Shown here piece by piece: positions 1 through 64,000 of a stretch of 64,000 nt of DNA. The notes under the pieces were generated by a model. That model made no database searches and was not told the origin of the DNA. It saw only the letters and a list, made by a program, of their open reading frames with translations. Within the stretch, counting starts at the first letter, position 1, and every line of letters begins with the position of its first letter. The position numbers were made by a program, and so were the translations under genes. Source of the DNA: Prochlorococcus sp. AG-363-N16 (GTDB taxonomy: Bacteria > Cyanobacteriota > Cyanobacteriia > PCC-6307 > Cyanobiaceae); assembly GCA_003280135.1 (NCBI GenBank), contig QCFW01000004.1, forward strand, positions 62,001 through 126,000. Reading direction: 5' to 3'.

Positions 1-32
1 CAACGAATTAAAGCGCTCATAAAACCTTTCAT
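1..32 (-). CDS. 5' end of a gene running off the window (MKGFMSALIR...)
   Basis: ATG at 32 on the minus strand overlaps the TGA of the upstream small ORF (ATGA coupling); only 10 codons visible. Confidence 0.4.
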   Translation of the reverse strand, partial: MKGFMSALIR

Positions 33-163
33 TGTTCTCCCATTGGAAAATTTAAAGAGTTATTCTCTTTAAATTCCATTCTTTGATTTGTATGAGAATA
101 GTTGTGAGTAAGGAGAGTAAAAGGAGACTCATAAACATTTACGTTTTCCTCTTGTGATGACAT
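29..163 (-). CDS. small hypothetical protein, 44 aa (MSSQEENVNVYESPFTLLTHNYSHTNQRMEFKENNSLNFPMGEQ)
   Basis: Intact ORF not in the supplied track; stop overlaps the start of the next minus-strand ORF. Confidence 0.45.
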   Translation of the reverse strand: MSSQEENVNVYESPFTLLTHNYSHTNQRMEFKENNSLNFPMGEQ

Positions 164-277
164 TAAAAAATCCCTACTGACACAAAAACTTTTAGCCAAC
201 AATTCTGCTAGCTAAGATATTAGTAATGAAATCATCTTTATTGAATCCCAGGTTGGTCCAAATCCTCTCCACTTCTC

Positions 278-802
278 TTGAGATTCCCTGCTATGACTGA
301 CTCAAAACTACACTTTCGTGTCGGCAACGGATATGACATACATAGGTTAGTCCCTGGCAGGCCATTGATTATTGGTGGTGTAAACCTTGAGCATCCAGAG
401 GGTCTAGGGCTGCATGGGCATAGTGATGCTGATGTATTAGTACATGCCATTATCGACGCCCTTTTGGGAGCTCTTTCTTTGGGTGATATTGGTAAATATT
501 TCCCTCCTAATGACTCTCAATGGGAAAATGCAGATAGCCTAATCCTTTTAGAGAAAACTATGGAATTGATTACTAAAAGAGGTTGGAAAATAATAAACAT
601 TGATTCGGTAGTCGTTGCAGAACGTCCAAAATTAAAAAAGCATATTGACTTAATGCGTCAAAATATTGCTTCAAGGATAGGTATTGATTCAGATTGTATT
701 GGTGTGAAGGCTACTACGAATGAGCTACTTGGCCCTGAAGGACGTGAGGAAGGAATTAGCAGCCAAGCAGTGGTTCTTTTAGAAAGGATAAAAACAATAT
801 GA
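278..802 (+). CDS. ispF: 2-C-methyl-D-erythritol 2,4-cyclodiphosphate synthase
   Basis: [22 protein letters not shown]...[22 protein letters not shown] signature, full length. Confidence 0.97.
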
Positions 803-1245
803 AAACTCGTACTTTTATGGCAAGTTTCCTTCTATTAATTTCTCCATTATTGTTTTTTGCAATCACGTTCTTAGTTAAAGTTGATTCTGTGAAGGCTTCT
901 TTTATGAAAAATTCAATAACTCCAAGTTCTAGGATTGTAGAGTATTTACGTTTAAAGGTACCTGCTAAATATAGAAGTGAGTGGTTGATGGCAGAAGAAA
1001 AATCATGGTCGCCATGGTTGGCTCAAAAAGAAGGTTTTCTTGACAGACAACTCTTATGGGACAAAAAGAAAGAAGAAGCACTATTATTAATCTTTTGGAG
1101 CAATAAGGAGTACTGGAAGAAGATACCCCAATCAGAAATAGATGAAGTTCAATCCCTTTTTGAAAAGGTTGCACGAGAACTAACTCATAAAGATGTTGGC
1201 AATCCATTCCCTATAACATTTGAAGGAGAATTATTGCCTCAGTGA
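799..1245 (+). CDS. TIGR03792-like conserved cyanobacterial protein
   Basis: N-terminal membrane segment then [42 protein letters not shown]; 4-bp overlap with ispF. Confidence 0.7.
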
Positions 1246-1907
1246 ATTACAAAGAGAACAGATTAGATTTTGAGAGAAGAGAAAGAATAGGTTTTGTTGA
1301 GGCTATATGGGGCGAACACAAAACACCTAAACAAATTATCGAAATTTTATCGAAATTTGAAGCTGCCGGACAATTTGCTTTAGTGACAAGAGTTGATTTA
1401 CCAAAATCCGAGAAAATATTAAGACGCTTTAAAGCCGCCAAGTACCATCAAGAAGCTTGTTGTATTTCATTTGGATCTCACCCTAAAGTTGATGAATCAA
1501 GGGGAAAAGTAATAATTTTAAGTGGTGGTACTAGTGATTTGCCTGTAGCTGCAGAAGCCGAGCTCGCTTTGCGAGTGCATGGAGTTCAGGCAGATACTTT
1601 ATTTGATGTAGGAGTTGCAGGATTGCATAGAGTTTTAAATAATCTTGAAAGAATTCAAAAAGCAGACATTGTTATTGCTTGCGCAGGAATGGAAGGAGCT
1701 TTGCCAACAGTTTTGGGAGGGTTGATACCTCAACCAATTATAGGAGTTCCAGTTTCAGTTGGTTATGGAGTTAGTAGTGACGGAAGAGTTGCAATGGAGT
1801 GCATGCTTGCTAGTTGTGCACCTGGATTAATGGTTGTAAACATTGATAATGGATATGGAGCCGCAATGGCAGCTTTAAGGATTATTAGATTAAAAAGTAA
1901 AGGTTAG
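1242..1907 (+). CDS. larB: nickel pincer cofactor biosynthesis protein LarB / AIR carboxylase-like
   Basis: ILSGGTSDLPVAAEAELALRVHG...VVIACAGMEGALPTVLGGL...PVSVGYG pattern; GTG start overlapping the upstream stop. Confidence 0.85.
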   Translation: MNYKENRLDFERRERIGFVEAIWGEHKTPKQIIEILSKFEAAGQFALVTRVDLPKSEKILRRFKAAKYHQEACCISFGSHPKVDESRGKVIILSGGTSDLPVAAEAELALRVHGVQADTLFDVGVAGLHRVLNNLERIQKADIVIACAGMEGALPTVLGGLIPQPIIGVPVSVGYGVSSDGRVAMECMLASCAPGLMVVNIDNGYGAAMAALRIIRLKSKG

Positions 1908-1936
1908 TTTTCGCTGATTAATGATTTGGTTATTTC

Positions 1937-2080
1937 TTAGAAATTGTCCTTTTTAGCATTTATTTCCAACATGGTTTCCACCCAGAGTTTCATAGATCTA
2001 GGGAGTCGCTCTTCTTCGTATCTAATAATAGCTTCCATTAAAACAGGAGTATTAACCCAAAAAACTGAACGACCACTCAT
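1937..2080 (-). CDS. small hypothetical protein, 47 aa (MSGRSVFWVNTPVLMEAIIRYEEERLPRSMKLWVETMLEINAKKDNF)
   Basis: Hand-translated ORF in an otherwise empty gap; balanced protein-like composition. Confidence 0.5.
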   Translation of the reverse strand: MSGRSVFWVNTPVLMEAIIRYEEERLPRSMKLWVETMLEINAKKDNF

Positions 2081-2148
2081 ATTTTTTATAGATTATTGAT
2101 TTTAAAGTGGTTTATAAATCGGCCAAATGCAAGTGGGAGGAAAAAGAA

Positions 2149-2319
2149 TCAATCGTCTTTGTCACATTTGGTACCTAACCAAGCAAGCTCTGTCCCATTA
2201 CTTTGTGATTCTACATCAAGTAATTTGCTTACAAGTTCAGAAAGGTCTTTTTGAGCTAATTCGCCATTGCTCTCCCACTTCATAGAGCGTGGCTCAGGTT
2301 GTTTAGAAGGTGAGGACAC
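2149..2319 (-). CDS. small hypothetical protein, 56 aa (GTG start; SSPSKQPEPRSMKWESNGELAQKDLSELVSKLLDVESQSNGTELAWLGTKCDKDD)
   Basis: Hand-translated ORF, protein-like composition, not in the track. Confidence 0.5.
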   Translation of the reverse strand: MSSPSKQPEPRSMKWESNGELAQKDLSELVSKLLDVESQSNGTELAWLGTKCDKDD

Positions 2320-2424
2320 TTATGGTGTAGTAATTTGTCAATACAACCTAATTGTGTTGAAGCTCTGATTTGAGAAATATTGCGAGAAATTAGCGAAAGA
2401 AATTATAAAGATTTCTTTTTTTTA

Positions 2425-2634
2425 TCATCCTCCGCCAACAATTGTCACTATTTCAATCACGTCACCCTCGTGAACAGCCTGGGATGACCATTCTTTTCTA
2501 TTAATAATTTTCCCATTGAATTCCACTACAACACCTTGAGGATGATGACTTAATTGACTCAAGATCATTTCCAAAGTTGTTGAGCCTATCTCTGCTTTAA
2601 AAATTTTGACTTCTCCATTAATAGTTAGGTTCAT
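2425..2634 (-). CDS. thiS: sulfur carrier protein ThiS
   Basis: 70-aa ubiquitin-like protein ending ...DVIEIVTIVGGG; adjacent to thiE. Confidence 0.93.
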   Translation of the reverse strand: MNLTINGEVKIFKAEIGSTTLEMILSQLSHHPQGVVVEFNGKIINRKEWSSQAVHEGDVIEIVTIVGGG

Positions 2635-3668
2635 TTTAAGCAGTTTAATAATTTCCTAGATGCAGTTGCAGCATCATTGGAATTGATAATTGCATTGATT
2701 ACAGCAATGCGTTGGCTACCATGTTCTATTACCTTCGAACTGTTGAGATCATCAATACCTCCAATGGCGAAAACAGGTAGCTGAATTGTACTTGATACCT
2801 GCTTTAAAATTTTCAAACCCAGTGGAGTGATATGAGGTTTTGATTTGCTGTTAAAGATTGGCCCTAAGCCTATGTAATCCCACCCCTCTTGTTGAGCCTT
2901 TTGAGCCTGATCCAAGGAGTGGGTGCTTATTCCAAGAATTTTCTCGTCTCCCAGAAGTCTTTTAGCATCATTGAAAGAAAAGTCTTCTTGACCTAAGTGA
3001 ACCCCATCGGCATTAACAGCAAGTGCAATATCAATTCGGTCGTTAATTATTAAAAGAGAATTATATTTTTTACAAATAGCAGCTAATTCTTTTGCTTGAG
3101 AAAGTTTAGTTAGGTCATTTTCTTCTTTGGATCTGTATTGGATCATTTTTACCCCTTCTTTTAGAGCAGAAGAAACAATGTTAAGTAAATTGGTATGAGT
3201 ATCTGTTATAAGACAAAGCTTGGTTGCTTCAAGTATGACTAAACGTCTATTTTTATCAGACGATTTTAAAATTTCCTTTTCTATTTCGTAAACCCCGTAA
3301 CGGATTTCAGCTGAAACCATTGCTAATTCTTGATTAGACTCCCTTGAAAATTCTTCTATCACTCTTAGAGCCTCTTGAGCACGAGCACAATTTGCAAATA
3401 CAATATCTAAAGGATTAGCCCGATTGTTTTGACTGGGATGACTTAATTGAGTTGCTGGATCTTCTTTGGTAGACCTTGTTCTCTTATAGCTCTCTTTGTG
3501 TTGTTTTCCGAGTTGATGTCTAAAGTCCTTTAAAGTTATTACTAAATCTTTTCGAACTAAGCCAAATCTGCACCAATCTTCAATAACTCTGAGCCCTTCC
3601 CTTGCTCTATCAAGATTGGCATCTATGACCTTTGCTACATGATGATCAGTATTAGGGGTGACAGACAT
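2631..3668 (-). CDS. thiE: thiamine phosphate synthase with cyanobacterial N-terminal extension
   Basis: C-terminal ThiE motifs IQYRSKEEN, LLIINDRIDIALAVNADGVHLGQEDF, YIGLGPIFNSKSK, VFAIGGI. Confidence 0.95.
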   Translation of the reverse strand: MSVTPNTDHHVAKVIDANLDRAREGLRVIEDWCRFGLVRKDLVITLKDFRHQLGKQHKESYKRTRSTKEDPATQLSHPSQNNRANPLDIVFANCARAQEALRVIEEFSRESNQELAMVSAEIRYGVYEIEKEILKSSDKNRRLVILEATKLCLITDTHTNLLNIVSSALKEGVKMIQYRSKEENDLTKLSQAKELAAICKKYNSLLIINDRIDIALAVNADGVHLGQEDFSFNDAKRLLGDEKILGISTHSLDQAQKAQQEGWDYIGLGPIFNSKSKPHITPLGLKILKQVSSTIQLPVFAIGGIDDLNSSKVIEHGSQRIAVINAIINSNDAATASRKLLNCLK

Positions 3669-3738
3669 TTATTTCGTGCAAATCTGGGTAGAATTAAGTA
3701 ATCTCCCTTTTATGGAGAACAGTAATTTAGGAGACACG

Positions 3739-3822
3739 ATGAATGTGCTCATTTGGGGAGTTTTCTTGTTGGGTGGAATAGGTTTTTTTGTCGTTTGGGG
3801 ACTGTCAAATGCTTATCCTTAA
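3739..3822 (+). CDS. 27-aa single-TM peptide MNVLIWGVFLLGGIGFFVVWGLSNAYP, possibly a small thylakoid/NDH-1 subunit
   Basis: ATG preceded by AGGAG, hydrophobic TM helix, stop before convergent ribF; absent from the track. Confidence 0.65.
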   Translation: MNVLIWGVFLLGGIGFFVVWGLSNAYP

Positions 3823-3832
3823 TTTATTAAAG

Positions 3833-4801
3833 TTATAACTCATTTAATATTTTTTTAGCTAAATCTGCATCAAAGCAAATTTGTTGCGTTAACTCTTCAA
3901 GGCTTTTAAATTTTTTTTGCTCTCTAAGTTTTTTTATAGGCTCAATGATGAGCTCCTCTCCTTTAAGGTCTATTGTTTCATTAATTAAATGTACCTCTAT
4001 TGCGGAGGGAGAAGTCGGATCAATAGTTGGTTGAGGTCCTAAATTCATAACAGCTGGGAATAGCTTTTCTTCAGTAGTTCTTTTGGCCCACGCTGCATAG
4101 ACGCCAATAGCTGGAAGGAATTTTCTACCATTTATTTGAAGATTTGCAGTTGGCCAGCCTATTTTGCTCCCTAGACCTTTCCCAGTAGTTACTACACCTC
4201 GAAAGTTATAGGGCCTTCCAAGTAGAGACTTGGTGGTTTCTAAGTCACTTCGCTTGAGAGATTCTCTAATACGACTGCTGCTTACTCTGCCATGGTCATC
4301 TTTAAGGATTGGGACGATTGAAATATCTATTCCTTCTTGCTTACAGAGATCCTTCAATGTAGAGGAATCTCCTTTTCGATCTTTTCCAAATCGAAAGTTC
4401 TCGCCAATAGCTATTTTTTCGGCTTGAAGTTGTTTTACAAGAATTTGATGAAAGAACTCTTCAGCAGAAAGACCAGCTAAAGCATTGTCAAATGGAACAA
4501 GCACTAATTGCTTAATACCTAAAGGTTCTAATAGAAGGGCTTTTTCCTGAGGTAAATCAAGTCTTAGACGTGATTCACCATAAAGAACTTCTCTTGGGTG
4601 AGGCCAGAAACTCACTATGGTTGGAACTCCATTTTGATGGTCTGTAATTTGTTTAATTACTTCTTTATGACCTGCATGAAGACCATCAAAACTACCTAGA
4701 GCCAAGGCTGTAGGTAGTTTTGCTTGTGTAGGAGAAGAAAGAGGAATCAAGAAAAAACGTGCAAAAATCTCGCTTAGGTGGCAAGTTTGAGATACAGCCA
4801 A
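3833..4801 (-). CDS. ribF: bifunctional riboflavin kinase/FAD synthetase
   Basis: ALGSFDGLHAGHKEVI, FWPHPREVL, GRPYNFRGVVTTGKGLGSKIGWPTANL. Confidence 0.96.
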   Translation of the reverse strand: MAVSQTCHLSEIFARFFLIPLSSPTQAKLPTALALGSFDGLHAGHKEVIKQITDHQNGVPTIVSFWPHPREVLYGESRLRLDLPQEKALLLEPLGIKQLVLVPFDNALAGLSAEEFFHQILVKQLQAEKIAIGENFRFGKDRKGDSSTLKDLCKQEGIDISIVPILKDDHGRVSSSRIRESLKRSDLETTKSLLGRPYNFRGVVTTGKGLGSKIGWPTANLQINGRKFLPAIGVYAAWAKRTTEEKLFPAVMNLGPQPTIDPTSPSAIEVHLINETIDLKGEELIIEPIKKLREQKKFKSLEELTQQICFDADLAKKILNEL

Positions 4802-4811
4802 ATATATCCTG

Positions 4812-5384
4812 ATGGCAGATCAAATTGATTTCCGTTTGCTTTCTTTAGGAATGCGCAGAATGGGATGGATTCGTTTTTGGATTCAGACAACACTTGGAGT
4901 AATTTCTGCAGGGATATTACTTTTTTATAATGTTGGAGGAAATGTAGGAAAAGGATCCTTAAAGGCAGCTGGACTCTCATCAGGTTTATCAATTACAACT
5001 TTAAGTTTTTTTATCCTTCTTTATAGCCTTTGGCAAGGCTGGTTAATTGTTCAAAAAGGTAGAGCACTTAATAGTTCCGTTAGACCAACTAGAGGAGAAA
5101 CCAGTAGGTTATTAAAAAGAGGTGTACTTATAGATTTAATAGGGCTAGTTTTTTCAGTGATTGGCTATCAAGCTTTGGCTGGAGCATTAACAGTGCAAGC
5201 CGCTTCTCAAGTTTCAGGCTTCTTCGGAAGTCCTATGGTTGGATCTTCAAATGTAATGCCTACATTTCCCATTACGTCTATTGAAATGCTTTCAGTCCTA
5301 AGCAATACCCAAGTACTGATGGCTCATTTGATAGGGCTGATTTTTTCTCTTTGGCTACTTCAGAGAATCTATAGATCTAATTAG
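4812..5384 (+). CDS. DUF3611-family membrane protein
   Basis: Four hydrophobic segments and the cyanobacterial/plastid pattern [26 protein letters not shown]. Confidence 0.75.
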
Positions 5385-6175
5385 TTTTGTATGAGCTTAG
5401 GAAGTTTAGAAATTTTTCCTCTCCAAAAAAGATCAGGTTGTATGGGCGTTATAGAAGCAGATTTTGTATAGATTTGAGCAACGTCACTAGGCCAATTTTT
5501 AGGACCATCTCCTGCTGAATCAAGGTCTTTTACAGCTTCACCTGCCATCCAGTAATAGACATTACCTCTTGGATCTAATCGTTTGCTGAATTGTTCTTCA
5601 TATTGACGTATTGAAAGTCTGGTCCATTGCAAATTACCCATTTCCTTAGGATCACAAGGGGGTACATTTAAGTTTAAAAGCAACTCGTTGGGCCAATCGC
5701 TAACTAAAGCATTTTCTGCTATTTCTAAAGTGAGTTTGCTTGCATAGGCGAATTTGCGGTATTGGAAACTTGTAATACTTGATGCAATAGAAGGAATACC
5801 CGCAAGAGTTCCTTCAAGTGCTGCTGCCACAGTCCCAGAACAAAAGATGTCAGTGCCTAGGTTTGGACCGTGATTAATACCTGATAAAACCAGATCAGGC
5901 TTTGTATCTAGTATTTCGTTCAAGGCTAGCTTTATGCAATCAGCAGGCGTTCCATTGCAACCCCATGCTTCTACACCATCTTTGAATAGTTCATTTGCTT
6001 TCTCTGCTCTAATAGGAGCATGCAATGTTAAACCATGACCAGTTGCAGACCTTTCTTGGTCAGGGCATACAACAGTTACTTTATGACCACGATTTTTTGC
6101 AGTTGCAGCTAATGTTCTTATCCCTTCAGCAAAAACTCCATCATCATTACTAATTAGAATATTTAAAGGTTTCAT
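5381..6175 (-). CDS. surE: 5'/3'-nucleotidase SurE
   Basis: [43 protein letters not shown]. Confidence 0.96.
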
Positions 6176-6246
6176 TAATTCAAAAAGCTTTTCAGTGAAG
6201 ATGGGACCTATAACTGTTTAGAGTTTGTATACAAAACCTTTTTGCC

Positions 6247-7254
6247 GTGGGTCTAACAGTATCTCTTAAACAGCTTACTGATGAACTTGATCAGTTAGAG
6301 CAAAAAGCAGTAAAAGATGTTCAGGCTGCTCTTAATGAAGAAGCCCTTGAAAAATTAAGAATTTCATTGCTAGGCAAAAAAGGTCGATTATCAAAAGTGC
6401 TTGGTTCAATGGCAAATTTAACAAGCTCTGAACGCCCATTAGTTGGTCAAAGGGCCAATGTTTTAAAGAATCAGCTTCAGCAACTATTTGATAATCGCTT
6501 AAGAAGTATAAAAAACAAAGCTTTAGAGGCTTCTATAGCTAAAGAAACTATAGATGTAACTATTCCTCCAACTGGTTTCCCTTTTGGAAATAGACATCCT
6601 TTAATTACTACTACTGAGCAAATAATTGATTTATTTTGCGGCTTAGGTTATGAAGTAAAAGAAGGACCTGAAATAGAGAATGATTTTTATAACTTCGCAG
6701 CTTTAAATATTCCTGAAGAACATCCAGCAAGAGACATGCAAGATACTTTCTATCTAAGAAACAACTTGTTACTGAGAACTCATACATCGCCCGTCCAAAT
6801 AAGGTCTTTAGAACAAATGAAGCCTCCAGTAAGGATTGTTGCTCCAGGAAGGGTTTACCGTCGCGATGCTGTAGATGCTACTCATTCGCCTGTTTTTAAT
6901 CAGGTGGAAGTTTTAGCAATTGATGAAGGTTTGGATTTTAGTCATTTAAGAGGGACAGTTATGGCTTTTTTAAAATCTTTCTTTGGAGATCTACCAGTAC
7001 GTTTTAGAGCAAGTTATTTCCCCTTTACGGAGCCATCTGCAGAAGTAGATGTTCAATGGAAAGGACGTTGGCTTGAAGTTATGGGTTGTGGAATGGTTGA
7101 TCCTGCAGTGTTAGAAGAACTAGGAATTGATTCTGAGCGATGGACAGGTTTTGCTGCAGGCCTTGGAGTTGAACGGTTTTGTATGGTAAGACATGGTATT
7201 GATGATATTAGAAAGCTTTATACAAGTGACTTCCGATTTCTTGAACAGTTTTAA
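6247..7254 (+). CDS. pheS: phenylalanyl-tRNA synthetase alpha subunit
   Basis: [49 protein letters not shown] start. Confidence 0.97.
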
Positions 7255-7338
7255 TTTTAGCTTTTGTTTATTTTTTGTAAATATGAAAAAAATCATTCAA
7301 TGAATTAATATGGCTTTGATGTTTTTCTGTATCGATCG

Positions 7339-8250
7339 GTGCCCCGGTTAGGACTGATCGTTAATGATGGCAAAGAACTTGCTGTTAATAGTGCTTTAAC
7401 GATTCAGAAAAGACTAGAGAAAGCAGGTTATGAGGTGGTGCGTGCAAGCAGCTCAGGAGGAATGGTTGGCTTCGCAAACCCTGATCAACACATGAGGACA
7501 CATGGATACAAGTCTTGTGTGCCGGATGGATTTGACTCATCAATGTCTCTAGCAATAGTTCTGGGAGGGGATGGCACAGTACTCTCTGCGGCTCGCCAGA
7601 CCGCACCAGTTCAAGTCCCAATACTTACAATTAATACTGGACATTTAGGCTTTCTTGCTGAAGCCTATTTGTCTGATGTTGACATAGCTTTAGAGAAAAT
7701 CATCTCTTGCACCTGGGATATTGAATTAAGGACAAGCCTTGTGGTTAGTGTTATGAGAGGTGATCAGAGACGTTGGGAGACTCTTTGCTTGAATGAAATG
7801 GCTTTACATAGAGAACCTCTTACAAGTATGTGTCACTTTGAGATATCTATTGGTCGTCATGCTCCAGTAGATATTTCAGCTGATGGCGTTATCCTTTCCA
7901 CACCTACTGGATCAACTGCTTACTCTTTAAGTGCAGGCGGTCCCGTAATAACACCAGATTGCCCTGTTCTTCAATTAACACCTATAGCTCCTCACTCTTT
8001 AGCTTCTAGAGCACTTGTTTTTAGTGATTTAGAACCTGTAACTATTTTCCCTGCAACCCCTGAAAGATTAATGATGGTAGTTGATGGAACAGCAGGTTGT
8101 TATGTTTGGCCTGAAGATAGAGTTTTGATTCGTAAAAGTGATCATCCAGTTAAATTTATACGTTTATCAGATCATGAATTTTTTCAAGTATTGCGTAAAA
8201 AACTAGGGTGGGGATTACCTCATGTAGCAAAACCAGAAAAGTCTAATTAA
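7339..8250 (+). CDS. nadK: NAD kinase
   Basis: [44 protein letters not shown]. Confidence 0.96.
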
Positions 8251-8258
8251 TAAAATTT

Positions 8259-9563
8259 TCATAGCTTTGCTTTGATTATAAAAACAGGATTCATAGGGCT
8301 AAATCTTGTCCCATTAGCTATTTGTATACCTCTATAGCTCTGATGCTGGCTTATCTTTAACTCTTGCACATGATTTTTTAATGCTTCTTTTGTTTCTTTA
8401 ATAGATTCTGCATTTGTTAACGGAATAACAATAATGCCTCCTTTTTTTATCTTTTTTAAGATCTCTATTAAAAGCTTATTTCTTTGATTTCCACTTCCAC
8501 CGAGAATCACTCTATTAGGCTTTAAGAGGTCAGAAGGAATCGAATTGCTTTTTATAAATTCATATGCTTCCGCTTCTACTATTGTGGAAGGTTGAACAGA
8601 TAATCTAAGTGCATTTCTTTTGATAAGTTCTTTTCCTCCAATTCGTTTCTCTATGCATAAAAGTTTTAGTTTTGGTCTTATTCGAAGAGCTTCAATGCCA
8701 ATACTTCCAACTCCGGCACCAATATCCCAAATTACTCCATTCTCAGGAAGTTCAAGATCTGAAAGAATTTGTATTCTTACTTCTCTTTTTGTCATTAAGC
8801 CTGGGCGATCAGGGTGTTGAAGGAAAACTCCATCATCTATTCCAAAAAGAGGGATATCTTTTTTATTGAAATTCTGATCATTGTTTTTAATTAAAACAAC
8901 AAGATGTAAGGGGTCAATTTCTTCATTGATTGATTTCAAGCAATCAATTTGCTTAAAAGATTCATCTTTATGTCCTAATTTTTCAAAGATCCAAAAAGTA
9001 TAATTTTTTTCAAGTCCTAAAGTCTTTAGAAATTGCCTTACTTCTTCAGCTCCGCCACGATTTGGATCAGTAAGTATCCCAATTATGTCGCCTCTTTGTT
9101 GTAAAATATCTTTTAGAGGTTCTGGATCTCTTCCGTGAAGACTTATCCATTGTGCTTCATGCCAAGGGATTCCTAATTTGGAAAAAGCAAGTTGAAGCGA
9201 AGTTGGAGATGGATAGAAAACAAGTTTGTTTTTTGGGAAATGTTCTGTTAGAAGTCTACCTATCCCAAACCATAGAGCATCGCCACTTGATAACAAAATC
9301 ACATTTTCAGATTGTGCTTTTAACCAATTAATTATTTTTCCTGAATCATTGCTTTCAAATAATTCTGGAAGACTTTTGTAGTCATTTTGAGCTTCCCACC
9401 ATTTCTTAAGGGAACTTATAATTCTTTGAGAACCAGCAATTTTTTTGGATGCAAGGATTAAATTGATTAATGAAGCAGGAAGATCTTCAACTCCGCCAGC
9501 ATTTACTCCTATAACTTGAATATGCAGGCCTGAATATTCTGGAATCGCTGTAGATCTTTTCAC
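8259..9563 (-). CDS. cobL: precorrin-6Y C5,15-methyltransferase (CbiE/CbiT fusion)
   Basis: CbiE-like N-terminus plus CbiT-like VIWDIGAGVGSIGIEALR SAM motif. Confidence 0.9.
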   Translation of the reverse strand: MKRSTAIPEYSGLHIQVIGVNAGGVEDLPASLINLILASKKIAGSQRIISSLKKWWEAQNDYKSLPELFESNDSGKIINWLKAQSENVILLSSGDALWFGIGRLLTEHFPKNKLVFYPSPTSLQLAFSKLGIPWHEAQWISLHGRDPEPLKDILQQRGDIIGILTDPNRGGAEEVRQFLKTLGLEKNYTFWIFEKLGHKDESFKQIDCLKSINEEIDPLHLVVLIKNNDQNFNKKDIPLFGIDDGVFLQHPDRPGLMTKREVRIQILSDLELPENGVIWDIGAGVGSIGIEALRIRPKLKLLCIEKRIGGKELIKRNALRLSVQPSTIVEAEAYEFIKSNSIPSDLLKPNRVILGGSGNQRNKLLIEILKKIKKGGIIVIPLTNAESIKETKEALKNHVQELKISQHQSYRGIQIANGTRFSPMNPVFIIKAKL

Positions 9564-9586
9564 TAATAACCTCTTAAGTAGAATGG

Positions 9587-9898
9587 ATGGGGTTTAATGC
9601 AGCTGCTTATCAATTCCTATCAACAGATTCAGTGGAAAAATTTACTAATGCTAATGCCAAAAGTTCCCTAAGGCGACAAAGACAGCATGAGATTATGGTT
9701 GCTTTGATTCAAACTCAAGAACATCTTGAGTTAATGGATGATCAAAGATCAGATTATCAATCAATAGCAAATCATGATAAAGATCCTGCTAGATGGATTG
9801 ATAAGAATAGGCGTATTCTCGAGAAGTATCAGTCTTTGGTTAGATCTGCAATAACTTTGGATGCTTTGCTTGAATCTGAACAATCAACAAATCAATAA
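9587..9898 (+). CDS. conserved cyanobacterial hypothetical protein
   Basis: Complete 103-aa ORF between cobL and DUF3122-like gene, helical and charged. Confidence 0.6.
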   Translation: MGFNAAAYQFLSTDSVEKFTNANAKSSLRRQRQHEIMVALIQTQEHLELMDDQRSDYQSIANHDKDPARWIDKNRRILEKYQSLVRSAITLDALLESEQSTNQ

Positions 9899-9899
9899 G

Positions 9900-10409
9900 A
9901 TGAATTTTTTAAAAAAAATCTTTCGGTTTTTCACTTTTTTTCTTCTAATCTTAACTTTCTTGTTATTAGAACCATCAATTACTGAAGCAAAAGTAGATAT
10001 TACAATTCAAGATGGAATAGAAATAAAAAGAAGCTTGGAAAGCCTTAGAGATATTGACTTTCAAACATGGCAGGTAGTTGCTTATCCTCAAAACAAACAT
10101 TTAAATATTCTAAGAATAGTTGGATATCCAGGGAGTTTAAGATTAGATCATCCGGATGACTTGATTGTGCGCTCGGGAATTAAGGAATGGGTCCTTAAGG
10201 ATATAACTTTAGAAAATTCTGAACTGGCCAATGATTCTCGTGAGGCTGCCGCTGAGTTTAATTTAGAACCTTTATTATTGAATTTAACCCAGAATCGTCC
10301 TTTAAGATTATTTTTACCAGAGGCTTTTAATGAATTACCCATTCCTCCTTACTTAGTGAAGGAATGGAGGTCTTTGATATTGGATGAGATTCAAGATGAA
10401 GAGATCTGA
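9900..10409 (+). CDS. DUF3122-like secreted protein
   Basis: Signal peptide MNFLKKIFRFFTFFLLILTFLLLEPSITEA; ATG at 9900 preferred over the track start at 9861. Confidence 0.65.
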   Translation: MNFLKKIFRFFTFFLLILTFLLLEPSITEAKVDITIQDGIEIKRSLESLRDIDFQTWQVVAYPQNKHLNILRIVGYPGSLRLDHPDDLIVRSGIKEWVLKDITLENSELANDSREAAAEFNLEPLLLNLTQNRPLRLFLPEAFNELPIPPYLVKEWRSLILDEIQDEEI

Positions 10410-11490
10410 TAGGAATACCTTAAAATGGACAGTAATGATGAGAAGAGCTATTCAATTAGCTTCTTTAGCAGAGGGTGATACAAGTCCTAATCCTCTTGTT
10501 GGAGCAATTGTTTTAGATAACAGTGGGAATATTGTTGGGGAGGGATATCATTCTAAGGCAGGGTGCTCACATGCAGAAGTAGAGGCATTAGAACAAGCTG
10601 GAAAACGATCGAGAAATGGAACTTTAGTCGTCACCCTAGAACCATGCTGCCATCAAGGTAGAACACCTCCTTGCACGGAACTAATTATTAAATCCGGAAT
10701 AACTAGGGTTGTTGTTGGTATGAAAGATCCAGATAAAAGGGTTTCTGGTAAAGGAATAAGTTTGTTAATGGATTCTGGGATTGAAGTTATAGAAAATGTT
10801 CTTCAGAAACAAGTTGAGATTCAAAATAGAGCATTTATTCATCGAGTTAAGACTTCACGTCCATGGGGCATTTTAAAATGTGCGATGAGCCTAGACGGTC
10901 GAATAGCTCTTCCCAATGGCTCAAGCAAATGGATAAGCAGCGAAGCATCTCGATTGAAAGTACATAGGCTTAGGGCTCAATGTGATGCAGTCATTATTGG
11001 AGGAGGCACTTTTCGAAATGACAACCCTCTTTTGACTTCAAGGGGACTTTCTAACCCAGAGCCTTTAAGAGTTCTTTTTACCAAATCCTTAGATTTGCCT
11101 GAAGAAGCAAATTTGTGGGATACCTCTATAGCAAGGACCCTCGTTGCTTATGGCCCTGAAGCTGATAAAAGTTTAATCAGGAAATTACCTGAATCAGTCT
11201 CAAAGCAAGCATTAATTGAAAGCACACCTAAGGAGCTATTGAAAGAATTGGCGATACAAGGCTGCAATAAGATCCTTTGGGAGTGTGGACCATCACTTGC
11301 AACTGTTGCTTTAAAGGAAAAATGTGTACAGGAGTTTGTTGTATTTATTGCTCCTAAGATCTTAGGTGGATTGCCAGCAATGACCCCTTTAGACAACCTT
11401 GGTTTTGAATTTGTTGATCAAGCTTTTACTTCTAATAACATTTCTTTAGAAAAAATAGGTAAAGATTTTGTGATAAAAATGATCCTTTAA
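10384..11490 (+). CDS. ribD: bifunctional deaminase/reductase of riboflavin biosynthesis
   Basis: SHAEVEAL, TLEPCCHQGRTPPC, KCAMSLDGRIALPNGSSKWIS. Confidence 0.97.
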   Translation: MRFKMKRSDRNTLKWTVMMRRAIQLASLAEGDTSPNPLVGAIVLDNSGNIVGEGYHSKAGCSHAEVEALEQAGKRSRNGTLVVTLEPCCHQGRTPPCTELIIKSGITRVVVGMKDPDKRVSGKGISLLMDSGIEVIENVLQKQVEIQNRAFIHRVKTSRPWGILKCAMSLDGRIALPNGSSKWISSEASRLKVHRLRAQCDAVIIGGGTFRNDNPLLTSRGLSNPEPLRVLFTKSLDLPEEANLWDTSIARTLVAYGPEADKSLIRKLPESVSKQALIESTPKELLKELAIQGCNKILWECGPSLATVALKEKCVQEFVVFIAPKILGGLPAMTPLDNLGFEFVDQAFTSNNISLEKIGKDFVIKMIL

Positions 11491-11597
11491 CCCTTGTAAT
11501 CAGGCAAAAAAATGACTTCGTTCGGTTCTTACACCTGAATTAAATCAACTGTTTTGAAGATATTTGTTTAATTTAGTATTCACTTTAAATTTAGGTC

Positions 11598-13457
11598 ATG
11601 CCGATTCGTCAAGACGAAAATCAACCTAATAGGCGCTTTGGAATTATTAATCTTGTATTAATTGGTTTTGGAGCACTTCTTTTATTTAGCAGTTTTTTCC
11701 CAAATCAAAATATGCAGGTACCGCGCGTGCCTTACTCTCTCTTTATAAACCAAGTAAATGATGGAGAAGTCAAAAGAGCATACATAACACAAGAGCAGAT
11801 TAGGTATGAGCTTGAGGCGCCAGGAGAAGGCTCACCTTCAGTCTTGGCAACTACACCAATATTTGATATGGATCTTCCCCAGAGACTTGAAAGTAAAGGG
11901 GTCGAATTTGCAGCTGCACCTCCAAAGAAACCAAATATTTTCACAACAATTCTTAGTTGGGTTGTTCCCCCATTGATTTTTATTTTAGTGCTTCAATTCT
12001 TCGCTAGAAGAAGTATGGGTGGAGGAGGTGCTCAAGGTGCTTTGAGCTTTACGAAGAGCAAGGCAAAAGTATATGTTCCGGGAGAAGAGTCACGAGTAAC
12101 TTTTGCAGATGTTGCTGGAGTCGATGAAGCCAAGGACGAGTTGACAGAAATAGTTGATTTCTTAAAAAGACCTCAAAGATATACAGATATTGGAGCCAGA
12201 ATACCTAAAGGAGTTTTATTAGTAGGACCTCCTGGAACAGGCAAAACATTACTTTCTAAAGCAGTAGCAGGTGAGGCGGAAGTTCCATTTTTTATTATCT
12301 CCGGTTCTGAATTTGTAGAGTTGTTTGTGGGAGCAGGTGCAGCTAGAGTAAGAGACCTTTTTGAACAAGCGAAAAAGAAAGCCCCTTGCATAATTTTTAT
12401 TGATGAACTTGATGCAATTGGTAAAAGTAGGTCAGGTTCTATGGGTGTTGTAGGTGGTAACGATGAACGTGAACAGACCTTGAATCAGTTGCTTACGGAA
12501 ATGGATGGTTTTGCTTCAACTGATAAACCTGTAATTGTTCTTGCTGCTACAAACCAACCTGAAGTACTTGATGCTGCTCTCTTAAGACCAGGTCGTTTTG
12601 ATAGACAAGTTTTAGTGGATAGGCCTGATCTTTCGGGAAGGAAGACAATTCTTGAGATTTACACCAAAAAAGTTAAGTTAGCAGATGATATAGATTTAGA
12701 TTTGATTGCTCAAGCAACTAGTGGATTTGCAGGAGCGGATTTAGCTAATATGGTTAATGAAGCTGCATTGCTAGCTGCTAGAAGTAAAAGAAATAAAGTA
12801 GAACAACAAGACTTAAATGAGGCCATAGAGAGAGTTGTTGCAGGTTTGGAAAAGAAAAGTCGAGTGCTACAAGAAGATGAAAAAAAAGTCGTTGCTTATC
12901 ACGAAGTTGGACATGCAATAGTTGGTCATCTTATGCCTGGCGGTTCCAAAGTCGCAAAAATTTCAATTGTTCCTAGAGGTATGAGTGCTTTGGGTTATAC
13001 ATTGCAGTTACCTACAGAAGAAAGATTTCTTAATTCAAAAGAGGAGCTTAAAGGTCAAATAGCAACTTTATTGGGAGGTAGATCAGCTGAGGAAATTGTC
13101 TTCGGTAAAGTTACTACAGGAGCGTCTAATGATCTTCAAAGAGCAACCGATATTGCAGAACAAATGGTTGGAACATATGGCATGAGCGATATTTTAGGCC
13201 CCTTGGCATATGACAAACAAGGTGGAGGAGCTTTTTTAGGAGGCAATAATAACCCTAGAAGAGTTGTAAGTGATGCAACTGCACAGGCTATTGATAAGGA
13301 GGTTAGATCTTTAGTCGATGAAGCTCATGAAGATGCACTTAGAATTCTTAGACACAATTTGCCTTTGCTTGAAACTATTGCTCAGAAGATTCTTGAAAAA
13401 GAAGTTATTGAAGGTGATGATCTAAAAGCTATTTTAGCTGAAAGTTCAATGCCTTAA
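11598..13457 (+). CDS. ftsH: ATP-dependent zinc metalloprotease FtsH (thylakoid type)
   Basis: GPPGTGKT Walker A, SRH region, HEVGH zinc motif, two N-terminal TM segments. Confidence 0.98.
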
Positions 13458-13537
13458 AATTGTTATTAGGCTTTTAATTAGGCAAATTTCGCCTCAATAA
13501 ATTTTGATCATTTAGAAAGATCTATGAGGAAATCTTT

Positions 13538-14497
13538 ATGAATAACACTTCTTTTGGTGTAGCAGAGGAACTAAGTTCTTTAAAAGATAAAAGTTATATA
13601 TCATCTTTTGATTTAACATTTGATCAAATGCATGGTCTTTTTGATTTAGCGTTACAGTTAAAAAAGGGAAATAGAAGAATTGATCTTGGAAACCGTATTT
13701 TGGGGGTGATTTTTAAAAAAGCTTCTACTCGAACTAGAGTTAGTTTTCAAGTTGCAATGGCTAGATTAGGAGGTCAGATTGTAGATTTAAATATTCAAAC
13801 AACTCAAATTAGTAGGGGCGAACCTATAAAAGATACAGCAAGAGTTTTAAGTAGGTATTGTGATGCCTTGGCAATTCGAACTTATAAGCATAAAGAGCTG
13901 ATTGATTATGCTAACTGGTCTTCAATACCAGTAATTAATGCATTAACTGATTTAGAACATCCTTGCCAGTCATTAGCAGACTTTTTTACGATTCAAGAGT
14001 TTTATGGGGACCTAAAAGGCTTATCTCTTGCATATATTGGCGATGGAAATAATGTGGCTAATTCTTTAATTATAACTGGAGCCATTTTAGGAGTAAATAT
14101 TAATATTTCGACCCCAAAAGGTTTTGAGCCAGATAATTCAATTTTGAAAAAAGCTTCTTCAATAGCAAATATCTCTGGTAGTTCCATAGATATTAATAAC
14201 GATCCTTATGAATCAGTTAAAGGAGTTAATGCTATATATACAGACGTATGGTCTTCAATGGGACAAGAAGAAGAGGCTGGCGAAAGAAAATCAGCTTTTG
14301 AAGGTTTTACTATTGATAATGAATTGCTCTCAAGAGCAGATAAAGAAGCAATTATTCTTCATTGCTTGCCTGCTCATAGAGGCGAGGAGATTTCTGATAA
14401 TGTTTTTGAAGGAGAAAGTAGCAGAATATTTGATCAAGCAGAGAATCGATTACATGTGCAACAAGCATTGCTAGCAGCTTTATTAGGAGGAGTATAG
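13538..14497 (+). CDS. argF: ornithine carbamoyltransferase
   Basis: KKASTRTRVSFQVAM, HPCQSLADF, HCLPAHRGEEI. Confidence 0.97.
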   Translation: MNNTSFGVAEELSSLKDKSYISSFDLTFDQMHGLFDLALQLKKGNRRIDLGNRILGVIFKKASTRTRVSFQVAMARLGGQIVDLNIQTTQISRGEPIKDTARVLSRYCDALAIRTYKHKELIDYANWSSIPVINALTDLEHPCQSLADFFTIQEFYGDLKGLSLAYIGDGNNVANSLIITGAILGVNINISTPKGFEPDNSILKKASSIANISGSSIDINNDPYESVKGVNAIYTDVWSSMGQEEEAGERKSAFEGFTIDNELLSRADKEAIILHCLPAHRGEEISDNVFEGESSRIFDQAENRLHVQQALLAALLGGV

Positions 14498-14520
14498 ACT
14501 TGCGCCTTAAATGGTTATTA

Positions 14521-14534
14521 GGTACATATGTATT
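14521..14534 (+). promoter_or_regulatory. candidate cyanobacterial LexA operator GGTACATATGTATT
   Basis: Matches RGTACNNNDGTWCB at all but one position, 29 bp upstream of the probable lexA start. Confidence 0.5.
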
Positions 14535-14563
14535 GTAGGACAAATGAATTACAGGTTGATTCT

Positions 14564-15172
14564 ATGGATGAAGAATCTCTTACACCGGCGCAAAAAGAAC
14601 TCTATGAATGGCTTTCTGATTTTATAAATACATATCATCATAGTCCTTCTATTAGACAAATGATGCAAGCCATGGGCCTACGTTCTCCGGCGCCTATTCA
14701 GAGTCGCCTAAAACATCTTCAAGAGAAAGGCTGGATTACTTGGTCAGAAGGAAAAGCTAGAACTTTACAATTACTGGGAGACTTTATTGATGGGGTACCT
14801 ATTCTGGGATCTATTGCTGCTGGAGGACTTATTGAAACCTTTGATGACGTTCAGGAAACTTTGGATGTGGAATCAGTTCTTCATACAAAAGGCCTGTTTG
14901 CATTAACTGTTAATGGGGATTCCATGGTTGATTCATGTATTGCTGATGGTGATATGGTTTTAATGGAACCAGTAAAAGATTCTGCTCGACTCAAGAACGG
15001 AACTGTTGTAAGTGCAATGGTGCCTGGCTCAGGCACTACTCTTAAACATTTTTTTCGCAAAGGAAATCTTGTGGTTTTAGAAGCTGCAAATCCAGCTTAT
15101 GAACCTATTGAATTAGAAGCTGAAAATGTTCATATTCAAGGTCAACTGTTGGCTGTGTGGAGAAAAGCCTAA
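14564..15172 (+). CDS. lexA: LexA repressor
   Basis: MDEESLTPAQKELYEWLSDFI...; S24 motifs VNGDSMVDSCIADGD and K at LKNGT; internal ATG preferred over 14528. Confidence 0.93.
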   Translation: MDEESLTPAQKELYEWLSDFINTYHHSPSIRQMMQAMGLRSPAPIQSRLKHLQEKGWITWSEGKARTLQLLGDFIDGVPILGSIAAGGLIETFDDVQETLDVESVLHTKGLFALTVNGDSMVDSCIADGDMVLMEPVKDSARLKNGTVVSAMVPGSGTTLKHFFRKGNLVVLEAANPAYEPIELEAENVHIQGQLLAVWRKA

Positions 15173-15347
15173 TGTAAATATTTCACCCCATCTAAGTTAT
15201 TTTAAGGTTTCACGTTTAGTTTAAAAAAAAATGAATAAACAAATCCTCTAAGCTAGAAGAATGATTTGGTTCATAAGTTATAATTTTACTAACCTAAGGT
15301 TTCCTAGTGTTTGATTTGGTTAAAGTAAAATATAAATATATTATAAA

Positions 15348-17564
15348 ATGAATAGGAATGCTCTAAAGAAAGCTTTCTCAATAGCTTATATATCGACGTC
15401 ATTTTTATACGAACCTGCTTATAGTCAGTCAAGACTTCTTGACAATTACAATCAACTAAAATCTTTTAAATCTAAAGATTTGATTATAAAGAACAAATCT
15501 TCAGTCAATTTTATCTTAGAAAACGAAAATTTATATGCCATCGATAATACAAAGCAATTTAAGAAAATCACTGACCCAATCCAATTACCGAAAGATGTAG
15601 ATATAGATAAAATTTTTGAATTAATTATTGCAGACTCTTCTTCCGATAATACTCAAAACTCTAACAATAATTTTATTGAAGTCGAAATTCTAGCCAATCA
15701 ACAATATCAGTCTGAAAATGGGTTTAAAGCATTCGGGGATGTGTCCATACTTTCCAAAAAAGGTCTTCTTATAGCAGATGAATTTGAATATATTAAAGAT
15801 AAAAACATATTTATTGCTAAAGGTAATGTTAAATATAAAAGAGGTGAGTTATATATTCAATCAGATGAAATTAAATATAACTTTGAGACTAATGAAGGAT
15901 ATATGATAAAACCATATGGTTTAATAGATTTTAGATCATTTGCAAATGATTTAAATTTAGACGATCAAAATATCAGGGTAATTTCTAGAAAGGAGTTACT
16001 TCAAGAAGAAAGTATAAATAATGCCAGGCGCATAACAAACAACATTTATGCAATAGGGAATATAAAAATTTCAAACAGTGATAATATTCAAGCCTCAGGA
16101 CCCTCGATAAGATTAAATACGAAAGGTATAGACAGATGGAGATTTCAATCAGAGAAAATAGTTATAAAAAGAAACTCATGGACAAGTGATCGTTTGAGTA
16201 TGACTAATGATCCGTACAATAAAGCACAATTGAGAATAGAAAATATAAAATTTAAAGGAGAAAAAAAAGAACTTGAGGCAGCAGGAAAAGATGCTCAGAT
16301 TATTATAAGTAGTAATTGGAGTTACTTTGTTTTTGATGATACTCTAAAGGTTCCGATGGGTCCTCGGAAGATAAGAATCAAAGAAGATGAATCGATGATG
16401 CGTTGGGGAATTGGTTATGACTATAAAGATAAAGACGGTTTTTTTATAATGAGTGATTTAAACCCTATCTATTTTGGAAAGAATGATAAATATAAATTGA
16501 AGTTTACACCTCAATTTCTTATGCAGAGATCTATTTTAGGGACTACTAATAGCTTTAGGAAATCAGATAAATCCATTATGTCAGCTACAATAGAGCAGGA
16601 TGCATCTTTTGAGGATTATTTTGGCTTAAGATCTGAGTTAACATCTTCCTTTCAAAAATGGAGATTTAATTTAGATACGGAGTTTAATTCATTTGATTTA
16701 AATAAGTTTAAGCAAATATTTAGATCAAAATCTTCTTTAAAACGAAATATATTTAGATTAAAAGAGAAAACTACTGAGAGAGAAATCGACTTCTCCTTCT
16801 TTGCAGACTACAGAGATAGGACATGGAATGGTTCTTTAGGCGAAAAAGAAATTTTTACAGCTTATGGAATTAGGTTGGATTATAAAGATAAGGCTTTAGA
16901 GAAATATTTGACAAAAATATCAAACGTAGGATTGGTACTTGGAGAATATCAAGCAAAACCTGAAAACAACTCCCCTCAAATTATATCAGAAAATAGATTA
17001 AGCTTTTTTGCAAGTAGGAATTATCGATATAACTTATCAAGATCTTTCAGAGAAAATTACATAGATCAATCATATAAATATTCTCCTTTACCAAAGAAGT
17101 CTGGATTATTTTTTGATGTAAACCCTAAGTTGGATATATATAGATACTCTGGAGGAGATGGGCAGGAGATTCTTACACTTAGAACAGGTCCACAATTGAT
17201 CTTAGGAGAACAAAAAGATAAATTCTTTGATTATACGGACATATCGATTCACCCTATAGTTAAATTTAGTAATGGTACAAGCCCTTTTAGCTTTGATAAG
17301 TCAGTAGACTCTAAAAGTATAGAATTTAAGTTTAAACAACAACTTTATGGCCCATTAATTGCAGGTTATTCAACTAAATTACTTCTTGATCCAGACTCAG
17401 AAAAATATAATCATTTAATACAGTCTATTGTAAATCTATCTTGGAATAGGAGGGCATATAAAGCAGAACTTTTTTATAATATTGATTCAGAAGCAGGAGG
17501 GATACAATTTAGTATGTATGGTTTAGATTTCATTGGTTCAGGTAAACCTTTTTCACCTGAGTGA
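15348..17564 (+). CDS. outer-membrane LptD/OstA-like protein (DUF3769 type)
   Basis: OstA-like domain (LLIADEFEYIKDKNIFIAKGNVKYKRGELYIQSDEIKYNFETNEGYM) followed by long beta-rich C-terminus. Confidence 0.75.
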   Translation: MNRNALKKAFSIAYISTSFLYEPAYSQSRLLDNYNQLKSFKSKDLIIKNKSSVNFILENENLYAIDNTKQFKKITDPIQLPKDVDIDKIFELIIADSSSDNTQNSNNNFIEVEILANQQYQSENGFKAFGDVSILSKKGLLIADEFEYIKDKNIFIAKGNVKYKRGELYIQSDEIKYNFETNEGYMIKPYGLIDFRSFANDLNLDDQNIRVISRKELLQEESINNARRITNNIYAIGNIKISNSDNIQASGPSIRLNTKGIDRWRFQSEKIVIKRNSWTSDRLSMTNDPYNKAQLRIENIKFKGEKKELEAAGKDAQIIISSNWSYFVFDDTLKVPMGPRKIRIKEDESMMRWGIGYDYKDKDGFFIMSDLNPIYFGKNDKYKLKFTPQFLMQRSILGTTNSFRKSDKSIMSATIEQDASFEDYFGLRSELTSSFQKWRFNLDTEFNSFDLNKFKQIFRSKSSLKRNIFRLKEKTTEREIDFSFFADYRDRTWNGSLGEKEIFTAYGIRLDYKDKALEKYLTKISNVGLVLGEYQAKPENNSPQIISENRLSFFASRNYRYNLSRSFRENYIDQSYKYSPLPKKSGLFFDVNPKLDIYRYSGGDGQEILTLRTGPQLILGEQKDKFFDYTDISIHPIVKFSNGTSPFSFDKSVDSKSIEFKFKQQLYGPLIAGYSTKLLLDPDSEKYNHLIQSIVNLSWNRRAYKAELFYNIDSEAGGIQFSMYGLDFIGSGKPFSPE

Positions 17565-17645
17565 AGAAAAAATAAGAAAAAGATTGTATCTGCAACTATA
17601 AAAGAAACTAACTTTAAGACTTTAGTTATTAAATTCTCATAATAA

Positions 17646-18707
17646 CTAAACTTTATATTTATAGTATTTAAGAAACCATTCAATAAAAGATCTAACCCCC
17701 TCTTCTATAGATGTATTGGGCTTAAAATCTATCCATTCTTCTAAGCTAGACATATCTGCTGATGTAGCGATTACATCCCCGGGTTGAATTTTTTTCATTA
17801 CTATATTTGCTTTTTTATCTAAAGCTTTTTCTATAGCACTAATATAATCCATTAATGGAGTGGGACTTGAATTTCCAATATTAAAAATTCGGTATGGAGA
17901 CCAGCTTTTTGATGGATTAGGATTTTTAGGATCAAATGTTTTAGAAGCTGTTGGTGTTTTATCTATAATACGAAGAGTACTTTCTATTACATCATCAATA
18001 TAAGTAAAGTCTCTAATCATCTCACCATGATTAAACACCATGATTGGTTTATTTTCTATAATAGATTTAGTGAATAAGAAGAGAGCCATATCAGGACGTC
18101 CCCATGGACCATAAACTGTAAAAAATCTTAGACCTGTTGTAGGCAGTTGATATAAATGACTATAAGTATGTGCCATTAGTTCATTAGCTTTTTTTGTTGC
18201 TGCATAAAGACTTATTGGATGGTCGACTCCTTGAGATTCTTTAAATGGTAATTTTGTATTACCACCATAAACAGAGCTGCTGCTGGCATAAACTAAATGT
18301 TTTACATTTAATTCTTTGCAATTCTCAAGGATGTTGCTAAAACCTACAAGGTTTGACTGAATGTATGCTGAGGGTTTTTCTAATGAATATCTAACACCTG
18401 CTTGAGCTGCTAAATGAACTACTTTTACTGGCTTTCCAATTTTCAAATCAGAACCAGAAATATCTTTTCCTAAAAAAGCATTTTTCACGGCTTCTTTATT
18501 TTCGAGATCTGCTTCAATGAATGAAAAGTTTATCCCATACTTAGAGGAAGAGTTAACTAATTCATTCAAACGTGCACGCTTGAGTGACTGATCATAGTAA
18601 GAATTAACATTATCAAAACCTATGACTGGTATATTGTGCTCTAAAAGTTTTTTAGAAATGTGGAAACCTATAAATCCTGCTGCTCCAGTTACCAAAACAC
18701 TCATCAT
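17646..18707 (-). CDS. NAD-dependent epimerase, UDP-glucuronate 4-epimerase-like
   Basis: VTGAAGFIGFHISKKLLE, YAATKKANELMAHTYSHLYQLPTTGLRFFTVYGPWGRPDMALF. Confidence 0.92.
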   Translation of the reverse strand: MMSVLVTGAAGFIGFHISKKLLEHNIPVIGFDNVNSYYDQSLKRARLNELVNSSSKYGINFSFIEADLENKEAVKNAFLGKDISGSDLKIGKPVKVVHLAAQAGVRYSLEKPSAYIQSNLVGFSNILENCKELNVKHLVYASSSSVYGGNTKLPFKESQGVDHPISLYAATKKANELMAHTYSHLYQLPTTGLRFFTVYGPWGRPDMALFLFTKSIIENKPIMVFNHGEMIRDFTYIDDVIESTLRIIDKTPTASKTFDPKNPNPSKSWSPYRIFNIGNSSPTPLMDYISAIEKALDKKANIVMKKIQPGDVIATSADMSSLEEWIDFKPNTSIEEGVRSFIEWFLKYYKYKV

Positions 18708-19334
18708 GCTTTATCAAACTTATCATTACTATACTTCATTAGCATTTAATTAATTACTAAATATGGAAATAGTAATAAGTATAATTTACGTGAAACTAAA
18801 AAGTTACTATTTTTTTGTCAAAAGCTTTTTTCTAAAATACCTATTAAAAATAGCTTTAAAAAGCAATATACCTCTTTTGCTAAGATTAGATTTTATAGTA
18901 AATAAATTAAGATTTTCTTAGACGTTACTGTTCAATTTATTCTCCAGTCGCGAGTAGATATCTATATGAAAAAAAATATCAAGATCATCTAATTTTTTAA
19001 AATAATCATTAGATGATTAATAGTAAATTATATTTTAATCTAAAAATCAAATTAGCTTTGTTTATAATAATATTTCAATAGAAGGGTTTAAAAACAAAAT
19101 TGAAAGCACTACCTTATATTCTTTAAGTGCTAAGGTGATACCCAAAAAAACATTACTTTCTAATACCTGAGAGTAACTCTTCAATCTTTTATCACAAAAG
19201 ATAGTCCCACTGTATCATTCTTAGTTATATTTAATCAGCAGAATTGAATATTGAACCTTTATAAACTATTATAGAATTACTGCAGTTACTATTGGATCCA
19301 TGAGATTTATTGACTAACTGTTGTTACAACTTTT

Positions 19335-19407
19335 GGGGCCATAGCTCAGTTGGTAGAGCACCTGCATGGCATGCAGGGGGTCAGCGGTTCGAATCCGCTT
19401 GGCTCCA
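19335..19407 (+). tRNA. tRNA-Ala(GGC)
   Basis: Full cloverleaf: GGGGCCA/TGGCTCC acceptor, anticodon loop ATGGCAT, T-loop GGTTCGAATCC. Confidence 0.97.
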
Positions 19408-20264
19408 TTACATATAGTCAATGATTCTAATAAACCTCAGACCTTCTGGATAGAAATCAGAAGATGATATATTTTTACTGGTCAATTATTAATCAATAAA
19501 CTCTCTCTTACTTATCTTAAGTAAGGCAGCCTTTAAGCATAAAATAATGTAGAATAAATATGCTCAAAACCCAAAAGATGAATCTATTATTATAGATAAT
19601 TTCAATTCTACTATTAAGAATTGGATAAGATATAAGGATTAATCAAATACTATCAAATAGTCTTTGTAAGAAATTTAGTAAAGTAAGGCCAAAAACTAAA
19701 ACAATTAGAATTTTAGTTTTAAAGGGAATAAGATTCTTGAAATCATTAGATAGGAAAAATTTTCTATATATGAACTGGAATTAACTTAGAGAAGGAAGAA
19801 CATTGGCTTAAAATCATTATTTACAAAAGAAATTAGAATTTATAAATAGATTTTAGAATATTGGTTTATATCTAATTCAAATAATAGTAATAGATCTTCA
19901 AATTTATATAATTAAATTTCCTAGTAGTTTGAAAATAATTACGAAAGAGAAATCAAAATTAGTAATGATACTCTAATAATCGACTATATAGCTATGACAG
20001 ATCTATTGATCATTACAAAGTTTCTTTATTTTGAGTACCATTACCATCAAGTGCAAAGGTATTTTTAATAATTCAAAGATCAGAAAGGAAGAATATTCAG
20101 GAAATTAATAATCAATATCATTATTATTATCAGTCTTCAATCAAATATTAAATAAAAATTACTTATTCAATACTAATATTGGTAACATAGATTAATTATT
20201 TATTAAAAACCTTTCTATACTATAATATTTAAAATAATTTCAACTTCCTTTTCTAGATAATTTA

Positions 20265-21347
20265 GTGAATATTTCGATTTTCTTTTCTTCAATCATCATA
20301 CTTATCGCTTGGCTTTCTACAGTCACAGTTCTTCCATACGTGAGGAGATTAGGTTTAAGACTTAGTGTTTTAGATCAGCCAGACTCTAGAAAGCAACATA
20401 CAAAACCGATAGTTCGTATGGGAGGTCTAGCAATGATTGTTGGTCTTTTCTTCGCTTGGACTATCTTTGGATTAATAGAACAATTCACAAATATAGACTC
20501 CTTAAATGGTGATTTTACTTTATTAATCATCTTAGGTTCGTTAACTTTCTTTTTGATTGGCCTTTCCGATGACCTATTTAAACTCTCCCCTTTTTCTAGA
20601 TTATTATTACAAATAATAGCTGCCTTATTTTTTGCAACTCAGGGTTTAAGTATTCAAGCACTTGACCTGACTTTGCTATCTCCAGAGTTAGGAACTGTTA
20701 TTCTTCCAAAATTACTTAGTACCATTCTTACAGTTGTTTGGTTTACTGGAATTACCAATTCTATTAATTGGTTAGACGGATTAGATGGATTAGCTTCAGG
20801 TGTAGCCGTTATAGCGTTTGGTTTCTTCCATTACTTAAGTTCATCAGACATTCATGATGAATTTACTTTTTTAGTATCTGCATTAATTGGAACTAGTTTA
20901 GGTTTTTTAACTCAAAATTCTTTTCCTGCCAGAATATTAATGGGTGACAGTGGATCTTATTTGATAGGCTTTAATTTCGCAGCTTTAAGCATATTAGGGT
21001 TTACTTCTGATATATCTCTACCTCCTTTACCAGGTTCTAGTTTTAATTTTATTATCCCTCTACTCATAATACTTGTACCTACTTTGGATATGGCTATGGT
21101 TATCTTTATGAGATTAATTAATGGGCGCTCCCCTTTTTATCCTGATCGATCACATCTTCATCATCGTATTCTTAACTTAGGATTGTCACATCAGAAGACA
21201 GTGATTTTGATTTATATATTGAGTATCTTTTCTGGACTTCTCGCATTCTTTTTTGCAAATAAAGAAGTCCAATATAATATTGTAGCAATAATTTTCTTTT
21301 GCATTGTATTGATAACAACCTTTGCTATCCGTCAAAGATTAAAATGA
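20265..21347 (+). CDS. MraY/WecA-type undecaprenyl-phosphate sugar-1-phosphate transferase
   Basis: Multi-TM; DSRKQHTKPIVRMGG, NWLDGLDGLASG, GDSGSYLIGF, DRSHLHHRILNLG. Confidence 0.92.
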   Translation: MNISIFFSSIIILIAWLSTVTVLPYVRRLGLRLSVLDQPDSRKQHTKPIVRMGGLAMIVGLFFAWTIFGLIEQFTNIDSLNGDFTLLIILGSLTFFLIGLSDDLFKLSPFSRLLLQIIAALFFATQGLSIQALDLTLLSPELGTVILPKLLSTILTVVWFTGITNSINWLDGLDGLASGVAVIAFGFFHYLSSSDIHDEFTFLVSALIGTSLGFLTQNSFPARILMGDSGSYLIGFNFAALSILGFTSDISLPPLPGSSFNFIIPLLIILVPTLDMAMVIFMRLINGRSPFYPDRSHLHHRILNLGLSHQKTVILIYILSIFSGLLAFFFANKEVQYNIVAIIFFCIVLITTFAIRQRLK

Positions 21348-21360
21348 GTCTACTTGATTT

Positions 21361-22416
21361 ATGAAAAGCCTTTTAGTTACTGGAGGAACAGGTTTTATAG
21401 GTAGTCATACATGTCTTGTTCTTTTAGAAAAAGGATACAACATATATGTTATTGACTCACTTGCAAATAGTTCTTCTTTAGCAATAGACAATATACTTAA
21501 GATATATAATTTAAGCTGTAATAAGTTTTCAAATAAAATTAATTTCATTCAAGGAGATCTTAGGAATAAAGATATTATTGATGAAACATTTCAGAGAGCA
21601 CAAAACTCACATGAGCCTATAGAAGGCGTAATACATTTTGCTGGATTAAAGTCTGTAGAAGAATCAACTAAGAAACCAATTCTTTATTGGCAGGTTAATG
21701 TTTTAGGTACAATGAACTTGTTAGAAGTTATGCAGAAATATCATTGTAGAACCATAGTTTTTAGTAGTAGTGCAACAATCTATGGAACTTCCAGTAAATC
21801 TCCTTTAGTTGAAACATCAAGCATCAAGCCCATAAATCCTTATGGAACGACCAAGTATGCCAATGAGTTGATTTTAAATGATGTTTTTAATGGTGATTTA
21901 AATAACTGGAAAATAGCTATTCTAAGATATTTTAACCCTATAGGTTCTCATCATTCAGGAATGCTTGGAGAAGCACCTAACGGTATACCTAATAATATTT
22001 TTCCTTATATTTGTCAGTTATCTCAGGGAAAATTAAAACAGTTGCAAATATTTGGCAAGGATTGGCCTACAAAAGATGGAACTGGTGTAAGAGATTATAT
22101 TCATGTAATGGATTTAGCTGAGGGACATTTGGCAGCATTAGAATGTTTGTTTTCTGAAGAATCCCAGTTGCTAACTGTTAATCTTGGAACTGGCAAGGGA
22201 ACAAGTGTTTTGGAGCTTGTTGAGACTTTTGAGAAAGTAAATAAGTGCAGACTGAAATATGTTTTCACAGATAGAAGAGCAGGAGATTCTGCGATAGTTT
22301 TTGCAAATATAGATAAAGCTAAAAGTAGATTGAACTGGAAACCAAAAAGAAACTTAAAAGATATGTGCAAGGATGGTTGGTTATGGCAGAAACTTAATCC
22401 AAATGGATACCAATAG
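21361..22416 (+). CDS. galE: UDP-glucose 4-epimerase
   Basis: VTGGTGFIGSHTCLVLLE, FSSSATIYG, NPYGTTK, LRYFNPIGSHHSGMLGE, GTGVRDYIHVMDLAEGH. Confidence 0.96.
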   Translation: MKSLLVTGGTGFIGSHTCLVLLEKGYNIYVIDSLANSSSLAIDNILKIYNLSCNKFSNKINFIQGDLRNKDIIDETFQRAQNSHEPIEGVIHFAGLKSVEESTKKPILYWQVNVLGTMNLLEVMQKYHCRTIVFSSSATIYGTSSKSPLVETSSIKPINPYGTTKYANELILNDVFNGDLNNWKIAILRYFNPIGSHHSGMLGEAPNGIPNNIFPYICQLSQGKLKQLQIFGKDWPTKDGTGVRDYIHVMDLAEGHLAALECLFSEESQLLTVNLGTGKGTSVLELVETFEKVNKCRLKYVFTDRRAGDSAIVFANIDKAKSRLNWKPKRNLKDMCKDGWLWQKLNPNGYQ

Positions 22417-22568
22417 TATAATTAACTATATTCTAAATATTTAGTATCTTTTTTATTAAGCATACTTTCTACTCCAGTCAGTATTATCCAGCTGAAACAA
22501 CTTATTCGGACATTAAAGTATTGCATATCTAGTAAATGAGAAATCAAGACTAGAAATAAGGATATAAT

Positions 22569-22781
22569 TCATGCACTTTCTAATTTATAGAATTGATTAG
22601 AGATTCCTTCTACCTTTACGTGCTTTATTATTTTCATATAGCCTAAAAATAATAAGACTAATATAGTACCGCAAAGAATTATTGCTGTTGTTATTACATA
22701 TTTTATAGTTAGCTCTATTGGTATATTATGAGTATGTTGCTCACAACTTGGACTTATACATATAATATTTAACTTTTGCAT
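22569..22781 (-). CDS. small hypothetical single-TM protein
   Basis: 70-aa ORF with one TM segment; weak support. Confidence 0.4.
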   Translation of the reverse strand: MQKLNIICISPSCEQHTHNIPIELTIKYVITTAIILCGTILVLLFLGYMKIIKHVKVEGISNQFYKLESA

Positions 22782-22989
22782 AATTTCATTGATAATTCTT
22801 CGTATAATTAGCTTTTATTGAGATATTGAATGAGCTGGAAGATTTTAAATCAACTAATTTCTAGAATATATTACGTTCAAAATAGAAGTAAAATAGCCCT
22901 TTTGTGCTTTTGAAGGTCAAATAAGAAATCTCTGTAGAATAAGCATTGCAAATCAGATTGTGACTTCATATTAAATTGATTTTATTGAA

Positions 22990-23063
<74 letters not shown>

Positions 23064-23101
23064 TTGATTTAATACTATTAATAGCAAAAAGATGGCAAAC
23101 T

Positions 23102-23869
23102 ATGTTTGCTATCTTTTTGAAAAATATTCATTTCGTGGCAACAAAGTTTACGAAAGCTCGTAAAGAGGAGATTCTTAAAGGATTTCGTTCTGGCATGTCT
23201 TTAAGTTTTCTTGCTAAGGACTTTGGATGTACCCCGGCAACTATTACAAGGATTCTTAAGGCGTTATTGGGAGATGATGGGTTCTCAGAGCTCAAGAAGG
23301 CAAATAAGCGACTTCCTAAGGATAAGCATTTGAAGAATATCAACTCTGAGGAGAAAAACAATGATCAAAATAATGAATTTATCCAAGATAAAAATTCATC
23401 AGATTCTAGAGCTGCAGATAACTCAATCGAGAAAGAGACAAAAACATCACTAGATGATAGGGATGGCGAAGAAGCTCCTCTAAATCGTCAAAGCCAAAGT
23501 GAATTTCAAGAACTAGTCCCTTTGGTTACCAATTTCGAATGGGATAACCAAAAAGAATTAGCTTGTACCCCCTTTGACGCTGATTCGTTACCTGGCACCG
23601 TATTTATGCTTGTAGACAAATCAGTGGAATTAGAATCAAAACCTCTTAAAGAATTCTCTCAATGGAGTTTTTTGTCAGATAAAGATCAGAATCGACTAGC
23701 AATAGTTTTATATTCAAATCAAAGGTCAGCAAAAAGAAGTTGTTCGAGAAACCAAAGAGTTCTAAAAATCCCAGACTCTTCAGTATTTCAAGTTACTTTG
23801 CCTCACTTAATCTCTAAAGGAATAACAAGACTCATATTGGATGATTCGTTAATATCGATTGACAACTGA
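23102..23869 (+). CDS. helix-turn-helix conserved picocyanobacterial protein
   Basis: KARKEEILKGFRSGMSLSFLAKDFGCTPATITRILKALLG resembles HTH; start moved from 23036 (inside tRNA-Arg) to ATG 23102. Confidence 0.7.
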   Translation: MFAIFLKNIHFVATKFTKARKEEILKGFRSGMSLSFLAKDFGCTPATITRILKALLGDDGFSELKKANKRLPKDKHLKNINSEEKNNDQNNEFIQDKNSSDSRAADNSIEKETKTSLDDRDGEEAPLNRQSQSEFQELVPLVTNFEWDNQKELACTPFDADSLPGTVFMLVDKSVELESKPLKEFSQWSFLSDKDQNRLAIVLYSNQRSAKRSCSRNQRVLKIPDSSVFQVTLPHLISKGITRLILDDSLISIDN

Positions 23870-23893
23870 TTTGATTTTTTTATAAAAAAAAGA

Positions 23894-24115
23894 CTATTTT
23901 CTTGATGAAATTATCAATGCTGATGTACTACCACCACTAATTACACCAATTATAATAGAGACACCCACGATGAATCCATTTGGATAATTTGGGCTTTTAG
24001 TGAAAAATAAATTCACTGAATTGCGATCACTTAAATTCTGGCTACCTAAACATAAAATAAGAAGTAATAAAGCTGCATTTGAAAAGGTGAACAATATAAA
24101 TAAAAACTTTTTCAT
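23894..24115 (-). CDS. small membrane protein, hypothetical
   Basis: 73 aa, two TM segments. Confidence 0.5.
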   Translation of the reverse strand: MKKFLFILFTFSNAALLLLILCLGSQNLSDRNSVNLFFTKSPNYPNGFIVGVSIIIGVISGGSTSALIISSRK

Positions 24116-24129
24116 AATAGGCTGATAAC

Positions 24130-25038
24130 TTATTGTTTATCTAGATTATCAGTAGATATTTTATCATGTAGTAGAGAATAAAGATATCTTTTTGATAAAC
24201 CAGTTTCTTCTGACAAGTGTTTAGCAGAATTGCTAGAACTATAACCTTCGCTTATCAATCTTTTCATTTTATCTATTAATTCTTGGTTATCTTTTTTTTC
24301 TTCATTACTTGCTTTCTTTTGCCCACCTAGGATAATAGTGAACTCACCTCTTGGTTCATTTTCTTTAAAATAAGCTTTAACAGTTCCAAGATTAGGACCA
24401 ATAAATTCTTCATGAAATTTTGTAAGCTCTTTTGCTATTTGTATAGGCCTCTCATCTCCACATGCTGTTGCTAACTCCTCAAGTAGTTGAATTAATTTAT
24501 AGCGTGATTCGTATAGAATAGTTGTCCGAGTTTCTTTGGATATCTGTGAAATAATTTTATTACGATCTTTTTGTTTTGATGGAAGAAATCCTTCAAAACA
24601 AAATCTATTTGTGGAGAGACCACTTGAAACAAGAGCAGTAATTCCTGCGCATGGCCCAGGTATGCAAAATACTTTTATATTGAATTTCTTTGCTTCTGCC
24701 ACTAGCTCTTCTCCAGGATCACATATTCCGGGAAGCCCTGCGTCACTAATTAAAGCTATGCTAGTTCCTTTTTGGAGTTTGTTTATTAGCTCAACTAATC
24801 TTTTCTGAGTATTATGTTGATGAAAACTTATTAGGTTGGCACTAATATTTATTCTTTTGAGTAAAAGACCACTATGTCTAGTATCTTCACAAGCCACTAA
24901 GTCCACTTTTGAAAGTATAGATTTTGCTCTTTCAGATAAATCTGACATATTACCTATAGGTGTACCGACAATATAAAGAGAGCCTTTAATGGGCTCAAGA
25001 GATCCTTTTGAAATTTCTTTTTGTTCTGAACTTTTCAT
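24130..25038 (-). CDS. rsmI: 16S rRNA (cytidine1402-2'-O)-methyltransferase
   Basis: GSLYIVGTPIGNMSDLSERA, DTRHSGLLL, ALISDAGLPGICDPGEELV; internal ATG at 25038 favoured. Confidence 0.94.
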   Translation of the reverse strand: MKSSEQKEISKGSLEPIKGSLYIVGTPIGNMSDLSERAKSILSKVDLVACEDTRHSGLLLKRINISANLISFHQHNTQKRLVELINKLQKGTSIALISDAGLPGICDPGEELVAEAKKFNIKVFCIPGPCAGITALVSSGLSTNRFCFEGFLPSKQKDRNKIISQISKETRTTILYESRYKLIQLLEELATACGDERPIQIAKELTKFHEEFIGPNLGTVKAYFKENEPRGEFTIILGGQKKASNEEKKDNQELIDKMKRLISEGYSSSNSAKHLSEETGLSKRYLYSLLHDKISTDNLDKQ

Positions 25039-25951
25039 GCATATTAAATTACCTCTTCCTGAAGGCGTTGACCTCAAAAACTTATTAGAAGTACTTAGAT
25101 CATTTAGTTGGGGAGCTTCTGATATATTGAAAGCTTATGCAAGAGGAGAACAGCCTCCTTTTGGGTACTCAAAATCTTTTAGTGTTCAGGATGCTGATAA
25201 GGGACCAGTTACTTCTGCAGATTTAGCTGTAAACAATTGGTTGATTAATGGTTTTAGATCAGAGTTCCCAGCTGTTGATTGGTTAGTAATTACTGAGGAA
25301 TCTATATCTCAAAAGATTTATACAGATTCAGAATTGACTTCAAAATGGGTATGGATGATTGACCCTCTTGATGGAACAAAGGATTTCATTCAAGGTACTG
25401 GAGATTATGCGATGCATATTGGACTCCTTTATGAAGGTACTCCAATTTTGGGACTTGTTTTAATACCCGAAATGGATGAACTTTGGATTGGTGGAATAGG
25501 ACTAGGCTCTTGGTGTGAAAATCAAAAGGGCGCTAGGAGAGAGGTATTTTTTGGCAGCAGAAATGAATTACATGAAATGATTCTTATTTCAAGTAGAAAT
25601 CATAGGGATAATAATTTCGAAAGATTGATTGAAGGAATAAACTTAGGTGCAAGGAAAATTAAGGGAAGTGTTGGTTGCAAAGTCGTGTCAATATTGAAAG
25701 GGGAAGCGGATTTCTATGTTTCACTTTCCGGAGAAACTGCTCCAAAAGATTGGGATATGGCAGCACCTCAAGCTGTATTGATATCAGCAGGAGGTTTTTT
25801 TACACACGTGGATGAAACAGCTTTAGTTTATAAAACTCATAACTTTGCTCAAAAAGGTTGCCTTATTGCAAGTAATGGAAAACATCATAAGTACCTATGT
25901 CAAGAACTCAAAAATAGACTGGTGGAAATTAAACCAGAATTATTGATGTAA
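25037..25951 (+). CDS. cysQ: 3'(2'),5'-bisphosphate nucleotidase / inositol monophosphatase family
   Basis: DKGPVTSADLAVN, ITEES, WMIDPLDGTKDFIQGTGDYAMHIGL, KDWDMAAPQAVL. Confidence 0.88.
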   Translation: MHIKLPLPEGVDLKNLLEVLRSFSWGASDILKAYARGEQPPFGYSKSFSVQDADKGPVTSADLAVNNWLINGFRSEFPAVDWLVITEESISQKIYTDSELTSKWVWMIDPLDGTKDFIQGTGDYAMHIGLLYEGTPILGLVLIPEMDELWIGGIGLGSWCENQKGARREVFFGSRNELHEMILISSRNHRDNNFERLIEGINLGARKIKGSVGCKVVSILKGEADFYVSLSGETAPKDWDMAAPQAVLISAGGFFTHVDETALVYKTHNFAQKGCLIASNGKHHKYLCQELKNRLVEIKPELLM

Positions 25952-25959
25952 AATTTTCT

Positions 25960-28131
25960 TTACATCAAAGGTGCGACAGGAGTTGGAGTTGGTTGCGGAT
26001 AATGCATTCCACTATCTCCATTTTGAGGTATCCCTCTCAAAGTCAGATTAATGCGACCTCTATTGTCTATTTCTCTAACTCTTACTGTAACTTCGTCGCT
26101 AACTTTTACTACATCTTCAACTTTTTCAACTCTTGCTTCTGAAAGCTGAGATATATGAATCATCCCTTCTTTACCTGGAAGAATTTCGACAAAAGCACCA
26201 ATTGGAATAATTCTTGTTATGACACCCTTAAAGATTTCTCCTTCATGAACTTTTCTTGTTAACCCTTCAATGATTTTCTGGGCTTCTTCCGCAGCAACAC
26301 CATCATGAGAAGCAATAGTTACTATGCCTCCATCTTCTATATCTATTTTTGTATTAGTTCTTTCTGTTATCCCTTTAATAGTTCTTCCTCCTGGACCAAT
26401 AACTGTTCCAATTAATTCTGGATCAATCCTAAAGCTTAAGAGTCTAGGCGCATGTGGGGATAATGCATCTCTTGGCTTATCAATAGCTTCTGTCATTTTT
26501 TCAAGGATATGAACTCTTGCAGGTTTAGCTTGATTGATTGCTTCACCAATAGTTTTTATAGGTAAACCTGTAATTTTCATGTCCATTTGTAGAGCTGTTA
26601 TACCCTTTTCTGTACCAGCCACCTTAAAATCCATATCTCCAAGAAAATCTTCGATTCCTTGAATATCTGTCAATATTTTTACCTCATTGCCTTCTTTTAT
26701 CAGTCCCATTGCAGCTCCACTCACTGGCGCTTTTAAGGGAACTCCAGCATCAAGTAAAGCAAGAGTACTTCCACAGACTGAGCCCATTGACGTGGAACCA
26801 TTTGAACTCAAGACCTCACTAACAACCCTTAATACATAGGGGAAGGATTCCTTTGCAGGTAGTACAGGCATTAATGCTCTCTCAGCTAGAGCCCCATGCC
26901 CAACCTCTCTTCTTCCAGGGGTCCTCATAGGCCTGGTTTCGCCAACTGAATAAGGTGGAAAATTGTAGTGATGAATATATGTTTTATCTGTACTAGGGTT
27001 CAAATCGTCCATTTCTTGGGCATCACTTGGAGTGCCTAATGTTGCTGTAGATAAAACTTGTGTAAGACCTCTTTGAAATAGTCCAGATCCATGAACGCGT
27101 TTGGGAAGTATGCCAACTTCTGCGTCTATTTTTCTTATTTCATCTAAAGATCTACCATCTACACGTTTACCATCTTTAAGTATTTGTTCTCTCATAAGCT
27201 TTTTGGTAAGTAACTTAAAGCTTGAACTAAGAAGTTTAGGATTAGCAGTAACAGCTTTTTTTACGGCATTTTCTTCTTTTAGGGAATCTATTTTTTCAGA
27301 ACAATTTGACTTGATTTCTTCAAGCTTGTTATCTCTTTCATCTTTTGATAGGTCAAATTGTTTTAGCAGTTCCCCTATTGATTTGCTCGCATTTTTTTCC
27401 AAATAAGCAGGTATTGTTTCATCAATATCTTGAGCTTCAGGTTTGACTTGCTTTATTTTATTTTCCTTAAGAATTTCATTTTGAGCATTGATTAATTCTG
27501 TTACTGCTTCATAACCAAAATCAATAGCTTCAATAACATCTTGTTCTGAAAGTTGATTAGCACCTGCTTCAACCATGACAATGCCATCTGGTGTTCCAGC
27601 TACAACAAGGTCAAGATCACCTCGTTCTATTTCTCGATAGCTTGGATTGAGTACAAAATCATCTCCTAGTAGGCCAACTCTTACAGAGGCCATAGGCCCA
27701 TAGAAAGGTATCCCAGCCATTAGGGTAGCCATAGAAGATCCTGTTACTGCTAAAACATCAGCAGGAACTCTTTCGTCTAAAGATAAACAGGTTGCAACTA
27801 TTTGTATGTCATCTCTCATCCAAGATGGGAAGAGAGGTCGCATTGGCCTATCAATAAGCCTTGAAATAAGAGTTGCTCTTTCTGGGGGGCGTCCCTCTCG
27901 TCGCATGAAACTGCCAGGTATGCGCCCTGCTGCATAAAGCCTTTCTTCGTAATCGCAAATTAAAGGAAGGAAGTCAGCCCCTTCTCTTCCTGGTGCTTGA
28001 GTAGCCGTTACTAAGACTGCTGTGTCACCACATTCAATCATTACTGATCCCCCAGCTTGAGGGGCATATCTTCCTGTAGTTAGCCGTATTTCCCGACCAT
28101 CAAAGGAGACCGTTTTTGTCTGACCTTGCAC
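25960..28131 (-). CDS. pnp: polyribonucleotide nucleotidyltransferase
   Basis: Two RNase PH domains, KH ([15 protein letters not shown]) and S1 domains. Confidence 0.98.
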
Positions 28132-28323
28132 GTGAAACTGTTATGTCTTTTTGTCTTTAAGCATTCTTGCACTTGATAGGCAATTATTCACAACAAAAAA
28201 CTAATTATGTGGTTTTTAATTTTTACATTACGAGAGGTGCTATCTCTCTAAGTCCAGTTGCAGTCTAGTTAATTAACCTTTTCTTGGAAGCTTTGAAATT
28301 GCTATTAATGTTGAATTCTTAAT

Positions 28324-28626
28324 TTACCAGCTTGATTTAACAACCCCTGGAAGTTCGCCTTTATGAGCTCTTTCCCTAAGTTGATTCCTGCATAGACCAA
28401 AATCACGGTATACACCTCTAGGCTTTCCAGTTGCCCAACAACGATTCCTCATTCTACTAGGTGCACTATTTCTAGGGAGGGCTTGAATCTTTCTATGAAT
28501 TTCTAGTCGCTCCATTGGATCTTGAGCAGAATTAAATTGATCTAATAGTTTTTTACGTTTAGATGAGTACCGCTCAACAAGCTTTTTTCGCTTAACATCG
28601 CGGGCTATCATTGATTTTTTGGCCAT
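28324..28626 (-). CDS. rpsN: 30S ribosomal protein S14
   Basis: [20 protein letters not shown]...[25 protein letters not shown]. Confidence 0.98.
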
Positions 28627-28703
28627 TTAGAGCCTTGATTTAAAAATATTCTTTCAAGATCTTACTCCTTAACGAATACATCTTGAAAATTAGGTTTGAA
28701 TTA

Positions 28704-29792
28704 TCAATTGCCCAATTGTTCAAATATCGACAATTGACTTACATCTCGAATAATTAAAACGATACTTAAACTTACTAATAAAAGAAAACTTGACTGCATA
28801 AAGGCAAGCTTTATTTTTTCAGGAATTGGCTCATTTCTAATACCTTCAATTAGAATTAATAAAAATTGACCTCCGTCGAGAAGAGGAAAAGGTAAAGCAT
28901 TCAATACTGCAAGATTAATAGAAACTAATGCTGTGAAAAGTGCTACTCCTGAAAAACCCTGCTCAGATAGTTGTGCCCCAAGCTCTACAATTTTGACTGG
29001 TCCACTAAGTTGCTTAGAAGTAGAACTAAAATCGGTAAAAAGTCCTTGATAGCCTTTGACTGTTCTTGTTAATAAGTTGGAGAACTGATTAGTTGAAAAA
29101 GTCAAGTTATCAATAAAGCTCGAGTTCTTGTTAGTTTGCGTAGTTATATTTTGTTGTAATTGTGCCCCAACTTTGCCTTCGCCAAGATTATTTGCAGGAG
29201 TAATTTCAATAAAACTTTTTACTTCATTTGTTTCTTTTTCTAGGATAATAGTTTTATCTGGTGAATTTTTAATTGCTTGAACTAAATCTTGTACAGCGTC
29301 TTGACCAACCCCTAACTTATTTCCATTAACGCTCAATATCTTATCACCAGAAGCTAGTCCTGCTATCTCAGCAGCTTGCTCTTTCTGTACATTTATTATT
29401 AGGACTCCTTGATCAGCTTGAGAGGGTATACCAATAAAAGTTGCTTGAAAAAATAAAACAAGCCAAGCTAAAATTAGATTTGCAAAGACTCCTGCTGAAA
29501 TAACAATTAACCTTTGAAATATTGGTCTGTTATTAAGAAGATCAGGATCGGTTGAAATGATATCTGAGGAATCATCATCGTCTGGAAAAGACACAAAACC
29601 TCCAAGGGGAAGTGCTCTTATCGAGTAAATGACACCATCGAATTCTTTTTTTATCAATGCAGGCCCAAAACCAATAGAAAATCCACTGACTTTTATACCC
29701 TGCGATTTAGCAGCAAGAAAATGTCCTGCCTCATGAAAGAAAATAAGAAGAGCCAGTACTCCAATGGAAACAAAAACATTAAGTGAGGGCAT
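28704..29792 (-). CDS. rseP: RIP/site-2 metalloprotease RseP
   Basis: HEAGHFLAAK zinc motif, PDZ domain, NALPFPLLDGGQ. Confidence 0.95.
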   Translation of the reverse strand: MPSLNVFVSIGVLALLIFFHEAGHFLAAKSQGIKVSGFSIGFGPALIKKEFDGVIYSIRALPLGGFVSFPDDDDSSDIISTDPDLLNNRPIFQRLIVISAGVFANLILAWLVLFFQATFIGIPSQADQGVLIINVQKEQAAEIAGLASGDKILSVNGNKLGVGQDAVQDLVQAIKNSPDKTIILEKETNEVKSFIEITPANNLGEGKVGAQLQQNITTQTNKNSSFIDNLTFSTNQFSNLLTRTVKGYQGLFTDFSSTSKQLSGPVKIVELGAQLSEQGFSGVALFTALVSINLAVLNALPFPLLDGGQFLLILIEGIRNEPIPEKIKLAFMQSSFLLLVSLSIVLIIRDVSQLSIFEQLGN

Positions 29793-29805
29793 AGTATTTA
29801 GGTAA

Positions 29806-31080
29806 TTAATTTCTTAGATGTGTTGCTCCAAAATATGGTTCTAGAACCTTAGGTAATTTGACTGATCCGTCAGATTGTTGACCATTTTCTAAAATAGCTG
29901 CCATTGTTCTACCAATTGCAAGTCCACTAGCGTTAAGAGTATGCACTAAGAAGGTTTTTTTCCCTTCTTTAGTCCTAATCGATGACCTTCTTGCTTGGAA
30001 ATCATTACAGATACTTGAGCTTGAGATTTCTCTATAAGAGTTTGCACCTGGAAGCCAAACTTCTAAATCAAATGTTCTTGAAGCTGAAAACCCTAAATCA
30101 CCTGTACATAAATCCATAACTCTATAAGGAAGTTCAAGAGCTTTCAGTATGTCTTCGGCGTCAGCTGTAATTTGCTCATGTGCTTCATTTGATTTATCAG
30201 GATGAACAAACCAATAAAGTTCAACTTTATTGAACTGGTGAAGCCTAATTAAACCTCTAGTATCTCTTCCATAACTTCCAGCTTCTCTTCGAAAACAAGG
30301 AGAATATGCTGCATAGCGTAAGGGCAGCTCTTCTACAGGAATAATTTCGTCTCTATGAAGAGAAGTTATTGGTACTTCTGCTGTTGGGGTAAGCCATAAA
30401 TCATCTTCTGAACATTTAAAGCTTTCCTCAGCAAACTTAGGTAATTGACCAGAGCCTTTTAGGCTATCTGTATTAACTAGAACTGGCGGTAAAACTTCAA
30501 TATATCCTTTTGATACATGTTTATCGATCATGAAATTTATTAGTGCTCTTTCTAGTCGAGCTCCTTGATTAAAGAGTGTAATAAAACGGCTTTTAGAAAT
30601 ACGTGCTGATCTTTTTGTATCCAATAAATTTAGCTCCTCAGCTATTTGCCAATGCTCTTTCAGATTTTTATCTTTTATTGGATTTCCCCAAGATTTAATC
30701 TCAAGATTTTCTTTTTCAGTCTTTCCGAAAGGACAATTTTTAGACGGTAAGTTTGGAAGATCTAAAAGTTCTTCTTTTATTTTCTTTGAGAGAAATTTTT
30801 CTTTTTCCTCTATTTTTATTACTTCCTTTTTAATTGAATTACCTTTTTCTCTAAGCAATAAGATTTCAGTTGAGTTGGGTGGAATACCATTTTTAACTTT
30901 TTGCCCTACTTCTTTTCCTATTAAATTTCCCTGTGATTGTAAATCATTCCTTAGACTTTCCAATACTTTTAGGTCCTCACATTCTTTATTTAGATCACTG
31001 AGGTCTATATCCAAGCCTCTTCGATTAAGAGCTTCAACTATAAGAGCAGGATTTTCTCTGACTAGTTTTTGATTTATCAT
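29806..31080 (-). CDS. serS: seryl-tRNA synthetase
   Basis: LTPTAEVPITSLHRDEI, CFRREAGSYGRDTRGLIRLHQFNKVE, class II motifs. Confidence 0.98.
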   Translation of the reverse strand: MINQKLVRENPALIVEALNRRGLDIDLSDLNKECEDLKVLESLRNDLQSQGNLIGKEVGQKVKNGIPPNSTEILLLREKGNSIKKEVIKIEEKEKFLSKKIKEELLDLPNLPSKNCPFGKTEKENLEIKSWGNPIKDKNLKEHWQIAEELNLLDTKRSARISKSRFITLFNQGARLERALINFMIDKHVSKGYIEVLPPVLVNTDSLKGSGQLPKFAEESFKCSEDDLWLTPTAEVPITSLHRDEIIPVEELPLRYAAYSPCFRREAGSYGRDTRGLIRLHQFNKVELYWFVHPDKSNEAHEQITADAEDILKALELPYRVMDLCTGDLGFSASRTFDLEVWLPGANSYREISSSSICNDFQARRSSIRTKEGKKTFLVHTLNASGLAIGRTMAAILENGQQSDGSVKLPKVLEPYFGATHLRN

Positions 31081-31086
31081 TATTTT

Positions 31087-32565
31087 TTAATTCATTTTAA
31101 GTGAGGCAGGTCTTGCACGACCAGATGAGGCCCATTCTTTTAGAAATTTCAGCTGTTCTTTAGCAGTTCTTGAAAGAGGGATAAGTTGAGAAGCTGCAAG
31201 TATGAGATCTGTCTCTAGAAGTTCGCGTCTCTCAGCAAAAGCAAAATGCATTGCTTCAATAACAGTCTGCTCTAATTCTGCTCCTGAGAAGCCTTCTGTT
31301 CTATCTATTACTGCATCGAGAGGGATTGATATATTAGGGCGCTTATGCTTAATGTGAAGCTCAAGAATACTTAATCTTTCTTGTCTACTGGGAAGATCAA
31401 GTAAAAAAATCTCATCAAAACGACCTTTCCTTAGTAATTCAGCAGGAAGTCGATCCACACCATTTGCTGTAGCCACTACGAATACTGCAGATGATTTTTC
31501 TGCCATCCAAGTCAAGACATTTGCTAAAACCCTTTGGCTTGTACCACCATCACTTCTTGCATCCCCTCCAAAACCTTTATCTATTTCATCAATCCATAGA
31601 ACACAAGGCGCCATTGCTTCTGCACGGTGAATAGTTTCTCTTGTTCTTGCTTCACTTGCTCCAACTAAACCGGCAAATAACCTCCCAACATCAAGCCTTA
31701 AAAGTGGCATCGACCAGCTATGAGCAATCGCTTTTGCTGTTAAAGACTTACCAGTTCCTTGCGGACCTATTAATAATACTCCTCTTGGTAGAGGTAATCC
31801 AAAGTTACGAGCTTCGTCTGAGAATGCTTGATGTCTTTGGTTCAGCCAGTTTTTCAGTGAATCCAAGCCACCAATATCACTTTGTCTGGCTTGTGACTCA
31901 CAGTATTCAAGTACTTCACTTCTTGCGATACTTTGCCTTTTCTCTTCAAGTACTTCGGATAAATCTTCTTTGCTTAATCGGCCTCTTTGGGCTAAAGCTC
32001 TTGCAGCAACTTGACGAACTCTTATTTCGCTTAATCCGCTGCAAGCATGAGTTAGTTCTTCTAGCTCATCATCTTTTATTTGAGAGTTACTAGCTTTTGC
32101 AATGTTTCCTAAAAGAGTTCTTATCTCATCTTCTTTAGGGAGAGGAAGATCTAAGATCGTCAGCAGATCTTCTAACTCATTTGGAGGTGACCAATCTCCA
32201 GCAACGAGTATAAGAGTATGAGATTTTTCTCTGAGTTCAGAAGATAAATTTCTAAGCATTCTTGCAATACCAGCATCTTCTGAAAATTTATGAAAATCTT
32301 TTGCTAAAAGTATTGTTGGAGAAGAAGAATCTAGCGTTTGTAGCCATTGCAAAACAGAAATAGGTTGCTTTGCCCCTAATCCTTTGGAATTTAATATTCC
32401 CTGCAAACCTTTTACATAATCCCAAGAGGCTAATCTTCTGGGATGAAGTCTTTTTACAGCTTCACTTATTAAAGATTCAACTCTTTCTTCTTCTCTACTT
32501 CTAATATAAATAAGAGTAGTTTTTGATTTAATTAAAAGATCAAACTGATCATTCCAATTATTCAT
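31087..32565 (-). CDS. AAA ATPase, Ycf46-like
   Basis: GVLLIGPQGTGKSLTAKAIAHSW, LWIDEIDKGF, long N-terminal non-AAA domain. Confidence 0.9.
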   Translation of the reverse strand: MNNWNDQFDLLIKSKTTLIYIRSREEERVESLISEAVKRLHPRRLASWDYVKGLQGILNSKGLGAKQPISVLQWLQTLDSSSPTILLAKDFHKFSEDAGIARMLRNLSSELREKSHTLILVAGDWSPPNELEDLLTILDLPLPKEDEIRTLLGNIAKASNSQIKDDELEELTHACSGLSEIRVRQVAARALAQRGRLSKEDLSEVLEEKRQSIARSEVLEYCESQARQSDIGGLDSLKNWLNQRHQAFSDEARNFGLPLPRGVLLIGPQGTGKSLTAKAIAHSWSMPLLRLDVGRLFAGLVGASEARTRETIHRAEAMAPCVLWIDEIDKGFGGDARSDGGTSQRVLANVLTWMAEKSSAVFVVATANGVDRLPAELLRKGRFDEIFLLDLPSRQERLSILELHIKHKRPNISIPLDAVIDRTEGFSGAELEQTVIEAMHFAFAERRELLETDLILAASQLIPLSRTAKEQLKFLKEWASSGRARPASLKMN

Positions 32566-32626
32566 AACTATTAATATCTTTAGAGTTATTAATGGTTTTT
32601 ATTCTTTCAATCATTATAAGATAGAG

Positions 32627-33778
32627 CTACTTAGAGTTATTACTTTTTGGCTCGAAAGGCAATCTTTCACCGTCCAAAATTTGGCTGTTATTAGCTAATC
32701 CAGCTTTAACTTTTTGAGAAAGTTGATCATCTAAAATTTTCTGAAGATTATCTGGCAAAGCTTCTTGACTTAGTAAGAATGTTTGGAATGCTTGAAATAT
32801 ATTTGCTATCACCATGTATAAAAGGACCCCAGCAGGTAATGGGAAAAACAAAAACATACCTGTGATCATTACTGGAGTAATTTTTTGTGCAGTAGCTTGT
32901 TGAGGATTTGGTGGCATTCCTCTTCCTGATAGAACTTGGGATATAACAAGTGTTAACCCAAATCCTGCTACAAGTATTGCTATATCCCAATTAATAGCTC
33001 CATCAACATAAAAACCAACTTGACCAAGTGCTTTTATAAATAGGAATCCACTCTTTGCTGCTAATCCTGGAATTCTTCCTTCAACAGTTGCGTCGCCTGG
33101 ATATTTTGCAGTAACAGTTCCATCAGGAGAGACATTTATAAGATCTTCTCCTTTTGTAACTTTCCATGTTGGCGAGAACTTATTGCCATCTTTGAATCTT
33201 GAAAGTAGGTTGCTATAGCCTTCCCCGCTAAGAGTTTCTAGCTTTATATTTACTGAATCTCCAGCACCAATTTTTGTGCCTCCTGGCAATGAAGCAACTA
33301 CAGGAAAATGATCTTTTGAGGTTATAAAAATTGAATGCCTTGGACTAGTAAAGGGCTTAGGTTCTACTGCTGCAATTTGCTCAGGCGGAATAACTTTAAG
33401 GTTAACTAAATAAGGAACATCAGCAAAAGGAGAACCTCTTAAAGTTGCAAATAATGCAAAAAGTATTGGCATTTGAACCAGAAGAGGAAGGCAACCAGCA
33501 AGTGGACTCCCAAATTCACCCATAAGCTTGCTAAGTTCTTCTTGTTGTTTTTGTGGATTATTTGCAAAACGACTTTTTATTTCTGATTGACGTTTTTGCA
33601 TTACAGGCTGAGCTATTCGCATTCGTCTTGCACTTCTAATTGAACCCGCACTTAATGGAAAAAGAGCTAGCCTTATAACTATCGTAAGAGCTACAATTGC
33701 CAGGCCATAGCTAGGAACTAATCCGTAAAAGAAATCCAGTATAGGAATAAGTAGATTGTCTGAGATGTATCCAATCAC
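32627..33778 (-). CDS. yidC: membrane protein insertase YidC/Oxa1
   Basis: [45 protein letters not shown]. Confidence 0.95.
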
Positions 33779-33866
33779 GATGGTTCAGAGAAAAAAGAGT
33801 AGGTTTGCATGATTGCCATTCAAAAAGATAATAAACGTTGATTTCTTTTTGGGAATTACTTTATTT

Positions 33867-34268
33867 TCAAAATCCTATTACCTCATCTGAAGATTTCTTT
33901 GAGATTGTTTTAGAAATTTGTTCTTTAATGTAAGTTTCTACGTCTCTAAAATTGGGCACGCTCCTCATTTCTAGTCTTGCTCCATCTTTCATTACAAGAA
34001 CCATATCACCATAAGAGCCAAAACCTCTGGGAATAGATCGAACTTCTTTTATTTGCTTATAAACAACCTGTGTTTTGTCTTTTCCTAGCCACCCCCCAGT
34101 TACAGAAACTCTTTTATTTGTAATTTTAAACCTTAGCCATAATGATCTTACTATTGCTCCAAAAGTAAATGGTAAGCCTACTAGAGTTATGCCTGCAAAG
34201 AGGTTAAATATTAGATCTTCTTTCGCAGGAGACCCTTCATAAAAGATCTTTTCTGAAGAATTAATCAT
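33867..34268 (-). CDS. PH-domain (bPH2-like) membrane protein
   Basis: SEKIFYEGSPAKEDLIF...KITNKRVSVTGGWLGKDKTQVVYKQIKEV; ATG at 34268 overlaps the rnpA stop. Confidence 0.85.
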   Translation of the reverse strand: MINSSEKIFYEGSPAKEDLIFNLFAGITLVGLPFTFGAIVRSLWLRFKITNKRVSVTGGWLGKDKTQVVYKQIKEVRSIPRGFGSYGDMVLVMKDGARLEMRSVPNFRDVETYIKEQISKTISKKSSDEVIGF

Positions 34269-34650
34269 AATTGAAACCTGCTTTGGTGAGCAATTTATCG
34301 CATTCAATTTGCAATTCTAAAATAGTTTTATTTATAGATGCGGGTTTAAGGCTTATAAGGATCCATTTCCTTTTGTATTCTGTTTTACTTTCAAAGCGTT
34401 TCCTTAGGTGTTGATGCAAAGATCTTCTTATCTGATTTCTTAAAACAGCCTTTTTACTAACTTTGTTACTTATTGAAAGAGCACACCTACAAGTAGATAA
34501 TCCTTTGTGTATATTATTTGACTTTAATAATTTTGGATTTGCTTCTGTAACCTTAAGAAGCATTAAGTGGCTATTAAATTTGTAAGCTGTTCTATGTATG
34601 TAATCAAAACATTTATAACCACTTATTCTCATTTTATTCGGGAGAACCAT
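34261..34650 (-). CDS. rnpA: ribonuclease P protein component
   Basis: SNKVSKKAVLRNQIRRSLHQHLRKR motif; next to rpmH. Confidence 0.93.
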   Translation of the reverse strand: MVLPNKMRISGYKCFDYIHRTAYKFNSHLMLLKVTEANPKLLKSNNIHKGLSTCRCALSISNKVSKKAVLRNQIRRSLHQHLRKRFESKTEYKRKWILISLKPASINKTILELQIECDKLLTKAGFNYD

Positions 34651-34696
34651 GTTAATTTTTTTTATAAGGCTCCTTAGGAGTTGGTTTCTTATGCTT

Positions 34697-34834
34697 TTAA
34701 ACGGCTATTTGTGATCTACCTCTCTTCCTTCTAGCTTTAATAACTCTTCTTCCAGTATGAGTCCTCATTCGAACCCGAAAACCTGATACCCGTTTCCTTT
34801 TTCGACTAGTCCCGCCAAGAGTTCTTTTTGTCAT
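34697..34834 (-). CDS. rpmH: 50S ribosomal protein L34 (45 aa)
   Basis: Hand translation [45 protein letters not shown]; upstream of rnpA; not in track. Confidence 0.98.
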
Positions 34835-34891
34835 GATAGATCTGTTCCTGTTTTAATTAGATTTTCTTTGATAAGATAATAATTTATCAGT

Positions 34892-35479
34892 TTAGTCCAC
34901 GTCAAAAGACCAAGTACCAATATAACTAGACATTGGAACTGCTCCAGATGATTGTGCAAATCCGTGAAACTGAAACATTGCAGGTCTCCTGGGGTTTTTG
35001 ACTTTCATAACTACTGCATAAGTCTTTTTGTCTACAGGTATTGGTTTATCAGGATAAACAACTATCTCAGCTTGGTTTTCTGAGATTTCAAAGATTGCAG
35101 GAATATCTGCTTTACATTTTGTTCGACTTGCAAAGCCTCCAATTTCTGCTAAACATAAATTCAAGTTTTTTTCTAGAATATTTGCTTTGAAGTAATCAGG
35201 TACTTTTATGGTTAGTTTTAAAATCCCTGTTTTACGATTTCTTGATCTTAAAAAGAACCAGTAAAAAGCTCTTTGCATTCTTTTGTTTGATGACTGATAG
35301 GCTTTAAGTCTTTGAAAATCTGGATCTGGGTCCCATTGAAATTGAATACCGCCAGGTGAGGCCAATGCAGAAATATCAGTTACCAGAGAAAGCACCAATA
35401 AATTTGGAATCAGTGCCAATGAAAGAAGGGCTAAACGATTTTTTTTGTTTTTTTGTAGTTTCGATTTTTGCAAAAACAT
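34892..35479 (-). CDS. DUF2808-like secreted protein
   Basis: Signal peptide and beta-rich domain (GGIQFQWDPDPDFQRLKAYQSS). Confidence 0.75.
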   Translation of the reverse strand: MFLQKSKLQKNKKNRLALLSLALIPNLLVLSLVTDISALASPGGIQFQWDPDPDFQRLKAYQSSNKRMQRAFYWFFLRSRNRKTGILKLTIKVPDYFKANILEKNLNLCLAEIGGFASRTKCKADIPAIFEISENQAEIVVYPDKPIPVDKKTYAVVMKVKNPRRPAMFQFHGFAQSSGAVPMSSYIGTWSFDVD

Positions 35480-35553
35480 TTTTTAGTAGCTAAAGGGATG
35501 AACCAGATTCTCACTAGCAATTCAAAGAAATTGATCAGAAGTGTTCCGGCTAT

Positions 35554-35928
35554 TTATTTGTCAGCCAGATTTCCTCTGTCTGATCTAAGTAAATTGGCTT
35601 TCCCTAGATAGGGATGTATTGGAGACTGATTATCTTCCAGCCAGACGTGAGCAAGGATTCTAATACATTTTTCTAAATCTTTTTGTACATGCATTTGTTG
35701 ACAGTCTAATAAAGCAATTTCTTCCCAACCAAAGTGCTTTCGGGCAGTTGAGGCTGGGAAGCATGCATCTAAATCTTTCGTGACAGAAAATGTAACTGAA
35801 ATGATTTGAGATTTTTTAAGCTTATTTTTATTAATTAAATCTGAAATTAGTTCAATAACAGCTTTCTCAATTTCATCAATTGAATTGTCGAGACAAGTAA
35901 TTGCCCCTCTTAAAGCTTGTAACTTCAT
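35554..35928 (-). CDS. aroH: chorismate mutase, AroH type
   Basis: LRGAITCLDNSIDEIEKAVIELISDLINKNKL, SVTFSVTKDLDACFPASTAR. Confidence 0.92.
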   Translation of the reverse strand: MKLQALRGAITCLDNSIDEIEKAVIELISDLINKNKLKKSQIISVTFSVTKDLDACFPASTARKHFGWEEIALLDCQQMHVQKDLEKCIRILAHVWLEDNQSPIHPYLGKANLLRSDRGNLADK

Positions 35929-35944
35929 TAGTAATTATTGAGGT

Positions 35945-36754
35945 TTATGGGCGAAATAACCAAAGAATATGCCCATGGTTGGAAAATTCCATTTCAATTT
36001 GATCTAAAATATTTGAAAGAAATTTCCCCCCTGGAAGTAAACCTATTAATTTCTTTTTAGGTTTGCCCAGCGTTATAGGTTGAAGTTTTTCGTCAAGATC
36101 AGCAAGTTTAGCTGCCAAAAGTCTTGCATCGTTTTCGTCGCCAATTTCATCAACTAATCCCAGTTCTTTAGCTTGTGCACCAGTGAAAACTCTTCCATCA
36201 GCGAAGCTTTTTACTTTTTCTTCGCTTAGCTTTCTTCCATCAGCCACCGCAGAAACAAATTGTTTATAACTACTATCAATCAGTGATTGCAGTAGATCTC
36301 TTTCTTCATTAGATAAAGCACGATCTGGAGAAAGAATATCTTTAAATAAACCACTTTTTACTGTTTCGAACTTAATACCAATCTTTTCTAAAAGCTTCGA
36401 TAGATTGTTCCCTCTAAGAATTACTCCAATTGAACCTGTAATCGTTCCAGCATTTGCAACTATCTTTTCAGCAGCAACTCCAACATAAACCCCCCCTGAG
36501 GCTGATATATTTCCAAAGCTTGCAACCACATGACAACCTTTTTCTTTTAGCCTAAGAAGTGCGGCATGTATTTCTTGGCTATCTCCTACTGTCCCTCCAG
36601 GACTATCAATTCTAAGTAACAAGGCAGGAAATTCCCTTTCTTCTACTTGTTTTGCTGCTTTGAGAAAAAGTTTTCTAGTATCACCATTAATGGCACCATC
36701 AATGACTATGCGAGCCATTCTTTTTTTTGATTTGCGTTTCCAGGGCCAGATCAT
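35945..36754 (-). CDS. sppA: signal peptide peptidase SppA
   Basis: LLLRIDSPGGTVGDSQEI, SASGGVYVGVAAEKIVANAGTITGSIGV. Confidence 0.95.
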   Translation of the reverse strand: MIWPWKRKSKKRMARIVIDGAINGDTRKLFLKAAKQVEEREFPALLLRIDSPGGTVGDSQEIHAALLRLKEKGCHVVASFGNISASGGVYVGVAAEKIVANAGTITGSIGVILRGNNLSKLLEKIGIKFETVKSGLFKDILSPDRALSNEERDLLQSLIDSSYKQFVSAVADGRKLSEEKVKSFADGRVFTGAQAKELGLVDEIGDENDARLLAAKLADLDEKLQPITLGKPKKKLIGLLPGGKFLSNILDQIEMEFSNHGHILWLFRP

Positions 36755-36772
36755 TTAATTAATGCATTTCAT

Positions 36773-37762
36773 TTGATCTTAAGAAGCCATAAGGCAGAAC
36801 TCATGCTTGAAATGTTGAATTGGTTATTAATGATTCTTCCATTTGCATTATGGGGTACTGCAATGGCAGCGATGTCACCTCTTGTGCATTCAGGAGGGCC
36901 GGAAATTGTTGCATTTCTAAGACTCTTCCCTGCTGGTTTAATAGTTCTTTTAACTTTACTGGTTATTAAGAGACCTTTATATATTGCAAAGAAGGATTTT
37001 GTTTGGTTCCTTGTTTTTACATTAATTGATGGAACTGTTTTTCAGTTTCTACTTGCAAGAGGTCTTCTTGAAACGGGAGCAGGTTTAGGATCTGTCTTTA
37101 TTGATTCTCAACCTTTAATAGTTGCCCTTCTTGCAAGGAGTTTATTTGGAGATGCTATAAATCCTATTGGATGGACAGGATTAGTGCTTGGTTTGGTTGG
37201 CATTATTTGTTTAGGAGTATCACCTGAATTGCTTCGCAATTGGCTTCTAATGGGCCAAGCAGAATATACCTCTCCACTACTTAGTAAAGGCGAGGCATGG
37301 ATGCTAGGAGCTGCTGTAGCAATGGCATTAGGCACAGTTTTAATTCGTTATACATGTAAGGAGAGTGACCCTGTAGCAGTAACAGGTTGGCATATGGTTC
37401 TTGGAAGTCTTCCTTTGTTGGGATGGCATTATTTTGATTCAAGTTGGCCATTAATACCAAGCTGGTCTAATGCTGAATGGTCTTTAATGGTTTATTCAAG
37501 TCTTTTAGGTAGTGCTTTGGCATATGGATTGTTTTTTTGGTTTGCAACTAAAAAAGAACTTACTAGTTTTAGTACACTTGCATTTCTTACTCCAGTATTT
37601 GCTCTAATCTCAGGAGGTTTATGGCTTCACGAGAGGCTAGAGATATTGCAGTGGGCTGGAGTTGTTTTGGTTCTTATTTCAGTTTTTTTAGTAAGCCAAA
37701 GAAATCTATTGTGGGAACCCATTAAGAATAAAAGTGATGATTTTCAACAAGGAGTAACTTAA
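36773..37762 (+). CDS. EamA/DMT-family transporter
   Basis: Ten hydrophobic segments, duplicated EamA layout. Confidence 0.88.
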   Translation: MILRSHKAELMLEMLNWLLMILPFALWGTAMAAMSPLVHSGGPEIVAFLRLFPAGLIVLLTLLVIKRPLYIAKKDFVWFLVFTLIDGTVFQFLLARGLLETGAGLGSVFIDSQPLIVALLARSLFGDAINPIGWTGLVLGLVGIICLGVSPELLRNWLLMGQAEYTSPLLSKGEAWMLGAAVAMALGTVLIRYTCKESDPVAVTGWHMVLGSLPLLGWHYFDSSWPLIPSWSNAEWSLMVYSSLLGSALAYGLFFWFATKKELTSFSTLAFLTPVFALISGGLWLHERLEILQWAGVVLVLISVFLVSQRNLLWEPIKNKSDDFQQGVT

Positions 37763-38883
37763 TGAGAGTCAAAAAGTTGAAAGTTATTGTAATTAGTACT
37801 CCTATAGGGTTTTTAGGGAGTGGCAAAGGAGGTGGAGTTGAATTGACTATAATTTCTTTAATTAAAGGACTTTTACATTTAGGAAATGAAGTTACTTTAG
37901 TTGCCCCTTGCGGCTCAAAATTACCTCCTGATTGTCAAGAAGTTGATTTGATAGAGGTTGAAGGAACTGATCAAAGAAGTTGGCAAAAACAAGATTACCT
38001 TTCCCAAATAACTATTCCAATAAATGGAGTCTTGCCAAAACTCTTAAAGAAAGCAATTGAACTGGGAAAAAAAGCTGATGCAGTTATAAATATGGGTTAT
38101 GACTGGTTACCTTTATGGCTTACTCCTTATCTAAATGAAAAGTTTTTTCATTTAATTAGCATGGGTGGAGTTGCAAAGGTTATGAAAGATGCAGTAAAGG
38201 AAGTTTCTCTTTTTAATAATTCTCGCTTAGCTTTTCATACTTATAGTCAGGCGAAAGATTATGAACTTTCTTCTGAACCAATAATTGTTGGTAATGGCTT
38301 TGATTTGGAAAATTATAATTTTAATGAAAAAACAGGAGGCCCGCTTGGTTGGGCCGGAAGGATCGCTCCCGAGAAAGGATTGGAAGATGCTGTTGCAGTT
38401 GCTGCTGAATTAAAAGAGACTTTATATGTTTGGGGCTTTATAGAAGATCATATTTATGCACAAAAAGTTGAAGGCTCATTCCCAAAAGGAACAATTAGTT
38501 GGAGAGGCTTTTTGGCGACTAATGAATTTCAAGAACAATTAGGTGAATGTAGAGTTTTAATTAATACTCCTAAATGGAACGAGGCTTTTGGGAATGTTGT
38601 AATCGAATCTCTTGCTTGTGGCGTTCCTGTTGTTGCTTATAAAAGGGGCGGACCTGGAGAATTAATTAACAATGGCATAACAGGTTGGCTGGCTCCCCAG
38701 GATGATCTTAAGGGATTAATGTCTGGTGTATTAAATGTTAGTCAAATTGATCGAAGCACTTGTAGGGCTTGGGTCGAAAAAAGATTTTCCTACAAGAGTT
38801 TTGGAATCAGAATTCATAATTGGATTCATGCAGGCATTAATGATCAAAACTATCAAGAAGAAATAAAAGAAAGGATTCAATAA
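37762..38883 (+). CDS. GT4-type glycosyltransferase
   Basis: GWAGRIAPEKGLEDAVAVA, EAFGNVVIESLACGVPVVAYKRGGPGELI. Confidence 0.88.
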   Translation: MRVKKLKVIVISTPIGFLGSGKGGGVELTIISLIKGLLHLGNEVTLVAPCGSKLPPDCQEVDLIEVEGTDQRSWQKQDYLSQITIPINGVLPKLLKKAIELGKKADAVINMGYDWLPLWLTPYLNEKFFHLISMGGVAKVMKDAVKEVSLFNNSRLAFHTYSQAKDYELSSEPIIVGNGFDLENYNFNEKTGGPLGWAGRIAPEKGLEDAVAVAAELKETLYVWGFIEDHIYAQKVEGSFPKGTISWRGFLATNEFQEQLGECRVLINTPKWNEAFGNVVIESLACGVPVVAYKRGGPGELINNGITGWLAPQDDLKGLMSGVLNVSQIDRSTCRAWVEKRFSYKSFGIRIHNWIHAGINDQNYQEEIKERIQ

Positions 38884-38884
38884 A

Positions 38885-40696
38885 TTGAAATTCTCAATTT
38901 CTAAAAATCAATATCAAAGAGGACTTCTTTTAATACTTCTTCTAGGTATTTTGATTTGTATTGTTCAACTTGGTTCTACAGGTTTAGTTGATGAAACACC
39001 ACCTCTTTTTGCGGCTGCAGGGAGAGGAATGTCTGAAAGTGGAGATTGGCTTACGCCAAGAGTAAATGGCTTCCCGCGCTTTGATAAGCCACCTCTTATC
39101 TATTGGTTAATGGGTTTCTTTTATTCATTGCCAGCACAGCCAATTTGGGACCCTCTTGGGACATGGTCAGCTCGACTGCCATCTGCAATCTCAACTGTAT
39201 TAATGATGCTCTTTCTTGGAGATACAGTTATGAGATGGTCAACAAAAGAAGTCTTATTTCCGCGAAGAACATCTTTAGTCGCATCACTAGCATTTGCTCT
39301 TTCTCCCCTTGTTATTATTTGGAGCAGGATTGCTGTAAGCGATGCACTTTTATGCTCAACATTAGGCATAAGTATGCTTTTGATTTGGAGAACTTATGCC
39401 AAACCAAAAAAACAAAGTTGGATTTATGGATGGATATTTTTAGGGCTAGCTATTCTTACTAAAGGCCCTGTTGCAATAGTTATAAATATTATTAGCTGCT
39501 TACTCTTTGCAATTCATCAGAGAGACTATTCGAATTTAGTTAATAGAATAAAACCTTTTAAAGGCATATTAATTTCACTTTTTATTAGCCTACCTTGGTA
39601 TGTTATGGAATTAATTAAAGAAGGTAGACCTTTTTGGGATAGTTTTTTTGGTTATCATAATTTTCAAAGACTCACATCTGTTGTAAATAATCATCAAGAA
39701 CCTTGGTGGTTTTTTTGTATTATTTTGGTGATATCATCATTACCTTTTACCCCATTCCTTCTTTCAGGTTTATACGACTTTTCTTTATCATTTTTTAAAA
39801 CTAAAAATAAAAGATTACCAGAAAATTCATTATTAGCCTTTGCAGGATGTTGGCTCATTACAATATTTCTCTTGTTTACACTTGCAGCAACTAAGTTACC
39901 AAGTTATTGGCTTCCTGCAACACCAGCCGCTGCAATTATAATAGCTTTTTCATCATCTAAGACAAATGGGAATAGATCAAAACAGCTTATAGCTATTTTG
40001 ATATCTTCGTTATTAACTTTTCTTTTTGTAGGAGCTCTCTTTGCATTTAAATTTTGGATATATGAAATTAATGACCCTGAAATACCAAGACTTTCTATAG
40101 AACTAGTGAATAGTAGGATCAACATAAAAGGTGGAGCAATACTTTCCATTACTACTTTAATTGGCTTTTATATTTTTTATGCAAGAGATACGAGGAAAAT
40201 AATATTAATGCAAATTCCAATTATTATATTCCAATTATTTTTCATGCTGCCATTGTGGAAAATAAGTGATAAATTAAGACAGTTACCTATAAGAAATATC
40301 TCTAATTTAGTTCTTCAATCAAAATTCAAAAATGAACAAATAGCTATGGTAGGTATCAATAAACCCTCTTTACATTTTTATACTAAGGAGATAATTATTT
40401 ATGAGAAAGCAGGAGAAAAGGGACTTATAAATCTTTCAGAGAGGATTCAACTAGATCCTAGGCTTAAGAATATTAATTTAGCTCAAAAATTTATTCCTTC
40501 GACGATTTTAGTTGTAATTGATGATATAACTAGTCAAAGACCCTTCTGGAAAGACCTTAACCCAATTCTTGTAGGTAAATCTAGTATTTATAATTTGTGG
40601 CGATTAGATAAAACTAAAATTGAGGACAGGGCAATTATTCTTCAGAACATAGGTTTTCGTTCGGATTGGAGGAATTATAATCCTGAGAGAATTTAG
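38885..40696 (+). CDS. GT39/ArnT-type membrane glycosyltransferase
   Basis: ETPPLFAAAGRGMSESGDWLTPRVNGFPRFDKPPLIYWLMG plus multi-TM. Confidence 0.88.
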   Translation: MKFSISKNQYQRGLLLILLLGILICIVQLGSTGLVDETPPLFAAAGRGMSESGDWLTPRVNGFPRFDKPPLIYWLMGFFYSLPAQPIWDPLGTWSARLPSAISTVLMMLFLGDTVMRWSTKEVLFPRRTSLVASLAFALSPLVIIWSRIAVSDALLCSTLGISMLLIWRTYAKPKKQSWIYGWIFLGLAILTKGPVAIVINIISCLLFAIHQRDYSNLVNRIKPFKGILISLFISLPWYVMELIKEGRPFWDSFFGYHNFQRLTSVVNNHQEPWWFFCIILVISSLPFTPFLLSGLYDFSLSFFKTKNKRLPENSLLAFAGCWLITIFLLFTLAATKLPSYWLPATPAAAIIIAFSSSKTNGNRSKQLIAILISSLLTFLFVGALFAFKFWIYEINDPEIPRLSIELVNSRINIKGGAILSITTLIGFYIFYARDTRKIILMQIPIIIFQLFFMLPLWKISDKLRQLPIRNISNLVLQSKFKNEQIAMVGINKPSLHFYTKEIIIYEKAGEKGLINLSERIQLDPRLKNINLAQKFIPSTILVVIDDITSQRPFWKDLNPILVGKSSIYNLWRLDKTKIEDRAIILQNIGFRSDWRNYNPERI

Positions 40697-40738
40697 ATAA
40701 AACTTTTGTTAGTAATTAATTGCTAATTTAGATAATAA

Positions 40739-40819
40739 TTATTTATTGATTACCCTAAATGTAAATCCAAGAACATAAAAAATGCTTCCGAAAATCAGAA
40801 AATAACTTAATGGGTTCAT
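40739..40819 (-). CDS. 26-aa membrane peptide MNPLSYFLIFGSIFYVLGFTFRVINK
   Basis: ATG overlaps the upstream ORF stop as ATGA; single TM. Confidence 0.5.
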   Translation of the reverse strand: MNPLSYFLIFGSIFYVLGFTFRVINK

Positions 40820-40968
40820 CTGTTTAGTTCTCCTAGGCTGGTGTTGGATGCCCTTATTCTTGTGGCATCAATAGATTCAAGAAAATAAGACAATGATTTT
40901 GCGAGCCTTTCACGGTCGCTTCTTTTAAGATAGATCATCGGTTTACTTTTATAGTTAAGCGAAAGCAT
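40816..40968 (-). CDS. 50-aa hypothetical protein MLSLNYKSKPMIYLKRSDRERLAKSLSYFLESIDATRIRASNTSLGELNR
   Basis: Hand-translated ORF coupled to the 26-aa peptide. Confidence 0.55.
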   Translation of the reverse strand: MLSLNYKSKPMIYLKRSDRERLAKSLSYFLESIDATRIRASNTSLGELNR

Positions 40969-41100
40969 CTAAATCTTAAAAAAATCTTAAGGAACAACCC
41001 TAGCATATGCTGTGAAATGTAGAAATTTCTTGAAATAGTAAATTGATACAGTCTCCAATAACTCTATATAGATAGGCTTTGGGACTGTGTTTTTTACGAT

Positions 41101-41232
41101 CTATACTGGATCAAAAAAACCTTTAGAGAAGAGGAAATAGATCATTATCAATATTGGACCAACGCCAAAAACAAATAAAACAATTTTCTGCAACTTTGGA
41201 TTAGCTTCTTTTTCTTTGATTAGTTTTACCAT
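41101..41232 (-). CDS. 43-aa single-TM protein MVKLIKEKEANPKLQKIVLFVFGVGPILIMIYFLFSKGFFDPV
   Basis: Intact ORF, charged N-terminus then TM helix; not in track. Confidence 0.5.
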   Translation of the reverse strand: MVKLIKEKEANPKLQKIVLFVFGVGPILIMIYFLFSKGFFDPV

Positions 41233-41574
41233 TCAGTGATTCCCTCCATACGCAGTAGTTCATGCTCTTCGATCATGCAAAAACCCCTGCTTTTATTAAT
41301 AGCAAATAATCTTCTAACTTTACTGTAAGTCCTTATACTTATTGCTTTGCCAGGTATTCTTCTGACTGTTTGTATATATGTTCAACTTTATTTGAAAACA
41401 TTAGAGATAAATATATTTCAATTCTAGATTTATTAAATAAGAGAAGCATGGAATGAATTTATTCGTATAGATCTATATAAATAAGATACTTTCTGAACAT
41501 GCTTTTGGTATTATTAGAGTATTTATTAAGGGAATTAAATCCCAAACTTATATTGATATTACTCTAAAGTTTGT

Positions 41575-43194
41575 ATGTATTTCCTCTTCCTTTCGCTTTT
41601 ATATTTAGTCGGTTTTTTTGTTCAATCAACTAGAGATTTCTATAGCAATGAATATGATCATGATCTAGATCAATTTATGTACTTTGGTAGTCGGTTACTT
41701 CATGGAGAGTTGATTTGGGTGAAAGAGTTTGATGATAAATCTCCAGTTTTACAATTCCTATTTGCTATTCCAGCTTACTTTAAGAATACTGGAGTTTGGG
41801 TATTGATATCAACTACATCAGCTTTAATAGCAGCATTCTGTTTGTATTCTCTTTTAATAGATCTCTTTAAGAGTAATATTAACTATTTATCAAGATCAAA
41901 GCTAAACCAAGTTGCTTTTTTTTGCTCAATACTTTATTTGACATTGCAAAGTTATGTATTTGGAGGACTCCTACATATAAATTCATTTGCCTCAAGTCTC
42001 AATTTAATCTGTATTTACTTAATTTACTTTGGTATAAATAATAGCAACAATAAACATAAAAACACTAATCTGCGCATTGCCGGAATCATTGGCTCACTTG
42101 CTATTTCGGTTAGACCATACTTGCTTTTTCCTATATCATTAATTATCATTTGGGCAATAATTAGAAAAAGAGTTAAATTACTTTCTAATTATAATAAGAG
42201 AAGTAAGTTTAATTTTAGTGAATTAAATTATTTATGTATAATAAAACATTTATCATACTTATTCCTTCTATTAATACTATTTAACTTCTTGCCATATATT
42301 CTTACAGGAAATTTGGATAAAATATTAATAGGGATTAAACTTAACTCCATTAATATTATAAAACATAATATTTTTATTCGCCAATATATAAATATCGGTA
42401 GAAACCCTATTTTATACCCGATACTAATTTCATTTATATATTTACCATTATTTTATGCAAGAACAGTATTTAATAAGGAAATAAAGATTTTATTTAATAG
42501 TACCAACTTTTCTGTTTTAAATGTAGATATAATATTCTTTTCTATTATTTGCCCTCTTTTACTAGAAATTTCATTTTATAACAAACACTTCTGGGGGCAC
42601 TATTTTAATTTTTTTACTCCCTATGCCTGTATATCCATTGCTTATATAATAGTAATTACATTAAGATATGATCAGATAAATTCAAATAATCGTTTAAAAC
42701 ATATAAGAAATATCTTTCTGGTTATAATAATGACAGCTTCTATTCTGACAGATAAAAGTCTTACTAAAGCAATAATTGAAGTCACATATGGCAACGGTCA
42801 TAATAAGATTCAAAAATTAAGTTTAGTTCAATCAGTTTTACACTCTGAAAAATCTAATAAAGATATAGATTTTTTATTTCCAGAGAATAATTATATTCAT
42901 TGGAAACTTGATCAATCAAGGCATGGTTTTCCTCAAAAAATAGTTTATAGAAATATAACAAATGGTAAAATGGAGAAAGTTTCTAATGCTTATAATGAGC
43001 AGAAGAATAATTTTTTACTACCAAGTAAAAATGATCTTTGCTCAGTTATAATAAAAAAAGCTCCAGATATAGTTTTCACCTATGAGAATTCATTTACGGC
43101 TAAGTGTTTAGAATCACATGCTTCTATATATAAAAAAGAATTTATAAATCATTCTAATAAATTCAAGATAAAGGCATTTAAGAGATATAATTAG
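41575..43194 (+). CDS. multi-TM membrane protein, GT-C (GT39-like) glycosyltransferase candidate
   Basis: YDHDLDQFMYFGSRLLHGELIWVKEFDDKSPVLQFLFAIPAYF resembles the GT-C first luminal loop; ~10 TM. Confidence 0.65.
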   Translation: MYFLFLSLLYLVGFFVQSTRDFYSNEYDHDLDQFMYFGSRLLHGELIWVKEFDDKSPVLQFLFAIPAYFKNTGVWVLISTTSALIAAFCLYSLLIDLFKSNINYLSRSKLNQVAFFCSILYLTLQSYVFGGLLHINSFASSLNLICIYLIYFGINNSNNKHKNTNLRIAGIIGSLAISVRPYLLFPISLIIIWAIIRKRVKLLSNYNKRSKFNFSELNYLCIIKHLSYLFLLLILFNFLPYILTGNLDKILIGIKLNSINIIKHNIFIRQYINIGRNPILYPILISFIYLPLFYARTVFNKEIKILFNSTNFSVLNVDIIFFSIICPLLLEISFYNKHFWGHYFNFFTPYACISIAYIIVITLRYDQINSNNRLKHIRNIFLVIIMTASILTDKSLTKAIIEVTYGNGHNKIQKLSLVQSVLHSEKSNKDIDFLFPENNYIHWKLDQSRHGFPQKIVYRNITNGKMEKVSNAYNEQKNNFLLPSKNDLCSVIIKKAPDIVFTYENSFTAKCLESHASIYKKEFINHSNKFKIKAFKRYN

Positions 43195-43287
43195 AATTCG
43201 ATAAAATTATTATCACAGATAATAATTTTATTTTAAAATCGGAATCAAGTTTCTGATATATTTAATTAGTTATTTGAGATTTGCTAA

Positions 43288-44892
43288 ATGCGAATAGCTG
43301 TTATAGGTGCAGGACCAGCAGGCTTGGCATTTGCAGATCGGCTTCAAAGCATAAAACCCGATGCTGTCATAGATATTTTTGAAAAAAGCAAACATATAGG
43401 AGGGATTTCAAAAACAGTTGTATATAAAGGTAATAGAATTGATATAGGAGGACATCGATTTTTTTCAAAATCAGATGAAGTAATGCAATGGTGGACAAAC
43501 AAATTTCCTATAGATCTTAAGCAAAGTGGAGATGATAATTTAGTCTCTTATAGAAACTCTATAAGAAGTTTAGATGGTTTTAATGTAGTCAGTCCACTAG
43601 ATAAAAATACAGATAGAGTCCTTTTGATTAGAAGAAGAAAATCCCGCATTCTCTTTTCTAGAAGAATGTATGATTATCCATTAAAGCTTAATTCTAGAAC
43701 GATAAAGAATATAGGATTTAAGAAATTAGTTTTAGTTTCAATTAGTTATTTACATTCTAAGCTAACTTTCAATAAGCCACGAAATTTGGAAGAATTTATT
43801 ATTTCAAGATTCGGAAGAAGATTATATCAGATGTTTTTTGAAAGTTATACAGAAAAGGTATGGGGCAGGCACCCGAGTGATATTTCGGCTGAATGGGGAA
43901 TACAAAGAATAAAAGGTCTTTCGATTAGAAAACTACTTTTAGATAACATATCAAAAGTTACAGATTCATTTTTTCCTAAGCCAGGCAAAAACTTAAGCCA
44001 AAAACATAAAGAAACGTCTTTGATAGAAAAGTTTCTTTATCCTAAATTTGGTCCTGGTCAAATGTGGGAAGAAGTTGCAAAGGATCTACAAGAAAAGGGA
44101 GCACTGATTCATCTTGAAAGTGAAATAATAAAGCTTAATTTTAATAATATTAATAACAACAGATTAGATTCGATTACTATTAGAAATAGTAACGGGGAAA
44201 TAGAGTCTAAGTCATATGATTTTGTTATTTCAACAATGCCTATAAAAGAATTAGTTTTAAACTCAAAAGATATTAATGGTAAAAATCCCTTCAAGAATGA
44301 GCTAACTGCTATAGCAAAAGGCTTACCTTATAGAGATTTCATAACAGTAGGCCTACTATTAGATTCTCTTGCTGGACCTCAAGGGGAGGCTCTAGATGAT
44401 ACATGGATTTATATACAAGAACCAGATGTGAAAGTAGGAAGAATTCAGATTTTTAATAATTGGAGCCCATACTTAGTAAATGATCCAAATAAATATTGGA
44501 TTGGACTTGAGTATTTTTGTAATGAAGGTGATGACTTATGGCAATTAACTGACAACCAATTAATAGAGCTAGCTAAAGAGGAGATAGAAAAGCTTAGCCT
44601 TTCAAGTAAGAGTAAAATTATTGATGGAACTGTATTAAGAGAGAAAAAGACATATCCTGCATATTTTGATTCATATGATGAGTTCGGAAAATTAATAGAA
44701 CATTTTAATACTATTGAAAATCTAATTTTAATAGGGAGAAATGGAATGCATAAGTATAATAATCAAGACCATTCTATGTTGTCTGGCTTTAGAGCGGCAG
44801 AGTTGATAGCAGCTGATGATATTTCTCCGTCTACTAAGTCTCAGTTATGGCTTATTAATGCTGAGCAAGAATATCACGAGGAAAAAGCTTAG
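43288..44892 (+). CDS. FAD-dependent amine-oxidase/UDP-galactopyranose mutase-like oxidoreductase
   Basis: [62 protein letters not shown]. Confidence 0.85.
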
Positions 44893-45079
44893 TTAATAAA
44901 AATAAAATGCATATAACCTACTATTGCTTGTGCATTCAAGAAATAAAATATCTACTTAATGCCAGCTCTATCGAGAAAAACTTTAAATTACATACATAAT
45001 TATTGGTGTACAATTCAAGAAGTGTATAATTTGATACTTCAAAGAGAGGCAAATAATATATAACTGGGGTGTTCTTAGT

Positions 45080-46444
45080 GTGAGGAACCACATGAAACTC
45101 TTCCAGCGATTGCTGGTAGCTCCTGCTGCTTTGGGACTTTTGTCACCTTTAGCTGCAAGCGCAACCGAAGTCAATTTGGATAATGTTGCTGACTTTGCAG
45201 GTTCACCTGCAGCTGTTGCAACTTCAGCTCAATTCTCTGATGTAGCTCCTGGAGATTGGGCTTATACAGCTCTACAAAATTTAAGCGAGAGCTACGGCTG
45301 TGTAGACAATGCCTACACACAAAATCTAAAGAATGGTCAATCTCTTACTCGTTATGAGGCTGCCGCTTTAGTTAATGCTTGCCTAGACAGTGGTCTTACT
45401 GCTAGCAACTCAGGTTTAAGCCCTGAAGCTGCTCGTTTAACTAATGAGTTTGCTTCTGAAATGGCGATCCTAAAGGGTCGTGTTGATGGACTTGAAACTA
45501 GAGTTAACGAATTCCAGGCTGGTCAGTTTTCTTCAACAACAAAACTTTCTGGTGGCGCAGTATTCACTCTTGGTGCAGTTGACCAAGGCGATGATGGAAC
45601 TACTGAGCAAACTGCAATGCAGTATGCATTCAATCTTGATTTAAACTCAAGTTTCACTGGTGAAGACAACCTTTATGTAGGTATAGAGACTGGTAACGCA
45701 GCTGATCCATTAGAAATGGATAGCGCAGCTACTGGTGATGGAACACTTAATGTTCATGCTCTTCACTACACATTCCCAGTTGGAGATTTCTCTATAACTG
45801 CAGGTCCTTTGATTGACCAAGAGGACATAGTTTCTGCAACTGTTTCCACATACTCTGATTCCTTTAGACTCGCTGGACAGCCTTACTCTTTAGAAAATAT
45901 AGAGTCTGGCCCTGGTGTAGGAATTGTTTATTCAGGTGCTAGCGGATTCAACGCTTCTTTAGCAGCTATTGCTGATGATGGTGAAGATGCCGACTTGGGT
46001 CTGTTTGCTGAAGAAGGTGATGATGTAATTACCGCAAGTATCGGCTTTGATGGCGACATCTTTGGTGGTGGAATTATTTATGCTACAGGTGATGAGCATG
46101 ATAATGACTCAGCAGATGGTTACGATTCTTTTGGTTATGGTATTTACTTCGCTCCAGAAGGACTACCTACATTTAATCTAAGCTACGACACAAAAGATCC
46201 TGAGGGATCAGCTGAAGAGAGTGATTCTTGGATGTTCGCTATTGACTACGGCATCGGTGCAGGAACATTAAGTGCTGCTTATCAGAGCACAGATGATGGA
46301 ACTAATGACCTCAATAGCTACGAGCTTTATTATGATTATCCTATTGCTGATGGATTTTCAGTTAAGCCTGGTGTATTTATTGAGGAGCAAGCATCTGGTG
46401 ATGACCACACAGGTGTAGTTGTTGAGACTACATTCTCCTTCTAA
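45080..46444 (+). CDS. SLH-domain outer-membrane porin (cyanobacterial SOM/OprB type)
   Basis: Signal peptide, SLH (FSDVAPGDWAYTALQNLSESYGCV...LTRYEAAALVNACL), coiled coil, barrel ending ETTFSF. Confidence 0.94.
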   Translation: MRNHMKLFQRLLVAPAALGLLSPLAASATEVNLDNVADFAGSPAAVATSAQFSDVAPGDWAYTALQNLSESYGCVDNAYTQNLKNGQSLTRYEAAALVNACLDSGLTASNSGLSPEAARLTNEFASEMAILKGRVDGLETRVNEFQAGQFSSTTKLSGGAVFTLGAVDQGDDGTTEQTAMQYAFNLDLNSSFTGEDNLYVGIETGNAADPLEMDSAATGDGTLNVHALHYTFPVGDFSITAGPLIDQEDIVSATVSTYSDSFRLAGQPYSLENIESGPGVGIVYSGASGFNASLAAIADDGEDADLGLFAEEGDDVITASIGFDGDIFGGGIIYATGDEHDNDSADGYDSFGYGIYFAPEGLPTFNLSYDTKDPEGSAEESDSWMFAIDYGIGAGTLSAAYQSTDDGTNDLNSYELYYDYPIADGFSVKPGVFIEEQASGDDHTGVVVETTFSF

Positions 46445-46485
46445 GAAAATCCTTTAGAAGAAGTAATTCTTCTAATAGAATTTCA

Positions 46486-46518
46486 AAAAGCCCTCGCATA
46501 ACTTGCGAGGGCTTTTTT
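46486..46518 (+). terminator. Rho-independent terminator of the porin gene
   Basis: GCCCTCGCA-taact-TGCGAGGGC stem followed by TTTTTT. Confidence 0.93.
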
Positions 46519-46538
46519 ATACAATTTTCAGCTTTATT

Positions 46539-46859
46539 TTAAACGTTAGGAATAGAAGGCTGGCATAAAATTACTATGAACCATATAGGTCCAACTAGAG
46601 GTAATAGATTAATAAAAATCCAAGGCCAGCTTTTCCCAGAATCTCTAACGCGTCTAATCGTAAGAGAAAGGCCTGGAATGGCCTGAGCAAAACAATAAAG
46701 AAAATAGATTGAAAAGAAGATCTCTGCAGCGGCACCTAAAATATAGAAAATGTATGCAACTATAAAACTTGCTAGAGAAGCCCACCAATAATCACTTCTA
46801 TTAGAATGCCCCTTAAAATCAAATGCCCGGGCCCACATTTTTTTATAGGCATTAATCAT
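46539..46859 (-). CDS. DUF805 membrane protein
   Basis: FDFKGHSNRSDYWWASL...IPGLSLTIRRVRDSGKSWPWIFINLLPLVGPIW. Confidence 0.92.
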   Translation of the reverse strand: MINAYKKMWARAFDFKGHSNRSDYWWASLASFIVAYIFYILGAAAEIFFSIYFLYCFAQAIPGLSLTIRRVRDSGKSWPWIFINLLPLVGPIWFIVILCQPSIPNV

Positions 46860-47204
46860 TTTTGAAAAAGCAACTATTTTTAGAATATCAATTAAAAGTA
46901 TTTATATGCAAACTCAGTGCGAACGCAGATGAGTGCTTAGAAGACCTCTGGCGAATGAATCTACTTCATCTATAAATATAGAATCTCCTGCTAGCCGGAT
47001 TAGTTGATCTGAAGAAAAAATCTATTCAGCCTTTACTAGTTATCTTATTCGTTGGAGATAACAATGATTCCTTTTGCTATAGTTGATTTCTCATATCTTC
47101 TCATTCACATACATCTATTAACGATTTGGTGTTAGGGTATTAAGGAATTAGAATACACATATATTAGGGCGTTAAAAACTATCACTTTTTGATAACTATC
47201 TACA

Positions 47205-48572
47205 ATGTTCAGAAAGATTGAAATTTGGATACTTTACTTAGTCGTTCTTTTAGGTATTCCAGTAACAATTGGTTTTGGTGTACTCGTAAGGGAAGAAATA
47301 AAAGGTAAAAGTCAATTTGGAAGTATTTCTAAAACTGCATTATTTCTCGCTGAAATACCTTCAAATCTACAAAAGGCATCTTTAATAAAAGAAAAAAAGC
47401 ATTTTAAAGTTAGAGACAGATTTCCTTTGTTAAATGGTTTTAATGGGACTCCTAATTCAATTGAATCATATCTACTTCTTAGTAGATATGACGGAGATTT
47501 AGAAGAGGGAATAGTTGAACTTGTTGATTTAATGAGTTTTAATGTTTTACATACTTGGAATCCTGATATTGATAAATTTAATAAATTTATTGAAAAGGAT
47601 GAGAAGTTTAAATTTATGAAAAGAGATAGAGGGGATTCTAGATATCTATTAAGACATCCTATGTTACTAAAAGATGGTTCATTAGTTTTTCATCATGATA
47701 GTCCTTTTAGAAAAATAGATTCGTGTTCAAACTTATTATTTCAAAATACTCTTGATAAGTCTCACCATTCAATAGAAAAAGATGTAGATAGGAATATATG
47801 GGTTCCTTCATACATTTATCCTCAAACTCTCCCAGAGAAAATTGTTGGAAGAGATCATATTCTTGAAGGTGGATATAAGGAAGATGGAATTTTAAAGTTA
47901 TCATCCTCTGGAAAAATATTGTTTCGAAGATCTCTATCTCAAATATTCGTAGATAACAATCTAAAAAATTACTTATACGGTTACGGACATCTTCATTTGA
48001 AGGATCCTTTACATTTAAATGATATCCAACCTGTTGATTTTGATGGAGATTATTGGAAGAAAGGTGATCTTTTTTTATCACTTAGAAATCAATCAATGAT
48101 TCTTCTTTATCGTCCTTCAACTAATAAAATAGTTTGGAAGCTTCAAGGACCATTTTTTAATCAGCATGATGTAGATATATTAGACGACCATAGGATATCA
48201 ATATTTAATAATCGAATGCAAAAACTATCTAATAACAAATTGAGTGTTGATGGAAATAATGAAGTTATTATCTACAATTTTAAAACTGGGCAATACTCCT
48301 CTTATCTTCAAAATAGTCTAATTGAAAATCAAGTGAAAACAAGAAACCAAGGTTTAAGTGAAATTTTACCAAATGGAGATTTATTTCTTGAAGAGCAAAA
48401 CTATGGTAGAACTCTCTATTTTAACTCAGATGGTACTCTTAGGTGGACACATCTAAATAGATCAAAAAATAAAAAAGTTTATCATGTTGGATGGTCAAGA
48501 ATTTTGTATACCAAAGAAGACATATCAAATGTGAAAAATTTTTTAAATAATAAAAGTAAATGCGATGATTAA
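47205..48572 (+). CDS. arylsulfotransferase (ASST)-like protein
   Basis: N-terminal TM anchor, repeated beta-propeller-like segments, WKLQGPFFNQHDVDILDDHRISIFNN resembling the ASST QHD region. Confidence 0.7.
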   Translation: MFRKIEIWILYLVVLLGIPVTIGFGVLVREEIKGKSQFGSISKTALFLAEIPSNLQKASLIKEKKHFKVRDRFPLLNGFNGTPNSIESYLLLSRYDGDLEEGIVELVDLMSFNVLHTWNPDIDKFNKFIEKDEKFKFMKRDRGDSRYLLRHPMLLKDGSLVFHHDSPFRKIDSCSNLLFQNTLDKSHHSIEKDVDRNIWVPSYIYPQTLPEKIVGRDHILEGGYKEDGILKLSSSGKILFRRSLSQIFVDNNLKNYLYGYGHLHLKDPLHLNDIQPVDFDGDYWKKGDLFLSLRNQSMILLYRPSTNKIVWKLQGPFFNQHDVDILDDHRISIFNNRMQKLSNNKLSVDGNNEVIIYNFKTGQYSSYLQNSLIENQVKTRNQGLSEILPNGDLFLEEQNYGRTLYFNSDGTLRWTHLNRSKNKKVYHVGWSRILYTKEDISNVKNFLNNKSKCDD

Positions 48573-48621
48573 AATCTTTCTATTCATCTGCCCAGTCTTT
48601 GCATATATAGTTTCCCCTAGG

Positions 48622-48797
48622 TAATCTCACGTTTTTAATATTAGGTTTTGTTGTTTTGCCTTGTCAATTTTTTTATTGTCAACAAATGTTCTAGCTGAGG
48701 AACAATGCTCATTAAAAAAGAAAATTTGATTTATGTTGAAAAGAATTATAAGGAACTCAAGAGACGACCTTAGGAAATAGGCAAGAATCTTTCTTAG
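48622..48797 (+). pseudogene. decayed small secreted-protein gene
   Basis: FCCFALSIFLLSTNVLAEEQCSLKK then shifted frame NLIYVEKNYKELKRRP*EIGKNLS*: one frameshift plus one internal stop. Confidence 0.5.
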
Positions 48798-48815
48798 AGA
48801 TAAATTTGTATATTT

Positions 48816-49790
48816 TTATTTAATATTTAAACTGTATAAATCAAAGTATAAAGATAGTGCCTTATCACTTATTTTGCTGTCAATATCTAATGAGAAGTCT
48901 TTTTTTGATTCTTTAAACTCAAAATCATATATTTCTTCAACTTTTAATATTTTCTGAATCTCAACCCAATAGTCTTTTGATGAGCAAAGTTTTTCGTAAC
49001 AAATAAAGTGTAGATTTTGTTTGTCTTTTAGTAATTGAAAGACTTTTTTGTAGGTTAGGTACCATTGTTCAATCCAATGATTAATTTCTAAATCATTATT
49101 ATATGTTAAGTTATTATTTTGTATAGGAATATAATTTGGACCGAATTCTGTGTGTCCAATCCACCTCATATATTTAGATATGAAATGATCATTTGTAGAC
49201 TCTTCAATGAATTTCCTATGTTGTCTTAGTAAAGAGTATGAATGTTGGATTGGTTCTCTAAATGGAACAAGTATCTTTGAATTAGTGAAAATCGAAGAAA
49301 TTAATTCAAGTCTTCTGATGTTTTGATTGTTTTTACTAAGATATCTATTTTTATTATACTTTTGCATAATACTTTTTACGTAAATTCTAAATTTTTCTTC
49401 TAATTCTTCTTCGCAAAGATCAGAAAAAGTTTTCCAAAATACTTCTTCAAATGCCTCTGGAGAGCCTGTAGAGATTTTAATACCGTCTCCATGAGCTCTT
49501 TCCTTCATATCTAAACTCTTGCTCTTGATGGAGATTTTTGACCATAGATTTGGTGCTAGAACAAATGGCATATCTTCATAAGTCAGAGATGCGAAAAGCT
49601 TTGAACTATGAAGTGCATTTAATAAGATAGTTGTACCTGAACGTGCTAGTCCCGTAATAAAAATATAATCATCACATTCACTTATAGAAGGCAAAAATGT
49701 ACTTTCAAAATCAAAAGTAACTTCTCGCATCAATTGTGATGAAAGTGCAAATTGATGTAACTTCTGCTCCAGCCACGTATAGTTATTCAT
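48816..49790 (-). CDS. sulfotransferase-family protein
   Basis: DDYIFITGLARSGTTILLNALHSSKLFASLTYEDMPFVL (PAPS 5'-phosphate loop-like), KILVPFREPIQHSYSLLRQH. Confidence 0.85.
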   Translation of the reverse strand: MNNYTWLEQKLHQFALSSQLMREVTFDFESTFLPSISECDDYIFITGLARSGTTILLNALHSSKLFASLTYEDMPFVLAPNLWSKISIKSKSLDMKERAHGDGIKISTGSPEAFEEVFWKTFSDLCEEELEEKFRIYVKSIMQKYNKNRYLSKNNQNIRRLELISSIFTNSKILVPFREPIQHSYSLLRQHRKFIEESTNDHFISKYMRWIGHTEFGPNYIPIQNNNLTYNNDLEINHWIEQWYLTYKKVFQLLKDKQNLHFICYEKLCSSKDYWVEIQKILKVEEIYDFEFKESKKDFSLDIDSKISDKALSLYFDLYSLNIK

Positions 49791-50143
49791 CTTATGATTA
49801 ATTTCCTAAGATATACATATGTAAATCCAAAAAACATACATTCAATTATGCCTATAGAAGAAAATAGAAACGAGAGAAGACCAACAAATAAATAATCGGC
49901 AATAACGAAAATCAACATAAGAAAGAATATTATTAATAACATTTGCATTGAATACTTAAACATCTGTATGGAATATGCTGGAATGATATTTTCTTTCCAA
50001 TGGTCACTAATATTTTTATTGCCTATAATATATGTTGCTTTCTTGCTCGCTTTAATTAAAGAATAGACTAAGTATAGGTAATTGGACCTGATCAATATTT
50101 CTACAGAGAGAAAACAAAGAAACATAACAATAAAATGATTCAT
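49787..50143 (-). CDS. small multi-TM protein, function unknown
   Basis: ATGA overlaps with both neighbours; 118 aa, TM-rich. Confidence 0.7.
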   Translation of the reverse strand: MNHFIVMFLCFLSVEILIRSNYLYLVYSLIKASKKATYIIGNKNISDHWKENIIPAYSIQMFKYSMQMLLIIFFLMLIFVIADYLFVGLLSFLFSSIGIIECMFFGFTYVYLRKLIIR

Positions 50144-50367
50144 TTCCTTGTATTATTTTCATTCCTAGTTAATACCTTTTTCTTTCGTTTCTTATTTTTA
50201 AAAGCACGTTTGATTGGATAATATAAAATACCCCATAATCCTAAGAAGAATGCTGCAAAAATTCCAAAAATAGCAGCAATAACTCCACCACCCATTCCAG
50301 GGCCTATATATGAAAATAGTAGAGGTGCTTTCAAAAAGCTAAATAAAAGCATAATTTCTTCATTCAT
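50140..50367 (-). CDS. small membrane protein with YIGPGMGGGVIAA motif
   Basis: 75 aa; glycine-rich TM segments followed by basic tail KRAFKNKKRKKKV; ATGA-coupled. Confidence 0.75.
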   Translation of the reverse strand: MNEEIMLLFSFLKAPLLFSYIGPGMGGGVIAAIFGIFAAFFLGLWGILYYPIKRAFKNKKRKKKVLTRNENNTRK

Positions 50368-50572
50368 TACATTTACATCTTGTTGCCAAGAAATTCTTTA
50401 CGATTTGAATGTCTTCATCGGTTTGTAAAACTCTGGACCATCCAAGCTGAAAAATAATACCATTGTTTGAACGATTAACATATGTCCATCTTAATGACCC
50501 ATCTGTGTCAAAACAAAGTATTCTTCCAAAAATTTGTTCTTCTATAAAAAGATCTTCATACAAGGGACTCAC
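50360..50572 (-). pseudogene. C-terminal remnant of an ASST-like gene, paralogue of 47205..48572
   Basis: 36 of 64 aligned residues identical by hand count to the C-terminus of the 455-aa ASST-like ORF (DLFIEEQIFGRILCFDTDGSLRWT...GWSRVLQTDEDIQIVKNFL). Confidence 0.8.
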
Positions 50573-50730
50573 TTATCCAAGAACTGGGAGCTGACTTTGC
50601 TAGGTCCATCACCATTTCGGAAACTCTTCGCTTTCCTTCAACCATGTTTATTACTGTAAACGTCAGTGCATGTGAAACCGAACAATTGTTAATGCTTTCA
50701 GAGTCAAAGGTATTACCCCTAAACAGACAT
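50556..50730 (-). pseudogene. coding-like fragment GNTFDSESINNCSVSHALTFTVINMVEGKRRVSEMVMDLAKSAPSSWISESLV*
   Basis: 58-codon open frame with protein-like composition; only an internal ATG at 50645; overlaps the ASST remnant. Confidence 0.4.
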
Positions 50731-50906
50731 TAGATAACGGGAGATGTATTTAGTTACCGCTCCAGGCAGCTTATCAATATTGATACTCCAATTCAATAAT
50801 CTAAGCATTGTGGTTTATTTCTATGAACAAATAAATTGCAATTAATACCTCCACTAGATCTTTTCGTCGGTTTTGAATTGTAATATTTAATTGTTCTGCT
50901 AACTCA

Positions 50907-51345
50907 TTAAGGAAAATTAGGTTCAGGTGGATAACCTTCAACACCAGTTGAATAACAAAAATGATTTTCATATAACCTATTAACCTCCTCTTTGATATCA
51001 GCCTAAGGAGTTTTTGAGTACCCTCCAGTAATAAGAAGTCCAGCTAAGCTTGTTTGCCCTGCTAAATTTATCTCGACTCTTCTTTGTAATGTTTTGCAAT
51101 TGATGCTCATTTTTCCTTCCCATGGTATTTGGTCTTTAGTATTAGCTTTTTTGACCTCTCTTTTTACCCAAAAACGAATAATATCTCCTTAATATCTATA
51201 TCCTCAGTATTCAATACGAATTTATTTGACTCATCATCAATTGTTATAATCCACTTTTTGTAAGCGCTTTCTGCAATCCCTGCTCAAATAGGTTAAATAA
51301 ACCCAAGAATTAAGGCAGCAAATAAAATCTTTTTTGCATCTAAGT
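50907..51345 (-). pseudogene. decayed secreted-protein gene
   Basis: KKILFAALILGFI*PI*AGIAESAYKKWIITIDDESNKFVLNTEDIDIKEILFVFG, then shifted IRFWVKREVKKANTKDQIPWEGKMSINCKTLQRRVEINLAGQTSLAGLLITGGYSKTP*ADIKEEVNRLYENHFCYSTGVEGYPPEPNFP*. Confidence 0.7.
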
Positions 51346-51668
51346 AATTTACATTGTTAGCTAATGTGGAGATCTTTTATTTGTAGAAATATAAGTTAGA
51401 TATTTGTCTTTCAAATCAATTAAATCTATTTAATTCCGATCAGGATCTGTGAGGTATATCTAAGTCGAATAAGTAGCTCCTTATTAATAGTTAAATATGC
51501 ACTCCAAAACCCACGAAAATAATTGACTGCGACTAGCTAAACTACTAGAAACCTATCAATAGTGGGATTCTCAACAAGAGAACCCTTGCCCTAATTATCT
51601 ATTGTAATGATAAAAAAACCACCAAAAACCCACTGTTTTAGATCAAGAATCCAGTGGGGGGAAAACTA

Positions 51669-52523
51669 GTGCACTTTCAGGATATTATTCTCAAACTTAG
51701 TCAATTCTGGAAAAAACAAGGATGCTTGTTGTTGCAACCTTATGACACTGAAAAAGGTGCAGGGACAATGAGCCCTCATACTTTTCTTAGATCATTAGGT
51801 CCTGAGCCTTGGGCAGTTGCTTACCCTGAGCCTTGCAGGAGGCCTGCTGATGGAAGGTATGGAGATAACCCTAACCGAGCCCAACATTATTTTCAGTTCC
51901 AAGTATTGCTTAAACCATCTCCTGATTCGATTCAAGAAACATACTTGCTCTCACTAGAAGAAATTGGAATCAACCCAAAAGAGCATGATATTCGCTTTGT
52001 AGAAGACAATTGGGAGTCTCCAACTTTAGGCGCATGGGGAGTTGGTTGGGAAGTTTGGTTAGATGGAATGGAAGTAACACAATTTACTTATTTCCAACAA
52101 TGTGGGGGACTTGATTGCAATCCTGTTTCAATTGAAATTACATATGGCTTGGAAAGGTTAGCGATGTATTTACAAAATATAGAGAGCATATGGGATTTAA
52201 GCTGGAATACTAAATACAGTTATGGTGATATATGGTTACCTTTTGAGAAGGCAAATTGTGAATATAATTTTTCTCGTTCCAATCCTGAAGTTTTAGAGAA
52301 ACTCTTTACCCTTTATGAGCAGGAGGCTAAAGACTTAATTCTAAATAAATTATCAGTACCAGCATTAGATTTTGTACTTAAATGTAGTCACACTTTTAAC
52401 TTATTAGATGCAAGAGGCGTAATTTCAGTTGCAGAAAGAACAGCAGTTATTGGGCGAATTAGATCATTAGCTAAAGAAGTCGCAGAGCAGTGGGTTTTAG
52501 AAAGAAAATTAGATTCTCCGTAG
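51669..52523 (+). CDS. glyQ: glycyl-tRNA synthetase alpha subunit
   Basis: [50 protein letters not shown] start at 51669 preferred. Confidence 0.97.
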
Positions 52524-52640
52524 ATTTGATAAATAAAATTCAAAAGATATTTTGGATCTATTCAATTAATGTTTTTTACTTAATGCTATTAAATTTAATT
52601 ATAGTAAAATTTATTGCTTTAAAAATTTAACTCATTTTAT

Positions 52641-52725
52641 GGAGAGGTGGCTGAGTGGTCGAAAGCGAACGACTCGAAATCGTTTGACAGGCAACTGTCC
52701 GTGGGTTCGAATCCCACCCTCTCCG
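52641..52725 (+). tRNA. tRNA-Ser(CGA)
   Basis: GGAGAGG...CCTCTCC acceptor, long variable arm, anticodon loop CTCGAAA, T-loop GGGTTCGAATCCC. Confidence 0.96.
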
Positions 52726-52751
52726 CTTTGATTTAATTTTTCCTAATAAAG

Positions 52752-53072
52752 ATGACTACAAAAATAGAAGGTTTGTCTAACCGGCAAAAAGATACAGGGT
52801 GGGGTTATGCCTTTGCTCATTTGATACCCTTTGTTTGGATATACTATGCAATCACTAGAAGAACAATAACCCCTTTTCTCTATCAACTTGGTGGTGCATT
52901 TATTGTTGGATTTAGTATTGGAGTAGCTTGTGCAATAGTTAATCCCAATGTTGAAGACGATACTGTTGAAGGCTTGGGAGCATTAGGAGGAATTGTTACT
53001 ACCCCATTTCTTACTAAAAAGGGTATTGATCAAGCGCGCAAATTTGGAAAGAAGCAATTAGAAAATAATTAA
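52752..53072 (+). CDS. hypothetical membrane protein
   Basis: 106 aa with TM segments, directly downstream of tRNA-Ser. Confidence 0.6.
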   Translation: MTTKIEGLSNRQKDTGWGYAFAHLIPFVWIYYAITRRTITPFLYQLGGAFIVGFSIGVACAIVNPNVEDDTVEGLGALGGIVTTPFLTKKGIDQARKFGKKQLENN

Positions 53073-53391
53073 TTACTTATCCTCCAAAGCTAATACATTG
53101 AATAAGAAATTAAAACTTCATTACAGCACTTTTACTGAATAGGTTTATTTTAATTAAAAGATCATTACAGTTTAAAATATAAACTTCTTGAAAAGATATC
53201 TTCAATTAATTTGATGAAAAATAATCGTAAAAGCTGTTTTATACCTTTTCTATTGCCTTCTTAGAATGCTTTTCAGCCTATTAAAGCCTTTATTTCTAAT
53301 GCTTTATGCACTTTTTAAGAAATATGCTTAGAACTCTAAATTTAAAAGTATTAAGTTTGAATTCTAAGCAAGTAATCGTATGAAGTGATTT

Positions 53392-53709
53392 TTAAGAAAA
53401 AGAAGTTCCTATACCTAAAAGAATGGAGGCCCCCACTATTCTCATATCGGTGTCGTTTATGTCTTTTAATGCGTTAAAGTTTTTTCCATTTAAAGACAGT
53501 ACGTTTTTTATAAGTCCAAGACTTACTAAAAGACATACTACAAATAAAAATAGTATAGAAAAATCAAATGCATAGTCACCGGTGATCATATTTAAAAGTG
53601 AGTCTGTGATCTCACCGTCTGCATCTGTCCTTGCAAGGGCTATATAAATCGTTAAAGCGGAGGAAAGGAAATACAGTACTCTCTCAAGCAAAATACGAAA
53701 AGACTTCAT
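53392..53709 (-). CDS. hypothetical membrane protein
   Basis: 105 aa, three hydrophobic segments. Confidence 0.6.
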   Translation of the reverse strand: MKSFRILLERVLYFLSSALTIYIALARTDADGEITDSLLNMITGDYAFDFSILFLFVVCLLVSLGLIKNVLSLNGKNFNALKDINDTDMRIVGASILLGIGTSFS

Positions 53710-54063
53710 AAAAGTTTGAATTTTTGGATGTATAAATCTTAGTAAAAGAAAGAAGCAATAGACATTCGCAACAATTAAATGTCATATTCCAGTTGAGTTT
53801 AAGTCATTTATTTAGAAACGGGATTTAATTCAATTAAAAGAAATAACGACTCAAAGCGCTAGTTTATTAGGATTGTTAGAAAAAACAACTTTTACGAAAC
53901 CCTCTAAAAACTAAGGAAAAAATGAATCAAAAGACTCTCTAAATAAGCTCCACCGTAAGTAATAAGAGTTTTAAAGAAAATTTAAAAGTATTTTTTTTAA
54001 ATCACCCTATGAGGCTGTATAATTAGGGAACAAGCAATGTTCACAATCTAAGCTTTCATAATT

Positions 54064-54261
54064 ATGGCAAAGAAAGGCACAAGGATAGTTGTCACCTTAG
54101 AGTGTACAGAATGCCGCACTACTCCAGCCTCAGAGAAACGCTCTCCTGGTGTATCAAGATACACAACTGAAAAAAACCGAAGAAATACTACTGAAAGGTT
54201 GGAGCTCAAGAAGTTCTGCCCTCAGCTTAATAAGATGACTATTCATAAGGAAATTAAATAA
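54064..54261 (+). CDS. rpmG: 50S ribosomal protein L33
   Basis: [65 protein letters not shown]. Confidence 0.98.
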
Positions 54262-54678
54262 TTAGACAACAGCTAACTTTTCTTATATAAGGGCTTTTGT
54301 TCAAAAAATAAATATATATTTAAGCTTTTTCTTTCAGCATTTATGATTAAAATATAATTTTTATTAGGAATCTTTATACTTTTATATTTTATAAGTAACT
54401 TAGTATTTAGCTTAGATTTTTAATTATTTTATCTATTATCTAAGCTGAAATCATTAACAATATAGTTAAAAGATCATGGGTATATATTTTTTTAGGCGAA
54501 TAAATATTCGTATAAAATATATCACGCTTCTGAACATGAGCTCCCATTGTTTCGAATATTCTTTCAATTACATCATAGAAATTCAACAATTGAGCTAGGA
54601 CTAAGATAATTACTTTTTTTTATTAAGGTTTTCACTATTTATTAGATGAAATATTACAAAACCATTTAATCTTCAAGA

Positions 54679-54885
54679 TTAAATGGATTGATAGAAGCTA
54701 TTTTTAGTTTTATTTGCTAATTCAATCACCGATATTTCATAAATAGGTTTTATTGACATAAATACTTTTTTATTAGGATTTGGATCATTACAGTTAACAA
54801 TATTAATGATTATTTTAACTGCATCAACAATATAGATTAGTTTCTTTAATTCTTTATAATTTTTACAATGGGAATAAATTAACAA
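54679..54885 (-). pseudogene. remnant of an SDR nucleotide-sugar epimerase/decarboxylase C-terminus
   Basis: LIYIVDAVKIIINIVN...PIYEISVIELANKTKN resembles the YVDDVVDAIIKI...NIGNPxExSIxELAxxI block of the family. Confidence 0.45.
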
Positions 54886-54980
54886 ATTATACTCGTTTAT
54901 TTCTTTTAATGAGTCATTGAGAATTTTCCCTATAAAGACATTCTAACCTGTTATTAGTATTGTTTGATAATTTCATTTTT

Positions 54981-56015
54981 TCATACGTATGCTTTGAAAA
55001 TAGAAAGATTTTTCAGTAGATTGAAAGTTTCTTCTAAATTCAATCTGTATGTATTATGAGAATTATAGTCAGGTTGAGAGTATTCTATTTTTGCCATATT
55101 ATATCCTTTTTCACAGTATTTCTCATAATTCATATCACGTGAATCAGCTTTAACTCTAAAATATTTTGAATGTTCTTCTGCATTAGCACGTTCTTCGGAA
55201 CTTAATAATGACTCATATAACTTTTCTCCATGCCTGGTTCCTATTAAGCTTATACTATGGTCTTCTTTTGACATGATTTTAAGAATTGATTGAGCAATAG
55301 TCATTACAGTAGATGCTGGTGATTTCTGAACAAATATATCTCCGTTATTACCCTTTTTGAAAGCATGTAGTAGAAGGTCTATTGAGTCATCTAATGACAT
55401 CATGAATCTAGTCATCTCAGGATTAGTTATTGTAATAGGTTTATTTGTAGTAATTTGATCAATAAATAAAGGAATTACTGAACCTCTTGAAGCCATAACA
55501 TTGCCATACCTAGTGCAACATATAGTTGTTTTGGAACCTTCTAAATTACGACTTGAAGCAATCATTACTTTCTCCATCATTGCCTTGCTAAGACCCATAG
55601 CATTTATCGGATAAACTGCTTTATCTGTACTAAGGCATACTACTTTTGAGACATTTCTGTTTACAGCTGCTTTGATTACATTTTCAGTTCCTACAACATT
55701 TGTCTTAAATGCCTGCATAGGGTAGAACTCACAAGAGGGAACTTGCTTTAATGCAGCAGCATGAAAAACAAGGTCCACATCTTTCATTGCATAGTCAACA
55801 CTTTCAAAATCTCTAACATCTCCAAGATAGAATTTTAATTTTCTGTCGTTATATTGCTTACGCATATCATCTTGTTTTTTTTCATCTCGGCTAAAGATCT
55901 TGATACTTGAAATCTCTGAATGAAGGAACCTTCTTAGAATGGCATTACCGAAATAACCAGTGCCTCCAGTTATTAACAAGTTCTTACCTTTAAACATTTC
56001 CTCCTTACCAATCAA
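54981..56015 (-). CDS. UDP-GlcNAc 4,6-dehydratase/epimerase-like (CapE/FnlA/WbjB type)
   Basis: LLITGGTGYFGNAILRRFL, HAAALKQVPSCEFYPMQAFKTNVVGTENV, STDKAVYPINAMGLSKAMMEK, C-terminal EHSKYFRVKADSRDMNYEKY. Confidence 0.9.
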   Translation of the reverse strand: MIGKEEMFKGKNLLITGGTGYFGNAILRRFLHSEISSIKIFSRDEKKQDDMRKQYNDRKLKFYLGDVRDFESVDYAMKDVDLVFHAAALKQVPSCEFYPMQAFKTNVVGTENVIKAAVNRNVSKVVCLSTDKAVYPINAMGLSKAMMEKVMIASSRNLEGSKTTICCTRYGNVMASRGSVIPLFIDQITTNKPITITNPEMTRFMMSLDDSIDLLLHAFKKGNNGDIFVQKSPASTVMTIAQSILKIMSKEDHSISLIGTRHGEKLYESLLSSEERANAEEHSKYFRVKADSRDMNYEKYCEKGYNMAKIEYSQPDYNSHNTYRLNLEETFNLLKNLSIFKAYV

Positions 56016-56401
56016 CCATTACTATATTATATGATTTAATTTTATCAATAAATTTAATTATAATTTTTTGATTTTATATATGAACCTTTTGTAAGTTATA
56101 GTTATATTTCCAGATCGAATCAACCTACTCTATCCCATAATTACAATAGTATAGTTATTAATATCAGAAAGAATATTTAAAATGAAAAAGCTCACTATTA
56201 AAGATTCCTATGTACAAGTTTTAGTGATAAGCAATATATTTAATTAAATTATTACTTTTATACCATATTACCGAGTTAACTCTTTTTAAAGATTAGTTGG
56301 ATTGCATCAATGCATAAAGTATCTAGATGCTTTCAAAATATTGCATTTTTACAAGCTTTAAATCATTTGATAATAATTCAATATTTTTAATATATTAAAC
56401 T

Positions 56402-56641
56402 TCACCAATAAGGATCAATTGCTAACTCAACATCAAGCGACTTTGCATTGCTCTTTTCAATTTTGCTTATGCATGCTCTTATTATATTGCCATTAACTTC
56501 AATCTCACAAGCTCCACAACTTCCACTTAAGCAACCTGTTGGTATTGATAAACCTGCTTTTTTTGCTTCAATTAACCAAAAACTACCTTCTTCGCTATAG
56601 GAGCATGATCCATTTGGCCAATTAATCTTTACTTTATTCAT
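56402..56641 (-). CDS. 2Fe-2S ferredoxin-like protein
   Basis: PTGCLSGSCGACEIEVNG and a later Cys at RACIS. Confidence 0.88.
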   Translation of the reverse strand: MNKVKINWPNGSCSYSEEGSFWLIEAKKAGLSIPTGCLSGSCGACEIEVNGNIIRACISKIEKSNAKSLDVELAIDPYW

Positions 56642-58167
56642 AAAAATAATTTGTTAAATTTATTGATATCTATATAATTTCCAAACGCATCTACAAGTTT
56701 TTTTATTATTACTTTTCTTTTAAAATGATAATCTATATTATTGAATTTAATAGGTGCAAGCTTTTTATTTTTTCTGAGTTCATTTATCCATAATGTTCGC
56801 CATTCTCCATTGTCTAAAATACCATGTAAATAAGTTCCGGATATATTCCCAGAGGAACCATTTTTTAAACTCCAACCAAGTGATTGGTCTGCAAAAATAG
56901 AATTAATACTTTCATTACTATTTAATAATTTACTAACTCCTCTATGTAATTCAAATCCGTTTACGTTTGTGATAGCTGGCCAAATGGCCTTTACTTGTCG
57001 TTGTTTTGATAATTTTTTCTTAGTAAAAGTTGTTTGTATCGGTAATAAGTTCAACCCTTTATATTTACTTCCATGTGCTCTCATTATGTCATCGCTTTCT
57101 AGGTATAATGGGTCTTCTAGAACTTCGCCCAGCATTTGCATACCTCCACATATACCTAAAATAGATCCCCCTTTATTAGCATAATCATTTATTTTTTGCG
57201 CTGTTCCGCTTTTTTTCAGTATTTCTAGATCCTTTAGGGTTTGTTTGCTTCCTGGAATTATTAGAGCATCTGGAGTGCCTATTAACTCTCCAGGATTTAT
57301 CCAAGTTAGTTTGACATCTTTCTCGCTTTCAAGTGGCTCAAGGTCTGAATAATTACTCAGATGATTTAGCTTTAAAACTCCTATTTCTAAATCTGCATTA
57401 CTTTTATTTTGTTTTTCTCTAGTTACTAGATCTAATGAGTCCTCTGCTGGAAAAAGTTCTGGAAGCCAAGGCATAACTCCTAGGACCGGGATATTTGTTT
57501 TTTCTTCTATCCACTTGCGGCCACTATCAAAAAGGGATAAATCTCCTCTGAACTTATTTATGATTATTCCTTTAATGAGTTTTTTTTCGTTCGGTTTAAG
57601 TAATTCAAGTGTTCCTATCAATTGAGCAAAAACCCCACCTCTTTCTATATCAGCTACTAAGATACAATTTGCTTTTAGATGTTTAGCCAGACGCAAGTTC
57701 GTCAGATCTTTGTGCTGAAGGTTGACTTCTACAGGGCTTCCTGCTCCTTCAATAATTAATCTTCCTTCTGGGTAAAGCTTATTGATTTTTTTTAATCCCT
57801 TAGTAATTGCATCCCAACCTGAAGAAAAATATTCCTCGTAGTAATTTTGAGCTTTTGTAACACCGATACTTTTACCTAAATGAACTATTTCGCTAATGCA
57901 GTCACCCTGAGGCTTTATAAGTACAGGATTCATTAAGCAAATTGGATCAATTTCTGCCGCCCAAGCCTGAAAAACTTGCGAATAAGCCATCTCCCCTCCA
58001 TTTTTATCTATCCAAGCGTTATTACTCATGTTTTGTCCTTTAAAGGGCACTGCAAATTCTCCATTTCCTTTTAAGAAACCACAGATAGCAGCTGTTAATA
58101 AAGACTTACCAGACCCACTAGAAGTGCCAAGTATCATTATTGGAGTTGGTCCTAAATGACTCTTCAC
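56638..58167 (-). CDS. cobQ: cobyric acid synthase
   Basis: PIMILGTSSGSGKSLLTAAICGFL, NNAWIDKNGGEMAYSQVFQAWAA, GICGGMQMLGE. Confidence 0.96.
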   Translation of the reverse strand: MKSHLGPTPIMILGTSSGSGKSLLTAAICGFLKGNGEFAVPFKGQNMSNNAWIDKNGGEMAYSQVFQAWAAEIDPICLMNPVLIKPQGDCISEIVHLGKSIGVTKAQNYYEEYFSSGWDAITKGLKKINKLYPEGRLIIEGAGSPVEVNLQHKDLTNLRLAKHLKANCILVADIERGGVFAQLIGTLELLKPNEKKLIKGIIINKFRGDLSLFDSGRKWIEEKTNIPVLGVMPWLPELFPAEDSLDLVTREKQNKSNADLEIGVLKLNHLSNYSDLEPLESEKDVKLTWINPGELIGTPDALIIPGSKQTLKDLEILKKSGTAQKINDYANKGGSILGICGGMQMLGEVLEDPLYLESDDIMRAHGSKYKGLNLLPIQTTFTKKKLSKQRQVKAIWPAITNVNGFELHRGVSKLLNSNESINSIFADQSLGWSLKNGSSGNISGTYLHGILDNGEWRTLWINELRKNKKLAPIKFNNIDYHFKRKVIIKKLVDAFGNYIDINKFNKLFL

Positions 58168-58550
58168 TAAATTATGGAAATACGTGTAAAGAAGTTTTTT
58201 ATCCTTTCAAAAAATAGTCCATTATTATTTGCTAATGCAGGATTATTCTCAATAATCTTTCTGCCTAATGGAGTAAGGCGAATTTTGGAAGTTAATCCCT
58301 GACCGTCTACTTCTCTTCTTAATACCCCAATGATAATTAACCACTCAAAAGTTTTTTCTAGATTTTCCTTGTCTGAAAACCATTTCTTGTAATTAGAGGA
58401 GTATCTTTTTCTGAATTCAAAAACTTGGCCAGCATTTAAACCATTTTTTTTTGCATCATCATAAAAATTTAAATTTAATGGGAGACATTTAATTGCTCTG
58501 GTAGCTCTTTTCGTGATTTTGTTATCAATTAATTCCATATAGAAATCCAA
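58167..58550 (-). CDS. conserved cyanobacterial protein (Npun_F0494-like)
   Basis: 127 aa, winged-helix-like composition, upstream of cobQ. Confidence 0.55.
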   Translation of the reverse strand: MDFYMELIDNKITKRATRAIKCLPLNLNFYDDAKKNGLNAGQVFEFRKRYSSNYKKWFSDKENLEKTFEWLIIIGVLRREVDGQGLTSKIRLTPLGRKIIENNPALANNNGLFFERIKNFFTRISII

Positions 58551-58611
58551 TTAAACTGACTTCTGTTTTATTTAATGCCAGTCTATATATATAAGAAATA
58601 TTTTTTCTATT

Positions 58612-59238
58612 GTGTTGATTTTAGCTTCTGCTTCGAAAGCTCGTAAGAAATTACTTGAGCAGGCAGGTATTGAACATAAGGTAATGCCTGCAAATATATC
58701 CGAAGATGATTCTTGCTTGGATTCTGTTGAAGAAATAGTCCAGAAGCTCGCTAATGAAAAGGCTGAGTCTATTGCGAGAGAAATTAGCTATGAAAATTCT
58801 GCTGATCGCTTGGAAAATAAATTTTCAGCGGTTTTGGGATGCGATTCCTTGTTTGACTTTAATGGAGCTGTATATGGAAAACCAAGAAACGAGGAAGAGG
58901 CTTTTGAGAGATGGAGGAAAATGTCTGGATCTTATGGATTTATTAATACTGGTCATTGTTTAATTTATAAGAATCATTTATCCAATAACTCTAGATTGAA
59001 TGAATTCAATGCATTCGAGACTATTGTTATAAGAACAAAAGTGACTTTCTCTCAACTAACTGATTTGGAAATTGAAAAATATATAGATACTAAAGAGCCT
59101 TTTCAATGCGCAGGAGGCTTTGCTATTGAAGGAGGTGCTGGATTGTTTATTGATAGTATTGAAGGATGTTTTAGTAACGTAATAGGTTTGAGCTTGCCTT
59201 GGTTAAGAAATACATTAAAAAAAATACAAATTAGTTAG
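58612..59238 (+). CDS. maf: Maf-family nucleotide pyrophosphatase
   Basis: LILASASKARKKLLEQAGIEHKV, VLGCDSLF, GKPRNEEEAFERWRKMSG, CAGGFAIEG. Confidence 0.95.
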   Translation: MLILASASKARKKLLEQAGIEHKVMPANISEDDSCLDSVEEIVQKLANEKAESIAREISYENSADRLENKFSAVLGCDSLFDFNGAVYGKPRNEEEAFERWRKMSGSYGFINTGHCLIYKNHLSNNSRLNEFNAFETIVIRTKVTFSQLTDLEIEKYIDTKEPFQCAGGFAIEGGAGLFIDSIEGCFSNVIGLSLPWLRNTLKKIQIS

Positions 59239-59263
59239 GTTTAATAAATTTATTGCAAAAAAA

Positions 59264-59296
59264 AATCCCCCAACATTGAAGTTGAGGGATTTTTTT
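59264..59296. terminator. bidirectional Rho-independent terminator between maf and psbC
   Basis: AATCCCCCAAC-attgaa-GTTGAGGGATT stem flanked by A and T runs. Confidence 0.9.
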
Positions 59297-59307
59297 TAAT
59301 GTATTTT

Positions 59308-60690
59308 TTAGTCTAAATCAGGCATTGATACTGCAGGTTCGTTCTTGCGATCGAGACCTTTCTCAAAGCCACCAGCAGCAGCTCTTGCTCTTCCTGCGTG
59401 CCATAAATGGCCAATGAATGTAAACCATCCAAGGAAGAATTGTGCTGCAGCAAGCCACTGACGAAGGTTAACGAAGTTAACAGCATTAGGCTCAGTAATA
59501 ATTCCACCAACAGAGTTAATAGAAGCATTAGGAGCATGTGTCATGTATTCAGCGGCTCTACGAATTTGCCATGGTTGAATGTCATTTTGGATTTTGTCCA
59601 AACTCAAACCATTTTCTCCTCTTAGGGGCTCTAGCCAAGGACCTCTAAAGTCCCAGAAACGCATAGTTTCACCACCAAAGATTATTTCTCCTGTAGGAGA
59701 ACGCATTAGATACTTACCAAGTCCTGTTGGACCCATAGTTGTACCAACATTTGCACCTATTCTTTGGTCTCTGACGAGGAAAGTGAAACTTTGTGCCTGA
59801 GATGCTTCTGCATTTGTAGGCCCATAGAATTCTGATGGGTAAGCAGTGTTATTGAACCATACAAATACGGAGGCATAGAAACTAGCAACGCAAATTCCAC
59901 CTAATGCATAGCTTAGTAAAGCTTCTCCATTCCAAATGAAGGCTCTTCTGGCCCAACCAAATGGCTTGGTTTGCATGTGGAAGTGACCACCTATTAATTC
60001 AATGATCCCTACGTAGTAGTGGCCTCCAACTATGTCCTCTACTGAATTAACTCCAACCATATTTCCACCGCCACCCCAGGGTGTTTGGAAAAGGTATCCA
60101 AATATGATTCCTGGATCAGTTGTTGGGGTAATCAACCTAACTTCGCCTCCACCTGGTGCCCAAGTGTCATAAAGACCTCCTAGGAATTGCCAGTTGATTG
60201 CAAATAAAACAGCTCCTAATCCAAGTACACACAAATGACGTCCAAGAATGGTTGTCATTTGGTCTTTGTCTCTCCAATCTGTTGAGAAGAATGGGAACTC
60301 TTCTTCTAATTTTTCTGGACCTGCAAGGGAATGGTAAATGCCACCAAAACCTAATACAGCAGAAGCCACAAGGTGAATAACACCTGCTTGGAAATAAGGC
60401 ATTACGTCTATGACTTCACCACCTGGTCCAATACCATAGCCAAACATGGCCACGTGGGGCATAAGGATTAGCCCTTGCTCCCACATTGGTTTGTCAAAGG
60501 TGAAATGGCTTACTTCATAAAGCATCATTGCGCCTGCCCAAAAGACCATAAGACCTGTATGGGCGATGTGAGCACCAAGTAATTTGCCAGAAAGATTAAT
60601 TAGACGAGCATTGCCTACATACCAGGCATAACCAGTCTCCTCAATACTTTGGTTTGGAGCTTTTAATAGATTATTAAAGGGCGTTTCCAC
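59308..60690 (-). CDS. psbC: photosystem II CP43 chlorophyll protein
   Basis: [48 protein letters not shown] start at 60690 is the conserved cyanobacterial start. Confidence 0.98.
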
Positions 60691-61750
60691 GTGGGAGTAC
60701 CTCCTCAGGGAATACAAAGTTTTCGTGCGGTTGGTCCACAGAAGACATCCAAGCTCTCATACCTTCATTTAAAAGTATGTTTTTGGTATAGAACGTTTCA
60801 AATTCTGGATCTTCTGCAGCTCTAATCTCTTGGCTGACAAAATCATAAGCACGAAGGTTTAGAGCTAAACCAACAATTCCTATTGCTGCACACCACATAC
60901 CCATTACAGGTACGAAGAGCATCAAGAAATGTAAGAAGCGCTTGTTTGAAAATGCAATACCGAAAATCTGACTCCAGAAACGGTTTGCAGTAATCATTGA
61001 ATAAGTCTCTTCTTCTTGAGTTGGGTCAAAGCCTCTGAAAGTGGTGCTTTGAGCTGTAGAGCCTGTATAAATACTTGTGTCTTCATAGAGTGTGTTTTGA
61101 ACAGTTGCTCCATGAATTGCACATAACAGTGCTCCACCAAGGATTCCTGCCACACCCATCATGTGAAATGGGTTAAGAGTGATGTTATGAAATCCTTGAA
61201 TAAACAGAATGAATCTGAAAATTGCCGCAACACCAAATGATGGTGCAAAGAACCAGCTGTGTTGACCTAATGGATATATAAGGAAGCAAGCACAGAAAAC
61301 TGCTATTACAGCAGAAAATGCAAGAGCGTTGTAAGGACGAATGCCTACAAGACGAGCAATCTCAAACTGACGGAGCATAAAGCCAATGAGGCTGAAGACT
61401 CCATGGAGAGCAACAAAATTCCATAGCCCACCAAGCTGAAGCCAACGAACAAAACTTCCTTGAGCCTCTGGACCCCAGAGGAAAAGAAGACTATGTCCCA
61501 TTGCATCGCCAGGAGTACTAACTGCTGCAGTAAGGAAATTACATCCTTCTAGATAAGAGCTGGCTACACCATGCGTGTACCAGGAAGTTACGAAGGTTGT
61601 GCCTACAAACCAACCACCAATTGCCAAATAGGCAGTTGGGAATAGAAGAAGACCAGACCAACCAACAAATACGAATCGGTCGCGCTTAAGCCAGTCATCG
61701 AGGACGTCAAACCATCCTCTTTCTTGGGCGCCACCAACAGCGATCGTCAT
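60674..61750 (-). CDS. psbD: photosystem II D2 protein
   Basis: Full-length D2: [26 protein letters not shown]...[15 protein letters not shown]. Confidence 0.99.
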
Positions 61751-61917
61751 GAGAGGAACGTTGCTGAGGTTTTTGGGATACGACGAGACTTTAACAATTT
61801 CGAAACCCTATCGGGTAAAAATCTTCATAGATGAAATCCCTTGTTGTATTGCTAATCAATCAAAAATGTATTTTTTTTGGTTTTTAATAGCTATTTCTGA
61901 GACAATGAATTCAGTTT

Positions 61918-62505
61918 ATGCAAGTCATGGCAATCGATTCTCAGGATCGTCCTATTGAGGCGAATTCATCAGACACCTATCTTGAACAAATTATTAAAGG
62001 TTCTAGAAAATTTTCAAATTATGTTGTTTCCACAATGCTGACCATTGGAGGAATTGGTTTTTTACTTGCTTCAATATCGAGTTACTTTGGGAAAGATCTT
62101 TTGCCATTAGGAAAACCTTCTACTTTGATCTTTGTTCCTCAAGGTCTAGTAATGGGTTTATATGGCATAGCAGCTTCTCTATTGGCTATTTATCTTTGGA
62201 GCCTTGTTTCTGTTGATTTTGGTTCTGGTGTGAATACATTTGATAAAAAGACTGGGATTTTATTTCTTTCAAGAAGGGCATACTTTAAAGAGATCTTGGT
62301 CGAGATACCTATCAAAGATATTCAGTCAGTCAAGATGGATATAAAGGAAGGTTTTAATGCTAGAAGAAGAATTTGTTTGAAAGTTAAAGGTCGAAAGGAT
62401 ATACCAATTACAGGGACTGGATCGCCTCAACCTCTTTTGCAACTAGAGCAAGAGGCTGCTCAACTAGCAAGGTTTCTTGAAGTTAATTTAGAAGGTTTAA
62501 CTTGA
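61918..62505 (+). CDS. ycf4: photosystem I assembly protein Ycf4
   Basis: GSRKFSNYVVSTMLTIGGIGFLLASISSYFGKDLLP...FVPQGLVMGLYGIA. Confidence 0.97.
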   Translation: MQVMAIDSQDRPIEANSSDTYLEQIIKGSRKFSNYVVSTMLTIGGIGFLLASISSYFGKDLLPLGKPSTLIFVPQGLVMGLYGIAASLLAIYLWSLVSVDFGSGVNTFDKKTGILFLSRRAYFKEILVEIPIKDIQSVKMDIKEGFNARRRICLKVKGRKDIPITGTGSPQPLLQLEQEAAQLARFLEVNLEGLT

Positions 62506-62509
62506 AAAA

Positions 62510-63190
62510 ATGAAGTTATTGGGTGTAGGTAAATTATTTTTTTCTACCTTAATCGTTTCTATAGTCTTAGTTGGGTGTAAAAAATCTAGTAGAGATATTT
62601 CAAAAAGCTTTTGTTTTAATAAAGAATATAGCTGCATTGAAACCAAAAGAATTGTCGAAATAGAAACTAATAAAGGTAAATTTATTCTTGAATTAGACGG
62701 CAAGAATGCACCTGTGACCGTAGGTAATTTCTTGGATCTTGTTCAGAAGGGTGCTTACAATAAAACTCTATTTAATAGAGTAATTAGAGAACCAAAGCCA
62801 TACATTATTCAAGGTGGGGACCCTTTAAAACTTGTAAATAATTACAAGAGCAATATTTCTAAGGATCAAAATAGGATTAATCACAAATCAATCTATTCAC
62901 GCTTTATTCCGTTGGAAATTTCAGTAATGAATGAAGAAAGACCCCGCTATAATCAACTATTAGGAGCTAATTTTCATGAAAGAATAAAACTTAGACATGT
63001 TAAAGGATCTATATCTATGGCTAGGTCTGAGGCCTTGAACTCTGCAAGTTCACAGTTCTATTTCTCTCTTAAGAGTTTGCCTGAGTTGGATGGAAGATAT
63101 GCAGTTTTTGGAGAGGTAATTAAGGGATTTGATATCCTTAATTTGATTGAAGAAGGAGATTATATCTTAAATATAAATTTGACTAAATAA
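62510..63190 (+). CDS. cyclophilin-type peptidyl-prolyl isomerase, lipoprotein
   Basis: Lipobox LVGCKK; IETNKGKFILELDGKNAPVTVGNFLDLVQKGAYNKTLFNRVI. Confidence 0.93.
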   Translation: MKLLGVGKLFFSTLIVSIVLVGCKKSSRDISKSFCFNKEYSCIETKRIVEIETNKGKFILELDGKNAPVTVGNFLDLVQKGAYNKTLFNRVIREPKPYIIQGGDPLKLVNNYKSNISKDQNRINHKSIYSRFIPLEISVMNEERPRYNQLLGANFHERIKLRHVKGSISMARSEALNSASSQFYFSLKSLPELDGRYAVFGEVIKGFDILNLIEEGDYILNINLTK

Positions 63191-63214
63191 TTGATTTAAT
63201 AGTTTAAGTATTTG

Positions 63215-63745
63215 CTATGCAGGTAAGTTTTTTAGTAATGAAGTCGCTTTCAACATTTCAGTATTTACTCCAGAAGCTCTCTCAAGAGCAACTTTTCCAG
63301 TTCGTGCTATTTCAAGTATTCCATAAGGCTTTAAGAGTTTCTCGATGGCAACTAGCTTCCCAGGATCACCAACAACTTCAAGGGTAAGAGCTTGTTCTGA
63401 GACATCAACTACCTTTGCTCTGAAAACCTGAACCAAGTCTAAAATAAGTGACCTTTGGGTTTCTGTTGCGGATACTTTTAGAAGCATAAGTTCCCTTTCT
63501 ACAGCTGGTATAACAGATAGGTCGATAACATTTAGTACATTTATTAATTTATTTAGTTGTTTAGACATTTGTTGAAGGGTTTGATTATCCCCTTCGACAA
63601 CCATTGTGAGTCTAGAAGTTCCAGGGACTTCTGCTGGTCCAACAGCAAGACTTTCAATATTGAAACCCCTTCTAGCAAAAAGACCTGAAATGCGACTAAG
63701 AGCCCCTGATTGATCTTCTACTAGTACTGAAAGTGTGTGCTTCAT
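63215..63745 (-). CDS. ilvH: acetolactate synthase small subunit
   Basis: [39 protein letters not shown]. Confidence 0.98.
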
Positions 63746-63764
63746 ACTTGATTAGATGCATTGA

Positions 63765-63962
63765 CTATGAATTAAGTCTCAACCAATTTATAACGCACTG
63801 ATTGAATTCATTTGGAGATTCATCATGAGGGCAATGACCTGTATTTTCAATGATAATTAATTTTATCCAATGGTACCTATTGATTAATCTTTTACCAATA
63901 TATAAAGGTACCAATTTGTCTTTTCTCCCCCATATAAGCAAAAAAGGAGGCCTTTCTGTCAT
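63765..63962 (-). CDS. alpha/beta hydrolase, C-terminal part (gene extends off the window)
   Basis: PPFLLIWGRKDKLVPLYIGKRL...ENTGHCPHDESPNEFNQCVINWL; frame continues upstream. Confidence 0.85.
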   Translation of the reverse strand: MTERPPFLLIWGRKDKLVPLYIGKRLINRYHWIKLIIIENTGHCPHDESPNEFNQCVINWLRLNS

Positions 63963-64000
63963 TTTTTCAAGGCAATTTAAGAGGAATGGTGCGGTATAAA

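Follow-up and report, generated by a model that had tools for sequence, protein, structure and literature searches.

A conserved four-gene arylsulfotransferase–sulfotransferase cassette in Prochlorococcus relatives and SAR11, a candidate sulfate relay to the cell envelope

Bacterial PAPS-independent aryl sulfotransferases have gone more than 40 years without an identified natural substrate, according to a 2026 review, which counts caprazamycin as a physiological case for one of them, Cpz4 (PMC13426309). In that pathway, Cpz8 sulfates a triketide pyrone from PAPS, and Cpz4 then moves the sulfate to the antibiotic caprazamycin (PMC6731281). By the title of a study cited in PMC11677658, the carrier, the triketide pyrone, is the product of a type III PKS. 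In AssT of Escherichia coli CFT073, the catalytic histidine is His436 (PMC13426309). Here we describe a conserved four-gene cassette that encodes an arylsulfotransferase (ASST, PF14269), a small peptide with a YxGPG motif, a membrane protein of ~118 aa, and a sulfotransferase (PF13469). It was found in a 64,000-nucleotide stretch of the Prochlorococcus sp. AG-363-N16 genome, hereafter the window. The cassette is a horizontally variable and little-noticed gene set; in one open-access literature collection, no paper paired arylsulfotransferase with Prochlorococcus, with SAR11, or with marine and Pelagibacter, and YIGPG turned up only in vaccine and epitope papers. We read the cassette, with a probability of about 0.5, as a two-enzyme relay that would pass sulfate across the inner membrane to the envelope.

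The host genome is 1.40 Mb in 42 contigs and 81.7% complete. The four minus-strand ORFs that a sequence-only reading had taken as a translationally coupled set were present in the window ORF list, overlapping by 8, 4, and 4 bp (Table 1). In 300 Markov-1 resamplings of positions 48601-50700, the largest ORF reached 75 aa in 29% of the trials, 118 aa in 1%, and 324 aa in 0%. Since 29% of the resamplings reach 75 aa, the YxGPG gene is secured not by its length alone but by its conservation. Homologues of the YxGPG peptide, the 118-aa protein, and the sulfotransferase kept their order and strand in eight other Cyanobiaceae loci, mostly with overlaps; through this conservation of genes and order, chance chaining of ORFs was rejected. 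The pN/pS values against the window copy, at synonymous sites near saturation, were 0.29-0.49 for the YxGPG gene, 0.31-0.44 for the 118-aa gene, 0.25-0.29 for the sulfotransferase, and 0.36-0.46 for the intact ASST.

Table 1 Features of the cassette locus in the window
Feature	Position	Strand	Basis or remark
Intact ASST-family protein P0004, 455 aa	47205..48572	+	PF14269; N-terminal membrane helix, then beta-propeller-like domain
PAPS-type sulfotransferase P0001, 324 aa, probably cytosolic	48816..49790	-	PF13469, PAPS-site-like motifs
118-aa all-helical membrane protein	49787..50143	-	AF2 model, helices 3-19, 22-41, 47-85, 96-116
YxGPG single-TM peptide, 75 aa, YIGPGMGGG, Lys-rich C-terminal tail	50140..50367	-	Alignments A2, A7
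C-terminal stub of former cassette ASST, 70-aa ORF, last ~64 codons	50360..50572	-	tblastn

An ASST was found in 10 of 400 Cyanobiaceae genomes, the window genome included, and all of these carried the cassette. In this sample, the YIGPG-type cassette was present in the window and six other loci (L018-L023), and a diverged YAGPG-type cassette in three (L026, L027, L039). Further loci were taken from named Prochlorococcus (L014, L015) and Pelagibacteraceae (L016, L017). Among 247 Pelagibacterales genomes, 11 had an ASST; in the neighbourhoods inspected, those of L016 and ten others, a YxGPG-type gene adjoined the ASST in 11 of 11, and a sulfotransferase was present in all but L055, whose contig breaks off there. 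L063 and the strongly diverged L064 lacked the 118-aa gene. Of 19 cassettes compared, 11 have an overlap of 4 bp between the YxGPG and 118-aa genes and six one of 8 bp; the remaining two overlap by 13 and 59 bp. The sequence-only reading had made its module depend on the small proteins occurring with ASST or sulfotransferase genes elsewhere, and every Cyanobiaceae and Pelagibacterales locus examined showed this co-occurrence. Viral carriage of the cassette was rejected, as scans of IMG/VR with the ASST and sulfotransferase profiles found no relative.

In a sample of 240 Alphaproteobacteria genomes, an ASST match was obtained in 12 and a strong YxGPG match (E<1e-18) in nine, two of which were Pelagibacterales already counted. 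The association with ASST extended to this sample, all nine strong-YxGPG genomes lying among the 12 ASST genomes (hypergeometric 3.5e-14, relatedness ignored). ASST, YxGPG, and sulfotransferase genes were near each other in five more loci (L083, L086-L089). In G850 and G880 (L144, L145), the YxGPG gene was away from the ASST, yet beside a sulfotransferase, and G688, G772, and G785 had an ASST without a YxGPG match. Among 194 Cyanobacteriota sampled, an ASST match, and a weak one, was detected in only three genomes besides the window genome; neither YxGPG nor a sulfotransferase was seen in their ~3.4-kb ASST loci. These distributions therefore mark ASST as the broader family and YxGPG as the more faithful marker. 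Genome G701 carries a cassette (L089) with a diverged ASST and a DUF3137 gene between ASST and YxGPG, together with a second, Prochlorococcus/SAR11-like ASST (L085:7176-8582) that has no cassette partners.

The sequence-only reading had proposed a coupled envelope sulfate-transfer module whose first gene is truncated. This proposal stands with regard to the module and the truncation, but the loss of the first enzyme is not borne out; because an intact ASST, absent from that reading, lies convergent next door, the window holds more than a truncated operon. The stub is a genuine ASST C-terminus, with 45-66% identity to eight other Cyanobiaceae ASST copies (closest L021 at 66%), and it still overlaps the YxGPG gene by 8 bp. 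It is only 56% identical to the intact ASST of the window, which disfavours a recent duplication there. When 14 cassette ASSTs were compared with the window by tblastn, the stub was matched over residues ~390-455 only (E down to 4e-24), and nothing that could convincingly be assigned to the other ~85% of its parent gene turned up upstream. The next ~1.1 kb, from the stub to the gene at 51654 (50573-51653), has the appearance of decayed sequence. The truncated ASST, together with the lack of any ORF of at least 60 aa in this interval in the window ORF list, would fit a decaying relic, in which the first gene is broken, the upstream sequence degraded, and the operon not a working unit in this strain. 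We think this unlikely for the window copy, whose remaining genes are intact with pN/pS of 0.25-0.49, though the divergence mostly predates the truncation; an intact ASST adjoins, and the overlaps are retained.

A comparable arrangement was observed in SAR11. Between the intact ASST of L017 and its YxGPG gene, directly preceding the latter, lies a frameshifted remnant of a second ASST, split over two frames. The pieces of this remnant show 72-76% identity to L056 and 65-81% identity to L059, and the C-terminus of the intact L017 ASST is only 34% identical to the L017 stub. L016 and L017 form their own branch, separate from other SAR11 ASSTs, in an ASST tree with many weak forks, and fall within the SAR11 group in the sulfotransferase tree. 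Judging from these sequences, L017 looks like a case in which an incoming ASST took the place of the resident one inside a retained cassette and a C-terminal stub was left. The window resembles L017, except that its intact ASST lies inverted at the opposite end; here, the resident ASST has been cut to a stub, and the diverged intact ASST, encoded on the other strand, has likely replaced it. The convergent arrangement could be a chimera of the draft assembly; ASST and sulfotransferase are also convergent in L027, which comes from a single-contig genome. The window copy probably works as a two-piece, putatively functional cassette.

P0004 matched PF14269 (Arylsulfotran_2) at E=8.3e-48 (163.7 bits, cut-off 27). 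This is the main Pfam match of the cassette ASSTs, obtained for 14 of 14, with PF05935 matched as well by only 3 of 14. His187, His188, His270, His321, Cys174, and Cys453 were invariant in 14 diverse cassette ASSTs (alignment A1), and alignment of the QHD motif to Cpz4 points to His321 as the candidate catalytic histidine, the putative counterpart of AssT His436. The AF2 model of the ASST, of moderate confidence (pLDDT 69.8), has one N-terminal helix (2-32) followed by a beta-rich domain, and on this model the protein is likely membrane-anchored with a periplasmic domain. In a Foldseek search, the two best PDB matches of the model were Cpz4 structures (9kf4, E=2.7e-11; 9kf6, 6.9e-10), and the best-matching Cpz4 structures include a reaction intermediate of the catalytic ASST. 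The ASST sequence profile retrieved the same two Cpz4 entries alone from the PDB, weakly, at E=0.07. A relay across the membrane is favoured because the ASST model best matches Cpz4, the PAPS-independent half of caprazamycin sulfation. Beta-propellers of unrelated function, including binding lipoproteins of the BtuG type, also matched the model. These matches and the E=0.07 of the profile search would suit an ASST-like propeller that is a non-catalytic binder or scaffold, the actual chemistry being left to the PAPS sulfotransferase, with a lipid, glycan, or peptide as its substrate, while the remaining three proteins would export or display the product. Four histidines and two cysteines invariant in 14 diverse homologues, and top-scoring solved structures that belong to a catalytic ASST caught, in one case, as a reaction intermediate, make such a scaffold distinctly unlikely in our view.

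For the other enzyme, P0001 matched PF13469 (Sulfotransfer_3) at 5e-11 (43.7 bits, cut-off 27), as did 14 of 14 cassette members, and its profile retrieved tyrosylprotein sulfotransferase 1 from the PDB (6e-5). P0001 has a 5'-PSB-like TGLARSGTT motif and a 3'-PB-like region, R178...S186; the P-loop-like motif GxxRxGxT, R178, and S186 are conserved in cassette sulfotransferases (alignment A4). By family score and PAPS-binding motifs, the enzyme is predicted to be a PAPS-type sulfotransferase. The sequence-only reading would have been refuted by a sulfotransferase both cytosolic and unrelated. The enzyme is probably cytosolic, because its sequence has no evident membrane segment; this agrees with a two-compartment relay and does not refute the link.

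Genes that would supply PAPS to such an enzyme were looked for in the hosts. Sat and CysC were found in G000, and among the cassette-bearing Cyanobiaceae of the sample, APS kinase was found in 10 of 10 and PF01747 ATP sulfurylase in 9 of 10, the exception being G047 (79% complete). Two further Prochlorococcus genomes had both ATP sulfurylase and APS kinase (G403) or neither (the 1.1-Mb G402). PF01747 ATP sulfurylase was found in none of the 32 Pelagibacterales genomes tested. Full-length AprA was present in 12 of 12 Pelagibacterales with the cassette versus 14 of 20 without (Fisher p=0.06), and APS-kinase-type matches, mostly short and partial, in 11 of the 12 cassette-bearing genomes. Several SAR11 strains have been described to possess AprBA, cysC, and cysQ but no complete assimilatory sulfate reduction pathway (PMC5069961). 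From this gene content, SAR11 might possibly make PAPS from sulfite by way of APS. Directly downstream of the SAR11 cassette L016 lies a gene for a 143-aa P-loop protein with a partial APS_kinase match (L016:11084-11512, 3.6e-11); short matches of this kind are present in most SAR11 genomes tested.

Neither the 118-aa protein nor the YxGPG peptide matched a Pfam or NCBIfam family at cut-off. The AF2 model of the 118-aa protein was confident and all-helical (pLDDT 90.7), and no fold match was found for it in the PDB at E<=0.001. An insertase of the Oxa1/YidC/GET1 type was suggested by the topology, but no Oxa1, YidC, EMC3, or GET1 was among the matches listed. In L083, a single 488-aa ORF encodes a domain of the 118-aa type and, after it, the sulfotransferase; in a two-sequence comparison, this domain and the free L089 protein shared 29% identity across 127 residues (7e-15). 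The fused ORF, as called, suggests that the 118-aa protein may anchor the sulfotransferase. In L086-L088, the position of the 118-aa protein is occupied by a membrane protein of ~240 aa that matched neither Pfam nor NCBIfam (L086:6601-7326, L087:6280-7002, L088:6499-7221); homology between the two was unsupported by HMMER or hhalign.

The YxGPG peptides have Tyr-x-Gly-Pro-Gly, then a hydrophobic stretch and a Lys/Arg-rich tail, with Tyr20, Gly22, Pro23, and Gly24 invariant in alignment A7. An Ala that follows a signal-peptide-like stretch stands directly before the invariant Tyr in the members examined from SAR11 (L062 excepted), from the YAGPG type, and from other Alphaproteobacteria. Several copies of the Prochlorococcus type, that of the window included, have a short leader or no such Ala, and leader cleavage is for this reason less likely in the window and some other copies of that type. 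We considered that the peptide might itself be the aryl carrier, the cleaved form exposing an N-terminal periplasmic Tyr as sulfotyrosine donor or ASST docking residue. This seems very improbable, and its main difficulty is that a cytosolic enzyme must reach the Tyr before export. Weaker relatives of YxGPG with AYLDPG or AYVDPG (L146:1519-1725, L151:1501-1749, L154:1501-1743) each adjoin a ~470-aa gene; these genes are not sulfotransferases by the cassette profile, and their visible starts look alike. The AYLDPG/AYVDPG peptides possibly belong to a wider family of small partner peptides.

In the relay as we picture it, the 118-aa protein would hold the cytosolic sulfotransferase at the membrane, where the enzyme would transfer sulfate from PAPS to a phenolic (aryl) carrier, and the two small membrane proteins would help the carrier to the periplasmic side. 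The anchored ASST would then take up the sulfate, probably on a histidine (candidate His321), and hand it on to an envelope acceptor, for which a glycan or a lipid is the likeliest candidate; family and fold point to this last step. The YxGPG peptide would be a likely partner of the ASST. Against the relay speak the PAPS supply, which is not evident in SAR11, the moderate ASST model with its matches to unrelated beta-propellers, the existence of ASST homologues without YxGPG (G688, G772, G785), and a missing carrier synthase. No aryl-carrier synthase or PKS was found in the cassettes, which hold four genes only, and the flanking genes vary between loci. The lack of a carrier-synthesis gene also suits a different arrangement, in which the two enzymes modify the same surface polymer independently and without a hand-over, the PAPS sulfotransferase acting on a lipid-linked precursor and the ASST using environmental or metabolic aryl sulfates. 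Gene content and compartments would be identical to those of the relay, and published ASSTs accept simple exogenous aryl sulfates (PMC13426309). We regard this arrangement as possible, if somewhat unlikely; the tight overlaps, the co-inheritance over large distances, and the precedent of Cpz8 and Cpz4 favour one pathway.

In Prochlorococcus relatives and SAR11, the cassette brings an ASST next to a putative producer of the ASST's sulfated donor, which opens the donor question to genetic and metabolomic tests. If the relay is real, part of the Prochlorococcus-relative and SAR11 populations would bear sulfated surface material, which could influence phage contact, grazing, or sulfur cycling.

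Among described systems, the synthesis of synechan, a cyanobacterial sulfated exopolysaccharide (PMC8205485), is a surface-sulfation system with sulfotransferases that resembles the proposed role of the cassette in general outline. With AssT and DsbL/DsbI of E. coli CFT073 the cassette probably shares a periplasmic propeller of the ASST type, a catalytic histidine, and a needed disulfide. In contrast to that system, the cassette ASST belongs mainly to PF14269 rather than PF05935, a sulfotransferase and two small membrane proteins accompany it, and no dsb gene is present. As in Cpz8/Cpz4 of Streptomyces, a PAPS-type sulfotransferase and an ASST are encoded together, the likeness to Cpz8 being drawn at the level of enzyme type. 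Unlike Cpz8 and Cpz4, which serve an antibiotic pathway, the cassette has a membrane-anchored ASST, two small membrane proteins, and a proposed role in the envelope.
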